Position numbers and translations under genes: made by a program
Assembly (NCBI GenBank): GCA_024734495.1
Contig: JALMQS010000187.1
Span: forward strand, 10,407,300 to 10,471,299
Length of the DNA stretch: 64,000 bases
Direction of reading: 5' to 3'
Source of the DNA: Forficula auricularia
Lineage: Eukaryota > Arthropoda > Insecta > Dermaptera > Forficulidae
Shown: in pieces, positions 1 through 64,000 of the stretch
Layout: the number at the start of each line of letters is the position of its first letter
Position numbering within the stretch: the stretch's first letter is position 1
The notes under the pieces: generated by a model
The model's input: only the letters and a program-made list of their open reading frames with translations
The model's database searches: none
What the model was told of the DNA's origin: nothing

Positions 1-345
1 ATTAAAAATTTACACTAAAGACAAGCTGGCAACATCGCATGTATTTAACCTAAAAAGTGTGTTAACTTTAGTACTTTTTTGACGTTTTTTCGCTTCAGCC
101 ATTGTCGCAACAGCTTTCAATCGCTTATTAAGAACTTTTTGTTTTATAAATCGACCTTTCTAATGTTTTTTATCTGTCATTTCTATGATAAAAATATTAA
201 AGCTCGGACAATGTTGCCAGATTTGTCAAACGAGCACGGGATTGGCTAGTAGTGGTACATAAACAGCAAAAAGTTATGGGCTTATGAATTATGAATCTTT
301 ATTGTTTGTTCTATATACTCTAGCTCTACTTTTTGCTAACCACTT
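1..345 (-). mobile_element. Family A TTAA element, partial (cut by window start)
   Basis: This is the right half of a family A element in reverse orientation. It contains the diagnostic internal blocks (AAGCTGGCAACA near 24, TTCGCTTCAGCCATTGTCGC near 90, GAACACGGGATTGGCT-like block near 232-247, AACAGCAAAAAGTTATGG near 262). Homology stops near 340 inside the block that normally reads ACTTTTTGCTAGTATTGTCGC, so the terminal repeat is missing and this copy is decayed. Confidence 0.85.
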
Positions 346-1307
346 GGTATTTATCATACGATTAACAACAAATTTTTTAAAGTAATTTCACACTCAAAAA
401 AAAAACCTTTTCACCAATGAATTTGCTGAATTTCCAACCTATAACAATATCCAAACATGGTTTATATATATATATAAATGTTTAATGATTCAATCTGTTC
501 AGACAATGAAACATACCCCAAGGGCATATGCATACTTTTACAAATAAATGGAAATAAATTACACAAAATAGTGTTACCCTTAGGCTATCCTATTTCATTC
601 AAACAATTTGAATGAGATTGAAATAGTTTTTATAAACCCATAGGTTACCATGCTGCTTAACATTACTTAAGTTTCTAGTTATTTATTCGGTCTTAATATA
701 TGTATTCATTCAATGAGTCTTGTTATGGCTTCATAAAATAATACAGTGGTGATTATTTATCTAAAGTAGAGGTCGCTCTCCAACGAGATGACCTAAAAAA
801 GTTCACTAAAAAACTGGATAAGCAGATCAAGATCGCGAAGAGTAGAGAGCGGGAGGGAGGTCTTATGTACCAGCAGTGGACATAAATAGCTCATCAATAT
901 AGATCATATTATAAGCATTAAAAAAAGTTTGTTTTGGTTTGATATGCAATGTTATGTAACCACAAAACTTTGAATAATAGTAAATTTCGCTTACTATTAA
1001 AAAAAGTTCTTGAAATATTTATTTGATTATTTTTTTTATCCATTTCAAACCTCGAAGTTATCCTTTTTTTTTAGATGTTATTAATCAATTTTTGTTTTTT
1101 ACCAAAAAGTAAAAGAAAAAAAACCTCATGAGACTTCGTTCTGTCTGTTCAAGGTTTCTTTCTAGATTACAAACTATTAAAGCTAGAAATTTGAAATTCA
1201 TAGTTTGAATTCCATATGCAAATAGTTCAAAAATAGAAGTCGGAAAAAACACCTTATTAAAAAAAAAAAATTCGACCCATCAATTATGTGATCGTTGAAT
1301 AGGTCTT
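346..1307. other. AT-rich spacer, nothing recognised
   Basis: AT-rich DNA with poly-A/T runs (for example 1258-1270). No reading frame, RNA gene or repeat from the families in this window was recognised. A short C/G-richer patch at 770-870 is unexplained. Confidence 0.5.
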
Positions 1308-2022
1308 TTAAGGTAGTTGTTTCGCGACAATACTAGCAAAAATTTAATACTAGAGTATATTGAACTGTCTGTTGACAATAAGGATTCATAATTCATAAGC
1401 CCAAAACTTTTTGCTGTTTATATACCACTTCTAGCCAATCCCGTGCTCGTTTGACTAATCTGGCAACACTGTCCGAACTTGTATATATTTAATCATAGAA
1501 ATTTCAGATAAAGTACATTATAAAGGGAGATTTATAAAACAAAAAGTTCTTAATAAGCGATTGAAAGCTGTTGCGACAATGGCTGAATCGAAAAAACCTA
1601 AAATAAAATACTAAAATTAATCCACTTTTTAGGTTAAATATATGCATTGTCGACAGCTTGTTTTTAGTGTAAATTTTTCATTATTTATTCATTATTGTCT
1701 CAGAAACTGTGTTGTAACTATAAATTAAAGTTTTCTTCAAACATGTATTAGTTATTGTTTAATGCTGGTTTAGTTTTTTATAACAATGGTAAGAAGAGTT
1801 TCTTAATTATAATTAAATATGTATGTAAACTTTCCGATATCCCGTATAGTGCAATGTATAAGAGTCTGAAAAACTCGATCTTTGGAATTTAATATCTCCG
1901 GAACTATATTGTTCATAAATTTCGTTTTGCCATTAATCTATGCAGAAGTATTTAAATAATAATCTGTCTAAATTTCAAAAAAAAATCCTATGAAAACCCA
2001 TATTGTGAAACAACTACCTTAA
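1308..2022 (+). mobile_element. Family A TTAA element, full length (~715 bp)
   Basis: The element is bounded by TTAA on both sides. It begins TTAAGGTAGTTGTTTC and ends with the exact reverse complement GAAACAACTACCTTAA, so the terminal inverted repeats are perfect over 14-16 nt. TTAA duplications with GG-starting ends are known for Kolobok and piggyBac-type cut-and-paste elements; the assignment here is an inference. The interior has no transposase. It carries a short basic reading frame around 1510-1610 with the core KGRFIKQKVLNKRLKA, preserved in most copies. This copy is among the most complete and is a useful reference for the family. Confidence 0.9.
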
Positions 2023-3489
2023 TACGTCATTAAACATGTTATGTCATTTTTATTTTATCCCCCTAGTCGAGCCTACAAAATCGGTCCTTTGAAGCTCTTT
2101 GATTGAAAAATCAGTAAATATTCATTGGTTTTCAGAGTACTTTGGTAGAAAGTTATTTTAGCCTCTATAAAATAATTAATTTGGATCACGAATGGAAATC
2201 CTTCTCTATGTATCACTCACACTTGACCGCTTTTTTCATACTTACATCAAATAATTAATATCCCATAATACATCAATTCATCCATTATTTTCGAATCCGC
2301 GAAGAACAAACAATTTTTTTATATACAAACACTCACTAAAAACAAAAAACTAACATATTGTAATTCCACAGAATATGATAAAGCGTTTATTTTAAATTGT
2401 TTGATAGATAAGACCTTTGATGTTTCTCTTGTGTTGGCTGTATTGATATAATTTTATCCTTCATTTGTAATCTATAAATTTTCCATAATAGATTGCTAGT
2501 GTCTTTGATCAAATTAGAGTCAAAGTGGCATATAATTAATATTATTACACTCATCAATCGTTAAACCTTTCATCTCCTTTTTTAATTATTTTTATTTGAA
2601 TTAAACTCTGAACAAACTTTGATGTTTTCTACCAAGTTGGTTAATTGACTAAACAAAACTAAATAAAATCTGTTTGTTTGTTCTTGTTTAAAATTTATAA
2701 CTTTTTTGTTCTATCTCTAATAAAAGTTGAAATATTAGATTTTTCCCCAAGTTTTTATGTGCCCTTAGGAAAAAAGGCTGCGATTGTTTCACATCGCAAG
2801 TGGGGGAGGAGAGTTGTTGGTTCAAGTCGAAGGCCTTTTTTCTTTCTTTCTTTTTTTTTTTTTTTATTCTTTCTCTTCATGTCTGTCCACGCCCTTGCCC
2901 TCCAGAAAATCATTCCCTCACACTACCTGTTTGCCACATTCTTTGATAACGGTTGTCTTTGTTTCCGTAGGAAATTTTTCATTCTTCCAAAGAATTGTTA
3001 GAAAGAGGAGAAAACGGTCGCCTTCCCCCATTTTTTTTTTCATTTTCTTTGGTAGATTTTGGCAATTGCATATTCAAAACTCGACCCTTACTGAGAAAAA
3101 TCCTTCGAGCGCACATGGCATGGCGATTACTAGTCTAGGTCAGCGCGACGCCCCGCAGCCTTTTCACACATAACATTTTCACAAACCAGACACTGACACG
3201 TAAGCGATTTTGTTCGTGTGGTCACACTACACTAGGCTAGCTAATCTTATCTATTAAACAGTTTGATCATACAATGAACCTTATTAGATAATTTGATGTT
3301 ATATAAATTCAAATTATTTTCCATTCATTAATATTCTATTGATTCCATTCATTTTATTTATTTTAATCAAATTAATTCACAATTTTTTTTTATACACTCA
3401 ATGAGATTGAGATGCCTGTAACTGAAAAGATATTTCTGAGCATAATCAACAAATCGAATGAGAAGCTCTCAAAATCTTGTAGCTAAAGA
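2023..3489. other. AT-rich spacer with poly-T tract
   Basis: Mostly AT-rich sequence. A T/C-rich low-complexity run occupies about 2838-2880, followed by a moderately GC-richer stretch to 3240. Two overlapping reading frames of 107 and 129 codons exist here (2678-3173), but they are dominated by translated poly-T (runs of F and S), so I do not regard them as genes. Confidence 0.5.
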
Positions 3490-4002
3490 ATTAGTACAAG
3501 ATCCCGATTTGAGTTGACCTTCACCTATCGAGTTTCCTGATGAAATTAATATTTTGATAAAATAATGTATTATTAAACAAAACTTGATAGGGTCGACATC
3601 CAATTTCCCTGCATTTGATAAAAAAAAAATAAAAAAAAAAAATTAATTCGCAATAAAATTATCTACATTTTCATATATAACAATATATGAAACTATAACT
3701 ACAAAATGCTAATTCGAAGTTACCTGTTGATACCCTGTCTACCTGCACTTATGCACGGAAAAAAGATGGCGACCCAACTTTGGCATTTTATATACATATT
3801 TTACTCTCGATTGGTAATATATATATCCGGAAAATCGATAACTACATTTATGTAATAAAATTAACAACTTTAATTTTTTCATTAAAATTAGCTATGCAGG
3901 GAAATTGGATATCGACCCTTTCAAGTTTTGTTTATTAATACATTGTATTATCAAAATATTAATTTCATTAGGAAATAGGTGAAGGCGATCTTATACTAAG
4001 TG
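3490..4002. repeat. Inverted-repeat (fold-back) element, ~510 bp
   Basis: Two arms of roughly 110-125 bp are inverted copies of each other. The left arm (about 3490-3617) contains ACCTTCACCTATCGAGTTTC and ATCCAATTTCCCTGCAT. The right arm (about 3895-4002) contains their reverse complements, GCAGGGAAATTGGAT and ATAGGTGAAGG. The spacer is AT-rich. Terminal duplications were not resolved. It is probably a non-autonomous DNA element. Confidence 0.65.
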
Positions 4003-4226
4003 AAAATTATTTTTCTTCTAATAAGTAACTTGCATCTTTCTAAGTGAAAAGATTTTGTTTTGTCGCGAATAGCGAATTCGTCTCTTTAGTGACCTGCTCA
4101 CTACAAACGAAACATGCTTACTACAAAACGAATTTACTCTAGTCGAATCTGATATTTGATCTCATGAGAAATAATAGATCAAATATTTCTAATTAAAAAA
4201 ACTGATGATGAAGGTCAACTATATTC

Positions 4227-4384
4227 TCAAACAAATTATATTTATATAAGTTTATTTGCATCAAGTAGAGGACAACCTCATTGATTTCCTTTAGGAATAA
4301 CAGGTGTTGATTCATAAAGCGAAACAAATCATTGTGGTAATCCTCTGCTTGATGCAAATAAATGTATATATATAATTTATTTGT
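4227..4384. repeat. Short palindromic element
   Basis: Arms near 4227-4272 and 4342-4384 are inverted copies around the block TTTATTTGCATCAAGTAGAG / CTCTGCTTGATGCAAATAAA. The phrase TGCTTGATGCAAATAAA recurs alone near 25168, so this is a repeat with at least one other partial copy in the window. Confidence 0.6.
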
Positions 4385-4789
4385 TAAAGTTTTGACATAT
4401 CTTTTTAATTAAAGGTAAATTCGTTTTTCTGCCAAGTTTCAGCTTCCTAGCTCAAACATTCGATGACTAAAACATTGCCAATTCTCCAAGTATACCTTGT
4501 TTGGAAAGTTTTCCCTTTTTTTTATCCATAGCCTAGCGAAAGAAGAAAGAGGTTCTTTGAGATAAATGATTGGTTTTGGTCGTTCAACTACATCAACTCA
4601 ATTGGTTAAAAAAATGTTGACATCATGGCCTCAACGAAAGTAAAAAAGTATTTAATTAGGTTGAATTTTTTAATACACAGGAAGTTCTATGGGGGACCTT
4701 TTGTTAGAAGCCAACAAGAAAATGTAATCTTTATACACAACTAATATTTTTTTTATATAAAAATTAGTAAAACTATTATTAAAATAACA

Positions 4790-5600
4790 TTCAACTTCTT
4801 ATTCAAAAACCGACGTTTCGGAGGCCTATTCCCTCCTTGTTCAGGGTTTTCTTTTTTGAATCTTGGACTGCCTCATCAATATCCACTCAATTCACTTATC
4901 AGTCCGTCTCCAAAAACTACTTTAATCTTATTAAAAAATTAGTAAAAGTATTAATAAAATAAAATTTAACTTCTTCAAAAACCGACGTTTCAGAGACTTA
5001 TTCCCTCCTTCAGGGTTTTCTTTTTTGAACTTTGGACTGCCTCATCAATAAACTCAATTCACTTATTCCGTCACCAAAAACTACTTCAATCTTAAAATTA
5101 GTAAAACTATTAATTAAAAAAAAATTTAATTTCTTATTCAAAAACCGAGGTTTATTTCCCTCCTTCAGGGGTTTCTTTTTTAAATTTTGGACTGCCTCAT
5201 AATATCCACTCAATTCACTTATCAGCCCATCTCCAAAAACTACTTCAATCTTATTAAAATATTAGTAAAACTATTAATAAAATAAAATTTAACTTCTTAT
5301 TCAAAAACTGACGTTTCAGAGGCTTATTCCCTCCTTCAGAGTTTTCTTTTGTAAATTTTGGACTGCCTCATCAATATCCTCTCAATTCACCTATCAGTCC
5401 GTCTAGAAAAACTACTTCAATCTTATTAAAACTATTAATAAAGTAAAATTTAACTTTTTATTCAAAAACCGACGTTTCAGAGGCTTATTCTCTTCTTCAG
5501 GGTTTTCTTTTTTGAATTTTGGACTGCTTCATCAATATCCACTCAATTCACTTATCAGTCCGTCTCCAAAAACTACTTCAATCTCAGTAAAATTTAACTT
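4790..5600 (-). repeat. Tandem array (~160-bp unit, 5 copies) with degraded hammerhead-like cores
   Basis: Five head-to-tail units start near 4790, 4951, 5114, 5276 and 5436. Each unit (minus strand) contains a CCCTGAAGGAGGGAATAAGC-like block followed within a few bases by GAAACGTCGG, except unit 3, where the GAAACGTC is lost. Unit 1 keeps a possible stem II (GGAGG / CCTCC) directly before GAAAC. A second conserved hairpin pairs GGACTG with CAGTCC about 40 nt apart. The order CTGA - stem - GAAACGTC is the signature of hammerhead ribozymes in Penelope-like elements, but G8 or A9 of the core is altered in every unit, so activity is unlikely. The unit length is near a multiple of three, which explains a 67-codon frame at 5010-5213; I do not call that a gene. 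Confidence 0.7.
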
Positions 5601-7151
5601 CATAGGCAAACAATTTTTGTAATTCTTTTTTAATATTTCAACTAGTCTTCTTTGTTTTATTTATTATATATATTTTAGTTCCGGTAGGAATAGCATATAT
5701 TATTCCAGTAGTTATCATTTGTTATCTTATATACCAAAGCAATAATTATTTATAGTTGAATAATTGTATTTTAATATAGGTAACTTAACAAAAATCAGGA
5801 TAATAAATAATTTAAAATTTTATCAAAGAAATCAATTTTATAATTAATCACTTTCTCTTTTTACTAAATTCTTTCTCCCATTTTAGTGAAAAGGACAGCC
5901 CAATAGTTAGATATTCACTAAAATTCATTTGAAAGTGATAAAAATTTATTAGTCCAATAAATAATTCAATTTCTATTTAATTTCAATTTTTTATAAGGAT
6001 ATAAAATTAAGATTGACTCTAGCATTCTACAAAGAAGTGATAGGATAGAATGTAATAGGAAATGTGAATCTATCTGATAGTATTTATTTAATATTTTATC
6101 CAAGACTTAGCTTCCGAATGAAATTCCATCGTTTAAGCATCTATTTGACTATAAAATTTTCCATACAATACAAAAAGTTGATACTCAGTCAAGATTCCTA
6201 TATACGATTACAAAGAGATCTTATATATCAGATAAAAACAAAATTACTATAACCTTAGTCAAAAGCTTCTTTACTATTGTTTTTTTTAATATTTTCATTG
6301 AAATTATGTATATATTCATAGTACATAAATGTGGTATTGCATAAGTTTTATTAGTTTAACTTTCTATCCTTATTTTCATACTTTTACTCAATAAACCACA
6401 CATACTTCAAATAGATTATTCTTTATATACTCTTATATTCAAAGCATTATCAAACGTTTTGGTGCTTCCTTAGGAAAATTAGATATTTTAAGATAATCCG
6501 GTTATAAACATGATAGAAACCAGGTAACCTTGAAAAACACAATATAAAAAAAGAATATAAACAGTCTCTTGATGTTAATATCTTAATGATTTGTAAATAT
6601 AACACAAGACAGCAGTATTCAAAAGTTCTTCCACTTTTTCAATTGACCACAAACTCGTGTACTACTTATTCGCGATATTTGCGGTACACTATATTCAAAT
6701 AAAGTATCTTAATTCCGATAAATTCTAAGATTATTGCATAGAGATATGTGTGGGCTGAAGTCTTTTTATAAACATTCGATTAGGTTTGTATACATATAGT
6801 AAAATATTTATATACAAGGTTCCCTAAACGTGTTGAATTTATATTAGTATTATCCCACTTAAAAGAACTAACAGCTTTAACTATTCTTGATATATTTATT
6901 TTACTGGTAATTCTCATCATTCAGGCCACATTTACCTAAATAAATGCCTATCCTCTTACTTCAATTTACTCGTGTATTATTATATTGCTGCAATAAGTAT
7001 ATATCGATTCCCTTTCTCATATATATTTTATTAAAACATGTTCCTTTACAAACACCACAATTTTACATAATTATAGCAATTGCGGTTGAATTAAAAAACA
7101 AAAAAAAATTCTAGATCATCTCTAAATCTAGAGTTCGTAATAAAAATGTAT
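5601..7151. other. AT-rich spacer, nothing recognised
   Basis: Very AT-rich sequence with no recognised repeat, RNA gene or plausible exon. A 62-codon frame at 6064-6252 has no recognisable motif. Confidence 0.5.
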
Positions 7152-7849
7152 TTAAGATAGTTGTTTCACCATATGGATTTTCTTAGTATTTTTTTGAAAT
7201 ATAGAAAGATTATATTTAAATACTTCTACATCGATTGGTGGCAAAATGAAATTTATGAACAATATAGTTCCGAAGATATTAAATTCCAAAGATAGAGTTT
7301 TTCAGACTCTTATCCATTGCACTATACGGGATATCGGAATGTTTACATACATATTTAATTATAATTAAGAACTCTTCTTACTATTGTTATAAAAAACTAA
7401 ACCAACATTAAACAATAACTAATACATTTTTTAAGAAAATTTTAATTCATAGTTACAACACAGTTTCTGAGTTAATAATGAATAAATAATGAAAAATGTA
7501 TAATGAAAAATTTACACAAAAAACAAGCTGGCAACAATGCATGTATTTAACCTAAAAAGTGTATTAACTTGAGTACTTTTTTTGACGTTTTTCGCTTCAG
7601 CCATTGTCGCAACAGCTTTCAATTGCTTATTAAGAACTTTTTGTTTTATAAATCTCCCTTTATAATGTATTTTATCTGAAATTTCTATGATAAAAATATT
7701 CAAGCTAGGACAGTGTTGCCAGATTTGTCAAATTGGCTAGAAGTGGTACATAAACAGCAAAAAGTTTTGGGCTTATGAATTATGAATCTTTATTGTCTGT
7801 TCTATAGCGTTAACATTTTGCTAGTATTGTCGCAAAAGAACTACCTTAA
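7152..7849 (-). mobile_element. Family A TTAA element, full length
   Basis: The element runs from TTAAGATAGTTGTTTCACC to a degenerate right end (CGCAAAAGAACTACCTTAA). TTAA occurs at both boundaries. All internal family A blocks are present in order, including the block complementary to the small basic reading frame (7512-7703, minus strand). Confidence 0.9.
7512..7703 (-). CDS. Small basic open reading frame inside family A element (uncertain)
   Basis: A 63-codon frame contains HYKGRFIKQKVLNKQLKA, then an Ala/Lys-rich stretch and the end NTLFRLNTCIVASLFFV. The same frame, with few changes, is open in the copies at 53800-54003 and 58198-58449 and partly at 1510-1610, 29990-30130 and 59470-59640. 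Copies at 1-345 and 27775-28562 carry a stop after the HY/H position. I do not recognise the family. The frame is rich in Lys/Arg, with a hydrophobic tail. It could be a remnant of a transposase exon or simply a conserved stretch of non-coding element sequence. Confidence 0.3.
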   Translation of the reverse strand: MNIFIIEISDKIHYKGRFIKQKVLNKQLKAVATMAEAKNVKKSTQVNTLFRLNTCIVASLFFV

Positions 7850-8019
7850 GTTTAGTGATTCCCTCCCGAAATTCAATTTCTTAACCCTTCTAAATTCAAT
7901 AGTATAATTTTCACTTTTATTTTAATTACCATTTCTTATTTTTATTTATTCGTTTCTATCTTGCAACTCTTTCGATTGGGATAAATCATTGCTTGTTGAA
8001 TGTCTCACATTTTCAAGGT

Positions 8020-8300
8020 TGCCTTCTCTGTTCATTTTCAAATGATGGTCCCTCTCAACTCCGCAGTGTAAGGTATTTCTGTTGGAACAAATCGCTTCGC
8101 TTGTCCATATCCGGTAGGTGCAGGGGGGCACCGGGCGCGTGCTTTGCACTCTTGGGCCCCTTTTGTCTTTTTCAGGGGGCTGTCGTCTTGTCTATAGGTC
8201 ACGCACCCGTCCAGACCCTTCGCGGAGTCCGTATAAATAGCACTCTAGCCCCCCTCATTGTGGGAGGGCTCACACTTTTTGCTCCCCCGCATGCAACCAA
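8020..8300 (+). promoter_or_regulatory. GC-rich island with TATA box, candidate promoter
   Basis: This GC-rich segment stands out from its AT-rich surroundings. It contains a consensus TATA box (TATAAATA, 8232-8239) followed about 20-25 bp downstream by a TCATTG sequence that could be an initiator. A 105-codon frame (7993-8310) overlaps it but shows no domain. The call is a candidate promoter or untranslated exon, based on composition and motif only. Confidence 0.35.
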
Positions 8301-8330
8301 CTTCTATTGAAAATACTTAAAGTATTCATG

Positions 8331-9493
8331 GGCGTCCAACAAACAACCCTTTGAGCCAGGATTTTTACCTAATTTTACTTTCAACTATTTTAATTTTATA
8401 TTCAGTTCAATAGATATATATCAAAGATTCTGTATAATAATATCTCACCCTGCTAGATCTAAATAATCATTAAAAAAGTTTTATTTTTTTAAAAATACCT
8501 TCGGCAATTAATCCCCTAATGCCAAAGTTGATAGAAATAACGCCAAACCGGCTTGTTTCAACTTTGTTTAGACTCGTTCTTTTACTCACGCGATTTACAA
8601 ACAGCCCTTTGTGGTCAAAATAAAGATACGCTGATTCAATTCATTTGTACTTAGTCTGTAATTCCCTTCCTGCTTCCATTATACATACAACCTATAATCT
8701 TCCAAACTTGAATCTACAGAATCTAATCCAACCTTTTGAGTTTTTAAGATGCGTGAGTAAAACAAAAACACAGGTTTGTGCATAAAAAATTAAATTTAAA
8801 AATCTTATCGATAGAAAAAACTGCCCGTTTGCTTCTTTACAAGTAGATTTTAAGTACTAATAAATACTTTCTTTTCATTAATTTATATCGATAAATTCAG
8901 AAAATATCCTATTCTCGGTAAAATTCATTTTTATTTATTTATTTATTTTTTAAATCTTTTTTTAGTGATAAAAGATATATTTCCATAATGAGAAATTAAT
9001 CGCCATTTATGATTTGTTTTTTATTTTATTTTTTTATTAGAAACTGCCTTCTATACATTTCAAAATAAATAAAACTATTATGATTAAAATGTTTAGATTA
9101 TTATTTCTATCCACAAACGATACTCTATTGCAATTTTACACTTGATGAGTAGGTATAAAGTTATACATAATTGAATTGATGAGAAAGAAGCAATAATTAT
9201 AATCTAATGTTAGCCGGAGCCAAGGGGTTTAACAAGCCACCTTTGAAATTTTGAAGAATAATAAATTAAAACCCCAAGAAAGGTAATTATTTTCCTCTAG
9301 GGTGTCTAAGGAGTTAGTCTTGAAGTTTTCCTTTTATAAAGTACCGGGTGGAATTTTGTTTCATTTAACATATTCCCACTAGCTATACTTGGTTTGATAT
9401 TAAGAGCTAATGAAAATGATTTTAAAGGAAAATATATATGACCTACATATACTTGAAAAACTTAACCCCAGCCCTGTAATATATTTAAATTAA
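8331..9493. other. AT-rich spacer, nothing recognised
   Basis: AT-rich sequence without a recognised element. A tandem TTTA run occurs near 8932-8948. Confidence 0.5.
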
Positions 9494-9967
9494 TTAAGGT
9501 AGTTCTTTCACAAATGCAAAAATTCAACAAGTCTTCGAAACTTGGAATAAGTCATTAAAAGCACAATAAACACTTGTTAAAATTTGAAGATTTACCACAC
9601 CAATCTTGAAACAATTGCAATTAAAAATGAAATTTTTTACATATTTTTTTCATTGAATGACTTTCACCATCTTGATGAAAAACTAATATTTGTTAGAATA
9701 ATATATTAGGAGTAACTTAAAAAAATTATTTACCTCTTAGTTTTGATAAAAAATAAAAAAAAATAAACATATTTGGGCCATTGTTTTTAGTGGAGGGGAT
9801 ATAAGATCAATTGCTTGAAAACGATCCATTCATAAAGAGGATATAGTAGTGTGAAAAGTACAGTCACGTTGAAAAACATAACCTAAAATTTTAGTACCAT
9901 TCATATGTATAGAGTGGTTACGAGGCTAAAACTTTTTGTGTAGATTGTCGCGAAAGAACTACCTCAA
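9494..9967 (+). mobile_element. Family B TTAA element
   Basis: The element begins TTAAGGTAGTTCTTTCAC and ends GTCGCGAAAGAACTACCTCAA, i.e. TTAA with the last copy mutated to TCAA. Internal landmarks are GATGAAAAACTAATATTTG near 9675 and GTGGTTACGAGGCTAAAAC near 9914. No transposase is encoded. The right-hand end, read inward, differs from the family A end by about one base in its first 20, so A and B probably used the same enzyme. Confidence 0.9.
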
Positions 9968-10901
9968 GTTTTTAATTCTAGAAACTTATCGGTTGGCTGC
10001 TACTTTTTTATAAGTTTAATTGATTCTAATTTATTTCTCCCTTAACTAATTGAATTAATCGGAATTGACTACCCCTGGCCATAAATGGCATTGTTAGTAA
10101 TACTCTCCTGTTATTTTTTTCCACCCATATCTGTCACGATTACCCGGATCCACCCTTTTCACTCTCCGTTAATTATCTCTCCTAAACAGCATTTAATTCA
10201 ACCACAACCGACAATTTTCCCGATGTTTATTTATTTTGTCTGAGCATAAAGCCTAAGAGGTTTTATTTCACTCGCTTGAATTATTTTCTCTTTTGCCCTT
10301 TATATAGTATTCACTCAAGAATCTAATTTCTATTTCGCATTATAAAATACGGAACAACACCTCAATAAGACCAATTATAAATAATTATCACCTGAGTTTG
10401 AAATAATTATTATTCAACTACATTTTATCTAATAATGCATTATAAAGCTTTACTAATCAAGAACAGTTATCGTTTAGATTAATTAATTATTTTAATTACT
10501 TAACAGAAAGATGATAGACATCAGAAAATCGATCACTTTGCAATAAAATGAATAAATAGAATCATTCGATTCGTTTAATATGATGAACTTTTACTAAACT
10601 TTTATCGCTGCTATTAATTAACACAACTCAAAAACTGTTAATTTTGAGTTATTTGCTCATAAAGACATTCCTTAGTTGCAATACTTTATCATTTAAAACT
10701 ATCTTTTATGTTAATATAATCAGTACACATTTATTAGTAATTTGAAAACATTGAATTTCTCTTAGATATTAATATTTTTTTTGAGTTATACTTTTATCCA
10801 AATACGAATATCGCGCTATCTGTATATGCCCAATGAGTATTAACCAACTTGAAGTGAATAAATATTCAGGAGTCGGGATTATTTTAGATTCTTACAGAAG
10901 G
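9968..10901. other. AT-rich spacer, nothing recognised
   Basis: AT-rich sequence with a slightly GC-richer patch at 10060-10160. No gene or repeat recognised. Confidence 0.45.
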
Positions 10902-11119
10902 ATAAAACAATAAGCTGTTGCGACAATGACTGAAGCGAAAAAACGTCAAAAAAATAACTAAAGTTAAACCACTTTTTAGGTTAAATATATGCTTTGTTGC
11001 CAGCTTTTTTTTAGTGTAAATTTTTCATTATTTATTCATTATTATCTCAGAAACTGTCGAGTTTCTTAGTTATAATTATATATGTATGTAAACTTTTCGA
11101 TATCCCGTATAGTGCAATG
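10902..11119 (+). mobile_element. Family A fragment, same sub-lineage as 12712-13407
   Basis: This fragment covers the middle of family A, from ATAAAACAA to GTGCAATG. It matches the copy at 12880-13105 almost base for base, including a rare internal deletion (AAACTGTCGAGTTTCTTAG) and the same family D insertion point after GTGCAATG. Both ends of the A element are missing. Confidence 0.85.
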
Positions 11120-11264
11120 CGAGGGGTGAACCGCGATTGGAATTAGGTGTACACCGTCTTTGGAATTATTTGGAATTACTTTTTGAAGTCAATAGATTAT
11201 CTAATGAATTCCAAATAATTCCAAAGACGGTGTACACCTAATTCCAATCGCGGTCCACCCTTCG
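11120..11264. mobile_element. Family D MITE (inserted in family A), copy 1
   Basis: It starts CGAGGGGTGAACCGCG and closes with the near-complement CGCGGTCCACCCTTCG. Both halves are the ATTGGAATTAGGTGTACACC arm, so this copy is a true palindrome, unlike others that pair this arm with a diverged arm (CCTAAAAT...GTACACCTACTTCC). It interrupts a family A element. Confidence 0.85.
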
Positions 11265-11328
11265 GTTAGCCCTAAAACTGATTTGATACAACTATTTAAT
11301 TCTATTCCTTGGGAATTCTTTCAGTTAT

Positions 11329-12066
11329 TTAAGTAGGTCCTTTCGCCGCCAATGTTAAATAAAAAAAAATATTAGATTATAACTATAACTTAATTTTTTA
11401 TAATAGTTTAAGTCCGAAGGGTGAACCGCGACCTAAAATTCTGTACACCTACTTCCACTTTCATTTTCAAGTAGATGACAATAGATTATTCCAATGAATT
11501 CCAAAGTAATTCCAAAGACTGTGTATACCTAATTCCAATCGCGGTTCACCTTTCTTTAAGTCTATCTATGGTTTGGTAAAGTTTGAATCAAACATGAGCT
11601 AGCAAATTTTTGAAAATAAAATTTCTGAAAATGTTAACATTTTCTTAGTCTTATGGAAAATTAAGATCTTGACACTTTCTCTTGAATTATACTACTATTA
11701 GTTGAATAGATAAAGTTAAAAAAAATACTAAAAATTAGTTTTTGAAACATGCAGGTTTCTTTTTTTGCAATAAAATATAATTTACTTTAAAAAATCACAT
11801 AAATGGTATGTTTGGTTGTAAACATAAGCAGTATTAATACAACGCATTGCCAAATCATACAAGACTTATTATCAGCTGATTTGAATAAATCAAACTAACT
11901 TTTGTATTTAATTATTTTTTTATATTTGTTTTTATTTCAAACATTTACGGCTTTGATACTATTTATTTTTTAAATCTATTATTTTTCATTTGTATTTTAA
12001 CTTATTTTATTAAATATTAGATACTACACTTCTTTTGACTCAACTTGAGCGAAAGGACCTCCTTAA
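11329..12066 (+). mobile_element. Family C TTAA element with nested D
   Basis: The element runs from TTAAGTAGGTCCTTTCGCCG to GCGAAAGGACCTCCTTAA. Terminal repeats are about 15 nt and TTAA flanks both sides. Landmarks are CCGCCAATGTTAAATAAAAA, AAACATGCAGGTTTCTTTTT and GCTGATTTGAATAAATCAAA. There is no transposase. A family D MITE sits at 11415-11554. C ends resemble A and B ends (GGAGGTCCTTTCGC versus GGTAGTTSTTTCGC). Confidence 0.9.
11415..11554. mobile_element. Family D MITE (inserted in family C), copy 2
   Basis: The element is flanked by a perfect 8-bp duplication, TTTAAGTC. The undisturbed family C sequence at 18334-18345 has a single TTAAAGTC-like site here, so the empty site is visible within the window. 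Ends are CGAAGGGTGAACCGCG and CGCGGTTCACCTTTC. Confidence 0.92.
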
Positions 12067-12711
12067 CCTATTTTTATCTTTGCTCTTCTCTTTCACCCAT
12101 TTCTCTTTGTTTCTACTCAACATTCTCTTATAGCAAGAAATTTCATAAGCTTAAATTCACTCCTGACTCCTTATCTCTTGAAGGTTGTAAGACAGTGAAA
12201 GTTTATATTTCTAGAAATGTAGGGATAAACGAATGGTTGAACAAAAAACAACATTTAATTCTTCCACTCGAACGAATAATAATAATAATTTTTTTGATTT
12301 ATCCATGTTTTATCTAAACTTATTTGTTTATTATATTGCAAAACCGAAACGGAATATTGTTGAATTCTTTTTCCCTGATCAAAGAACTTTTTTTTTGTTT
12401 GATTTGCACATACTAGAGGAGTATCGGAAATGGATAAAAAAAATGCTGATTAAGTAAACTCGTTGTTAGAAATTTTTTCCTTTAATTTTTATGTATATGT
12501 AATATTTATTTTCAAATAACTGTGCAAGCAGATAAGGCTGGTTCTGATAAGACGGAGGTTTCTTTTCCTTCTATAGCCCGGGAATTGTAGTTTCTTAGCG
12601 ACTTGAAAATTTGAACTCGTACCCATATTTGGTGTATCAATATCATTTTAAAAAAAAAGTTCGTAAATGCGAACCGTCCCAACAAGTCGAGTATTTTGTA
12701 TTTTAAATACA
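12067..12711. other. Spacer, nothing recognised
   Basis: AT-rich sequence directly after the C element. Short overlapping frames at 12045-12457 begin inside the transposon end and lack motifs, so I treat them as chance. Confidence 0.45.
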
Positions 12712-13407
12712 TTATGGTAGTTGTTTCGCAACAATACTAGCAAAAAGTTAATGCTAGAGTATATAAAACAGACAATAAGCTGTTTATGTAGCCCTAGCAA
12801 ATCTGACAACACTGTCCGAACTTGTATATATTTTATCATAGAAATGTCAGTTAAAGTACATTATAAAGGAATATTTATAAAACAATGAGTTCTTAATAAG
12901 CTGTTGCGACAATGACTGAAGCGAAAAAACGTCAAAAAAATAACTAAAGTCAACCCACTTTTTAGGTTAAATATATGCTTTGTTGCCAGCTTTTTTTTAG
13001 TGTAAATTTTTCATTATTTATTCATTATTATCTCAGAAACTGTCGAGTTTCTTAGTTATAATTATATATGTATGTAAACTTTCCGATATCCCGTATAGTG
13101 CAATGCGAGGGGTGAACCGCCATTGGAATTAGGTGTACACCGTCTTTGGAATTATTTGGAATTACTTTTGAATTCATTAGATATTCTATTATCATCTATT
13201 GTCTTCCACTTAGAAATTGTACCCGATTTTAGGTCGCGGTTCAGCCCTCGCTGCAAATTATAAGTCTGAGAAACTTTGGAATTTATTATCTTCGGAACTA
13301 TATTGTTCATCAATTTCGTTTTGCCACCAATCGATGCAGAAGTATTTAAATAATAATCTATCTAAATTTCAAAAAAATCCTAAGATATGGTGAAACAACT
13401 ACCTTAA
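12712..13407 (+). mobile_element. Family A TTAA element with nested D
   Basis: Left end TTATGGTAGTTGTTTCGC (one TTAA base changed); right end GGTGAAACAACTACCTTAA. The element carries a D MITE at 13106-13250 after GTGCAATG. It shares its rare internal deletion and the D insertion with the fragment at 10902-11264. Confidence 0.9.
13106..13250. mobile_element. Family D MITE (inserted in family A), copy 3
   Basis: Ends are CGAGGGGTGAACCGCC and GGTTCAGCCCTCG. The flanks GTGCAATG and CTGCAAAT are a decayed 8-bp duplication (about 5 of 8 positions agree). One half is the ATTGGAATTAGG arm, the other the TTAGGTCGCGG arm. Confidence 0.88.
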
Positions 13408-13479
13408 ATAAATCTATTTCAGTATTTTCCATTTCGCTACTTTTTAAAAAGTATTTTCCTTAACTCTGCTCGTACCTTG

Positions 13480-14110
13480 ATCACCGCCTCGACATTCACA
13501 CACATCTACAACCGATATCTGTACACAAACACCGGTTCACACACGTACACTTGGAAATTCTCCAGTTGAACTCGGAGTCGCCCCCGCCGCTCCCCGGGCC
13601 CGTCCCCGTCGACGCCGATTCCCTTGACGCTCAGCCTTTCCCTATAAACTGTTTTCAGTTTAATCCCGTCATACTAGTTTTGTTTTCTTTTCGATTTGTT
13701 CTTCTCCATCTCTGTCTTTCAATCCATCCGAACCCAGCTCGCTTGGAGCTTTCGCGCTCAATTTTTTCTATTTCTTCCTCCCCTCGTCCGTCCCGCTCGG
13801 TCTGTTTTGTCTCCCATCCGGCGTGACGAGTTCTCGACCCTCTCTATCCCTCCCGCCTCGCTCCAGGGCTCGGAACCAACTCTCCGCGCTGTGCGAAAGA
13901 GATAGAGTCATCGGCAGAATAGAAAGAGCGAGAGAGACAGTATGATCTTCTTGGCGAGTTAATCGCGCGCGCGCCGCCCCCACTCCGCCCCTCCAATGAC
14001 GTCACCTCGCACAGACAAACATTTCCAGCCGTTTATACCTGGAGCGTGCTCTATGCCTACCCGGCTTGGCTTACCTTTCACCGGCCACTATTCCATATTT
14101 ACTCCCTCCC
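13480..14110 (+). promoter_or_regulatory. CpG-rich island, candidate promoter
   Basis: This is one of the most GC- and CpG-rich segments of the window, including a CGCGCGCGCGCC run near 13965. A tight motif cluster follows: two GC boxes (CCGCCCC and CCGCCCCT, about 13973-13992), a CCAAT box and a perfect cAMP-response element. Reading frames at 13551-13983 are short, Pro/Ser-rich and conflict with one another, so I do not call a protein. The composition and motif order fit a promoter plus 5' untranslated exon of a host gene whose coding exons lie elsewhere. Confidence 0.45.
13994..14004 (+). promoter_or_regulatory. CCAAT box overlapping a consensus CRE (TGACGTCA)
   Basis: The bases read CCAATGACGTCA. 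The octamer TGACGTCA at 13997-14004 is the palindromic CREB/ATF site and shares bases with the CCAAT box. GC boxes lie immediately upstream. Function is inferred from motif identity only. Confidence 0.45.
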
Positions 14111-14311
14111 AGCGGATGAGCTGCAAATGTATACTTACCATTCATGCAACTACTTTCTTTTTTTTTAAATTTTGATATTTAATAAAAAAAATATTTAATT
14201 TCATTAAAATCAAAAAAAATTCTAAATTAGAGGAAAAAGTGTAAACTTTTCTTAGATTCGGTTCGCTATCCGGTTACAGCCACCCTTCTAATATTCTAAT
14301 ATTAATATTAC

Positions 14312-14451
14312 CGAGGGGTGAACCGCGATTGAAATTAGGTGTACACCGTCTTTGGAATTACTTTGGAATTCATTAGATAATCTATTGTCTTCTACTTGGA
14401 AATGAAAGTGGAAGTAGCTGTACACGATTTTAGGTCTCGGTTCACCCCTCG
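14312..14451. mobile_element. Family D MITE, copy 4
   Basis: Ends are CGAGGGGTGAACCGCG and TCGGTTCACCCCTCG. Flanks are AATATTAC and AATATTAA, an 8-bp duplication with one difference. Its right duplication overlaps the TTAA boundary of the next element (14461). Confidence 0.9.
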
Positions 14452-14460
14452 AATATTAAC

Positions 14461-14968
14461 TTAAGGTTGCTCGGACATTAAGGCAATGTTGGATTAAAAG
14501 TCTGCATTTTAAATATGTTATTAATTGATAACAAATACGTATAAAATAATTTTTTGAAAAAGATCTGACCAAGGGTTTTTGTGTAATTAATTATTAGAAA
14601 TCAGACTTTTAACACGTAGTGAATATGGAATATTGGCTGAAAGCTTATATTTCGATTAATCTAGCCAATTCGTATGATGAGAAATAAAAAAAACTTTCAG
14701 ACCCAGGGTTTTGTAAATATTCAAATCTATAATAAATGATCGAAAATATCAGTCCGCTTCACTTAAAAATCAATCAATCACGTGACTTGAGTCAAAAGAC
14801 ATTTATTTATTATATTTTTTAATTAAATTATTTCATATTTCCGATTAAAAATAATATTAGCTAACATCTAAATTTAAATAATTAATTTATCTGTTAAAAT
14901 TTGTAATTTTAGTCGGGAAAAAATTTAATTTAATTTTGACTTGCGGGGTACTATCCGAGCAACCTTAA
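14461..14968. mobile_element. TTAA element with GGTTGCTCGGA ends (508 bp)
   Basis: TTAAGGTTGCTCGGA at the left is matched by TCCGAGCAACCTTAA at the right, giving 15 perfect inverted bases including TTAA. The interior is AT-rich and encodes nothing. Like families A-C it has TTAA boundaries and a GG start, but the rest of the terminus differs. Confidence 0.85.
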
Positions 14969-15404
14969 TATTCAAAAAAAAAAACATGTAGTTTATATCT
15001 ATATATTCATCTTTTATTGAGAGCACTTATATTTTTGAATTTGATTTTTGCAAATACGCTTTGATATTAAAAAAAAAAGATCGACTGTCTTAAATAATTT
15101 AGCGACTCTTAAACTTCAAGCTAACGATAAGAATAAAATTATATCTCTTGACTTCATAATTTATCTACTTTTCTCTGCTGTTAACGAAATATATAATAAA
15201 TTATTAAAAATGCATTTTTCTATTTTAAGTAAATAAACCGCCCAAGTTAAATAATTTATTAATTAATTCTGACTTTTAATTCTACAAATCTAGAAATTAT
15301 TTTATTATTTTTTGAAGATAAATTATTTCACTTGCACGACTCATTTACTTATAAAAAAATTAAAACTTTTTAAAAAGTATATTATCTAAAAATAATTATT
15401 TTAT

Positions 15405-15480
15405 ACACCCTCCTACATGCAATATAATAAACATGTCTATTAAAATCTTTGATTTGACCTAAATTGATTTTCGTTAATAA
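15405..15480 (+). repeat. Fragment of a dispersed repeat (possible SINE tail)
   Basis: The block ACCCTCCTACATGCAATATA, followed by AAAATCTTTGATTTGACCTA, recurs at 49141-49200. There it is preceded by a GGTTCGACTCC sequence that resembles a tRNA B box. This copy has only the tail. Confidence 0.5.
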
Positions 15481-15657
15481 TTATTTTAATTTAAATAATT
15501 TGAGATAAATAGCACATCTGATTGTTCGCCAATATCGCCTTAAAATATCATTAAAATAATTATTTATTATCTTGTTAACGTTCTATTAGTCAAATTAATA
15601 AAGTAAAGGGTGTGTAGTTTCACAGTGAATGAAATAAAACTCAAAGAGGTTTATTAC

Positions 15658-15700
15658 AAACTCAATATATTTCCGATTAATAGTCCATCATCAGGAGTTT
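15658..15700 (-). ncRNA. Hammerhead ribozyme-like motif (left arm)
   Basis: On the minus strand: AAACTC, core CTGATGA, stem II region, GAAA, loop TATA, TT, then GAGTTT. Stem I (AAACTC/GAGTTT) pairs perfectly. The last base of stem II is changed from C to G compared with the right arm, which weakens that stem. Confidence 0.65.
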
Positions 15701-15723
15701 ACAAGTTAAAAGTTTTAACTTGT

Positions 15724-15766
15724 AAACTCCTGATGATGGACTAATAATCCGAAATATATTGAGTTT
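15724..15766 (+). ncRNA. Hammerhead ribozyme-like motif (right arm), type I, minimal stem III
   Basis: Stem I 5' strand AAACTC (15724-15729) pairs with GAGTTT (15761-15766), 6 of 6. The invariant core CTGATGA is at 15730-15736. A 14-nt stem II region (15737-15750) has GGA pairing with TCC after an extra U. GAAA is at 15751-15754. Stem III is a single A-U pair closed over the loop UAUA. The predicted cleavage position follows U at 15760, within the allowed AUU (NUH) triplet. All catalytic bases expected from the hammerhead consensus are present. The weak, bulged stem II and one-pair stem III make monomer cleavage uncertain; such motifs in Penelope-like elements often work as dimers. Confidence 0.75.
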
Positions 15767-16591
15767 CTATAAACCTCTTTGAGTTTTATTTCATTCACTG
15801 TGAAACTACACACCCTTTACTTTATTAATTAATATCATGTTTCACCTAAAACCTACACCACTTTCCCTAAGTAAAAAAAAATTCTATTAGTCAGATGATA
15901 AACACATGGGTGGTCCAAACTGAAAGAATTTTTCACTTTACCTACCATTCATGTTTTGTTTTTTGTCCAAGAGCAAGCAGAAGCTGAAAGAATAGGAATT
16001 AAGAAAAACAGACCATTGTCATCCTTGATTGGTATCTCTCTGGAACTTAGCTTTAAAGAACAATGCAATTTTTCTCTTTAGAAAACCTATATGGTTAGAT
16101 TCAAAATATTTTAGAAAACGTTCCAATTCAATCTAAGAACGTGTCCTCAAATAAGAAGTGTTGACCTGCTCAACAAGGTTGATTTGCCCTTGCCGTTTTC
16201 ACGGCTCTGGCCCTTTAAGGAGGTCCTTTCGCTCCAGTTGAGTCAAAAGAAGTCTAGTATCTAATATTTAATCAAATAAGTTAAAATACAAATGAAAATT
16301 AAAAATAAATAGTTTGAAAGCTGTAAATGTTTGAATTAAAAACAATTATAAAAAATAATTAATAGAAAAGTTTGATTTATTCAAATATCAGCTGATAATA
16401 AGTCTTGTATGATTTGACAATGCGTTGTATTAATACTGCTTATGTTTACATCCAAACATAGCATTTATGTGATTTTTTAAAGTAAATATCTAAGTAATTC
16501 GTCGGTCATTCATATATTTTATTGCAAAAAAAGAAACCTGCATGTTTCAAAAAGCTAATTTTTAGTTTTTTTTTCAACTTTATCTATTCAC

Positions 16592-16987
16592 TAAGGCTAG
16601 GCACAGTCGATTTTCAGTCGACCCAACAATTTAGTTGGGTTGGTTTGAAATCGTGATGAATTATCAATTTATAACCAACTCTAATTAACTAAGCTCGATT
16701 TTTTTATCACAAGTGCTCATCGATCGATTTTGATTAAATAATCGAGTTGTAATAGTGCAGTTGTGTTGTGTTTGTGCCTACATTACTTAATATATTTATG
16801 TGCATCAACTAAAACCGAGGGGTGAACCGCGATTGGAGTTAGGTGTACACCGTCTTTGTAATTACTTTGGAATTCATTAGATAATCTATTATCTATTGTC
16901 TTCTACTTGGAAATGAAAGTGGAAGTAGGTGTACACGATTTTAGGTCGCGGTTCACCCCTCGACTTGACTGTGTGTGCCTAGCCTAA
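16592..16987. mobile_element. PIF/Harbinger-like MITE (family H) with TAA duplication
   Basis: Terminal repeats are GGCTAGGCACA and TGTGCCTAGCC. Flanking TAA triplets are at 16592-16594 and 16985-16987. The undisturbed family C sequence has a single TAA at this point, so the 3-bp duplication is demonstrated. TWA duplications with GGC-starting ends are typical of PIF/Harbinger. No coding capacity. A D element occupies 16816-16962. Confidence 0.82.
16816..16962. mobile_element. Family D MITE (inserted in family H), copy 5
   Basis: Complete ends CGAGGGGTGAACCGCG and CGCGGTTCACCCCTCG. The flanks ACTAAAAC and ACTTGACT do not form a convincing 8-bp duplication, unlike most other D copies, suggesting a deletion or rearrangement next to the element. 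Confidence 0.9.
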
Positions 16988-17409
16988 TAGTAGTATAATT
17001 CAAGAAAAAGTGTCAAGATTTTAATTTTCCATAAGACTAAGAAAATTTGCTCAGTTGTGTGTGATTCAAACTTCACCAAAGCAGATAGACTTAAACTATT
17101 ATAAAAAATTAAATTATAGTTATAATCTAATTTTTTTATTTAACATTGGCGGTGAAAGGACCTCCATCCAATCATTCCTAAAGTTTAATCCAATGTATTC
17201 TAATATTATTTTCATTTTAAAATTATATTCATAATACCTATTGGAACGTGATATTCTTTTGTTTAGCTGTATTATTATAGATCATAATCCTTCAACTAGA
17301 AATTTTTTGCTCTTCTGGATTTTCTCATTCATTATCAACAAAGAATGATTAAATTTCATTTTTTTCCTCCTCAAACTTGGAAATCTGATCAAGACAACTA
17401 GATATTTTA

Positions 17410-17720
17410 TTTTAGGCGAAGGGTTCACGCCTTGGGCGGCCACGTGGAGAGGATTTTTTTTTCTAGTGAATTGGGTCATCCGGAGCCGGTGGCGAGGGCA
17501 GGGCGGCCGAGCCGGCTGCTAACTACACTCCCAATTCTTGATCCCCTCCGCCGTTCATTTCTTTTCTCCGTTCTCAGGGTAATGATGATGCCAGTGATCA
17601 TCACCATGAAAATGGCCGACTCATTCTTTTAGCTTGATTCAAGCAAGTTGACCTTGACACTTGCCTCGGGCCAAAGGCCACATCGCATCACAATCTCTCT
17701 TCATAGAAAACTTTCCTATT
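17410..17720 (+). promoter_or_regulatory. GC-rich island, function unknown
   Basis: GC-rich segment containing GGGCGGCCACGTGG (an E-box CACGTG at 17440-17445), GGCGGCCGAGCCGGC, and a short dyad GTGATCATCACC near 17594. Small frames exist on both strands, none with a recognisable domain. It may be regulatory or an untranslated exon. Confidence 0.3.
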
Positions 17721-18025
17721 ACCAAAAAAAAACGGGTGTGTGTGTCTCGCCTCTCCAAAAGTTTTACCATCCCATAAATCAAAAAAAAAAACAAAAAAAA
17801 AAAACGATTAAAATTGATTGGTTGAACAGACCAACAAAGATTGATATTATTTAACAAGCATTATTTGAATCTCGAAAAATTATTGTTTATCTCTAAAATG
17901 CTAAAAATAAATAATTACATTTTTCATTTGAATGTACATAAATTTTTCGAATCCGGTTTTAGTTCCTTTCTTCCGAATTCCTTACCCACAATTGCTCTTT
18001 TAAGGAGGTCCTTTCGCCGCCAATG

Positions 18026-18295
18026 TTAAATAAAAAAATTAAAGTAAATGGAGTGTAGTTTCACAGTGAATGAAATAAAACTCAAGAGGTTTATACAAAC
18101 TCAATATATTTCGGATTATTAGTCCATCATCAGGAGTTTACAGATTACAAACTTAACGAAATAGATTGAGTTTGTATAAACCTCTTTCAGCTTTGTATCA
18201 TTCACTGTGAAACTACACTCCCTTTACTTTATTAATTAATATCATATTTCACCTAAAACTTTCACCACTTTCCCTAAGTAAAATTAAATAAAAAA
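18026..18295. mobile_element. Family G hammerhead insertion in family C, 12-bp duplication
   Basis: The insertion is flanked by TTAAATAAAAAA on both sides (18026-18037 and 18284-18295), whereas uninterrupted C copies have it once. The left arm is complete. The right arm keeps ATTGAGTTTGTATAAACCTC but has lost the catalytic core. The 3' tail TTTCACCTAAAACT, then CACTTTCCCTAAGTA, matches the element at 15593. Confidence 0.88.
18097..18139 (-). ncRNA. Hammerhead ribozyme-like motif
   Basis: The minus strand has stem I AAACTC / GAGTTT (6 pairs), core CTGATGA, the same 14-nt stem II region as 15737-15750, GAAA, UAUA loop and UU before the predicted cut. It is identical in all core positions to the motif at 15724-15766. 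Confidence 0.75.
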
Positions 18296-18825
18296 TATTA
18301 GATTAAAAGTATAACTTAATTTTTTATAATAGTTAAAGTCTATGCTTTGGTGAAGTTTGTATCACACATTAGCGAGCAAATTTTTTAAAATGTAAACATT
18401 TTCTTAGAGTATTATGGAAAATTAAGATCTTACTACTATTGGTTGATTATATAAAGTTGAAAAAAAACTAAAAATTAGCTTTTTGAAACATGCAGTTTTC
18501 TTTTTTTGCAATAAAATATATGATTGACCGACGAATTTATTATACTTAGATATTTACTTTAAAAAATCACATAAATGCTATGTTTGGATCTAAACATAAA
18601 CCGTATTAATACAACTCATTGCCAAATCATACAAGACTTTATTATCAGCTGATTTGAATAAATCAAACTAACTTTTGTATTTAATTATTTTCATTTCAAA
18701 CATTTACGGCTTTCATACTATTTATTTTTTAATTCCATTATTTTTCATTTATATTTTAACTTATTTTATTAAATATTGGATACTACACTTATTTTGACTC
18801 AACTGGAGCGAAAGGACCTCCTTAA

Positions 18826-19864
18826 AGCATTTCCTAATAAAATTTGTTGTTTTAAACAAATATTTAATTATTCAAAACTGAAGGAGGTTTCTTATTTTAT
18901 CAATATTCAAATACTTAAAACTGTTGAGCAAGTCGACTAATAATAGTAACCAACATTTAATCGTGATATGTTAAATTATTACGAAACAAAATTCTTATCT
19001 AGAATGTGGGATTAACAATTTTAATATTGATAGATAGTTTAATTAAAAAGTATTGAATAGGTACATATATATTTTGTTTTGTTGTTGAAAACTATTATAG
19101 TCGATGAAAAATTGAAAATCAAGAAATAAGAATAAACAATACATGATGACATCACAGGTCTGCTTAGAACTTATCTCCCATTTGGAAATATAAAAAAGAC
19201 AGTTTCTAATCACGGCCATGTGTTTGGTTTTTTCCCTCTGGGGTTTGAAAACAAAAAAAATATTTAAATTTTGATGAAAGCAGCCTATAGTTTTATAATT
19301 TATCTATATAAATAATACGTGAAATGAAGGCTTCTCGAAAATTTTTGTTATATTAGACATATCAAACTATTAGGAAAACTTTGAAAATTCTAAAGCTATT
19401 TTTTGTCTACGAATAAATAGATACTATCTATCTCAAAAATGGAAAATGACAAGTAAATAAAAATTTGAACTCAAATTTAGAATCAACTAGTTCATATCTA
19501 ATCTTGAATCAAATAAGTAATTAGGCTCTTTTTCGTAACTTTATCCCTCCATATTTTGGGTCATATTGTGGCTATGAGCTATTTAAATCCTAATTTGAAT
19601 ATCAAAATCACTCTTAACATTTTTTTTTAGATATTTTAATGTATGCTAATGCATATTTAGAATATACTAATATGCTCATCATAATAGTAAGGTAATCACT
19701 TCCAAAACTAGTTTGACGCAACTTCTCTACTCCATTTGACTCTTTCCTATGCCAATTCTTCAATATTTTATTATTAAATATTTATCTCCTTTCAGAATTA
19801 AACATAACTAGGAGATTAAGTTTAATATAATAACGGATCCGAATATCTCGTGTTCGGTCTAAAC
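18826..19864. other. AT-rich spacer, nothing recognised
   Basis: AT-rich sequence; no gene, RNA or repeat from this window's families recognised. Confidence 0.5.
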
Positions 19865-19943
19865 TAATAAAAAAAGTAATAAAAATTGCTTAAAATTGCG
19901 AGGTAGGTTTCACAAAAAAAGAAATAAAACAAAAATGAGTTTT

Positions 19944-19986
19944 GAATTCGATATATTTCGGGGTGTCAAGCCCATCTTCAGGAGTC
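19944..19986 (-). ncRNA. Hammerhead ribozyme-like motif (left arm)
   Basis: Minus strand: GACTC, core CTGAAGA (N7 = A, allowed), stem II region with GGG / CCC, GAAA, UAUA loop, U, then C at the cleavage position and GAATTC. Stem I pairs at positions 1, 2, 4 and 5, with one mismatch. Confidence 0.65.
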
Positions 19987-20178
19987 AGAGAAAACTGAAT
20001 CTATTCTTATAAACCCAGGTATATTTTCCCACCATCTGGCTAAAAACTCACTTGTTCCATCTGTCGAAAATATTAATTCTCAGTACGTTTTCTCCTCCTC
20101 CTATCTTTCCCTCATCATACATATTTCCAAAAAATTATTATTTGTAAAAAATTTTCCAATTTATATTCAGTTTTCTCT

Positions 20179-20219
20179 GACTCCTGAAGATAGGCTGATA
20201 CCCGAAATATATCGAATTC
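20179..20219 (+). ncRNA. Hammerhead ribozyme-like motif (right arm)
   Basis: Core CTGAAGA at 20184-20190, GAAA at 20204-20207, UAUA loop, AUC-type cleavage triplet ending at 20213. Stem I is imperfect. Stem II is reduced to about two G-C pairs, so this copy is probably inactive. Confidence 0.6.
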
Positions 20220-20376
20220 AAAACTAATTTTTGTTTTATTTCTTTTTTTGTGAAATCTACCTCGCAATTTTACGCAATTTTTATTATTATATAAAAATGT
20301 TTCACCTAGAACCAACATCTATCTCCTCAAAAGTTATTAATAAAAAAAGATCTATAAAACCTTAAAGATTTCCTTC

Positions 20377-20421
20377 ATTGAGGTATTCTTTTTTTGTTTC
20401 CTATAATCTTTGAAGTTTTAA
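20377..20421. repeat. 45-bp direct repeat, left copy (flanks family A element)
   Basis: The sequence from ATTGAGGTATTC to GAAGTTTTAA recurs at 21076-21122 with a two-base difference. The family A element starts exactly at the TTAA that ends this copy. Confidence 0.85.
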
Positions 20422-21031
20422 GGTAGTTGTTTCGCGACAATACTAGCAAAAAGTTAATGCTAGAGTATATAGAACAGACAATAAGGATTCATAGTTCATA
20501 AGCCCAAAACTTTTTGCTGTTTATGTACCAATTCTAGCCAATCCCGTGCTCGTTTGACAAATTTGGCACCATTGTGAGAGATTGAATATTTTTATATTAA
20601 AATGACAGATGAAATACATTTTAAAGGTCGATTTATTTCTATAAAAATCGTTTTGTTATTTTTTAACAAATGTAATCAACGCCTACGTCACACCTTATAA
20701 AAATTATAATTTTGAAAAAATAGCGCTTTATACATCATCTTTCGCTGGTAAAATAAATACGCTGTTGCCAAATTGTTTTTAGTGTAAATTTTTTTTATAC
20801 ATGTTTCATTATTTATTCCTTAATATTTCAGAAACTGTGTTGTAACTATGAATCCAAAAGGGTCTTAAAATATGTATTGGTAATTGTTTAATGTTGGTTT
20901 AGTTTTTTATAAAAATGGTAAAAAGGGTTTCTTAATTATAATTAAATATGTATGTAAATTTTCCGATATCCTGTATAGTGCAATGTTAAAGAGCCTGAAA
21001 AACTCGATTTTTGAAATTTAATATCTCCGGT
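20418..21031 (+). mobile_element. Family A TTAA element, 3' end lost and centre rearranged
   Basis: Good left end (TTAAGGTAGTTGTTTCGC). At about 20638-20760 the usual small-frame region is replaced by unrelated sequence. The element stops near ATATCTCCGG (21030) instead of reaching a right terminal repeat. A 44-bp GC-rich stretch (GGGGCTGGCCTCGCGAGGC) then separates it from the second copy of the flanking repeat. Confidence 0.85.
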
Positions 21032-21075
21032 AAGGGGCTGGCCTCGCGAGGCAAATCCTCAGTCAGTATCCGGCT

Positions 21076-21122
21076 ATTGAGGTATTCTATTTTTTTGTTT
21101 CCTATAATCTTTGAAGTTTTAA
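21076..21122. repeat. 45-bp direct repeat, right copy
   Basis: Second copy of the sequence at 20377-20421; it also ends in TTAA. It is not adjacent to the end of the A element. Confidence 0.85.
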
Positions 21123-22230
21123 TTTATCGGCTACTGTTTTTTTCTTTTTTTAACATACAAGCACCTATTTTGTTCCGCCCAGTGTAATATGTAAGACCTC
21201 AAGTGTGTAGGCAGCCCCCGTAATGGCAACTGCACTCGACGCTTACTGCAGCATGAGAGAATTTACTCTCTTGCCAAGCCTTAAACATGTTTCATTAGAT
21301 AATACAAAAAGAAAGAATTGCATATAACTACACCGACGCCTACATTTAAGTTTATTTCTCTCTCTTTCCTCGTAAATCATTATCTGTATATTATAAATAT
21401 ATATTTATCTTATATTATTTCAAACTCTTCCAAATGGGTTGATCCGTCCCATTTCAAATGACTCTTGAAAACAGACCCTTGTCAAACTTGGAACATATCT
21501 CTTTTTTTTACCCTTTCGCATGAATTTTTCTTAAACCTTTTGCCTTGAAATAGAAAACGGAATTCTTTGTTCTTTAACAACGATGTATTGTCTGGTTTAT
21601 TCACCACATAAAATTTAACTCGTATGTACTAAAAATAGATTAGAATCTATGGAAAATGATCTTTCTCTACTAGATTACAAATCCTACTATTATTAATACT
21701 TCAATTGATCAAGAATAGTTGACGTGTCGCTTTTAAATATTAAAAGCATTTTACGATCGGCTTTTTATAATTTTATTTCTTCCTCAACTAAGTACTTCTC
21801 AATAGAATTTTATTAGACCTACATATTTCTCTAATTTAAATTCATAAATAATCACACATTTTTCAACATATTATAATTTTACCATTTATAATAATTATTA
21901 AACATAATATTCAATTAAACTTTTCCTTGATTGCATGAAAATGCATGTCCACAGAATTCAATGAAAACATTTTCAACTAAGGCAAGACTACTTGTAAACT
22001 CATAACCAGAGCTCGGATTTATAGGCACTAAAGATCTTTAAAATAGGCAGACAACTAAGCACTAAAAATAACTAAAATAGGCACTTAAAAAGGGATTTTA
22101 AGTAAAAAATGGAAATTACCAATTTTAGATAAAATAGACACTAAAAAAGGCATTTATAGATGAAATAGGTACTAACATCCAGAATAGGGCAAAATAGGCA
22201 TTATAGGCACTAACAAATTCTTCTTATTTT
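21123..22230. other. Spacer, nothing recognised
   Basis: AT-rich, except for a GC-richer patch at 21165-21260 (CCGCCCAGTG, GCAGCCCCCGTAATGGC). From 22015 to 22210 a degenerate A/G-rich internal repetition of AAATAGGCACTAA-type motifs occurs (about 22020-22215). Confidence 0.45.
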
Positions 22231-22358
22231 ATTCAGAATTTTACTTAGAGAAAGTGGTGTAGGTTTTAGGTGAAACATGATATTAATTAATAAAGTAAAG
22301 GGTGTGTAGTTTCACTGTGAAACTGCACACCCTTTACTTTATTAATTATTCAGAATTT
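22231..22358. mobile_element. Stripped family G insertion with 11-bp target duplication
   Basis: A 106-bp insertion (22242-22347) lies between identical 11-mers ATTCAGAATTT (22231-22241, 22348-22358). It has the G tail (GTGGTGTAGGTTTTAGGTGA) and a short inverted pair GTAAAGGGTGTGTAGTTTCA / GTGAAACTGCACACCCTTTA, but no hammerhead core. It shows that core-less derivatives also inserted. Confidence 0.85.
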
Positions 22359-23034
22359 AATGAAACGCATCGATATCATATTGGCCTAAATTTTAAGCCA
22401 TAAATAAAAAAAAAGTCAAATAGGGAGTAATCCGAGCCCTACTCATAACACAAAAGATGCATATTTGACCTAATAACAAGATTTTTATATAACGAAACTA
22501 ATATACAAGAATTCAAAAAGTATAATTGACCTTTGAATTAGTGCTTGAAACTTGAAATTATTTGCTTATTAAATGAATTTTGATCTTATATATTTATTAA
22601 TTTATTATTCATTTATTTCTTGTGAACAGTTACCAGCTTGACTATACATTTTAATATTCAGAACAAGTTTTCAAATTAATCATTAGAGATAATCATTAAT
22701 TAGATTTTCATCATTATTATACTACACTTCAAAATTTTCAGATTCGTATGAGAATTTGAAAACCAAGATACCATCTTAAAAGCACTACTTGTAGTCTCAA
22801 ATTATTTCAAACCAGTCGAAACTTCAACAGCGATATTTTATTTGTCATCTAGACTGATGGGAAATACACATGATTGAAGAACGCGTATAAATATTGCAAT
22901 TTCATTACGAAAATAAACGCAAGTAAGCAAAGTATTTAATAAAATTGAACAATTAGTACTCGTTTTACAATCGTGTAGCTATGCATAATTATTTTTGCAA
23001 TTTAGACTTGTAAACTATCTTCATTTTTAATATA

Positions 23035-23534
23035 TTAAGGTAGTTCTTTCACAAATGCAAAAATTCAAGAAGTCTTCGAAACTTGGAATATAAGTCATTA
23101 AAAGCATAAAAATTTGAAGACGATTTACCACACTAAACATGAAATAATTGCAAATAAAAAATGGAATTTTTTACATATGGTAGATTGTGAAAGGGTGGGA
23201 AAATTATCATTATTTTATTTTTTTTTCATTAAAGGACTTTCACAATCTTGATGAAAAACTAATATTTGTTAGAATAAAATATTCGGAGTAACTTAAAAAA
23301 ATTATTTACCTCTTAGTTTTGATAAAAAATAAACATATTTGGGCCATTATTTTTAGTGGAGAGGATATAAGATCAATCGCTTGGAAACGATCCATTCATA
23401 AAGAGGATATAGTAGTGTAAAAAGTACAGTCACGTTAAAAAAACATAACCTAAAATTTTAGCACCGTTCATATTTATAGAGTGGTTACGAGGCTAAAACT
23501 TTTTATGTGAATTCTCAGGAAAGAACCTCCTTAA
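23035..23534 (+). mobile_element. Family B TTAA element
   Basis: Begins TTAAGGTAGTTCTTTCAC and ends AGGAAAGAACCTCCTTAA. TTAA at both sides. Landmarks GATGAAAAACTAATATTTG and GTGGTTACGAGGCTAAAAC present. Non-coding. Confidence 0.92.
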
Positions 23535-24447
23535 CAAATTTAAAATTTCATATTTATGGAGATCTCTTATATCAAAGGATATAATTTTTGAAGATTAATT
23601 ACCCTAAAAGGGGGTGAAAATTTGTATTTTAAAATATTGAGTCTTGATTAAAATTATAATAAATGAAACTTTTAATGCACCCATTTATATCAAATATTAA
23701 TCAATATTCTCGAGTTGGCTTATCTGTTATATACTCGTAAATATACCTATATATATTAACCTTGTTTCCTTATTTCGATTGATTTCTTCTAATTATTTAT
23801 TTCCATTACTATTTTTTTATTTTGAAATATATATAAGTAATATTTGACCTTTACTTTCCTGAAAAGGCTTCTTTGGAAATTATTATTATACATTTTTCTT
23901 ATTTTCCATTATATTTATATCATTCTTTTTCCGACATCTCCTGGTAATAATTTCTTGTTTCTTTCTTAAAAATCCTAGGGTGAGGTCCAACGTGTCTCTC
24001 CCAAGTCCTTGATGTATGAGGACCTAACGATGACCTTGAATTTGTTTAGAAACACACACACACACACACACACGTACTACAAACCATTGACTAATTTAAC
24101 ATAATCATGACAGGTGGGATATAAATAATGAAAAATGAATTAAATTTGAAGGCTGATTTTTCCCAAAAAGTTAATCAATTATAAACTAGAATTCTTCATA
24201 ATAATTATTGACTCTCCATTTTGCCTCAACTCCACGAAACTTAATCTAAAAAATAAACTAATTTAGGTAAATTTACACTTATAGGTTGTATTTATTTATT
24301 TAGGGTTTCGTAGAACGTTAGACATGACACTATTAATCTTGCTATAAAGTCTTTCAAATCATAGATTCTAACTCGTAGTTAAATAAGATGCTTATTTGAA
24401 GTTTTATATGTAAATTATCCTTAAATCGAAAATCCTGAAATAATGTC
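23535..24447. other. AT-rich spacer, nothing recognised apart from a CA run
   Basis: AT-rich sequence without recognised genes. It contains the (AC)n microsatellite listed separately. Confidence 0.45.
24052..24073. repeat. (AC)n microsatellite
   Basis: Eleven uninterrupted AC dinucleotides. Confidence 0.95.
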
Positions 24448-24986
24448 AACCTTCCAGCGGGCGCGCTGTGTAATTCCACTTGAGCGGGCGCTCTCGTAAA
24501 TTTTACGTCATCAAGTTTGTAAATGGTGTTTTCTTTATATAAATGTTAGAGAATTGCTGCAAGGTTATGAAAAATGATGAATGACAGTACTTTTAAAAAA
24601 ATATATTTGACTTCTTAAAAAAAAACGAAACAACACTAAATATTTGTTCTAGTTCTTTTTGTGTAAGCGGTCTACGAGCCATAATGGAACACGTCTAAAA
24701 CCAAAAAATACATTTAGCTATAAAAAGAAACGATATATAATGAGAAAAAATGAAAAATTAGTTTATTTAATATACTTATACTTTAAGGCGCGTGTCTTAA
24801 AATTTACTCAACTGAAATTCCTAAATATCAATGAATAAGAAAAACTTCTAAGCACACCTGTAGTTTAGAAAAACCTTGACCCTCGAATAGCTCGGAGCTC
24901 GATTCTTGCGACTAAGTTTTAAAAGTTGGGAAAGTGATAAGGCCCATGTGTCGTAAATTTTACGACAGCGCGCCCGCTGGAAGGTT
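24448..24986. mobile_element. Non-autonomous DNA element with GC-rich 22-bp inverted ends (family K)
   Basis: Left end AACCTTCCAGCGGGCGCGCT is matched by AGCGCGCCCGCTGGAAGGTT at the right; the pairing extends to 22 nt. The ends are far more GC-rich than the AT-rich 490-bp interior, which also repeats the GCGGGCGC word near 24483 and CGTAAATTTTACG-type words at both sides. Target duplication not clear. No transposase. Confidence 0.85.
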
Positions 24987-26243
24987 AATAGAATGATTTG
25001 TGAAGAAATTCTCGAATTTGGTTCATGCTCTATAGTCAAACCAAGTACGATTTTGATTTAATTATAGTTTTCTTATTTATACAGACTTTAGTTACTTAAA
25101 TATGTATCAACTTTAACAACTTAATCCATCATCTTTTAAGAGAATATCAATGAGGTTTACATTCTGCTTGATGCAAATAAACATTTTCCTTCTTTCCAAT
25201 TTTAATAATCTTTTAGTCAAAAGTAACATAGTTTAAAAAATAGGTAACGCTCGCTATCCGTGTCTAACTCTCACTTGGCCGCTTTTCCATCCTTATCATA
25301 AAAAAAAGTAAAACTTAACCAAAATAAGATGATAATCCGGATTTCCTATTTTTTTTCTCTCTCTCCATCTCTTGATTCCTTTTTCGTCGTCGTTCACCGA
25401 GTTGACAGTTCGAATGCATATGTAAATCGACTTTCCCAAGTGTTTACAATTCGGGTCGCAAACTACACAAACACATTTCTCCCCCGCCGTTTAGTTGATT
25501 TGCAGATGGCTGGTGAATTTCATCGTCAATTGAACGCAAATCCATTTATCACAGTTGGTTCAATTTTTTTTTATAGGTCATACATACATAACTCGAGTGA
25601 AAATAAAGAGAAGATGCTCATTTTAATTAATTAACAAATCGAAAATAACGTAGTTAAGAACTTGTGTAATTATCGACCAAATAATTAAATGAACACGAAT
25701 AACTTAGTTTAATTGTATTACTTAGAAACTATCGGAAAATATTATATAATCCTATCAAGTTGGCTGGCTTCCCCGACAGTGATTAATTTATTAAATGAAC
25801 TAAGTTCGAGATTCTTTTCGTGTTTAAATGCTAATGAACACTACCTGTTTTTCTTGCGCGGGGAATAAAGTTTATCATCACTTTAATAAACGACTTATTC
25901 ATATACATAAAATATAGAAACAATTTTCTATTCCCAACCTCACCTTTATGCCAAATTAATTGCCGACAGAGTGGAACTTTTCTGGTCAATTCTTCTTTTA
26001 GTTTTTTTTTAAATTGCTTTCTCGATCACAATCTCTTGATTTATTTTTTTCTTTGGATATTCTTCAAATCACGCGAGAACACGAAATGAATATAAATTTT
26101 TAGAATAATGCTATTAATGATATCCTAATGAATCATTAAAGATGTTTCTTTTTAATACAAAGATAAAAGCCACCTTGCATTTTATTGAAACCTGAAAAGT
26201 ACTATCAACCAGATTCACTTTTTATTTATTATTTTTACGATTC
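24987..26243 (+). other. Spacer with a small candidate regulatory patch
   Basis: Mostly AT-rich. The patch at 25370-25520 is more balanced and contains ATGCATATGTAAAT (octamer/homeodomain-like) and GCAGATGGCTGG. A 101-codon frame (25329-25634) covers it, without a recognised domain. I cannot decide between chance, exon and enhancer. Confidence 0.3.
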
Positions 26244-26447
26244 AGGGCCACTTGTAGTCGTTGGTAAAGTCTTTGTAAAAGTTGGCAAAGGGTAAAACCT
26301 TAGAATTCACCTTGTGCCGGGCGGGATGGCCAATCAGATGAAGTGATCATCTGATTGGCCATCCGGCCGGGCACAAGGTGAATTCTAAGGTTTTACCCCT
26401 TTGCCAACTTTTACAAAGACTTTACCAACCGACATACAGCTGGCCCT
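26244..26447. mobile_element. Family E palindromic MITE
   Basis: AGGGCCACTTGTAG at the left pairs with TGGCCCT at the right, and the pairing continues over almost the whole ~100-bp arm (AAAGTCTTTGTAAAAGTTGG; GATGGCCAATCAGATGA). The centre is a tiny loop around AGTGATC. Further copies are at 46457, 46761 and 55032. The duplication length is unresolved. Confidence 0.88.
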
Positions 26448-26470
26448 AAATATCAGAGCTCCAAAACATG

Positions 26471-26861
26471 CATTAGATCAGTTTTTCTCAAAGCAACCCC
26501 TTTTTCACTTAAAAGTTTCAAATGAACCCTCCCGAAGAATGGATATGTATAGAAAAACATCCTGGAGTTTAATTTAAATTCAAAAAGAGTTGATTTCTTT
26601 TGTTTAATTGCATTGAAACACTCATAATTTTGATCAATAACAGATTTATTTTTAGTATCAAAAAAATTAATAACTTATCTTTCGTACATCTTTCACCAAA
26701 TATTCTATGTATATATCTCGACATTAACTAAGTTTATTAAACATAATGAATTTTAAATTTAAAAAATATTTGAAAAATTTAAAGATTGATTCATCGTCAA
26801 TTTTTCTGCGACCCTCCAAATATTTTTAGCCACCCCCACTTTGAGAATCACTGTATTAGAT
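26471..26861. mobile_element. hAT-like non-autonomous element with 8-bp duplication
   Basis: The element 26479-26853 starts CAGTTTTTCTCAAAG and ends CTTTGAGAATCACTG. Flanks are CATTAGAT and TATTAGAT (7 of 8 equal). CAG-starting ends with TTCTCAA and 8-bp duplications are hallmarks of hAT elements. It also carries typical ACCCCTTTT / CCCCCAC subterminal blocks. No coding frame. Confidence 0.85.
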
Positions 26862-27154
26862 AATGATTAATCTAATTAGATTTCATAATAATCTTAAAGT
26901 ATATACCATGATAGTGAAACATTTTATAAAAATTTAATATAAAATTGTATTTCAACACAGAGAGCCAAGGTCAAGAGGAAACATAGTTCAGTTAATGAAA
27001 ATTAATTGATTTGTCATTTTCTTTTGCTGAATTAAAAGGAACGTTTTCTAAATAATGATCGTCCGGCTTTTTTCTTGTAGATAAGTAATCCTACTAATTC
27101 TAGAAGGAGAAAAATAAATCCTATAATTATTTTATTTTTACCAAAATAGAGTAA

Positions 27155-27547
27155 TTAAGGAGGTTCTTTCGCGACAATCCACATAAAATGTTTTAGCCTC
27201 GTAGCCACTCTATAAATATGAACAGTGCTAAAATTTTAGGTTATGTTTTTTAACGTGACTGTATTTTTTACACTACTATATTCTCTTTATGAATGGATCA
27301 TTTCCAAGCCATTGATATTTTATCCCTTCCACTAAAAATAATCGCCCGATTATGTTTTTTTTGATTTTTTATCAAAACTATGACGTAAATAATTTCAATT
27401 TTTTTTTTTTTAAGTTACTCCGAATATATTGTTCTAACAAATATTAATTTTTCATCAAGATGGTGAAAGTCCTTCAATGAATGATCATTTTCCCACCAAG
27501 TTTCGAAGACTTCTTGAAATTTTGCATTTGCGAAAGAACTACTTTAA
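27155..27547 (-). mobile_element. Family B TTAA element
   Basis: Reverse orientation: TTAAGGAGGTTCTTTCGCG at left, GCGAAAGAACTACTTTAA at right. TTAA both sides. Slightly shorter than other B copies because of an internal deletion near the right end. Confidence 0.9.
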
Positions 27548-27774
27548 ATTAAATATACTCTTGTTGGCTTTCCTTTTTATCATATTCTAATGCTATCAAT
27601 GACAGACCATTCAACCAATTGTCACGACCAGACTATTTAAAAACTCCTGCAAATAAATCGAAACGAATCTCTAATAGTGATAAATATAACAAAGAGATGA
27701 CAATTATCTAGTTTTTTCTTCTAATTTTTCCGCTCGACCAGTTTTTTCCTACATTTTAAAATGGAATTTTTTCT

Positions 27775-28562
27775 TATTATAGTTGTTTCGCGACAATACT
27801 AGCAAAAAGTTAATGCTAGAGTATATAGAACAGGCAATAAAGATTCATAATTCATAAGCCCATAACTTTTTGCTGTTTATGTACCACTTCTAGCCAATCC
27901 CGTGCTCGTTTGACAAATCTGGCAACATTGTCCGAGCTTTAATATTTTTATCATAGAAATGACAGATAAAAAACATTAGAAAGGTCGATTTATAAAACAA
28001 AAAGTTCTTAATAAGCGATTGAAAGCTGTTGCGACAATGGCTGAAGCGAAAAAACGTCAAAAAAGTACTAAAGTTAACACACTTTTTAGGTTAAATACAT
28101 GCGATGTTGCCAGCTTATCTTTAGTGTAAATTTTTAATTATTTATTCATTATTATCTCAGAAACTGTGTTGTAACTATGAATAAAATTTTTCTTAAAAAA
28201 TGTATTAGTTATTGTTTAATGTTGGTTTAGTTTTCTTATAACAAAGGTAAGAAGAGTTTCTTAATTATAATTAAATATGTATGTAAACTTTCGATATCTC
28301 GTATATTACAATGTATAAGAATCTGAAATACTCTATCTTTGGAATTTAATATCTCGGGAACTATAGTGTTCATAAATTTCGTTTTGCCACCAATCGATGC
28401 AGAAGAATTTAAATATAATCTGTCTAAATTTCAAAAAAATCTTCTCCTTCTTCTTCTTATTGTTAGGCTAAAAGCCTGTTTACTCCAGAGCGTCTTTCCA
28501 TCGTTTTCTTGGACGGCCCCGTCTTCTTAAGAAAACCCATATAGTGAAGCAACTACCTTAAA
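27775..28562 (+). mobile_element. Family A element carrying a nested LINE fragment
   Basis: Left terminus is decayed (TTATTATAGTTGTTTCGC); right end GTGAAGCAACTACCTTAA. Internal blocks are in order. Between TTTCAAAAAAATC and TAAGAAAACCC, where other A copies are continuous, there is a ~90-bp insertion described separately. Confidence 0.88.
28440..28527 (-). pseudogene. Extreme 3' end of a non-LTR retrotransposon (last 15 codons plus tail)
   Basis: Read on the minus strand from 28527 the frame is RRRGRPRKRWKDALE followed by a stop (28480-28482). This Gly-Arg-Pro-Arg/Lys-Arg-Trp block is the well-known C-terminal signature of RTE/Jockey-type endonuclease-reverse transcriptases; the element at 42607-43596 has the related GRGRPRLEYFNQ. 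Downstream comes a short 3' untranslated region and an (AAG)n tail. It is inserted into a family A element. The extreme 5' truncation is typical of abortive target-primed reverse transcription. No target duplication is evident beyond a few bases. Confidence 0.75.
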
Positions 28563-29618
28563 TTAATATTCCGCCCACATTTTGATAATAATTTTCTTAC
28601 TATATACTATAAACAGAATCATTCAGATGTTTTTAATATAATGTTTTTTCTATTTATTTATTTATTTTAACTCCTTGAAAATATGCTTGAGGGAATTCAT
28701 CGGTAGCAGCTCAACCAAGTGCTTCTGGATGATGACCCTCTTAAAAGAAAGAGTTGGTTAAAAAAACACAACCAACCGACCGGTTCTAACACCGATTAGA
28801 ATTCAAATTGAGTGAGATATTTATAGTTGCTGTTTAATGATAGAAGGATCTATTATTATTTATGTTCATTATGAACTAGCTACAACTACTCACTTTCTAT
28901 TTTTCTTGAAAATTTCTCCTAAATGTTGAATTACCTCTTGATTTCTTTTATTTTCTTTACTTTATTCTATTCTATTTCGTTATAATAATCAAATTCATTA
29001 TTCATTTTAATTTAGTTTAATGTTATTAATTAATTTACTACAGGAATAAATGTACAAAACACTTTTTCTCTTCTATAATTAGTAGTTTCAATTAAATTTC
29101 CAGATAATAAAATAGAATAGTTTGACCTCGTTTTATTATCATTTATTGTGATAATTAAAACTTATTATCAACAGAGTTTTATTTTTTTCTAAGTTGAAAG
29201 TTTAACCCCAAAATTAAGAGGGTCATGTATTAGTCAAGTATTGATTTTGAATAGACAATGTCAGCATAAATATAGCCTTGATTGTTTGAAACTTGAAGAT
29301 TCTAAAACAAGGAGAAATAGGAATAGACAGTTCACCTCTTTCAATTATTTTTTTTTTTTACAAAATTGCATACTTAACATTTTCTAATATTTTTATATAG
29401 CTCATATATTCACATATTTTCGCCCTTGACAATGTGGCTTAATTATTTTTAATTCTTTCCAATTCCAATCGTGTTGCTTGAATCTCAATAGAATCGATTA
29501 TAGAGGTAAAATGAAATTACCGACTATCGTAACCCTTTATCTCATTCAGTATCGCATCTGCTTACTGCAGACAGCATCTTAGAATCTTTTAATTTTTTTT
29601 TTATCAATTCAATTTTAC
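28563..29618. other. AT-rich spacer, nothing recognised
   Basis: AT-rich sequence; no gene or repeat recognised. Confidence 0.45.
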
Positions 29619-29782
29619 CGAGGGGTGAACCGCGACCTAAAATTGTGTACACCTACTTCCACTTCCACTTTCATTTCTAAGTAGAAGATAATAGATTATC
29701 TAATGAATTCCAAAGTAATTCCAAATAATTCCAAAGACGGTGTACACCTAATTCCAATCGCGGTTCACCCCTAGAATTTTAC
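29611..29782. mobile_element. Family D MITE, copy 6, perfect 8-bp duplication
   Basis: The element 29619-29774 lies between identical AATTTTAC octamers. Ends CGAGGGGTGAACCGCG and CGCGGTTCACCCCTAG. A single D element with both arms diverged from one another. Confidence 0.95.
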
Positions 29783-29799
29783 ACATTAAGGTAACATAG

Positions 29800-30490
29800 T
29801 TAAATAGTTGTTTCGCGACAATACTAGCAAAAAAAAAATTAATGCTAGAATATATAGAACAGACAATAAGGATTCATAAGGACAAAACTTTTTGCTGTTT
29901 ATGTACCACTACTAGCCAATCCCATGCTCTTTTGACAAATCTGCCAACACTGTCCGAGCTTGTATATATTTTATCATAGAAATGTCAGATAAAGTACATT
30001 ATAAAGGGAGATTTATAAAACAAAAAGTTCATAATAAGCGATTGAAAGCTGTTGTGACAATGGCTGAAGCGAAAAATCGTAAAAAAAGTACTAAAGTTAA
30101 CCCACTTTTTAGGTTAAATAAATGCGTTGTTGCCAGCTTGTTATTAGTGTAAATTTTTCATTATAAATTTGTCATTTTTTTATTCATTAATATTTCAGAA
30201 ACTATGAATTAACATTTTCTTAAAAAATGTAATAGGTATTGTTTAATGTTGGTTTAGTTTTTTATAACAATGATAAGAAGAGTTTCTTAATTATAATTAA
30301 ATATGTATGTAAACTTTCCGATATCCCGTATAGTTCAATGTATAAGATTCTGAAAAACTCTATCTATGGAATTTAATATCTTCGGAACTATATTGTTCCC
30401 ACCAATCGATGGAGAAGTATTCAAATAATAATATGTCTAAATTTCAAGAAAATCCTAAGAAAACCCATATCCTAAAACAAACTACCTTAA
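29800..30490 (+). mobile_element. Family A TTAA element
   Basis: Starts TTAAATAGTTGTTTCGCG (two changed bases), ends ACAAACTACCTTAA. TTAA both sides. The small basic frame around 29990-30130 is open through KGRFIKQKVHNKRLKA. Confidence 0.9.
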
Positions 30491-32062
30491 AAATAAAAAT
30501 AAACTTACACCATTGCCATTCATCATTTTCTAATTTAAACCCGCTCTAATAAATATGTCCCAGTTCAATTCTTCTTTCTCCTTTTTTTATAAAATTCACT
30601 TCTAATAGAAGAAATAACCAATTCTACTATTTATGCAATACCTGTGATAGTCCTTTTCTATTCTTTTAATAAATCTCAAGAAAAGTTTAATAATTATTAC
30701 CCGCTCGTACTACTTTTTTTTTATTTGATCTTTTTATTCCAACTTCGTTAACTTTTTAAGAACTCTTATATATATACTATAAAGTTGTTTTTTAATATAG
30801 AATTTTTTTTATAAATCGCCGTAGAGTTTCTTTCTTTTTATTATTTCTTTCCACCAAACAAGAAAAAATTCGTTTAAAAAACTTCCCCACTTGCAATTTA
30901 ATTTAACCTCGAGTATTTGATGCCCTCTGGATTTAAAGTTTTCACTATATAGATATAATCTATTTTTTAACCATGTAAATAAATCCAATTTCATGTGAAT
31001 GAAGTTAACATCAATCAATACTAAATATTAACTCTTATACCTACTATAGTCAAATGTTTTAAATAAAATTTATTATGATTCTGAAAATGATCTCTAAGCC
31101 TGCATTTTTTATTTTTCAGATAAAGTAATAAAACAAAAGATATAATCAAATTTTTTTCCAAAAATTATCAATTATTTTAAATGTTGTAAACAGCTATCTT
31201 CCATGCTTACTCCATAAATCATCCATCTTTTATTCAAGCTTGGTAAGTGTATTCACTAAAGAAAATCTCAACTTCATTTTTTCTGAATTTTTTTTTGAAT
31301 TGTTTATATTCAAACTTTCACTCTCAACTTTTTTGACATGTCCTTTATATAACTTATATAAAAAGCCTTGAAATGAATTGTGATTAACATGAAATTGCCG
31401 CCTGCCTTTATGCAAATTCACCATTGCTGCCAAGTGAATCATCATTGTAGCCTCTCTTTTTAGAATAGGAACTTTGATAATAATTAAACAAAAACAATTG
31501 TTTGTATATAGTACATACATAAATATACATATATAGGGTGTAACAAAAATGTAAGCCCTTCAGGAGTATTCTATACATAAAATGAACAAAAAGCTGAAAT
31601 AACATATCTCCAATAATCTGCTGTTTTTATATTACAGTCATATTGGTGTTGAAACTTTGATATATATATAATTCATTTATTTATTTATTTTTAACTATAA
31701 TAAAATTAAAAATTCAACTTTAATAGAAAAATAAACATTCAATGCATATTTTTTGCATTTGAAAAGTTTTTCCATTTTCAAAAATAAAATACTAAACATC
31801 AAGATGAGAAATATTGTTAACACACTGATTAATTTGATTTTCTTTGTTATTCATTTTCTGATCGTTTTTCGTGTTTCGTGTTTGAATTCTTGCTAATGAT
31901 CGGAAATAAAATAATACATATTATTCTTTGTTTCAACACAAACATAACGATTATATGAAAACGGCTCATTTCTGGACATATTAAATTTTGATGAATATAA
32001 TGTAATATACTGAACTATTGGACCAGATTTATATTATACCGTGTATTTAATAAAATTGCTTT
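30491..32062. other. AT-rich spacer, nothing recognised
   Basis: AT-rich sequence. Frames of 65-96 codons on the minus strand at 30809-31605 show no recognisable motif. Confidence 0.45.
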
Positions 32063-32784
32063 TAAGGTAGTTGTTTCACCATATGGGTTTTCTTAGGATT
32101 TTTTTGAAATTTAAACCGATTATTATTTAAATATACTTCTTCATCGATTGGTGAAAAAACCAAATTTATGAACAATATAGTTCCGGAGATATTAAATTCC
32201 AAAGATAGGGTTTTTCAGACTCTTATACATTGCACTATAGGGGATATCGGAAATTTTACATACATATTTAATTATAATTAAGAAACTCTTCTTATCATTG
32301 TTATAAAAAACTACACCAACATTAAACAATAACTAATACATTTTTTAAGAAAATTTTAATTCATAGTTACAACACAGTTTCTGAGATAATAATGAATAAA
32401 TAATGAAAAATGTATAATGAAAAATATACACTGAAAGCAAGCTGGCAACAACACATTTATTTAACCTAAAAAGTGGGTTAACTTTAAATAATTTTTTTGA
32501 AGTTTTTTCGCTTCAGCCATTGTCCCAACAGCTTTCAATCGCTTATTAAGAACTTTTTGTTTTATTAATCTCCCTTTATAATGCACCTTATCTGAAGTTT
32601 CTATGATAAAATATATACAAGCTCGGACAGTGTTGCCAGATTTGTCAAACGAACACGGGATTGGCTAGTAGTGGTACATAAACAGCAAAAAGTTTTGAGC
32701 TTATGAATTATGAATCCTTATTGTCTGTTCTATATACTCTATCATTAACCTTTTGCTAGTATTGTCGCGAAACAACTACCTTAA
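32063..32784 (-). mobile_element. Family A TTAA element, full length
   Basis: Clean reverse copy: TTAAGGTAGTTGTTTCACC to GCGAAACAACTACCTTAA, TTAA both sides. A good representative for a consensus. Confidence 0.95.
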
Positions 32785-33886
32785 AGATTATTTTATAAAC
32801 CATGATATTTTATTCCTGATGAAATTTATCTCGGAAGTTTAAATTGAAAAGCTAACTATCTATCATCTTCATGAATCCATTTTCTCTCTGTTACTTATGT
32901 AACAAAATATAGGTTGCCTAAAATAAAGCTATTCATTTTATTCTTATTAAATTGAGATTTAGAAAAAACCCTGAATATATTTATAAAGTTTATAAGAAAC
33001 ACTCCATACATTTTGTTATATGTTTAATAGTTTTCATAAACTATGTTATAGTAGCTTCATATTTCTAATAATTCAAACAGCGAAATTAACTCGGAGAAAA
33101 ATTATATATCTTAAAAGTCGGAATGACCTAGGTCAAGAATCTTGCAATTTATCCACTCCGGCAACAATTATATTAATATATGTAATAGTTTACTAATTCA
33201 AAAATAATAATTATTATTTCATTAACTATATACTTATTATTTTTAGATATATTAGATGCATTTTTTTACAAAGCTTATTATTTTTTCTTTTCCTTATAAA
33301 CAAAGATTTTCGGTTAAGTTATTATTATTAACATTACAACATTTTAGAATGGAGCTGAACCAAAAACAAACAGATAAATAACTTCTAAAAATATTTTCTT
33401 TCTAACATTGCCCGTCGTGAATGAGCTGAATGGTACATCTTTATTCTCCTTTTGTCTTGAAGCATTTTCTTTCTCATGTTATTCCTTATAAATTATTTTT
33501 ATTAATACTACCCTATTCAACGTTAAAAAACCACATGTTATGTCAACTAATTCTCTTTCTTGTAAAACCGGTTTTGATATTTTATTCTACCTAGATCTAC
33601 TTTTTTCTTTCAATTTTAAATTATTATTTAGGACTAGTTTTTATTTATTTTTAAAACTCGTTAATATCACTATTTTTTTTTAAAGTAAATTTAAATTCAG
33701 TTTTCGCATATTTACATGAATGCAGTGGTTTACATTGTTTTACCGATGTCAGGCAATATGTAGCGCGATTATTTTAATTAGCTGATCGTCTTCAGAATCG
33801 GTGATATTTGCAAATTTGCGGCAATACTAATCATGTTATATGTATCCCATTCGAATTTATTTGGGCATCCTAAAGGGAAAGACTAC
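32785..33886. other. AT-rich spacer, nothing recognised
   Basis: AT-rich; nothing recognised. Confidence 0.45.
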
Positions 33887-34562
33887 TTAAGATAGTTGTT
33901 TCGGGACAATACTAGCAAAAAGTTAATGCTCGATTATATAGAACAGACAATATGAATTCATAATTCATAAGCCCAAAACTTTTTGCTTTTAATGTACCAC
34001 TACTAATCCCTTGCTCGTTTGACAAATCTGGCAACACTGTCCGAGCATGTATATATTTTATCATAGAAATTTCAGATAAAGTACATTATAAAGGGAGATT
34101 TTATAAAACAAAACGTCCTTAATAAGCGAATGAAAGCTGTTGCGACAATCGCTGCAGCGAAAAAACGTAAAAAAAAACTACTAAAGTTAACCCACTTTTT
34201 AGGTTAAATAAACGCTTTGTTGCCAGTTTGTTTTTAGTGTAAATTTTTCATTATTTATTTATTATTATCTCGGGAATTGTATTGTAACTATAAATTAAAA
34301 TTTTCTTAAAAAATGTATTAGTTATTGTTTAATATGGTAAGAAGAGTTTCTTAATTATAATTAAATATCTATGTAAACTTTCCGATAACCCGTATAGTGC
34401 AATGTATAAGAGTCTGAAAAACTCTATCTTTGGAATTTAATATCTCCGGAACTATATTATATTGTTCATAAATTTTGTTTTGCCACCAATCGATGCAGAA
34501 GTATTTAGATAATAATCTGTCTAAATTTCAAGAAAACCCATATGGGGAAACAACTACCTTAA
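33887..34562 (+). mobile_element. Family A TTAA element, full length
   Basis: TTAAGATAGTTGTTTCGGG to GGGGAAACAACTACCTTAA, TTAA both sides. A small deletion removes part of the GGTTTAGTTTTTTATAAC block (near 34330). Confidence 0.92.
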
Positions 34563-35109
34563 GGGTATAAGGCGTCTCCAGTTTAAGTAGGAGCTGGCCA
34601 AATTAATATTCTTATATACCATACCCTGTTAAAAACTAGTTGCCCAAATGCTTATTGAAATTAAGCAATATAGGGCGTAGTTATAGAGAGATGAAAACTA
34701 GGTAAACCCTGCTGTCTCGTTTCAGCTTGTACATACTGTGGGAAACAAACTCTTATGGGAGATATTATAAATATTAGTAGAAGTTGAACATTATTTAGAT
34801 TCAATGAAAGAAAATTGTTCTGACCTAATTATGAGATGCTCAATGCATCATTATTCATAAATAGAGACAGCTTATTTAGGGACTTGTATTTCAATCTATG
34901 CCAATTTTAGCAAATGAATGTGGGATTTGAATCGAACTTTAGCGTATATTTATTTATACTCTTTATCCTATCATGCTGCCCTAAATCAAATGCTTTAATC
35001 AGCTGTCCTCACGATTATCTTCCAATCGGCTGGAACTCATCAGCTGAGCATACAATATCATGCAATTAACATGCACAAGCAATCTAATTTAAACGACATT
35101 GCTTTGAAA

Positions 35110-35420
35110 TTGTTTATAAATATCAGACTGTGTTGGTCCATGTTTCGCATTCGAGGTCGTCCAGGTTTTTTCCTGCACCGTCTCTCGGTGTGTGAGAAAG
35201 AACCCCCCTCGTGCACTTGTGTGTGAGTAGATGCAATGTCGCGCAGAGGTCATCAACCTCCTCGACGGTTATGGCGGCTCAAGAATCTCACATCTTGCAG
35301 ACCTCGCAAAGCCAACCTTTTCTATCATCATCATCATCATCATCGCTCTTTCTCCTTTCCCCCTCTCGATCCCACGATCCTCTCTCTCTTTCTTTCTCTT
35401 TTATAAGTTCTTAACTTTTG
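35110..35420 (+). promoter_or_regulatory. GC-rich island with TATA box and short frames
   Basis: TATAAATA lies at 35114-35121, followed by GC-rich sequence with GCATTCGAGGTCGTCC and TCTCTCGGTGTG. Downstream a frame starting ATGCAATGTCGCGC (35231-35440) reads INLLDGYGGSRISHLADLAKP before running into an (ATC)n microsatellite (about 35322-35345) and a CT-rich tract. A second frame from an ATG in good context (35271-35414) overlaps it. The first frame looks protein-like up to the microsatellite, but I recognise no family. It may be a promoter with 5' exon or a small coding exon. Confidence 0.35.
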
Positions 35421-35928
35421 CTGCTCTTCTTCTTGCTTAAGATATTTTCTTTCCTTCTATTTCGCCTGCTCTCCCATTTAGAACAACCGCCACCGCAACT
35501 TTGATTTGGACCAATTCATCTCTTAGAAATTCAATCATTGAAAAAGATTTCTCTCTTTATGAACTTCAACTCAATAATTTACCATTTTCATTAAACAAAA
35601 AAATATATTACTTGCATCAAAAATTGTAACTCGAAATCTATATTTAATAGCTGAATGAACTCTTTTAAGGACTATTATTATTTTTTACTAAATTTTATTA
35701 TTCGTAGTAAACTTAATTTTTTTTTCTGCTAGTTGCAGATTTGTTTAATCTATGAGAAATAAATTGTTCAGTGAGTCTTCTATTTTACAATACACTTAAG
35801 TATAAAATTCATATATGCATGGTATATGAAAAAGTTGATATTGATTCTTTTATAATTTAAAAAAAAGTTATCGTTTAACGCTTGTAAATGGTTTTTAAAA
35901 GTTTTGTATTTATATTTATATGAATATT

Positions 35929-36560
35929 AGGGTGCTCCTTATTTTGAATATTTTACGCGGACAGGGGCTCATATGGTCCTAAATAAATAAATAAAAAAAT
36001 CCCCCGAGTTTCAAGTCTATCTCAATTTTAACCTAGTGCTACATAGCGATTAAGATTCCCATCTAAATAACATGGGGTTTTTGGCATTGAACGATAAATT
36101 TTTTATTCCGGCCAAAGTAAGGGTTCAAAAAATTTGAATCTTAGTAGACCTTATCCTTATAATAGTAGCTATCCTTCAGAATTTTTACAGATTTTTAGCT
36201 ATTACAATTTTGGAGTTACATCTAGATAAAATACTGCTATATCTTAGTATTAGTAAGTTACTCAGAAACTCCAAAATTATAATAGCTAAAAATCTGTAAA
36301 AATTCTGAGGGATAGCTACTATTATAAGGATCAAGTCTACAGAGTTTCAAATTTTTTGAACCATTACTTTGGCCGGAATAAAAAAATGATCGTTCAATGC
36401 CAAAAACCCCATGTTATTTAGATGGGAAACTTAATCGCTGTGTAGCACTAGGTTAAAATTGAGATAGAGACTTGAAACTCGGGGGATATTTTTTATTTAT
36501 TTATTTAGAACCATATGAGCCTCGTAAATATTCGAAAATATTCAAAATAAGGAGCACCCT
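35929..36560. mobile_element. Family F palindromic element (~630 bp)
   Basis: AGGGTGCTCCTTATTTTGAA at the left is matched by the inverted TTCAAAATAAGGAGCACCCT at the right. Arms of about 290 bp continue through CTCATATGG..., ACATGGGGTTTTTGGCATTG and ATTTTTACAGATTTTTAGCT. The loop is about 40 bp around 36230. Partial relatives are at 38841-39113 and 56259-56800. No transposase. Confidence 0.9.
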
Positions 36561-38213
36561 AATGTATATGTAGATATTTTATTAATTTAAGACTAATTTC
36601 GAAGGATTCGCCTAAGTTTATTGCTAATATTTCACCCGAATATTCAATAGCAGTATTTCCAAGATCTTTTCAAATCAATCCTAAGCATTTTTTAGTTAAC
36701 AATTTAATCAATTTCATGAGATAGGTAGATATATCATATTTTAAACTCTCTCTGATAATCTCTGGCTGCAAATCTAACTAAAAACTGCTATATTGGTATC
36801 AAATATTTGTATTAGACTGGAGATAAGCTACAACGATACTTAGTCAAATTAATAAAATATCTATTTATATTATTCTTACTTACATCAAGCAAAAGACGTT
36901 CTCTTTGATATTCTTATTAAATTAAACATTGATTATTAAAAGAATTTGAACAATCATTGAAGCCGATTCTTTCTAGTTAGGATAGAAATATTCAATTTCA
37001 TTGAGAATTTAATAAATTCCATTTATTCTTAAGAAATCAAGCAAAACGTTTTAACAACTTGATCCATGTACCGCTATGAAATCCTATAGCTAATGATCAT
37101 CTCTTGTGAATCTCTTAGCATTTAATTTGTTTATTCATCAACTTTCCAATTTTAAAGAGGAAAAGCTCTAGTTTATTATTACGAGCAACAACATTATATC
37201 ATCGTCCATTTCTCGACGTTATTTTAACAAACTTCCCCACCATTGCAGGTGTTATCAATGCTTTTGCCATTTAATTAAAGTACCTCAGCAGTTAGCTTCA
37301 AATTCGCATGGGCATCCGGCAAGGTTAGTTGCTTAGTTTGCCTTAGTATTGAACGGCTGGGGGTGGATACGCCCAGTATATGGGGCTGCAACCCCTCGGA
37401 ACAGGAACAAACGGGGAATCGTGGAGCAAAGGATCGGGCTAATTGATTTTGAAACTCTACATATATAGTTGATTCAAATTTATTACATATATTTAAGCAA
37501 ATCAGGGTTTCCTTTATGAATTTACTCATTTTATTTCATTTTATATAAAGAAAGTTTTCTCATCTAAATTTAATCATGTCAACTTTGTTGGTCAAGATCT
37601 CTTACCTCTCTCGGGACCAGTTCCAATTGAAATTAAAGAATAAATGACGAATAGAAATGGCAAAATAACTAACTGCTATAATTTTTTTTTCTTATTTATC
37701 TAACAACTAACTACTTGAAATAATTTTAAACGAGATTTATTGAGAAAACAGATTGGAACTTTTCTGATGCTGCTTATTTACTTTCTAGTCTCCCCTATCA
37801 AAATATCCTAAAAGTTGTGGAATCTTGATAAAGAAAAAAAAAGTTGACAAACTTTTTCGCCAAGAACTATTTAAAACGATAGAAAAACTTTGTCAAGTGA
37901 GATATTTTTGGCAAAATAAAAGCTTACTTATGCAAAAAAAATTGCATCCGCAGCTGGTTGAGTTGTTTGCGTGTTGATCTTTCCCTACAACTGTGTATAG
38001 TTTGTCTCTTTCGTAAAGTATTTTTGGTCAATTAGCGGCCTTGGGAATAAAGGGGGGAAGCTCTTGGCCAATCTAATACCCGCCTCTGTTTCTTTACTCT
38101 CGTTAAATTACACCACACCATACATTTTTATATCTATTCTAATTCTTTTATTCTTTATCTTCGTTTTTCCTTAAATATGACACAATAAGAAACAACAAGT
38201 TTATAGTATAGGC
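36561..38213. other. AT-rich spacer with a GC-richer patch
   Basis: Mostly AT-rich. The patch at 37290-37440 (AACGGCTGGGGGTGG, GCAACCCCTCGGAACAGG) is moderately GC-rich with an 84-codon minus-strand frame lacking motifs. A second small patch is at 38030-38090. Nothing assignable. Confidence 0.4.
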
Positions 38214-38690
38214 CAACGGTGAGCAAATGCGGCTCTTCGTAGCGTCAAGTGCGGATGCAATTAGAATTTTATTTTTATTTTTGTAATGTAATTAATATCA
38301 AAGAAGGAAAGTTCGATGAATATAAAGAGAAGTTGAAAGAATTAAAAGCAAATTTCAAATATAGGTTTGAAGATTTGAAAAGTTTGAAATCTACAATTGC
38401 ATTTTTTTGTGTACCTATATTTGTGACATTATTGAATTTCAATTTCTTAAATAATATTTAGTGAAGTCTAAACATCGTTCACAGCTGACAGAATTTCTGC
38501 GGACAGCTTTAACTAATTTTACTTCAAATTTTAAAAATTTGACCAAAGATTTTCGTCGAGTCATGCATGGTCTTTGTATATGCTAGAGCCAGACAGATTA
38601 AAAAGATTCAAGCGACGCCTGCAGGGTGGTAAGATATGCATTCAAATAGAACGCTCTGGGCGGCAGGCTGCATCCGCAGGGGTAGATGTT
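38214..38690 (+). mobile_element. hAT-like element remnant (family L)
   Basis: The left end CAACGGTGAGCAAATGCGGC resembles hAT termini of the type CAGNGGTGNGCAAANTGCGG. The right part (GCGACGCCTGCAGGG, GAACGCTCTGGGCGGCAGGC) recurs in inverted orientation at 49227-49420 with about 90% identity by eye. It encloses the transposase relic at 38249-38586. The exact right boundary is uncertain. Confidence 0.65.
38249..38586 (+). pseudogene. hAT transposase C-terminal relic (frameshifted)
   Basis: The first frame (38249-38461) contains EYKEKLKELKANFKYRFEDL and KSLKSTIAFFCVPI, like the block before the dimerisation region of GTF2IRD2/ZBED5-type hAT transposases. A second frame (38461-38586) begins VKSKHRSQLTEFLRTAL, which matches the conserved K-S-K-H-R-S-x-L-T motif near the hAT C-terminus. 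The intervening core of the dimerisation domain is missing and the two pieces are in different frames. The catalytic residues, which would lie upstream, are absent. This is therefore an internally deleted, inactive copy. Recognition is from motif memory, not a search. Confidence 0.7.
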
Positions 38691-38840
38691 AAAAATCTTC
38701 ATATTTGAAAATGAATTAAATTTTAAATATTTTTTTATATCTGTTATTATGTTCTTATATGTGACTTGTGAAAATATGCAATTTCATTAAATACAATTTT
38801 TTGAATTTGTGTATCTACGTCTGGTTCTTTAAAGTCTATA

Positions 38841-39113
38841 ACTTACTAATACTAAGATATAGCAGTATTTTATCTAGATGTAACTCCAAAATTATAATAG
38901 CTAGAAATCTGTAAAAAAAGGATAGCTACTATTATAAGGATAAAGTCTACAGAGTTTCACATTTTTTGAACTATTACTTAATCGCTGTGTAGCACTAGGT
39001 TAAAATTGAAATAGAGACTCGAAACTTGGGGGATATATTTTTTTATTTATTTGGAACCATATGAGCCCCTGTCCTCGTAAATATTCGAAAATATCCAAAA
39101 TAAGGAGCATCCT
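38841..39113 (-). mobile_element. Family F fragment (one arm)
   Basis: Matches the right arm of 35929-36560: AGTATTTTATCTAGATGTAA, ATAGCTACTATTATAAGGAT, then AACCATATGAGCCCCTGTCC and AATAAGGAGCATCC at the end. The left arm is missing; the central loop sequence is retained. Confidence 0.85.
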
Positions 39114-40791
39114 ACTCTGGACCAACTATTTCAATTTGTATACTTTTCATTCACCTACATGGCAATCGCATAATTAATTTTTTGCGTGTGTTTTGATCCC
39201 ACTCAGAAACTTGAGAATTAAATTAAATTTTAAATACCTAATTATTCAAAAATCCATAAAAGCTTGCTCAGATTATAACTTTTTTAACTAATTAATTTTC
39301 TATTTAACAAAATTAATTTTTCCCCATGACAATCCAAACACAAATTTTAGAGCAAATTTAATTTGAAGTTGACGATATATTTATAAGTTCAATTCTGAAA
39401 TTTTATGATAGTTAACTCCTATTGCCGTCTAATCCCTGTTAATGTTGGCTGCCATATTTTTAGCGACATAGAACAAGCTCCAGTTGATTTTTTAAATGTC
39501 ATGATTTTTCTGTTCTATTCTTGTACATCCCCAATCGACTTTTTGAACAATTTTTAAAAAGGATTGAATTAATACTACCTTAAAATAATTCAGCTAAAGT
39601 TTGTATATTAATATTTAAAAAATAACTTTCGTTTATTTTTAACAGAATGAATGATCAATATTTCTAACTTTTACCATCTATTCTACTCATTTACGTATAA
39701 TATTTATAATTCATACATTTTCTAATTAATTTTATCACAAGATCTTATTATTAAAATTCTCATCAGGTAAAATGCTTTGAAATGAAATACATTCAGATTA
39801 TTCTTTCTTAATTGCTCTATAGCTAGTTTTTATTCATTTATCATTTATTAATTGTTCTAAAGAGAAAAAAATGTACTTTGAATTGAATTTCATATTAGCA
39901 TTTATTTATCCCATTACACTTTAGTAGAATTCATAATTCAGTCTTCCCTCATGTAACCATTTTATTATTCACTAAACCTGTTTTGACCATAATATTAAGT
40001 TTGCTTCTTAAGTAAATAATTTTTATTCTTAAAGCTTATAATCAAAACATATTCTCTTCATTATTATTTGATCAAGTAAATTCTTATATTCACTATAATT
40101 GTTTTATCTCTTAAATACTTTATCGGTATATGTTAATTATTAAACAAGTTGGTTAATTCATACTCACTAAGTACTCTTTAAAAATCAGTATTGTCCATCT
40201 GAATAACATTTATTTACTTAAATATTGAGTATTTGTCATGTAAATCAATATTAATTATTACATAAGTCGTTTATTAATGAAGCCTTAGCGCTTTGTCTCA
40301 GTTCAGTCATCATTATGTCATCGTCATGAAACCAGCTCCATAGGCCATACCGTTAGTTTGGCTGAGGCCTCGGGCCTGGAGGTCGCACAACTACTTCATT
40401 CAATTATGCACTAGAGTGAATTGATATTCGCCACTTAAAGGCTTCTTAAAACAGCAATTCCCTATCCTATAAGTTCAAAGTTATTTTTATATCCCCCTAC
40501 TTTTCTTGACCCTTTATATTGTGCTAGCTTAAACAGAATGTTAGAATGTATTTATTTACTTAAAGATGAACAACTTTAAGATTTTAAAGCATCAACTAGT
40601 TCTCAGATAATTCAAACTATTAATGATCCACCCAATGGCGTAACGAAAGTTGCGTGTGTGCACTACAGCTGCTGCGTTATTTACGCCAATGGATCTACAA
40701 TGTACAGCAAAGATCTATTCCAATATTTATATATTTTCTAATTTACTTATTTCTACGCAATTTTGTTGTTGCTCATGTGTATTTTATAAGT
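39114..40791. other. AT-rich spacer with one GC patch
   Basis: Very AT-rich apart from 40300-40395 (CCATACCGTTAGTTTGGCTG, GCCTCGGGCCTGGAGG), a possible regulatory patch. No exon or repeat recognised. Confidence 0.4.
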
Positions 40792-41559
40792 CAGTGGTTC
40801 TTAACCTATGGACTGTCAAGCTTCTTTGGGTCGCGCACAGTCGTTAACCAAATATTTTACTATATTTGTTTTCAAAAAGTTTAAACATATATTTTAATTT
40901 ATGTTAATATATTATTAAAAGTGAAAATATTGAAAAGACCCGCTTTTTCATTAAAATTTCCTTGGATCAAAAAGTTCCTTAGGTTATCTTAATTAAATAT
41001 ATGTATATTGCAGTAAAAACTCGTTTTTAGTAAGAACAGGTTCTTACTAGTTAAATCGCGTTTCACCGAATACCTTGTGGCAACTAAAGTTTACTGATGT
41101 TGGTTGAGTTTAGTTCAAAGGTCTTGAATCTTAATTTTTGACCTTCCGCCTCATTTTAGCTGTTTATTTTCAAAAATTTTTAAACAAAAATGTCAAAAAT
41201 TAGAAGCAAAGTTGTAGAGGATGTAATTTTTGACAAAAATTTTGAAAATAAACACCCAAAATGAGGCGGAATGTCAAAAATGAAGATTCTAGACCTTTGA
41301 ACCAAACTCAACCAACATCAGTAAACTCTGGTTGCCACAAGGATATTCAGTGAAACGCGATTTAACTAGTAAGAATGCGTTCTTACTAAAAAACGGGGTT
41401 TTACTGCAACATATATGTGAGTTAAAAAAATCATAATTTTGTAAAATTGAAGAAAATTGCGTGGTCTAAAAAATTTGTGCTTTTTGGGGATCGCGAAAGG
41501 AACATATTTCTCAAATTTGGGCCTCGGCTTAAAAAGGTTAAAAAAACACTGCTATAAGT
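40784..41559. mobile_element. hAT-like element with 8-bp duplication and nested palindrome
   Basis: The element 40792-41551 starts CAGTGGTTCTTAACCTATGG, a classic hAT (Charlie-like) terminus, and ends AAGGTTAAAAAAACACTG. Flanks TTATAAGT and CTATAAGT agree in 7 of 8. Subterminal GGGTCGCG and GGATCGCG blocks are symmetrical. The interior is mostly occupied by a second, palindromic element at 41008-41409. Confidence 0.85.
41008..41409. mobile_element. Palindromic element nested in hAT element
   Basis: TTGCAGTAAAA at the left and TTTTACTGCAA at the right. Arms of roughly 170 bp (AGTTAAATCGCGTTTCACCG; GACCTTCCGCCTCATTTT) are inverted copies with a ~60-bp loop around 41190. Non-coding. The border duplication is unclear because the flanks are ATATAT-rich. 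Confidence 0.82.
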
Positions 41560-41888
41560 TACTAAAATTTATTTTCGCAATTCACCATAATCTATTTTCT
41601 TGTAAAGGTTGCGTTACTTTTATAATTTGTATTTACTAACATAATTTGATGATCAATCTACATTTGATGATTTGGCAATATGCGAAACATTAATTGGATT
41701 GTCATTTACTATGACGCTAATTTGTTAGATGGAGAATATTTATATCTTTAGTTAACTTAGCCACTTGTTTATAGAATAAACCTGAATCTAGGACAAAATA
41801 TTTTTTTGTTTTTATTCTAGAAAACATTAAATTTGTTATTCATTCACTTTTCAAATACACCATTTAATCGTTTTAACTCATTGATAAT

Positions 41889-42153
41889 TAAATTTTATAA
41901 TTTTTCTCATTAATATATCAAAGAATAATTGATACGTCAACGAGAATTATTTTGACCGCGCTTATTTGAAAAAGGTATTTATCGCGAGACTACTGCGGAT
42001 TACGCTATTGGACTCCGCAGACTCCAATAGCGTAATCCACAGTAGTCTCGCGATAAATACCTTTTTCAAATAAGCGCCGTCAAAAATAATTCTCGTTGAG
42101 GTATCAATTATTCTTTTGATATATTAATGAGAAAAATTATAAAATTTATTTAA
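41889..42153. repeat. Long near-perfect palindrome (265 bp)
   Basis: Two ~125-bp arms are inverted copies with few mismatches (TTATCGCGAGACTACTGCGG / CCACAGTAGTCTCGCGATAA; AATTATTTTGACCGCGCTTA / TAAGCGCCGTCAAAAATAAT). The spacer is only about 10 nt, around 42012-42022. It would form a long hairpin in DNA or RNA. No relative of the family is seen elsewhere in the window. Confidence 0.88.
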
Positions 42154-42597
42154 TATCATTATTTCAAGTTAGAAATATATAAGTTCAGATATTATTTTCA
42201 CTCAATATTTGACAAAAATTCCCTGCATTAGATTCGCGATTGAATCAAATGTAGAAAACATTCGATTCATTGATAATTATTTGTAAATCACTTTGAACAA
42301 TAATGCTAAAATATAAATGTCCACCATTCAATTTATACAAATATTGCCTCATAATTCTTTATATATCTACTTTTTTTAACTTTCTATAATCCATTTTTAT
42401 TTTCATATGATCTATATTTTCGATCAAACGTTTAAATATAATTGAATTTTAAAATGTTGAAATGTATCATTAAATATTCAATCGAATCAACATTTTCTCT
42501 TACTTTTAATTCAGTTAAAATATACAAAAGCCAATTGATCCACTTGTTACATTTATTAGTTGAATAAAAATAGATGCGGATTTATTTTTTAAACAGT
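42154..42597. other. AT-rich spacer, nothing recognised
   Basis: AT-rich; nothing recognised. Confidence 0.45.
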
Positions 42598-43605
42598 TTA
42601 TATGAATCTATATCAAAACCAGACGGCAATTATAAATATTGGTGATGAACAAAGAGAAGCCAAAATAAAAAAAGGTGTAAGACAAGGATGTGTGCTGTCA
42701 CCCATGATTTTCAACTTATACATAGAAGAAGCGATTAAAGAATTCAAAGACAAAATTGATACAGGTATAGAAATCCAAGGTCAAAAAGATCGCTATGTTA
42801 AGATTTGCCGATGACATTGCCCTTCTAGGAAGCAATAAAAAGAATTAGAGGACGCCTTGAATGGAATTAACCAAATCCTAATAGAAGAAATCAAAATGAA
42901 AATAAACAAGAATAAAACCAAGGTCCTAGTATGTACAAAAAAAGAACAAACGAGACAGGAATGCATCAAAATTAACCAAGAAAACCTAGAAGGAGTTAAG
43001 GAATTCCGCTACCTAGGAAGTAAAATAACATGGGATGGGAGGAGCAAAAACGAAATTAAATCAAGAATTGCCCAAGCAAAAATGGGGTTTAATTCAAAAC
43101 AAAAACTACTATGCTCCTCCTCAATCAGCTTAGCAAACAGGAAGTTGCTATTGAAGACATATGTATGGAGCATAGCCATGTACGGGTGTGAAACCTGGAC
43201 AATTGGAAAAGCGGAGAGAAAGAGATTGGAGGCTTTCGAAATGTGGTGCTACAGAAGAATGATGAATATCAAATGGATGGATAAAATTACAAATGAAGAA
43301 GTTCTTGGAAGAATCGGAGAAAGAAGAACCTTGTGGAAGAGTCTGAAGAAGAGAAGAGGTCAGATGATGGGGCACACACTGAGACATGGGGGACTGCTTA
43401 GGGGATATCTTGGAGGGGAGGTGGGAAAGAAAAGGGGAAGGGGAAGACCCAGATTAGAATATTTCAACCAAATAATTGGGGATATGGGATGCCAGACATT
43501 TAGAGAGGTTAAACAGCTGGCGGGGGACAGAGTCGAGTGGAGACGGATTGTTGCATCAAACCAGTCTTAGGACTGTATACTCAATGATGATGATGATTAT
43601 ATGAA
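42598..43605 (+). pseudogene. 5'-truncated non-LTR retrotransposon, reverse transcriptase relic
   Basis: The insertion (about 42607-43596) lies between 9-bp duplications TTATATGAA (42598-42606 and 43597-43605), so its boundaries are defined. The ATG at 42602 is in the target duplication and is not native. Frame 1 (42607-42814) has the reverse transcriptase motif VRQGCVLSPMIFNLY. Frame 2 (42795-42848) holds the catalytic FADD block (RFADDIALL). Frame 3 (42842-43570) has the thumb and C-terminal region: EFRYLGSKITWDG, YGCETWTIGK, RGRGRPRLEYFNQ, stop at 43568. Two frameshifts break the protein, and the endonuclease and first reverse transcriptase motifs are missing. The tail is (ATG)n at about 43583-43596. 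This fits an RTE/CR1/Jockey-type LINE inserted by target-primed reverse transcription; the exact clade is not assigned. Confidence 0.92.
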
Positions 43606-44510
43606 ATATGATTCACTAATGCTTATTAAGCGTATCTCTGTTTATTAAATTATATGTATGATTCAATCTGCTTGGATAATTATTGATCATAAGTGTTTTT
43701 TTTTATCATGTGAAACAAATTAATCGATATTAATGTCGTCTTCAAAGATCAAGAATTCAATTATTTATTTATTTCATTGCAATGAAAAACGGACACGTGG
43801 AAGTATTTTTCTTGTTTTTATTAATAAATTAGGGATGATATATAGACTAAGAGAAATAATATATTTTTTGAATTTATTTGAGTCTACTAATAAAATATTT
43901 AGAAATATATTATCTTGAGTTTAATTTTAATATATACTTACAGAAATGACACTCTACTAGCATTTAATTACATTGATGTCACGCATATTCTCACAAAGTT
44001 TGAAAATGATTCATTTAGTAGGGTTTTTATAAAAGTTTTTCATTGACTCATAGTAATGTATTTAATAGGATTTTTCATTCAAATTTACAAATGCGGATAA
44101 ACTATTTTTGGTTTTAGCTTTAATTAGTTGTGATGTTTTCAAGCGTTAATTTGACATTTCCCCTTCAGCATTTTTCGGAGTTGGCAGCTACTCTGATTAA
44201 ACCGATACCTGTGTTAGTTCAGATTTTTTATAATCCCTTGGCAAGACAATCAATTGATATAAATATTTATTTATCATTGTACTATATTTCTTTTCATAGC
44301 TCACTTAACAACTCACTAAGTTAAGGGAATTTAATTCCGAATGGAAACATTATTAAAACTAGGGATTAATTCACCTTTGAAAAGCTTTTTCGATCCTTTT
44401 ATCCATCATAGAAGCATTTCCACTTTTTCTTTTTTTTTATAGTTAGTACCATTCTATGTGTTCTAATAATAAAAACACCTTAATAGGCGATTCACACTCA
44501 ACACTATGTT
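43606..44510. other. AT-rich spacer, nothing recognised
   Basis: AT-rich sequence; short frames of about 60 codons without motifs. Confidence 0.45.
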
Positions 44511-44856
44511 TGAAGGAGACAATAAAAGAGTGTGTCTTCTGCTGGAATTATAAATTTTATTTATTTATAACAGGAACTATAGTTTCGAGGGCTTTGCCCT
44601 CTTCATCAGTCTATTACAATGTATTCACAGGAATTAATTTATGAATGAAAGTTTTACATTTTTCATGTGTTAAGGTTGCATAAATTACATAGACCCATTA
44701 CCACTCTATGTAATTTATAACAGCAACATGTAAAACTTTCATTCATAAATTAATTCCTGTGAGTATTGTAACTCTAGGCGATGAAGGGCAAAGTCTCAGT
44801 AGTCTCGTTATAAATAAAATTTAATTCCAGCAGAGAACATAACATTGTCTCCTTCA
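44511..44856. mobile_element. Hammerhead-bearing palindromic element (third family)
   Basis: Ends TGAAGGAGACAAT / ATTGTCTCCTTCA and arms containing TTCTGCTGGAATTATAAATT / TTTAATTCCAGCAG are inverted copies, with a central stem TAAATTACATAGA / TCTATGTAATTTA. The left arm has a well-preserved hammerhead core. The right arm core (44770-44812) is degraded (GGCGATGAAGGGCAAAG). The motif CTATAGTTTCGAGGGC also links it to the element at 63173. Confidence 0.85.
44566..44618 (-). ncRNA. Hammerhead ribozyme-like motif, strong stem II
   Basis: Minus strand core CTGATGA (44603-44609), one extra A, stem II GAGGGC-AAA-GCCCTC (6 pairs), GAAA, stem III A-C/G-U over the loop UAUA, and the cleavage triplet GUU. 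Stem I (TGTAATAGA with CCTGTTATA) forms about eight pairs including wobbles, but the pair next to the cut is C-A. Confidence 0.72.
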
Positions 44857-44867
44857 ATATATAAAAA

Positions 44868-44990
44868 TTCTGCTACTCTCGGCAAAAACTTTCAATTCAA
44901 CACTATGTTGTCAAATTCGAAACTAGTAGAACTACCCCAACTTATCCTAAATTAAATTGAAAGTTTCTTTTTGCCGAGAGTAGCAGAATG
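44868..44990. repeat. Short MITE-like inverted repeat (~122 bp)
   Basis: ATTCTGCTACTCTCGGCAAA at the left is matched by the reverse complement TTTGCCGAGAGTAGCAGAAT at the right, with ACTTTCAATT / AATTGAAAGT extending the arms. It lies 12 bp after the hammerhead palindrome. Confidence 0.85.
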
Positions 44991-45021
44991 GAATGGATCA
45001 AAAATGGAATGCAATAAACTT

Positions 45022-45300
45022 ATTCCTCTAGTATTATATAAGAATCTATTGTTATTTTTGATTTTAAGATCATTCCTCCATCTCTTCAGCAATGGTTACC
45101 AATAATAATCGAAACGTCAAAAATCCAATGTAGAATTGTTATTCCCTCAAGTATTAGATGAAAATCGATGGCTATTTTTGATTTTAAGTCGATTCCTCCA
45201 TGTCTTCAGCAATGGTTAACAATAATAACCGAAACGTTTAAAATCCAATATAGAATGGTTATTCCTCGAGTATTAGATGAGAATCGATCATTATTTTTGA
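45022..45300 (+). repeat. Tandem repeat (~119-bp unit, about 2.3 copies) with GAAACGT motif
   Basis: Units share ATTCCTC...AGTATTAGATGA, TATTTTTGATTTTAAG, TCTTCAGCAATGGTTA and AATAATAAYCGAAACGT. GGTTA pairs with TAATC just before GAAAC, as in a stem II. The upstream core reads CTTCAGCAA instead of CTGANGA, so it is at most a degraded hammerhead. It resembles the array at 4790-5600 in layout. Confidence 0.7.
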
Positions 45301-45739
45301 ATTTATGTCAACATGGACTGCAAATAGCAAGTGATATCTGATTAATAATAAAGGAATAAACATATTAATATTTCAAATGACTTTGGATTAAGTTTAGCAA
45401 CGATCCGTTGCAGTTTATTTTCAATTATTTTTAAGAGTAGACAGCGACTTATAGATAGGTCTTGCATCACTATTAACTAGCATCCTAAAAAAAATGTTCA
45501 GCTCCAAGCTTTTATGGATAGGGTCCATTGTCATTTCTGATTACTTAATCCTTCTCTAAGATTTCTCTTTTAATTCTCATCAAAAAGAGAATTTCCATTC
45601 AAGGACACTCATTTTAATTTTTATTATGCGTTGTTTTCTGTTGGTTTTACCTGATAAATATTTCTACATGCTATTACTGTAATAATTTAGATTGGTGGAC
45701 TTGTTTGTTTCTTGTAAATTGTTGTGGCTGTCGCGTAAA

Positions 45740-46110
45740 CTACTCTCGGGGCTCATATTTTTTCATCAAGGAATGTTTCAACGTGCTTGACTGCTTTGCC
45801 AATTAAGTGCCTCGGACGCGCTCTACCCGGCTGGGTCAGTCAGTTGCTGCTCCAGCTCATGGGGTGTATGGGGTGTATCAAGTTAGCGGTCCGGGGGAGA
45901 TACCAGAGATGTCCGGGGGGGATGGGATGAGTACATTGCTATACCAATCGACGTGAGGTCCGCGCGCGTGCGTGTTCGTAGTGTGGGTGTCCGGGGCCGG
46001 GTTTGGTATGGTGGTGCCAAGAGAGAGCCAGACTTGGACCCAAACCCCTATATCGATCCGGTACCCTCCCTTTACACTTCCTTCCCCTTGGCCCTTTTAC
46101 ACGCCATGTC
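45740..46110 (+). promoter_or_regulatory. GC-rich island, candidate regulatory region
   Basis: GC/CpG-rich block with GCCAATTAAGTGCCTC (an NK-2-type homeodomain site TTAAGTG at 45804-45810), a doubled ATGGGGTGT, GTCCGGGGG repeats and CGCGCGCGTGCG. It grades into a CT-rich tract (46060-46250). Overlapping frames at 45939-46336 arise from this low complexity. No domain is recognised. Confidence 0.35.
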
Positions 46111-46424
46111 ATCTCACTATCTTTGTCTTTCAATTTCCGTTTTCCTTTCTCACTTGCATTCTCCATCCTCGTTTTCTACTGTTCTCTTCAGCCTCCTCCC
46201 TTCTTCAATCATCACTTCTTTTGCTATTTATCTTTTTCCTGCAGTCCTCTCTCGACGGCTTTTTCACCTTGGCCTTATTTTCTTTTTATTCAATTCTTTT
46301 CCCAAGATATATAAAACTTATCTTTATATAAGATGATATAAGTTGAACAACTATCTGGATTAAAAGTATTTTTGATGGAGTAAACTCATCGAATTATACA
46401 ATATTCCCACTACTATTGTATTTT

Positions 46425-46728
46425 TGTAATCGTTTCCAGGCGCCTTTGATAGACTCAGGGCCAGTTGTATGTCCGATGGTAAAGTCTTTGTAAAAGTTTA
46501 CAAAGGGTAAAACCGAGGGGTGAACCGCGATTGGAATTAGGTGTACACCGTCTTTGAAATTATTTTGGAATTCATTAGATAATCTATTGTCATCTAGTGT
46601 CTTCTACTTGGAAATGAAAGTGGAAGTGGAAGTAGGTGTACACGATTTTAGGTCGCGGTTCACCCCTCGGGTAAAACCTTAGAATTCACCTTGTCCCCGC
46701 CGGGATGGCCAATCAGATGACACGCACT
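46425..46728. mobile_element. Family E half-element with nested D, first unit of a local duplication
   Basis: The E element starts at 46457 (AGGGCCAGTTGTATGTC) and is interrupted by D. It resumes with ACCTTAGAATTCACCTTGT and stops after GGCCAATCAGATGA. The sequence then restarts with the same left flank (TGTAATCGTTTCCAGGCGCC) at 46729. So flank plus half of E was duplicated in tandem; only this unit contains D. Confidence 0.8.
46506..46677. mobile_element. Family D MITE (inserted in family E), copy 7, perfect 8-bp duplication
   Basis: The element 46514-46669 is bounded by GGTAAAAC on both sides. Ends CGAGGGGTGAACCGCG and CGCGGTTCACCCCTCG are perfect complements. The neighbouring E copy at 46761 has GGTAAAAC once, an empty site. 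Confidence 0.96.
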
Positions 46729-46760
46729 TGTAATCGTTTCCAGGCGCCTTTGAAAAGCTC

Positions 46761-46967
46761 AGGGCCAGTTGTATGTCGCTCTTGATTAAAGTCTTTGTAA
46801 AGTTTACAAAGGGGTAAAACCTTAGGATTCACCTTGCAGGCCCGGCGGGATGGCTAATCAGATGAAAGTGCGTGTCATCTGATTGGCCATCCAGCTGGTC
46901 ACAAGGTGAATTCTAAGGTTTTACCCTTTGTAAACTTTTACAAACCGACATACAACTAACTGGCCCT
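46761..46967. mobile_element. Family E palindromic MITE, complete copy
   Basis: AGGGCCAGTTGTATGTCG to ACAACTAACTGGCCCT, arms about 95 bp, centre AAGTGCGTGT. Lies directly after the duplicated flank. Confidence 0.88.
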
Positions 46968-47579
46968 TAAACATGTCATTTTAAGACTTATTACCTGAGT
47001 TCTAACATATTCAAAACGAATTATAAAATATTGCAAAATTGGAAGAAGACATTATATATATTCTTACCGATTATTTCATATTAAATACTTAATCTAGATC
47101 TAGATAATTTCATCCGTACTATTCAACTTATAAACGACGCAACCCTCCAAGGCTAAATTCAACAACTTATTATGTATTGTTCACCTCAGTGAAGGAATCC
47201 CAATCCCCTCCTCTACATTTAATTTTTATTTTTAGATTGACATTGGCTCATTTCATTTTCCCATGCTCCCCTTCTCAACCATTTATATTGAGTGGCATCT
47301 CTTCTACCCTCCTCTTTACTAACGCTTTCAGAAACATCGACCCAAATTGTAGCTTTAATTAAAATATGTAAAATTGTTATAAACTTTCGAGGCACTGACT
47401 TTGGAATAATTAATCAACTAGGAAATATATATACATTTTATTTTCATATATATTATCATTTAAAATTAAATAACATATTTGGAGAGATAATTGTAGCTAA
47501 TGGAATTAAAACTCGTTTGAAAATACTTGATATGATATAAGGAATTGATTTGTCGATAGAACTACAAGACTAACAAGTT

Positions 47580-48060
47580 TTATTTTGTGTGAGAAAATGG
47601 TCAAGCTCGTCGGAAACTTGGCAGTGGAGAAGTTGTCGTTGTCTCTTTCTCTTTCGCAAAACTATCCCACCCTCGGTCTAAATACACTTGACAAACTAGC
47701 TTGAGGTCAGTCGCACAACTCGACCGAAGCTATTACTTCTCTGGGAAGATGAAAGGGGAGGAGCTGAGCTGCAATCTCATCCTACAACTTGAGATCATCA
47801 AGCTTCTCCAGTCTTCGTCCATGTCGTCCATTTCGTCCAGATGGTCCACCCTCAGAGCGCCGGCCCAGCTCTGCACAAATCGATATCGCAACGGAGTCTT
47901 GGCCATTGCCGCCCCAAACCAGAAGACCCCTCGGTAGAATTTCCCGGTCCCTCATGGTTGAGAACGCCACCCAATCTCTGGACCGGCCGATATCCGCTTC
48001 CCTTTAGCATGCCTTGCCGACCGCCCTGGGGGCAACCAGCCACCTTGCCCGAGTTGGATC
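47580..48060. promoter_or_regulatory. Long GC-rich island, possible exon(s)
   Basis: About 450 bp of near-balanced to GC-rich composition with several frames open on both strands. The plus frame 47701-47937 and the minus frame 47733-47906 both look more complex than surrounding chance frames. CTTGAGATCATCAAGCTT is a near dyad, and GTCCATGTCGTCCATTTCGT is repetitive. I cannot choose a coding strand. Confidence 0.35.
47733..47906 (-). CDS. Possible small exon/ORF in GC island (57 aa, unrecognised)
   Basis: The frame starts ATGGCCAAGACTCC and reads MAKTPLRYRFVQSWAGALRV, then an acidic HLDEMDDMDEDW segment, then a Ser-rich end and a TAA stop. It is open further upstream to a TGA near 47957 (reading KFYRGVFWFGAA). 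I know no matching family. The competing frames on this and the opposite strand make the call weak. Confidence 0.2.
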   Translation of the reverse strand: MAKTPLRYRFVQSWAGALRVDHLDEMDDMDEDWRSLMISSCRMRLQLSSSPFIFPEK

Positions 48061-48172
48061 AACTTTTCCAATCCAAACACTTGAATGTTCTGGTGTTAAT
48101 CAACAGATTTTCGAAAGAATTATTTTAATTAATTAATTTCTATAATTGATTTAATATTCTATTTATACTTTC

Positions 48173-48676
48173 TTAAGGTAGTTCTTTCACAAATGCAAAA
48201 ATTCAAGAATTCTTCGAAACTTGGAATATAAGTCATTAAAAGCATAATAAACACACTGTTAAAATTTGAAGACGATTTACCACACCAAACATTGAAATAA
48301 TTTCAATTAAAAATGATTTTTTTTACATATGGTAGATTGGGAAAGGGTGGGAAAATGATCATTATTATTTTTTTTTCATTGATGGACTTTCACCATCTTG
48401 ATGAAAAACTAATATTTGTTAGAATAATATATTCGGAGTAACTAAAAATTGAAATTATTTACCTCGTAGTTTTGATAAAAAAAAAAAAATTAAATTTAGT
48501 GGAGAGGATATAAGATCAATGGCTTGGAAACGATCCATTCATAAAGAGGATATAGTAGTGTGAGAAGTACAGTCACGTTAAAAAAACATAACCTAAAATT
48601 TTATCACCTTTCATATATATAGAGTGGTTACGAGGCTAAAACTTTTTGTGGGATTGTCGCGAAAGAACTACCTTAA
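48173..48676 (+). mobile_element. Family B TTAA element
   Basis: TTAAGGTAGTTCTTTCAC to GTCGCGAAAGAACTACCTTAA, TTAA on both sides. All landmarks present. The best-preserved B copy. Confidence 0.95.
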
Positions 48677-49084
48677 AAACAAGTAAAAGTAATAATTAAA
48701 TACAAGTTTTCACCAGAAATAAATATTTTAACTCCACTTTTAGATCTGATAAGTGTATTTTAAGCTATTCTTTGTATAAATGTAGCGTCTAACAATTAAT
48801 TTCCTACAATAATATAAAATTTGAAACTTTATAAATCTATTGGTGAGAACTTTTTCATCCTCTGCATTCTGGCAGTAACCTATTACTTCAGGTGTTCTCT
48901 TATTTTCACAAAAATAGCTCCAACGATTTTTTTTATCGCTGTTTTAATCACAAATAACATTTCCTTTATTGTACATTCTCATTATTTAAATCGTTTCCCT
49001 GTTAGTAGCGTTTTTTTTCTTTTATACCATAAACTGTTAGAAAATCGAAAGTTAACTCTAGTAATTCCGAATATATTAAAGTTT
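48677..49084. other. AT-rich spacer, nothing recognised
   Basis: AT-rich sequence. A 113-codon frame (48821-49162) is hydrophobic and runs into a dispersed repeat; not considered a gene. Confidence 0.4.
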
Positions 49085-49215
49085 AGTTTTTTGTTGTCGG
49101 AAAGCCTACTAGTGCTTGGGTTCGACTCCCGAGGGGACAAGACCCTCCTACATGCAATATAAACATATCTATCAAAATCTTTGATAAATGACCTAAATTC
49201 ATGTTCATGAAATTT
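49085..49215 (+). repeat. Dispersed repeat, possibly tRNA-derived SINE
   Basis: Contains GGGTTCGACTCCCGAGGGG, which fits a tRNA T-arm/B box, then ACCCTCCTACATGCAATATA and AAAATCTTTGAT. The tail recurs at 15405-15480, and a related T-arm block (GGGTTCAATTCCCGAAGAGG) at 61681. I find no A box or tRNA 5' half, so it is not a tRNA gene. Confidence 0.45.
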
Positions 49216-49226
49216 ACAATTTTATT

Positions 49227-49420
49227 CATTTTCAAATACTATGAAGATTTTTAACATCTACCCCTGTGGATGCAGCCCGCCACCCAGAGCGTTCTATTGA
49301 ATGCATATCCTACACCCTGCAGGCGTCGCTTGGATCTTTTCAATCTGTCTAGGCCTAGCGTTTACAAAGACCATGGCTATACGTAAATGAAGAGCGGCCC
49401 ACCGTTGATTATATATATGA
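49227..49420 (-). mobile_element. hAT-like family L fragment
   Basis: Inverted relative of 38540-38705: AACATCTACCCCTGTGGATG, CAGAGCGTTCTATTGAATGC, CCCTGCAGGCGTCGCTTGG and GAAGAGCGGCCCACCGTTG at the far end. The transposase part is deleted, leaving the two ends joined. Confidence 0.8.
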
Positions 49421-49734
49421 TATAACAGGTGATTTATTGAAAATTAATGCTCTCTTCTTAAAATCCTGATCTCTTATTAATTTAAAACAAATAAATTACT
49501 ATTTTTAATTATTTAATTTTAATTTGTTAAAAAAAAGCGATAATTAAATTCGTGTGATAGCATCCCTACTTTATTAATTATAATAAGGCATTAAAATAAA
49601 GTTGTTGTTCTAAAACAATACGATTCAGTTTTGCCATTGAAATAAAACGAGCTTTTGTAAATTTGTTTGGGATTAAGGACATTTTTTGCATAACTAGAAA
49701 CTAATTAACTCAGTTGTTTGCGAGGATAAGCTTT

Positions 49735-49985
49735 TATTTTGAAAACCACCACCCTCATTGCGCGAACGGCACGCGGGTCCTATACTCCATATCATATACG
49801 GCCCTATTTCAGCATTCCCCTTTTCCCCCGTACCCTCTTAAAGTTTAACACAAAGTTGGCAACAACTCAGAAAAGCCGCCTGGAAAGTTGAAGCCTCACC
49901 CCCGCACCTTCAAAGTTGAGTTCGCTGTCTCTCTATTCCGACTTTGGCCTCTCTCTTTCCACCTGTCAAGCAACTCTGGCGTTTC
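49735..49985 (+). promoter_or_regulatory. GC-rich island, function unknown
   Basis: Contains CATTGCGCGAACGGCACGCG, then a CT-rich tract with CAAAGTTGG and CAAAGTTGA repeats. No reading frame of note. Candidate regulatory DNA. Confidence 0.3.
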
Positions 49986-50815
49986 AAAACTTAATTGTAA
50001 CCATTCATGGCAGAAATTTGCAAGCACATGACTTTTACTACACCAAGAACAACTCTTTCTATCTACTTATCATGTAATGAATTTCCAAATGACCGATTAT
50101 ATCTTATCATTTCTGTGAGTTATTTTTTTCTTTATTAACCATATCATCAGTTCTTCAATATTCACATTGATTAGTCATATTCTCTTGATTGTTTTATTAT
50201 ATTAATATATTAACACATCTATAGTCGCCATCAAGAATTTAAAAGCTTTTTGGTTGCAAGGGTCTATCATGACTTATAGATGCTGCGCCTCAATATCATT
50301 GAATAAATAAATAATAACCATTGACACGCTCAAAGGAGGTCGTTTTCAAAGCGAGAGACGTTAGTGATGTTGTCACATCACAAGTTCAGTTCGTCTCTAG
50401 TGTGCTACCTTAGACAAGTCTGAATGTTATTTTTTTCTTCTACTAATTGAAATGTAACTTTTACTGATAAGTTATTCATGGTCCCATGAGTAACCTAGAC
50501 TATATTATCATGCTATATCAAAACGGGGGGAGTAAAGTGATGATAAAATGAACGATGACCACCTTATTAACAATTTATAAAAGAATCGATTAAATGTAGA
50601 GATATTTCGTTCTTTGGATTTGTTTTTGTGTGTGGCGTTAAAATGATCCCTTAATTGAGGCTTTCAAAAGCAGAGTGGACCATCCCACGTTTGGTTTTTT
50701 TATGAGAAATCCAGCAAAATAGAGGTAAAGGTTCGAGACAAAAGAGGTACCTGTTCTGTAATCTAGAAGAACGTTTAAAAACTAAGTTTGGACCACTCTT
50801 GTCTATTTAGTTTTA
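49986..50815. other. Spacer, nothing recognised
   Basis: AT-rich to balanced; no gene or repeat recognised. Confidence 0.4.
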
Positions 50816-50996
50816 TCAAAAACCGAGGCGTGAACTGCGTTTGGAATTAGGTGTACACATCTTTGGAATTATGTGGAATTATTTTGGAATTCATTAGATA
50901 ATGCCTCTTCATCTATTGTCTTCTACTTGGAAATGAAAGTGGAAGTGGAAGTAGGTCTACACAATATTAGGTCGCGGTTCACCCCTCGTCAAAAAC
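50816..50996. mobile_element. Family D MITE, copy 8, perfect 8-bp duplication
   Basis: The element 50824-50988 is flanked by TCAAAAAC on both sides. Ends CGAGGCGTGAACTGCG and CGCGGTTCACCCCTCG. Longest D copy here because of small internal duplications. Confidence 0.95.
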
Positions 50997-51214
50997 CTAG
51001 GTACTTGATTATAGAGGATTATCAGCGAATAGAGATTTGTGGGTTTGCCCACTCTGCTTTTGAACGCCTCAATTAATCCTTTTAATCTCGGTATTATGCA
51101 TAGCTATTGCACCTCAGATGCATTAAATAAAATTCCAACTATTCATAATACATAATTGAGCTACCCAATTCTTGGATCATTTCTCCAATGAGGTATATAA
51201 AAAAAGTTGCATTG

Positions 51215-51440
51215 GACTCAGGTGGTTTGGCATTTGCCGGCACAAGCCGATATCCTTGGGCGGTGTCGTCCACCGATTAACTGACGCCGTCGCTGCCGCA
51301 CCAAACAAGTTTCGCCTGAGACAGAAGTAAAGTTAACTCCCTCCAATCAAGTTGAATTCGAGTTCCCGTCCAACTTACGGCTCCCGCTCTTCTCATCTCC
51401 CCTTTACAACCACCACACTAAAGAGTCAAAATTTGGTTAC
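51215..51440 (+). promoter_or_regulatory. GC-rich island, function unknown
   Basis: GGCATTTGCCGGCACAAGCC, GGGCGGTGTCGTCCACCG and GACGCCGTCGCTGCCGCACC, grading into a CT-rich tract. No convincing frame. Confidence 0.3.
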
Positions 51441-51906
51441 GCTTATATTGAATCTCAACGCCCTTAAGCTAAATATGTTTGTTTGGCTCAAAGTTAGACA
51501 TCATTCATTTCGAAACTTTGCATAGCTATCAATTTGCTTAAAGTTGTTTTTCATTTTTGGTTTACTAACCAATTAAATATTCACATCTTATACATAGTTT
51601 CTCTCCTTGCTTTGATTATCTATCAACTAGGATCAAAATACTTGCGGAAAAAATACAAACATAGTTTGGCTATATTAGCAGTGTTTAATTCATACGGGAC
51701 AAATTAAAAGTGTTAATCTGCATAATATGAATAAATATATACTATACTATATATAATAAATTATTCATTAGTTCAAAAATGTTCCTCTTCATTTTTACTC
51801 TAATATTTGCATTACTCAATCATTGTCATCATACTTTTTCTATTCTTCTCGATTTGTTGTAGTTTACTCTGTGTAGCCTTTTTATTAATTCGTATCAAAT
51901 TCCCTT

Positions 51907-52006
51907 NNNNNNNNNNNNNNNNNNNNNNNNNNNNNNNNNNNNNNNNNNNNNNNNNNNNNNNNNNNNNNNNNNNNNNNNNNNNNNNNNNNNNNNNNNNNNN
52001 NNNNNN
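51907..52006. other. Assembly gap (100 N)
   Basis: Exactly 100 unknown bases, the usual placeholder for a scaffold gap of unknown length. The order of flanks is trustworthy only as far as the scaffolding is. Confidence 0.99.
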
Positions 52007-52317
52007 TTTTCATGTTTAAAATTTGACGCCATCTCCTCCCATGAGAGCTCATTTGCTATTTTTCGCAACCATAAGTTTCAGAGCTAAAAAATTCGAAATT
52101 TAACACCGGAAGTTGATATTTAAATGAAATATTTTTTTTTTTGTGGTTTCATCAAAAACAGCTCTAACGATTTTTTTTTTTAATTGGTGAATTTATCAAG
52201 GGACATAAGTTATTAGTCGTGTATAAATTTTAAATCCTTTGAAATAAGGAAAGAGGACGCAAATTATGAGTGTCAGAAGATCTAATTATATCTTATTATA
52301 TTAAACAAGCAATTTTC

Positions 52318-52346
52318 GTATATATATATGTATATATATATATATA
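52318..52346. repeat. (TA)n-type palindromic microsatellite
   Basis: Interrupted TA repeat flanked by CGTATA / TATACG, forming a perfect hairpin. Confidence 0.8.
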
Positions 52347-52657
52347 CGAACCCCGTTCCATCTCAAATGGCCCACCAATATTTTTTCTTTTTAAATAGAA
52401 ATTATGCTAATTCACGGTAAATTTAATTTAAATATTTATTTTTATTATTATTTGGAACAACATTTTAAACAATTCGAAACATTTTATTGTATTTTTTGAC
52501 CTTTAAAAAAACATATTTTTATATGTAAAAAATAGTTCTCGCTTTTAACGATTTTTTTTTTTTTTAAGAAATCTTTGAACATGTGAAATAATCAAGTAGG
52601 CTTTGCCTTTTTCTAACAAAAAGAAAGTTTGTTTTGTTTAGTTATTAGTAATAAAAT

Positions 52658-53752
52658 GACTTCCGTGGAAAGGTTGTTGATGAAAAAATTCTCGCTCAAT
52701 TATTATCAATTTATTTAAAAAGGGAAAATCAAACTCGTAAATTGGGGATCTAGTTAATTTATCAAAGATTACTGTCAGAAATATTATTCGAGTTTATAAA
52801 ACAACGGCTACAATAGCTACAAAACCTCGAGATGCGTCGAAAACCAAAATATCAGATGCTGATAGACGGGCATTGAAGAAGATTATTAGAAAAAAACAGG
52901 CGTTCGAACTATGGTGAATTATTCGTTCTTTGGAGCGATGCTGTGGGGCGAAGTGTTTCAAGATCCACGTGCCATAGAGAAGCCCTTAAGTTAGGTTTTA
53001 AAACTTACAAGGTAATTTTATTGCAACTTATTCCAATTTTTTTTTTTTGTAATTTTACTAATTTTTTTTAGGCGAAAGAAAAGCCACTCTTGACATTAAA
53101 ACAAAAGAAAAACCGGCTTAAATGGGCTAAAAGTCACATTAATTGGACGAGTGATGAATGGAATAGTGTCCATTGGAGTGATGAGTCTCGTTTTGAAGTT
53201 TGTGTTGGGGACAATCGAAGCAGAGTTATTCGTCAGAAAAATGAAGCTTTCAATTCAGATTGTTTAAAAGAAAGTAAAATTTCCTGCTTCAGTTATGGTA
53301 TGGAATTCAATGTCTGCTAGAGGTGTTGGAAAACTTCACTTCATTGATGGAATTGTAAACACCAATAAATATTTAGAGATTTAAAAAAATATCGTTACTT
53401 CCAACGATGGCAGATGCATTGCAGAATAATAATAATGTTGTGTTCCAACAAGATGGGGCGGCCTGCCATACATCAAGAAAATATTTAAAATGGCTTTCTG
53501 ATCATAATGTTCCACTTTTGGAGTGGGTGGCAAACAGTCCCGACTTGTCACCAATAGAAACTCTTTTGGCACACAATGAAAAGCTATTACGAATACAACC
53601 AGCTAGAAACGTAGTCGAATTAAAACACAAACTTCAAAATATTTGGGATACTTTCACTCAAGATGAGTGTCAAAACTTAATAAGTACGGTGCCCAAAAGA
53701 ATTCAAGCAGTAAATAAAAATAAAGAGTTTACAACATATTTAATTACTAAAA
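52658..53752 (+). pseudogene. Tc1-like (DD34E) transposase relic
   Basis: Cut-and-paste transposase of the Tc1 group, broken by several frameshifts and stops. The N-terminal DNA-binding part (52658-52920) is unreadable as one frame. From about 52950 it reads RSVSRSTCHREALKLGFKTY, then, after a 60-nt intron-like gap, AKEKPLLTLKQKKNRLKWAK. The first catalytic Asp is in HWSDESRFEV, the second in VVFQQDGAACH, and the Glu in SPDLSPIE. Exactly 34 residues separate the second Asp and the Glu, which defines DD34E. The end reads TVPKRIQAVNKNKEFTTYL, the usual Tc1 finish, after which the frame runs straight into a family A half-element. I could not find Tc1 terminal repeats or TA duplications. Confidence 0.9.
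53012..53071 (+). other. Intron-like gap in the Tc1 transposase
   Basis: The 60-nt segment begins GTAATTTT, ends with a polypyrimidine tract and TAG, and lies in phase 0 between KTYK and AKEK, which are adjacent in Tc1-like transposases. It has CTAAT upstream of the T-tract as a possible branch point. Most Tc1-like elements have no intron here. Confidence 0.65.
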
Positions 53753-53754
53753 AC

Positions 53755-54099
53755 AAGCTGGCAACAACGCATGTATTTAAACTAAAAAGTGGGTTAATTT
53801 TAGTACTTTTTTTGACGTTTTTTCGCTTCAGCCATTGTCGCAATAGCTTTCAATCGCTTATTAAGAACTTTTTGTTTTATAAATCTCCCTTTATAATGTA
53901 CTTTATCTGAAATTTCTATAATGAAATATATACAAACTCGGACAGTGCTGCCAGATTTATCAAACGAACACGGGATTGGCTTGTAGTGGTACATAAACAG
54001 CAAAAAGTTTAGGGCTTATTAATTATGAATCTTTATTGTCTGTTTAATATACTCTAGCATTAACTTTTTGCTAGTATTGTCGCGAAACAACTACCTTAA
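53755..54099 (-). mobile_element. Family A right half, fused to the Tc1 relic
   Basis: Starts ACTAAAAACAAGCTGGCAAC, in the middle of the normal A element, and continues to GCGAAACAACTACCTTAA. The small basic frame (53800-54003, minus) is open. The same mid-element start point is used by the copy at 59455. Confidence 0.9.
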
Positions 54100-55031
54100 G
54101 AAAATACAATTAAGAACTTGTATGAAAAAATTAGTCTCAATTCATTCAAGCTTCCAGCTCGATGATAATGATTCGTTGATCCATAAATTCTTCAATTATC
54201 TAAATGTAACTTTTATTTATTTGTTATGGATTATTATCCGACACTCAATAAAATACACGTACTATAAATAATTGATTCATCATTTCATAATTTTTACTTA
54301 TTCTTTGCATGATCAAGGTTCGTAGTTTTTATAGAGAAGGTATATCTAATTGCAGATAATTGAATCATTAAAAAATGCATCTGCGTGGTATTTTTTTTCT
54401 TAGTTTAATCAGAGATAATTTCTATACACAAAAATAACCTATTATAAAATGTCTTGATCGGTTCCTTTTGAAGAGAAATCTAGTCAAATATAAAGGCATC
54501 AGAAATAAGAACAAGTTCCTAATTAAAGAAAATAACGCTATATCATCTACCTAGGCAGCCTTGAGGGCAAATTTAACCTATATTCGTATTTCGTCGACAA
54601 ATAACTAAAAATTGTCTATGGAATAAATTACCTTAATTAACATCTTTGTTTTTGGAAAAAGATTAGGACTTAGAAATTATCTTTGTCTTTTTTTTCTCTC
54701 CCAGGATAAAATGATGTTATTTATTTATTTATTTTTTAATTATAGAAACAACAGAATTAGTAGGCAAGATTTTTAACTAATTTGTTGATTTTATTGTTCA
54801 AATTCTTGAACAGTTTAGCTATAAAAGAAACGGAATGTTTTCAGTTCAAATTGACTCATGCATTTCGGTTATTAGAACTTAATGATGGATTTATTTGATT
54901 AGAGTCAAACGGTATTTATGGATCTCTAAGGTCTTTAAGGATAAGAAAAAACTTTGAAAGAATTTCAGGCCCTGAAATCGAAATAAATTAAGTGACTAAT
55001 TAATTAGCCCGATTTATTTCTAATTTTCCTA
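54100..55031. other. AT-rich spacer, nothing recognised
   Basis: AT-rich; nothing recognised. Confidence 0.45.
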
Positions 55032-55236
55032 AGGTCCAGTTGTATGTCGGTTGGTAAACTCTTTTTAAACGTTGACAAGGGTAAAACTTCAAAATTCACC
55101 TTGTGCCTGGTTGGATGGCCAATCAGATGACAGTCACTTTCATTTGATTGGCCATCCCACCGGCACAAGGTGAGTTCTAAGGTTTACCCTTTGTCAACGT
55201 TTAAAAAAGTTTACCAACCGACATACAACTGGCCCT
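55032..55236. mobile_element. Family E palindromic MITE
   Basis: AGGTCCAGTTGTATGTCGG to CCGACATACAACTGGCCCT; arms near 95 bp; includes GATGGCCAATCAGATGA and its complement. More diverged than other E copies. Confidence 0.87.
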
Positions 55237-56258
55237 AAGTATTTCTTTAATAATTTTTGCAAATCATAATTTATTTTATTGCAAAATTTGTGCTTAATAA
55301 AATATGGTAGTATCGAGAGGGTTACAAAGGACAAGGGTCGAAATGTTTGTTCAATGGTCCAAAAGTACAATCCCTATTCATTTTTGGCCTCTATTGAATC
55401 ACACCAATAAATAATTTCTTGTCTATTTATTTGAAAATTTCAATTACTTCTTATGATCGACACACAAACATAAAAATCATGAATCTGAACATTAATGATT
55501 TTATAAAAAAAGTAACCTTGTTGCTATGTATTTTTTATTAAACACAGCAATGAGAGAAAGAGAGACCAGGTGGTATTCAGACATGAATAGTAATATAATT
55601 ATCTTCTTATTAGAATATTTTATATGTAATGAGAATCAATTAACACGTAAAAATAGTAGGGACTGAAATATCATGTACTAAAAACTTTCACAAAGTGGGT
55701 GGTCTAAGCTTGGAAAAACTTCCAAATCATCAACCTGGCTAAATAAAAAATAATTTTATTAAATATGAACTCTTATGAAATCAATCATGTTATATTATAA
55801 ACTAGTGATGCAATTCAATGAAAAAATTTAAAATGATAGAAGAAAATTTTCCAAAAAAATTCAATAAATTATTTTCTCTTTAAAATGCCTCTTAAGGTTA
55901 TAAGCATAATCTGACTTGTGATGAAATAATAGAACTGGGGCTATCTTATAATGATGAAATAATATTATAACATTTATTGTATCTATGACCTATCATGTTT
56001 CCAATTTATTAAAATGTATTTATTTATTTATTGTTTAAGCGAAGGCTAACATAATGGAAAAGGCACTTGTTTCCACCCTTAAAAGCGCCCTAATGAATTA
56101 ACTTAATGTCAGTAATTTTCAACACTGACGTTAATTAAAATCTTTTTCCCAATGTTAGACAACAAGAATATTAGCAGTACAAAAGAGCTAGGTTCTCATT
56201 ACACTATTTCACTAAGAACAACCTTATTTAGTAGTCCAGTACAATGCCAATGGACACT
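55237..56258. other. AT-rich spacer, nothing recognised
   Basis: AT-rich; nothing recognised. Confidence 0.45.
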
Positions 56259-56800
56259 AGGGCGGTCCTTATTTTGGGTATTTTCGAATTTTTACGCTGC
56301 AGAGGCTCATATGGTTCGAAATAAATAAAAAATAAATACCCCCAAGTTTCAAGTCTCTCTATTTTAACCTGTGCCGCACAGCGATGCAAGTTTCCCATCT
56401 AAACATGGGGTTTTGGGCATTGAACGATCCATTTTTTATTCCGGCCAAACTAATAGTTCAAAAAATTTAGAACTCTCTAAACTTTATTCTTATAATGGAA
56501 GCTATCCTCAGAATTTTTACAGATTTTAGCTATTATATTTTTGGAGTATATAACTTACTAACACTAAGTAAGATATATCAGTATTTTATCTAGCTGTAAT
56601 TCCAAAATTATAATAGCTAAAAATTTGTAAAAATTCTGAAGGGTAGCTGCTATTATAAGGATAATGTCTACAGAGTTTTTAATTTTTCGAAACATCGCTT
56701 TGGCCGTAATAAAAAAATTGATCGTTCAATGCCAAAAACCCCATGTTTTACGCTGACAGAGGCTCATATGGTTCGAAATAAATATGCTTAGTTTCCTGAT
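56259..56800. mobile_element. Family F palindromic element, diverged
   Basis: Left part GGTCCTTATTTTGGGTATTT, CTCATATGGTTCGAAATAAA; middle ATTATAATAGCTAAAAATTT. The right end stops at CAGAGGCTCATATGGTTCG, so the outer right terminus is missing. Same family as 35929-36560. Confidence 0.85.
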
Positions 56801-58003
56801 CAGACTGCTTACAATCGGCCTTTTTTTATTCAACGTTTGTAAACTAATACTCGTAAATTCTTGCCTCTACTCAATAGTGAAAACAAACCTCATTTTTTAA
56901 ATTTATATATCTGTGAATATTTGATACTATTCATAAACGTTCATCAAACATGCAACATAATCACAGGTCATCATTTGGCGCTTTTTTTTATGCTTAACGA
57001 TTCAGTTCGCTAAACGCACATAATTTAAAAGAGCTAAACTCGGGCTACTTACAATATAAAAAACATTAATTAAGGACTACAACACTTCAGTAATGAAGTA
57101 AGGGATTGATTAGGATTTATTTATTTATTGACCGATTTTTTTTTTAATTCGCTAACTAGTAGGATATTTTCAGTATTGAACTTGCTTTTGAATTTATTAT
57201 TTGTTTATTCTAATGCAAACATGAACAAGTTGAAAATCTAGTATTTCGTATTCAAAGCAAATTCATTTTTTTTTCATTTCCCTTTATATTAATTATGGGT
57301 TAGATTTTTTATAGTCATTTTGCTTTTTTTGATTATTATTAAAAGTTTTCTCCCAACTTTACAAAGTTTCAAAAAGCAATTTATCTATAATTCATCTAAC
57401 TCATTTGTTAAATCAAATTAATTTTATTAATTTAAAAGCTATTATTCTATTTTTAATTAAACTATATCCTATCTTTTGTAATAAAACATCATTTTCACCA
57501 GACGGTATTGAATTAATAGCAATTTTAAATGGTATTTAAACATTAAAGTTCAGATCTGCAAAGTTATAAAAAGTTTGTTTTCAACTCTGCCTGTTCCAGA
57601 AAACTAACTTTTTCCACGCACTTTTCGAATCACGAACATCACATTCACACTTCGTCTTCTTTATTATCTTGCTTGTTATTTTCGCCCGATCTAAGCAAAG
57701 ATCCGAATAAATACATCCCAAATTTTTTTTACCTGAAATTTGATACCAGAGGCCTCTTAACCTACTTATTTTGATATATCTGAACTGTTCGAAATTTTGA
57801 TTTTTCTTTAAGATTAACCTAAATAAAATGATTATTAGATTTTTTTATTTTAAAAAACAAATGAAAAAAAGGAAATGCCTATAAGGGACCTATCAATAAT
57901 TAGGTCACGCAAATTTCGGATCTCCTCCCTTCCCATATTTCGCATGTTAGCACATTCAAGTGACCCCTCATTTCCTACTGTGATGTGATATCTTTTGCAA
58001 CTT
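56801..58003. other. AT-rich spacer, nothing recognised
   Basis: AT-rich; nothing recognised. Confidence 0.45.
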
Positions 58004-58119
58004 TTAATTTAGATCTAATTTTGATTAAAACAACATTGTAATTTCTATTTGTTTATTTTCAAAATTTTATCAAATTTTTTCTTCAAATTTCTCTTATCAA
58101 AATACGTGTCTTTCTTTAA
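58004..58119. repeat. 116-bp direct repeat, left copy (flanks family A element)
   Basis: Runs from TTAATTTAGATCTAATTT to GTGTCTTTCTTTAA and is repeated at 58795-58911 with only a few differences. Both copies begin and end in TTAA. Confidence 0.93.
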
Positions 58120-58798
58120 GGTAGTTGTTTGCAAAAAGTTAATGCTCAGTATATAAAACAGACAATAAGGAATCATAATTCATAAGCCCAAAACTTTTTG
58201 CAGTTTATGTACCACTACAAGCCAATCCCGTGTTCGTTTGATAAATCTGGCAACACTGTCCGAGTTTGTATATATTTTATCATAGAAATCTCAGATAAAG
58301 TACATTATAAAGGGAGATTTATAAAACAAAAAGTTCTTAATAAGCGATTGAAAGCTATTGCTGAAGCGAAAAAACGTCAAAAACGTACTAAAATTAACCC
58401 ACTTTTTAGGTTAAATACATGCGTTGTTGTCAGCTTGTTTTTAGTGTAAATTTTTCATTATACATTTTTTATAATTTATTCATTAATATCTCAGAAATTA
58501 TGTTGTAACTATGAATTAAAATTTTCTTAAAAATGTATTAGTTATTGTTTAATGTTGGTTTAGTTTTTTATAACAATGTTAAGAAGAGTTTCTTATTTAT
58601 AATTAAATATTTATGTAACTTTCCGATATCCCTTATAATGCAATGTATACGAGTCTGAAAAACTCTATCTTTGGAATTTAATATCTCCGGAACTATATTA
58701 TTCATAAATTTCGTTTTGCCACCAATCGATGGAGAAGTATTTAAATAATAATCTGTCAAAATTCTAATAAAACCCATATGGTGAAACAACTACCTTAA
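58116..58798 (+). mobile_element. Family A TTAA element, full length
   Basis: TTAAGGTAGTTGTTTGCAAAA (short deletion in the subterminal part) to GGTGAAACAACTACCTTAA. The small basic frame is open at 58198-58449. Flanked on both sides by the 116-bp direct repeat. Confidence 0.93.
58198..58449 (+). CDS. Small basic open reading frame inside family A element (uncertain)
   Basis: An 83-codon frame in which the part conserved between copies starts at about residue 30: SDKVHYKGRFIKQKVLNKRL, then KAIAEAKKRQKRTKINPLF and a hydrophobic end VVVSLFLV. The first 30 residues derive from element sequence that is not open in other copies. No known family recognised. Preservation across copies could reflect common origin of young copies rather than selection. 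Confidence 0.3.
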   Translation: MQFMYHYKPIPCSFDKSGNTVRVCIYFIIEISDKVHYKGRFIKQKVLNKRLKAIAEAKKRQKRTKINPLFRLNTCVVVSLFLV

Positions 58799-58911
58799 TT
58801 TAGATCTAATTTTGATTAAAATAACATTGCAATTTCTATTTGTTTATTTTCAAAATTTTATCAAATTTTTTCTCCAAATTTCTCTCTTTCAAAATTCGTG
58901 TCTTTCTTTAA
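58795..58911. repeat. 116-bp direct repeat, right copy
   Basis: Second copy of 58004-58119, starting at the TTAA that closes the A element. Confidence 0.93.
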
Positions 58912-59454
58912 TAAAACACTTTCAATTTAATAGTAACCTTTAGGTGCTATTATTATTTTATTATACTTTAATAGATACAATATTTGTATTAGGAGGTCAC
59001 ATTGTTTCGATTTATAAATGATGTATTCATTATTTATTAGAAAATCAATAATCAATCAAACATATGTTGATAAATGTATAATTATACTAATTTTTAATCC
59101 TACCTATTTTTTCTTACAAAATCAATAAAAGTAAACGGATTTAAACATTTCAACAACCTTTCTAAACATAGTGTGCTTCCTGTAATGATAAGTCAATTAG
59201 AAAAAAAATAATGAAAGAAACTTTATCGGAAAACCTTCGTGGAATGTCATGTTGACCTTTATGCAATATATTGAAAGAAAACAAGCTAAGAGCAACTTTA
59301 CCTAATAGAGGATAAAATAGAATGGAGCAATGTACTTGCTGTTCGCATCGTCAAGTGGTCTTAAATCATCCACTTTTTTTACTCAGCGCTTTTCAAAAAA
59401 CATTGTAATTCTTTTCACCTTTCTCTAGAGATAATTAAAATAGAATTAATCATC
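58912..59454. other. AT-rich spacer, nothing recognised
   Basis: AT-rich; nothing recognised. Confidence 0.45.
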
Positions 59455-59808
59455 ACACTAAAAACAAGCTGGCAACAACGCATGTATTTAACCTAAAAAA
59501 TGTGTTAACTCTAGTACTTTTTTTGATGTTTTTTCGCTTCAGCCATTGTCGCAACAGCTTTCAATTGCTTATTAAGAACTTTTTGTTTTAAAAATCGACC
59601 TTTATAATGTATTTTATCTGTGATTTTATGATAAAAATATTCAAGCTTGGACAATGTTGCCAAATTTGTCAAACGAGCACGGGATTGGCTAGTAGTGGTA
59701 CATAAACAGCAAAAAGTTTTGGACTTATGAATTATGAATCCTTATTGTCTGTTCTATATACTCTAGCATTAACTTTTTGCTAGTATTGTCGCGAAACAAC
59801 TATCATAA
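59455..59808 (-). mobile_element. Family A right half, isolated
   Basis: Begins CACTAAAAACAAGCTGGCAA, mid-element, in unrelated flanking DNA and ends GCGAAACAACTATCATAA (decayed terminus). The same breakpoint as 53755. Confidence 0.88.
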
Positions 59809-60536
59809 TGAATAAAAATTTATTTTAAATAATGAAAACGTCTAAAGGCTAAAATTTTTATATTACATTAAGTACTCGCAAATAACTTGTTTAATAAGGA
59901 ACTTTTTTTATTTTAAAAATAAATCATTTTCTTTTGGATCAGATTTCAAATTCTTTTGAGACTATAGTTAAATTTCGTTCAAATTATATATATATCGCCA
60001 TCTGCATTGACCCACTCAATACAAGCTACTGTTGTTGCTATTTTAGATTTAAAGTAAGATATGTTAGCCCTTGAGACAACATTAATAATGTACTCTTTGG
60101 TTGAGCGGGTCAATGCTTCTATTTTCGAGTACCCATCTATGATTTCATACCCTATTTTGGACAAAGATTTGGTAAATCATTTATATAGTCCAACACTAAT
60201 GATAGAAAATAAGAATTTTGCGATTATTATCAAACTGTCTTGTATTGTTTTCAAAATTAATAGTATCAAGACACATAGTTATTTTTCGGTCAAGGTATCC
60301 TAGCGTATGGAAATTATTAATATCAAAAGAATAATAATTTAAGTCAACTCGTTACCTCGTACCTTTAGGTAACCAGATACATATATTTTTAGATGCATTT
60401 TTATTTTTGAAATTTTATTATAATAAATCTAATTCAAAAGTATTCAATCAAAAAATAATTAACACAATTCATCATGATTATTTGTTAAAATTAGTAATGA
60501 AGCTGTTGAAGCTTGTATTTTTGTGATTAATTTGCT
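59809..60536. other. Spacer, nothing recognised
   Basis: AT-rich. Frames of 61 codons (minus, 59979-60164) and 80 codons (plus, 60061-60303) overlap; no motif supports either. Confidence 0.4.
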
Positions 60537-60838
60537 TAAAATTTGAATTTTTAGTGAAATCACACATAATTAATTAACATTATTTATTGAATAAGAACAA
60601 ATAATACAATAGAATAACGACGTTTCGGTCGACTTAGGTATTCTGCTATTGTTCTCAAGTATGTCCACCCACTCCGATTTCTCAGCTAACCTAAAATCAG
60701 AGTGGGTGCTCAAACTTGAGAACGATAGCAGAATACCTAAGTCGACCGAAACGTCGTAGTTCTATTGTATTATTTGTTCTTATTCAATAAATAATTATAA
60801 TTAATTATGTGTGATTTCACTAAAAATTCAAATTTTAA
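60537..60838. repeat. Palindromic element with GAAACGTCG motif
   Basis: Arms of about 140 bp are inverted copies (TGAATAAGAACAAATAATAC; GACGTTTCGGTCGACTTAGG; ATTCTGCTATTGTTCTCAAG). Each arm contains CCGAAACGTCG, the 3' half of a hammerhead core, and CAATAG / CTATTG that could be stem I. The 5' core reads CAGAATA, not CTGANGA, so a functional ribozyme is not supported. Confidence 0.8.
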
Positions 60839-62098
60839 TTTGATAAAATTAATTTCCAAATTATAAAAGAAATACGTTACAATTGATATGTATTCCCTCT
60901 TTCTCTTTTTTAATTGTCCTTTTTGATCAAATAATTAACAAGAAGCAATACGCTGTGTATTTTTAATAACATAATTAATTTTCTTAATACTTAATTTTGG
61001 GACAATAATGAACAACCTTTTTATATTCCCTTTTAATTTTGGTATTATTCTATTGTCTCCTTTATAAAGTCCCTAAAGTTACTTTGAACTAAACATAGAA
61101 ATTAGATGGTAGAAAGTTTAATCTTAAAATTCCCGTATTGAAATAACAGAGATTGATTTTTCATGGATACCCAACTCAATTAAACCCCTTCTTATTCTTC
61201 TAAGTGATTTCGTTCTATGCCTTGAACTGATTTCGCTTGAAAGAGAGGTACTTACTTTACTTTGACTTGTCAAATTCAAATAACGTGAACGCCTTTAGTT
61301 CTAATGAGTTTCCCTTGTTTGCATTTGCATGCTCATACCTTCGCTCTACATATAATCCTGATTAAAGATAAAAATTTGGCATTATTCAAAAGGAAAATAC
61401 TTATAGAAGGATAATTTCTCTCATTAATATTCTCTATTCTATTTGAATATAATTCTATCTATATTGTACTTTTTAGTAAATTTGTTTTCAATTAAATCAA
61501 AAATGTTTAGAGAACTGAAAAGCTGACTTAACTAAAAAAATTAGCATGTGGCTGACCCATTTTATACGTATATAAGAAAATAAACATTTTTGTAGCTCTT
61601 TTAAAAACATTTATTTGTTGTGTTATGAATAATTTTTATTCTAAGTTACAAAGATAAGCCTGGACTACATTTTTGGCATTCGGGTTCAATTCCCGAAGAG
61701 GTCAATACAAACAACCCTTCTGACATAGAATAGAAATCATCTATAACACCTCGGATTTAGTATTGAAAAGCTTTATTTGAAAATCTTAACTCTACTAATA
61801 TCGACAATTTGGATTTTTATATATTTTTTGTAATTTATATATACCTAACGATAATCTCTATAAATTCCTAAAATCGATTTCTGTATATTTATACTAGTGA
61901 TAAGTGAAAATCGGTAATCCAAGGAAATAGAATATATAACTTAGATTAGCTATCGGCTCGAGATTACATAGCCAGGTTTTTGATTAGAATAAGTTAATAT
62001 TTTTTTTTATTATTTAGAAATTTATTTATTCATTAATAGAAAAAATACAAGATAAATTACATTAACTACACAAACTTATATACAGATGAATAAAAAAT
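60839..62098. other. AT-rich spacer with a T-arm-like repeat fragment
   Basis: AT-rich. At 61655-61735 the block GGGTTCAATTCCCGAAGAGG resembles the repeat at 49110 and a tRNA T-arm; no full tRNA fold is present. Confidence 0.4.
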
Positions 62099-62363
62099 AT
62101 GTTCAACACCAGGGAAGGCGGAACCGTGGGGTCAGGGGGGTCAGCTTACTCTCTGGGAATTTGTCAAGGGGGTTAGCGGACCTCCTAAAGAAAGAAATTT
62201 TACCGTTACTTTACCCAAAAACAATGTTGCCAAATTGTTGATTGTAAAATTAATTAAATTGTACCACTTTGGTTCAAAATTTTCTAGGGAGGACCCCCCT
62301 ACATCACTTTCCAAGTTTTGACCCCCCTGGCCTAAGATCGTTTCGCCGTGGTTGTTCAACACA
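62099..62363. mobile_element. Probable MITE with imperfect GC-rich inverted ends
   Basis: The left end (GTTCAACACC, then TCAGGGGGGTCAG) and the inverted right end (GTTGAACAAC, then CCAGGGGGGTCA) resemble each other with gaps, and the interior holds ACCCCCCTACATC. A 73-codon minus-strand frame spans it, with no known domain. Boundary duplications not seen. Confidence 0.4.
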
Positions 62364-62389
62364 GTAATCCTTAAGGGTTTTTGGTTTCT

Positions 62390-62640
62390 TGTTGTCTTGT
62401 TCCCGTTTCTTCAATCTTCATATGGACCCTGGTCTATCTTCTTGATCTTCACCAGTAGTCTGTTGTTTATTTTTTGTCCCCTTAAACCCCTCCACTAGTC
62501 TTGCATATTCATCCCCAAAACCCCCCTAAATTCCTCACAGTTCTCTATGTGTTCTGCCTTTTCTTTCTCTCTTTTACACCCCCTGCATGGATGTCCGCCC
62601 CTCGTGTCCCCTCCCTATGTTCCCTTAGAATAAGTTAACA
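62390..62640 (-). pseudogene. Possible decayed coding segment, unrecognised
   Basis: On the minus strand one frame, broken by several stops, reads GHEGRTSMQG, then a long Lys/Glu-rich stretch including LVEGFKGTKNKQQTTGEDQE. The purine-rich composition and amino-acid balance look like an old protein-coding or retroelement segment. I could not name a family, and low-complexity chance is a real alternative. Confidence 0.2.
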
Positions 62641-63172
62641 GAAATTTAATCATTTATTAAAATTTTTCATCATTTTATCTAAATCGGCTTTAACAATTTT
62701 TGAAGTGAAACTTCTTTAGCGATATATCTGTTTGAATGTTTTTGTTATAATAAAGGGGAAATGACCCATAAGAGGGGAAATAAGAGACATCTTGCTGGCC
62801 AGGGGACGAAGGAAGCCCTTTGGACTCAGTAGTGTGTTTTAAAGTAAAAATTTAAATTTCCTAATTTTAATAAATTTTATTTGTCATGAGCTATTAGTGG
62901 ATTTTAAAACTAAAATTTCACTTCCCCCGTGAGCTTATGGGGATGAGGCTCACATATTTTTTAAATTTTCAATTATTTATCACTAATTATATAAACAATT
63001 AAATATGCTTGTTTGGGAAGGATTAATGAAGGTTTGGTTGGAGTTGGAGTTTTTTTAATCCCTTCGTCTTTCAAAAACAAAAAAACAACTATCTTATTAT
63101 TTTTTATTAGTTGAATAAAAGATTTCACTGTCGATGGTAACAGAATTGTTTTTATTTTAGGTTAAAAATAAA
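62641..63172. other. Spacer, nothing recognised
   Basis: AT-rich; nothing recognised. Confidence 0.4.
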
Positions 63173-63224
63173 ATAAAATGAGAGAGTCTTCTGTTTTTTA
63201 AATAAAATAATTTTTAATTATTTC

Positions 63225-63266
63225 TAGAGACTATAGTTTCGAAGGCATTGCTTCATCATCAGTCTA
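63225..63266 (-). ncRNA. Hammerhead ribozyme-like motif (left arm)
   Basis: Minus strand: TAGA, core CTGATGA (63256-63262), stem II with one G lost relative to the other arm, GAAA, A-C/G-U stem III over UAUA, GUC cleavage triplet, then TCTA. Stem I has 4 perfect pairs next to the cut. Confidence 0.68.
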
Positions 63267-63424
63267 TCACAAATATTTCAAATTAGTTACAAATTAAGAT
63301 TTATACATTGAAAATTTTGAAAAATATATAATATATTATTGGTTTCTATATATAATATATTATATATTTTTCAAAATTTTCAATGTATAAATCTTAATTT
63401 GTAACTAATTTGAAATATTTGTGA

Positions 63425-63467
63425 TAGACTGATGATGAAGGCAATGCCTTCGAAACTATAGTCTCTA
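63425..63467 (+). ncRNA. Hammerhead ribozyme-like motif (right arm), best preserved stem II
   Basis: Stem I TAGA/TCTA, core CTGATGA (63429-63435), an extra U, stem II GAAGGC-AAT-GCCTTC (6 perfect pairs), GAAA (63452-63455), stem III C-UAUA-G plus A-U, cleavage triplet GUC ending at 63463. All conserved core bases are present; the only departure is the extra base between core and stem II. Confidence 0.76.
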
Positions 63468-63683
63468 GAAATAATTAAAAATTATTTTATTTAAAAACAG
63501 AAGACTCTCTCATTTTATCTTATTATTATTAATTCGGGAAATGTATATATGACATGTCCTGTGAATTAAAATCGACAAAAATATTTTATCCAATTAATAA
63601 TACCCCAATACTAGGGGCCGAAAGTGCATTTGAAAACTACTCAATTATTATTTTTTTTTTAATCAGTAAATTTATTTTTTTAT

Positions 63684-64000
63684 TAATTATGTCCTTTCTC
63701 CGCCAATGTTAAATAAAAATTATTAGATTATAACTACTTAATTTTTTATAATAGCTTTGGTGAAGTTTCAATCAAACATCTCTTATCGAGTCTTATGGAA
63801 AATTAAAATCTTGACACTTTCTCTTGAATTATACTACTATTAGTTGATTAGATAAAGTTAAAAAAACTAAAAATTAGCTTTTTGAAACATGCAGGTTTCT
63901 TTTTTTGTAATAAAATATATCATTGACCGTGAAATTTACTGAGATATTTACTTTAAAAAATCACATTAATGCTATGTTTGCATGTAAACATAAACAACGC
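63684..64000 (+). mobile_element. Family C element, cut by window end
   Basis: Decayed left end (TTAATTATGTCCTTTCTCCG), then CCAATGTTAAATAAAAA and AAACATGCAGGTTTC; continues beyond the window. Confidence 0.85.

Follow-up and report, generated by a model that had tools for sequence, protein, structure and literature searches.

The palindromic insertion E1 (15581..15893) lies in a 64,000-nucleotide stretch of Forficula auricularia DNA, referred to as the window. It is read here, with a probability of about 0.7, as a noncoding insertion of the Penelope-like element (PLE) type. It consists of two head-to-head pseudo-LTRs, and its opposed hammerheads are probably a by-product of the insertion mechanism, as both pseudo-LTRs contain a hammerhead motif of the minimal type I form. 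Five further insertions, E2 to E6, were located in the window. All six are compact enough for ends, tails, and junctions to be resolved at the level of single bases. E1 comprises the following features.

15581..15592, no strand: left target-site duplication (TSD) TTCTATTAGTCA, an exact 12-nt match to 15882-15893
15593..15711, minus strand: tail-less arm, a pseudo-LTR-like repeat in antisense, assigned by its identity to the right arm
15658..15700, minus strand: left-arm hammerhead motif, assigned by descriptor and pair count
15712..15712, no strand: junction (apex), within AAAAGTTTT
15713..15830, plus strand: tail-bearing arm, a pseudo-LTR-like repeat in sense
15724..15766, plus strand: right-arm minimal type I hammerhead motif, assigned by descriptor and pair count
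15831..15881, plus strand: one-sided tail of 51 nt, A+C 0.71, C:G 13:2
15882..15893, no strand: right TSD

The two arms are identical at 115 of 118 aligned positions and differ by an additional 1-nt indel. Two of the three substitutions fall inside the 43-nt hammerhead, and one of these breaks a helix II pair of the left arm. The left-arm motif, the limits of which (15658..15700, short form) were taken from the sequence, carries G in place of C at one helix II position, and its predicted cut lies between 15664 and 15663. The tail is non-palindromic, is located between the right arm and the right TSD, and has a run of A at its end. A preliminary description had reported a retro-inserted palindromic unit with opposed hammerhead motifs of the PLE or retrozyme kind, enclosed by perfect 12-bp target duplications. 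The duplications were recovered exactly (TTCTATTAGTCA at 15581-15592 and at 15882-15893), the core letters of the motif are present in both arms, and a retro-inserted unit of this kind is supported. The TSD-bounded extent given in that account holds as well, but the one-sided 51-nt tail is missing from it, as are the five additional insertions and the tandem array with similar motifs. The tails of E1 (15837-15881) and E3 (20297-20337) both contain ATG TTT CAC CTA (MFHL...) in a frame that is open to the tail end. The protein of the source element may begin here.

The other elements and a tandem array with related motifs are listed below.

18026..18295, plus strand: E2, same family as E1, TSD TTAAATAAAAAA at 18026-18037 and 18284-18295
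18094-18142, minus strand: E2 hammerhead in the tail-less arm
18238-18283: E2 tail
19865..20349, plus strand: E3, related family, TSD TAATAAAAAAAG
19877-20003 and 20162-20286: E3 arms, with a 158-nt unique centre between them and the tail at 20287-20337
22229..22358, minus strand: E4, a short member of the E1 family with TSD TTATTCAGAATTT and the same tail as E1
44498..44909, plus strand: E5, second family, TSD TCAACACTATGTT, tail at 44858-44896
44566-44618, minus strand: E5 hammerhead in the tail-less arm, with one helix I mismatch; the other arm is decayed
63090..63527, minus strand: E6, second family, TSD TATCTTATTATT, tail on the left with an approximate inner limit
63425-63467 (plus strand) and 63225-63266 (minus strand): E6 hammerheads with a GUC triplet
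4753..5593, minus strand: tandem array, third family, 161-bp period, 5.1 copies

The letters of the E1 right-arm motif recur in E2, and E3 contains two decayed motifs that fail the strict descriptor. E4 has no hammerhead. It shares the tail and the outer arm of E1, with 97.6% identity over 83 nt (BLAST within the window), and its arms are joined at TTCAC(A/T)GTGAA; in E1, this imperfect palindrome of 11 nt is found within the arm.

The elements were located by motif and by BLAST within the window, after which a uniform duplication search was applied. TSDs of 12-13 bp flank all six elements, measuring 12 bp in E1, E2, E3, and E6 and 13 bp in E4 and E5. Under the same rule, ten control hairpins, chosen by the author from 25 listed of 35, gave no duplication longer than 8 nt, and among 600 randomly placed intervals 0.5% reached a 12-nt match. 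The rule had been widened after a candidate for E6 was spotted by eye, the narrower flank having failed for this element. As E2, E3, and E6 have duplications rich in A or in A and T, those of E1, E4, and E5 carry more weight. Inverted arms are present in 6/6 elements, and the hammerheads point outward in the five that carry a motif. Each of the six has a tail on one side only, ranging from 39 to about 62 nt and exceeding 40 nt in five; the A+C content of the tails is 0.59-0.71, compared with 0.50 for the window. Divergence between arms and between copies was also considered as a test of origin, and it was set aside as it gave no consistent signal. The arms of E1 show an identity of 0.97 to each other versus 0.94-0.95 to the hammerhead arm of E2 and 0.94-0.97 to E4, while those of E6 show 0.96 to each other versus 0.53-0.63 to E5. 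Arm-to-arm identity is 0.93 in E3, 0.80 in E2, and 0.73 in E5.

Several neighbouring features were recorded. The E5 tail is repeated in inverted orientation just past the target duplication (44858-45000), next to a 120-bp tandem array at 45020-45310. As the tail thus forms an inverted repeat with the downstream flank, its boundary is less sure; nested or adjacent insertions of related elements are a possible explanation. By eye, copies of the 120-bp repeat (45020-45310, plus strand) contain CGAAACGTC followed by AAAAATCC, which resembles the 3' half of the hammerhead of the 161-bp array, without CTGATGA. A separate hairpin family with similar arms (AAGGGTAAAACC...CACCTTGTGCC) occurs at 26260-26429, 46794-46944, and 55029-55239; it gave no match to the hammerhead descriptor and no flanking match of at least 8 nt under the TSD rule. 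Broken Tc1/mariner-like transposase frames are located at 53072-53910 (plus strand), with weak matches to HTH_Tnp_Tc3_2 and DDE_3 under the cut-offs. A 243-aa frame at 42839-43570 (plus strand) has no Pfam match; we take it to resemble the C-terminal part of a LINE reverse-transcriptase protein.

The plus-strand motif of E1 (15724-15766) has 6/6 pairs in stem I, followed by CTGATGA, one extra T, and stem II GGA/TCC with 3/3 pairs. Its 3' portion consists of GAAA, AUAUAU, and the triplet AUU, with a predicted cut at 15760/15761. The strand AUAUAU is self-complementary, and in cis helix III amounts to one A-U pair closed by a UAUA loop. Thus, the "UAUA mini-stem III" of the preliminary description is present as an element, with the correction that UAUA forms the loop. 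Likewise, the hammerhead assigned there to each arm is fully paired in helices I and II on the plus strand and damaged in helix II on the minus strand, where 2/3 pairs remain in the homologous register, although the descriptor accepts an alternative register that includes a U.G pair. Weak points of the plus-strand motif are the 3-bp helix II, the extra U, the AUU triplet, and a folding z-score of -0.93. The extra nucleotide between CUGAUGA and helix II and the AUU triplet are presumably departures of the E1 family from the hammerhead consensus.

Hammerhead-like motifs are present in the window in more than chance numbers. The generic descriptor required an exact core and permitted 0-1 extra nucleotide after CTGATGA, an option that was added because the first descriptor missed the plus-strand motif of E1. 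In this form it matched six loci in 64 kb, namely both arms of E1, E2, both arms of E6, and one copy of the 161-bp array, which are not independent as they belong to three sequence families. The corresponding null gave a mean of 0.07 per window in 60 Markov-1 sets, 0.02 in 150 Markov-1 sets, and 0.007 in 150 Markov-2 sets, with a maximum of 1 each. Without the extra nucleotide, two loci pass (the E1 left arm and one array copy) versus null values of 0.02 and 0.00, and with one core mismatch permitted the null climbs to 0.37 (maximum 3). The first descriptor, which allowed no extra nucleotide and one helix II mismatch, yielded two exact-core matches versus 0.07, and six matches versus 1.43 (maximum 4, 30 sets) when one core mismatch was added. 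E5 passes with one helix I mismatch, and E3 fails.

Family A comprises E1 and E2 and is decayed in E3, family B comprises E6 and E5, and family C is the 161-bp tandem array. BLAST between these families gave no match at E<=0.01. Their helices differ in letters while pairing is kept; in one case, an A-U pair is exchanged for G-C by a double change between E5 and E6. Hammerhead identity between E5 and E6 is 36/42 versus 70/126 elsewhere (Fisher p=0.0004), so that the motif is better conserved than its surroundings; the same comparison between E1 and E3 is not significant (32/42 versus 76/117, p=0.25). Alignments of the motifs by sequence put helix III and the 3' strand of helix I in the wrong place. 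The array contains hammerhead-like motifs in four copies, one of them with an exact core, characterised by helix III ACGU, a GUC triplet, and helix I AAAACC/GGUUUU. It has the look of a non-LTR retrozyme or a pseudo-LTR array that has decayed. A TERT_thumb match in an array frame (E 0.005, under the cut-off) was taken as chance.

The covariance-model check proposed in the preliminary description returned no match to the Rfam hammerhead families across the whole window, either at the gathering score or at E<=10. The same was observed at E<=10 for 15560-15910, 15713-15778, and 63415-63480, the last of which includes the GUC motif of E6. This null is counted as uninformative, no published PLE hammerhead having been run as a positive control, and an RNA-family library may miss minimal hammerhead-like motifs. 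Against the Rfam microRNA precursor families, the E1 hairpin reached a best E of 1e-7 (whole window), under the family cut-offs, which may be an effect of the long hairpin. Two exact hammerhead patterns were not found in viral contigs.

Folding was predicted with ViennaRNA, and all values are equilibrium predictions that include neither tertiary contacts nor help from proteins. For all four motifs examined (E1, E2, E5, and E6) the hammerhead is not the best fold, and core bases are paired. The best fold of the E1 plus-strand motif has -6.2 kcal/mol. The hammerhead itself has +1.3 in cis with helix III and -4.0 without it; the double form has -10.2, and the best fold of the dimer lies below it at -17.0. 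Poor activity alone and perhaps some activity as a dimer are therefore predicted. For the full E1 palindrome, the fold has -171 kcal/mol and joins the two arms by 113 pairs. Both hammerhead helices have a probability of 0.000 in all 16 modelled plus-strand transcripts with a start at 15680 or upstream of it. Starts at 15713 or 15718 give 0.65-0.94 for helix I and 0.79-0.96 for helix II (8/8 modelled transcripts), and starts at 15700 and 15706 are intermediate with 0.38-0.91 for helix I and 0.64-0.96 for helix II. As the helices vanish in transcripts through both arms, the opposed arms are predicted to disable the ribozyme instead of doubling it, and the hammerhead of a palindromic copy would be locked into a long hairpin and mostly inactive. 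Where a tight palindrome carries a ribozyme motif on both of its strands, the motif is thus likely to cancel itself out. The earlier proposal that such a unit supplies the ribozyme from whichever strand is transcribed is at odds with this plus-strand read-through and with the damage to the minus copy.

E1 may be the scar of an event in which element RNA served as template for synthesis from both target DNA strands. The endonuclease of the element would cut both target strands with a stagger of about 12 nt, and each exposed 3' end would prime reverse transcription on the element RNA. One cDNA would start at a distal site and thereby acquire the tail, the other at a proximal site without a tail. 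The two cDNAs would run towards each other and be joined at self-complementary 3' ends; as both copy one RNA, they could anneal only where this RNA is self-complementary. The expected product, consisting of duplication, antisense repeat, sense repeat, tail, and duplication, corresponds to the observed layout. Since the arms extend across the cut site, the template RNA would have escaped cleavage by its own hammerhead. The hammerhead of the source element would probably cut multimeric sense RNA, best as a dimer via the palindromic helix III. According to the excerpted text of PMC11167929 on Poseidon of Anolis carolinensis (PAc), the purified PLE protein cuts both target strands and extends each of them, mostly on RNA that has not been processed. 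PAc has two internal reverse transcription start sites, the interval of which equals the tail, an AC-rich start region, and AT-rich targets. We infer that two start sites used on opposite strands would lead to one-tailed palindromes. Speaking against a fixed one-tail asymmetry, the same excerpts report no start-site difference between the strands. The interpretation of one-tailed palindromes as a footprint of asymmetric two-strand target-primed reverse transcription, with cDNAs joined by their self-complementary 3' ends, is accordingly put forward as a tentative proposal, held at less than even odds. If true, it explains inverted pseudo-LTRs without an antisense template. It would also join a genomic puzzle of 2013 with biochemistry of 2024, the origin of PLE inverted repeats being left undecided in the portions of PMC3846280 and PMC11167929 drawn on here.

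A PLE pseudo-LTR pair could also have become palindromic through fold-back self-priming of a single strand, either cDNA or antisense RNA, which is a serious possibility although on balance doubted. In the PLEs of Adineta vaga, self-priming on an antisense template was the preferred explanation, based on palindromes at the inverted junctions (PMC3846280, in part). In favour of fold-back, the E4 junction lies on a native palindrome, and E1, E5, and E6 appear palindromic at their centres on visual inspection. The E4 junction could equally fit fresh joining at each insertion, or it could stem from a deletion between two near-identical 11-mers of a longer palindrome. A cDNA that started at the tail and folded back should carry tails on both arms, whereas 6/6 elements are one-tailed; self-priming of antisense RNA escapes this objection but requires an antisense template. 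Considerably less probable is a palindromic metazoan non-LTR retrozyme, in which circular or linear RNAs excised by the hammerhead were retro-inserted by PLE or LINE machinery. The motifs do resemble those of retrozymes, as one-pair helix III with a palindromic tetraloop corresponds to HHR_Amex1 and two pairs with a tetraloop to HHR_Amex2 (PMC7229834, in part), and the 161-bp array in the window looks retrozyme-like. The retrozymes described in the consulted parts of PMC7229834 and PMC7761336 are tandem repeats, an arrangement found in the array at 4753-5593, whereas E1 to E6 are inverted and have one-sided tails.

Two further readings are regarded as very improbable. A DNA transposon of the fold-back or miniature inverted-repeat kind, in which hammerhead-like motifs arose by chance, would account for the long inverted arms and for the other such hairpins in the window. 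Against it stand the one-sided tail, TSDs of 12-13 bp, and descriptor matches far above the null in three families. The opposed hammerheads as a selected device for cleavage in both directions, as the preliminary description suggested, would be in line with the descriptor being passed on both strands of E1 and E6, and is just as hard to credit. The helices have a probability of 0.000 in modelled plus-strand transcripts through both arms of E1; moreover, E1 has only a damaged second copy and E5 a decayed one, E2 lacks it, and E4 has no motif at all. With regard to the reading of E1 as a PLE-type insertion, no full-length copy was recognised in the window. Pfam scanning of 24 of the 35 stop-to-stop frames of at least 80 aa found no reverse transcriptase (RT) or GIY-YIG domain, so the tie to PLEs rests on anatomy; a noncoding pseudo-LTR pair would lack the PLE ORF in any case.

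Among known systems, PAc carries a hammerhead at the junction of pseudo-LTR and ORF, which cleaved only with the protein present and was unnecessary for insertion (PMC11167929, excerpts). PAc forms tandem direct copies with a full ORF, whereas E1 to E6 are inverted, a form of pseudo-LTR insertion that does not come up in these excerpts. In E1, 121 nt separate the cut from the end of the tail, compared with 85-92 nt as computed from parts of the same source. The tails of E1 to E6 (39 to about 62 nt) compare with an optional PLE tail of about 30-40 bp. Minimal type I hammerheads occur in PLE pseudo-LTRs (PMC7761336, in part), and amphibian type I hammerheads whose helix III has one or two pairs are much more active in cleavage when dimeric (PMC7229834, in part). 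The motifs in the window share with HHR_Amex1 and HHR_Amex2 a helix III of one or two pairs, a tetraloop, weakness in cis, and better expected performance as dimers. In these excerpts, HHR_Amex1, HHR_Amex2, and the minimal PLE hammerheads stand in a tandem setting, in contrast to the inverted one of E1 to E6 (PMC7229834, PMC7761336). Hammerheads in inverted pseudo-LTR pairs were absent from the titles and abstract openings of the matches listed and may still be reported; the word hammerhead is absent from PMC3846280. That paper, as far as its excerpts go, qualifies the earlier statement that hammerheads of this kind normally lie in direct repeats, as it describes PLEs with inverted pseudo-LTRs, of which the head-to-head form is the most frequently seen inverted arrangement. 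Its Penelope elements from A. vaga have inverted pseudo-LTRs, one of which bears a 31-bp tail; their TSDs measure 8-10 bp, and palindromes occur where the inverted copies meet. Most of the A. vaga pairs enclose an ORF and a few solo pairs other sequence, while those in the window consist of arms only, plus 158 nt in E3, and the TSDs of E1 to E6 are longer at 12-13 bp (PMC3846280, in part). In the excerpted account, the A. vaga elements and E1 to E6 nevertheless share head-to-head pseudo-LTRs, a one-sided tail, target-site duplications, and junction palindromes.
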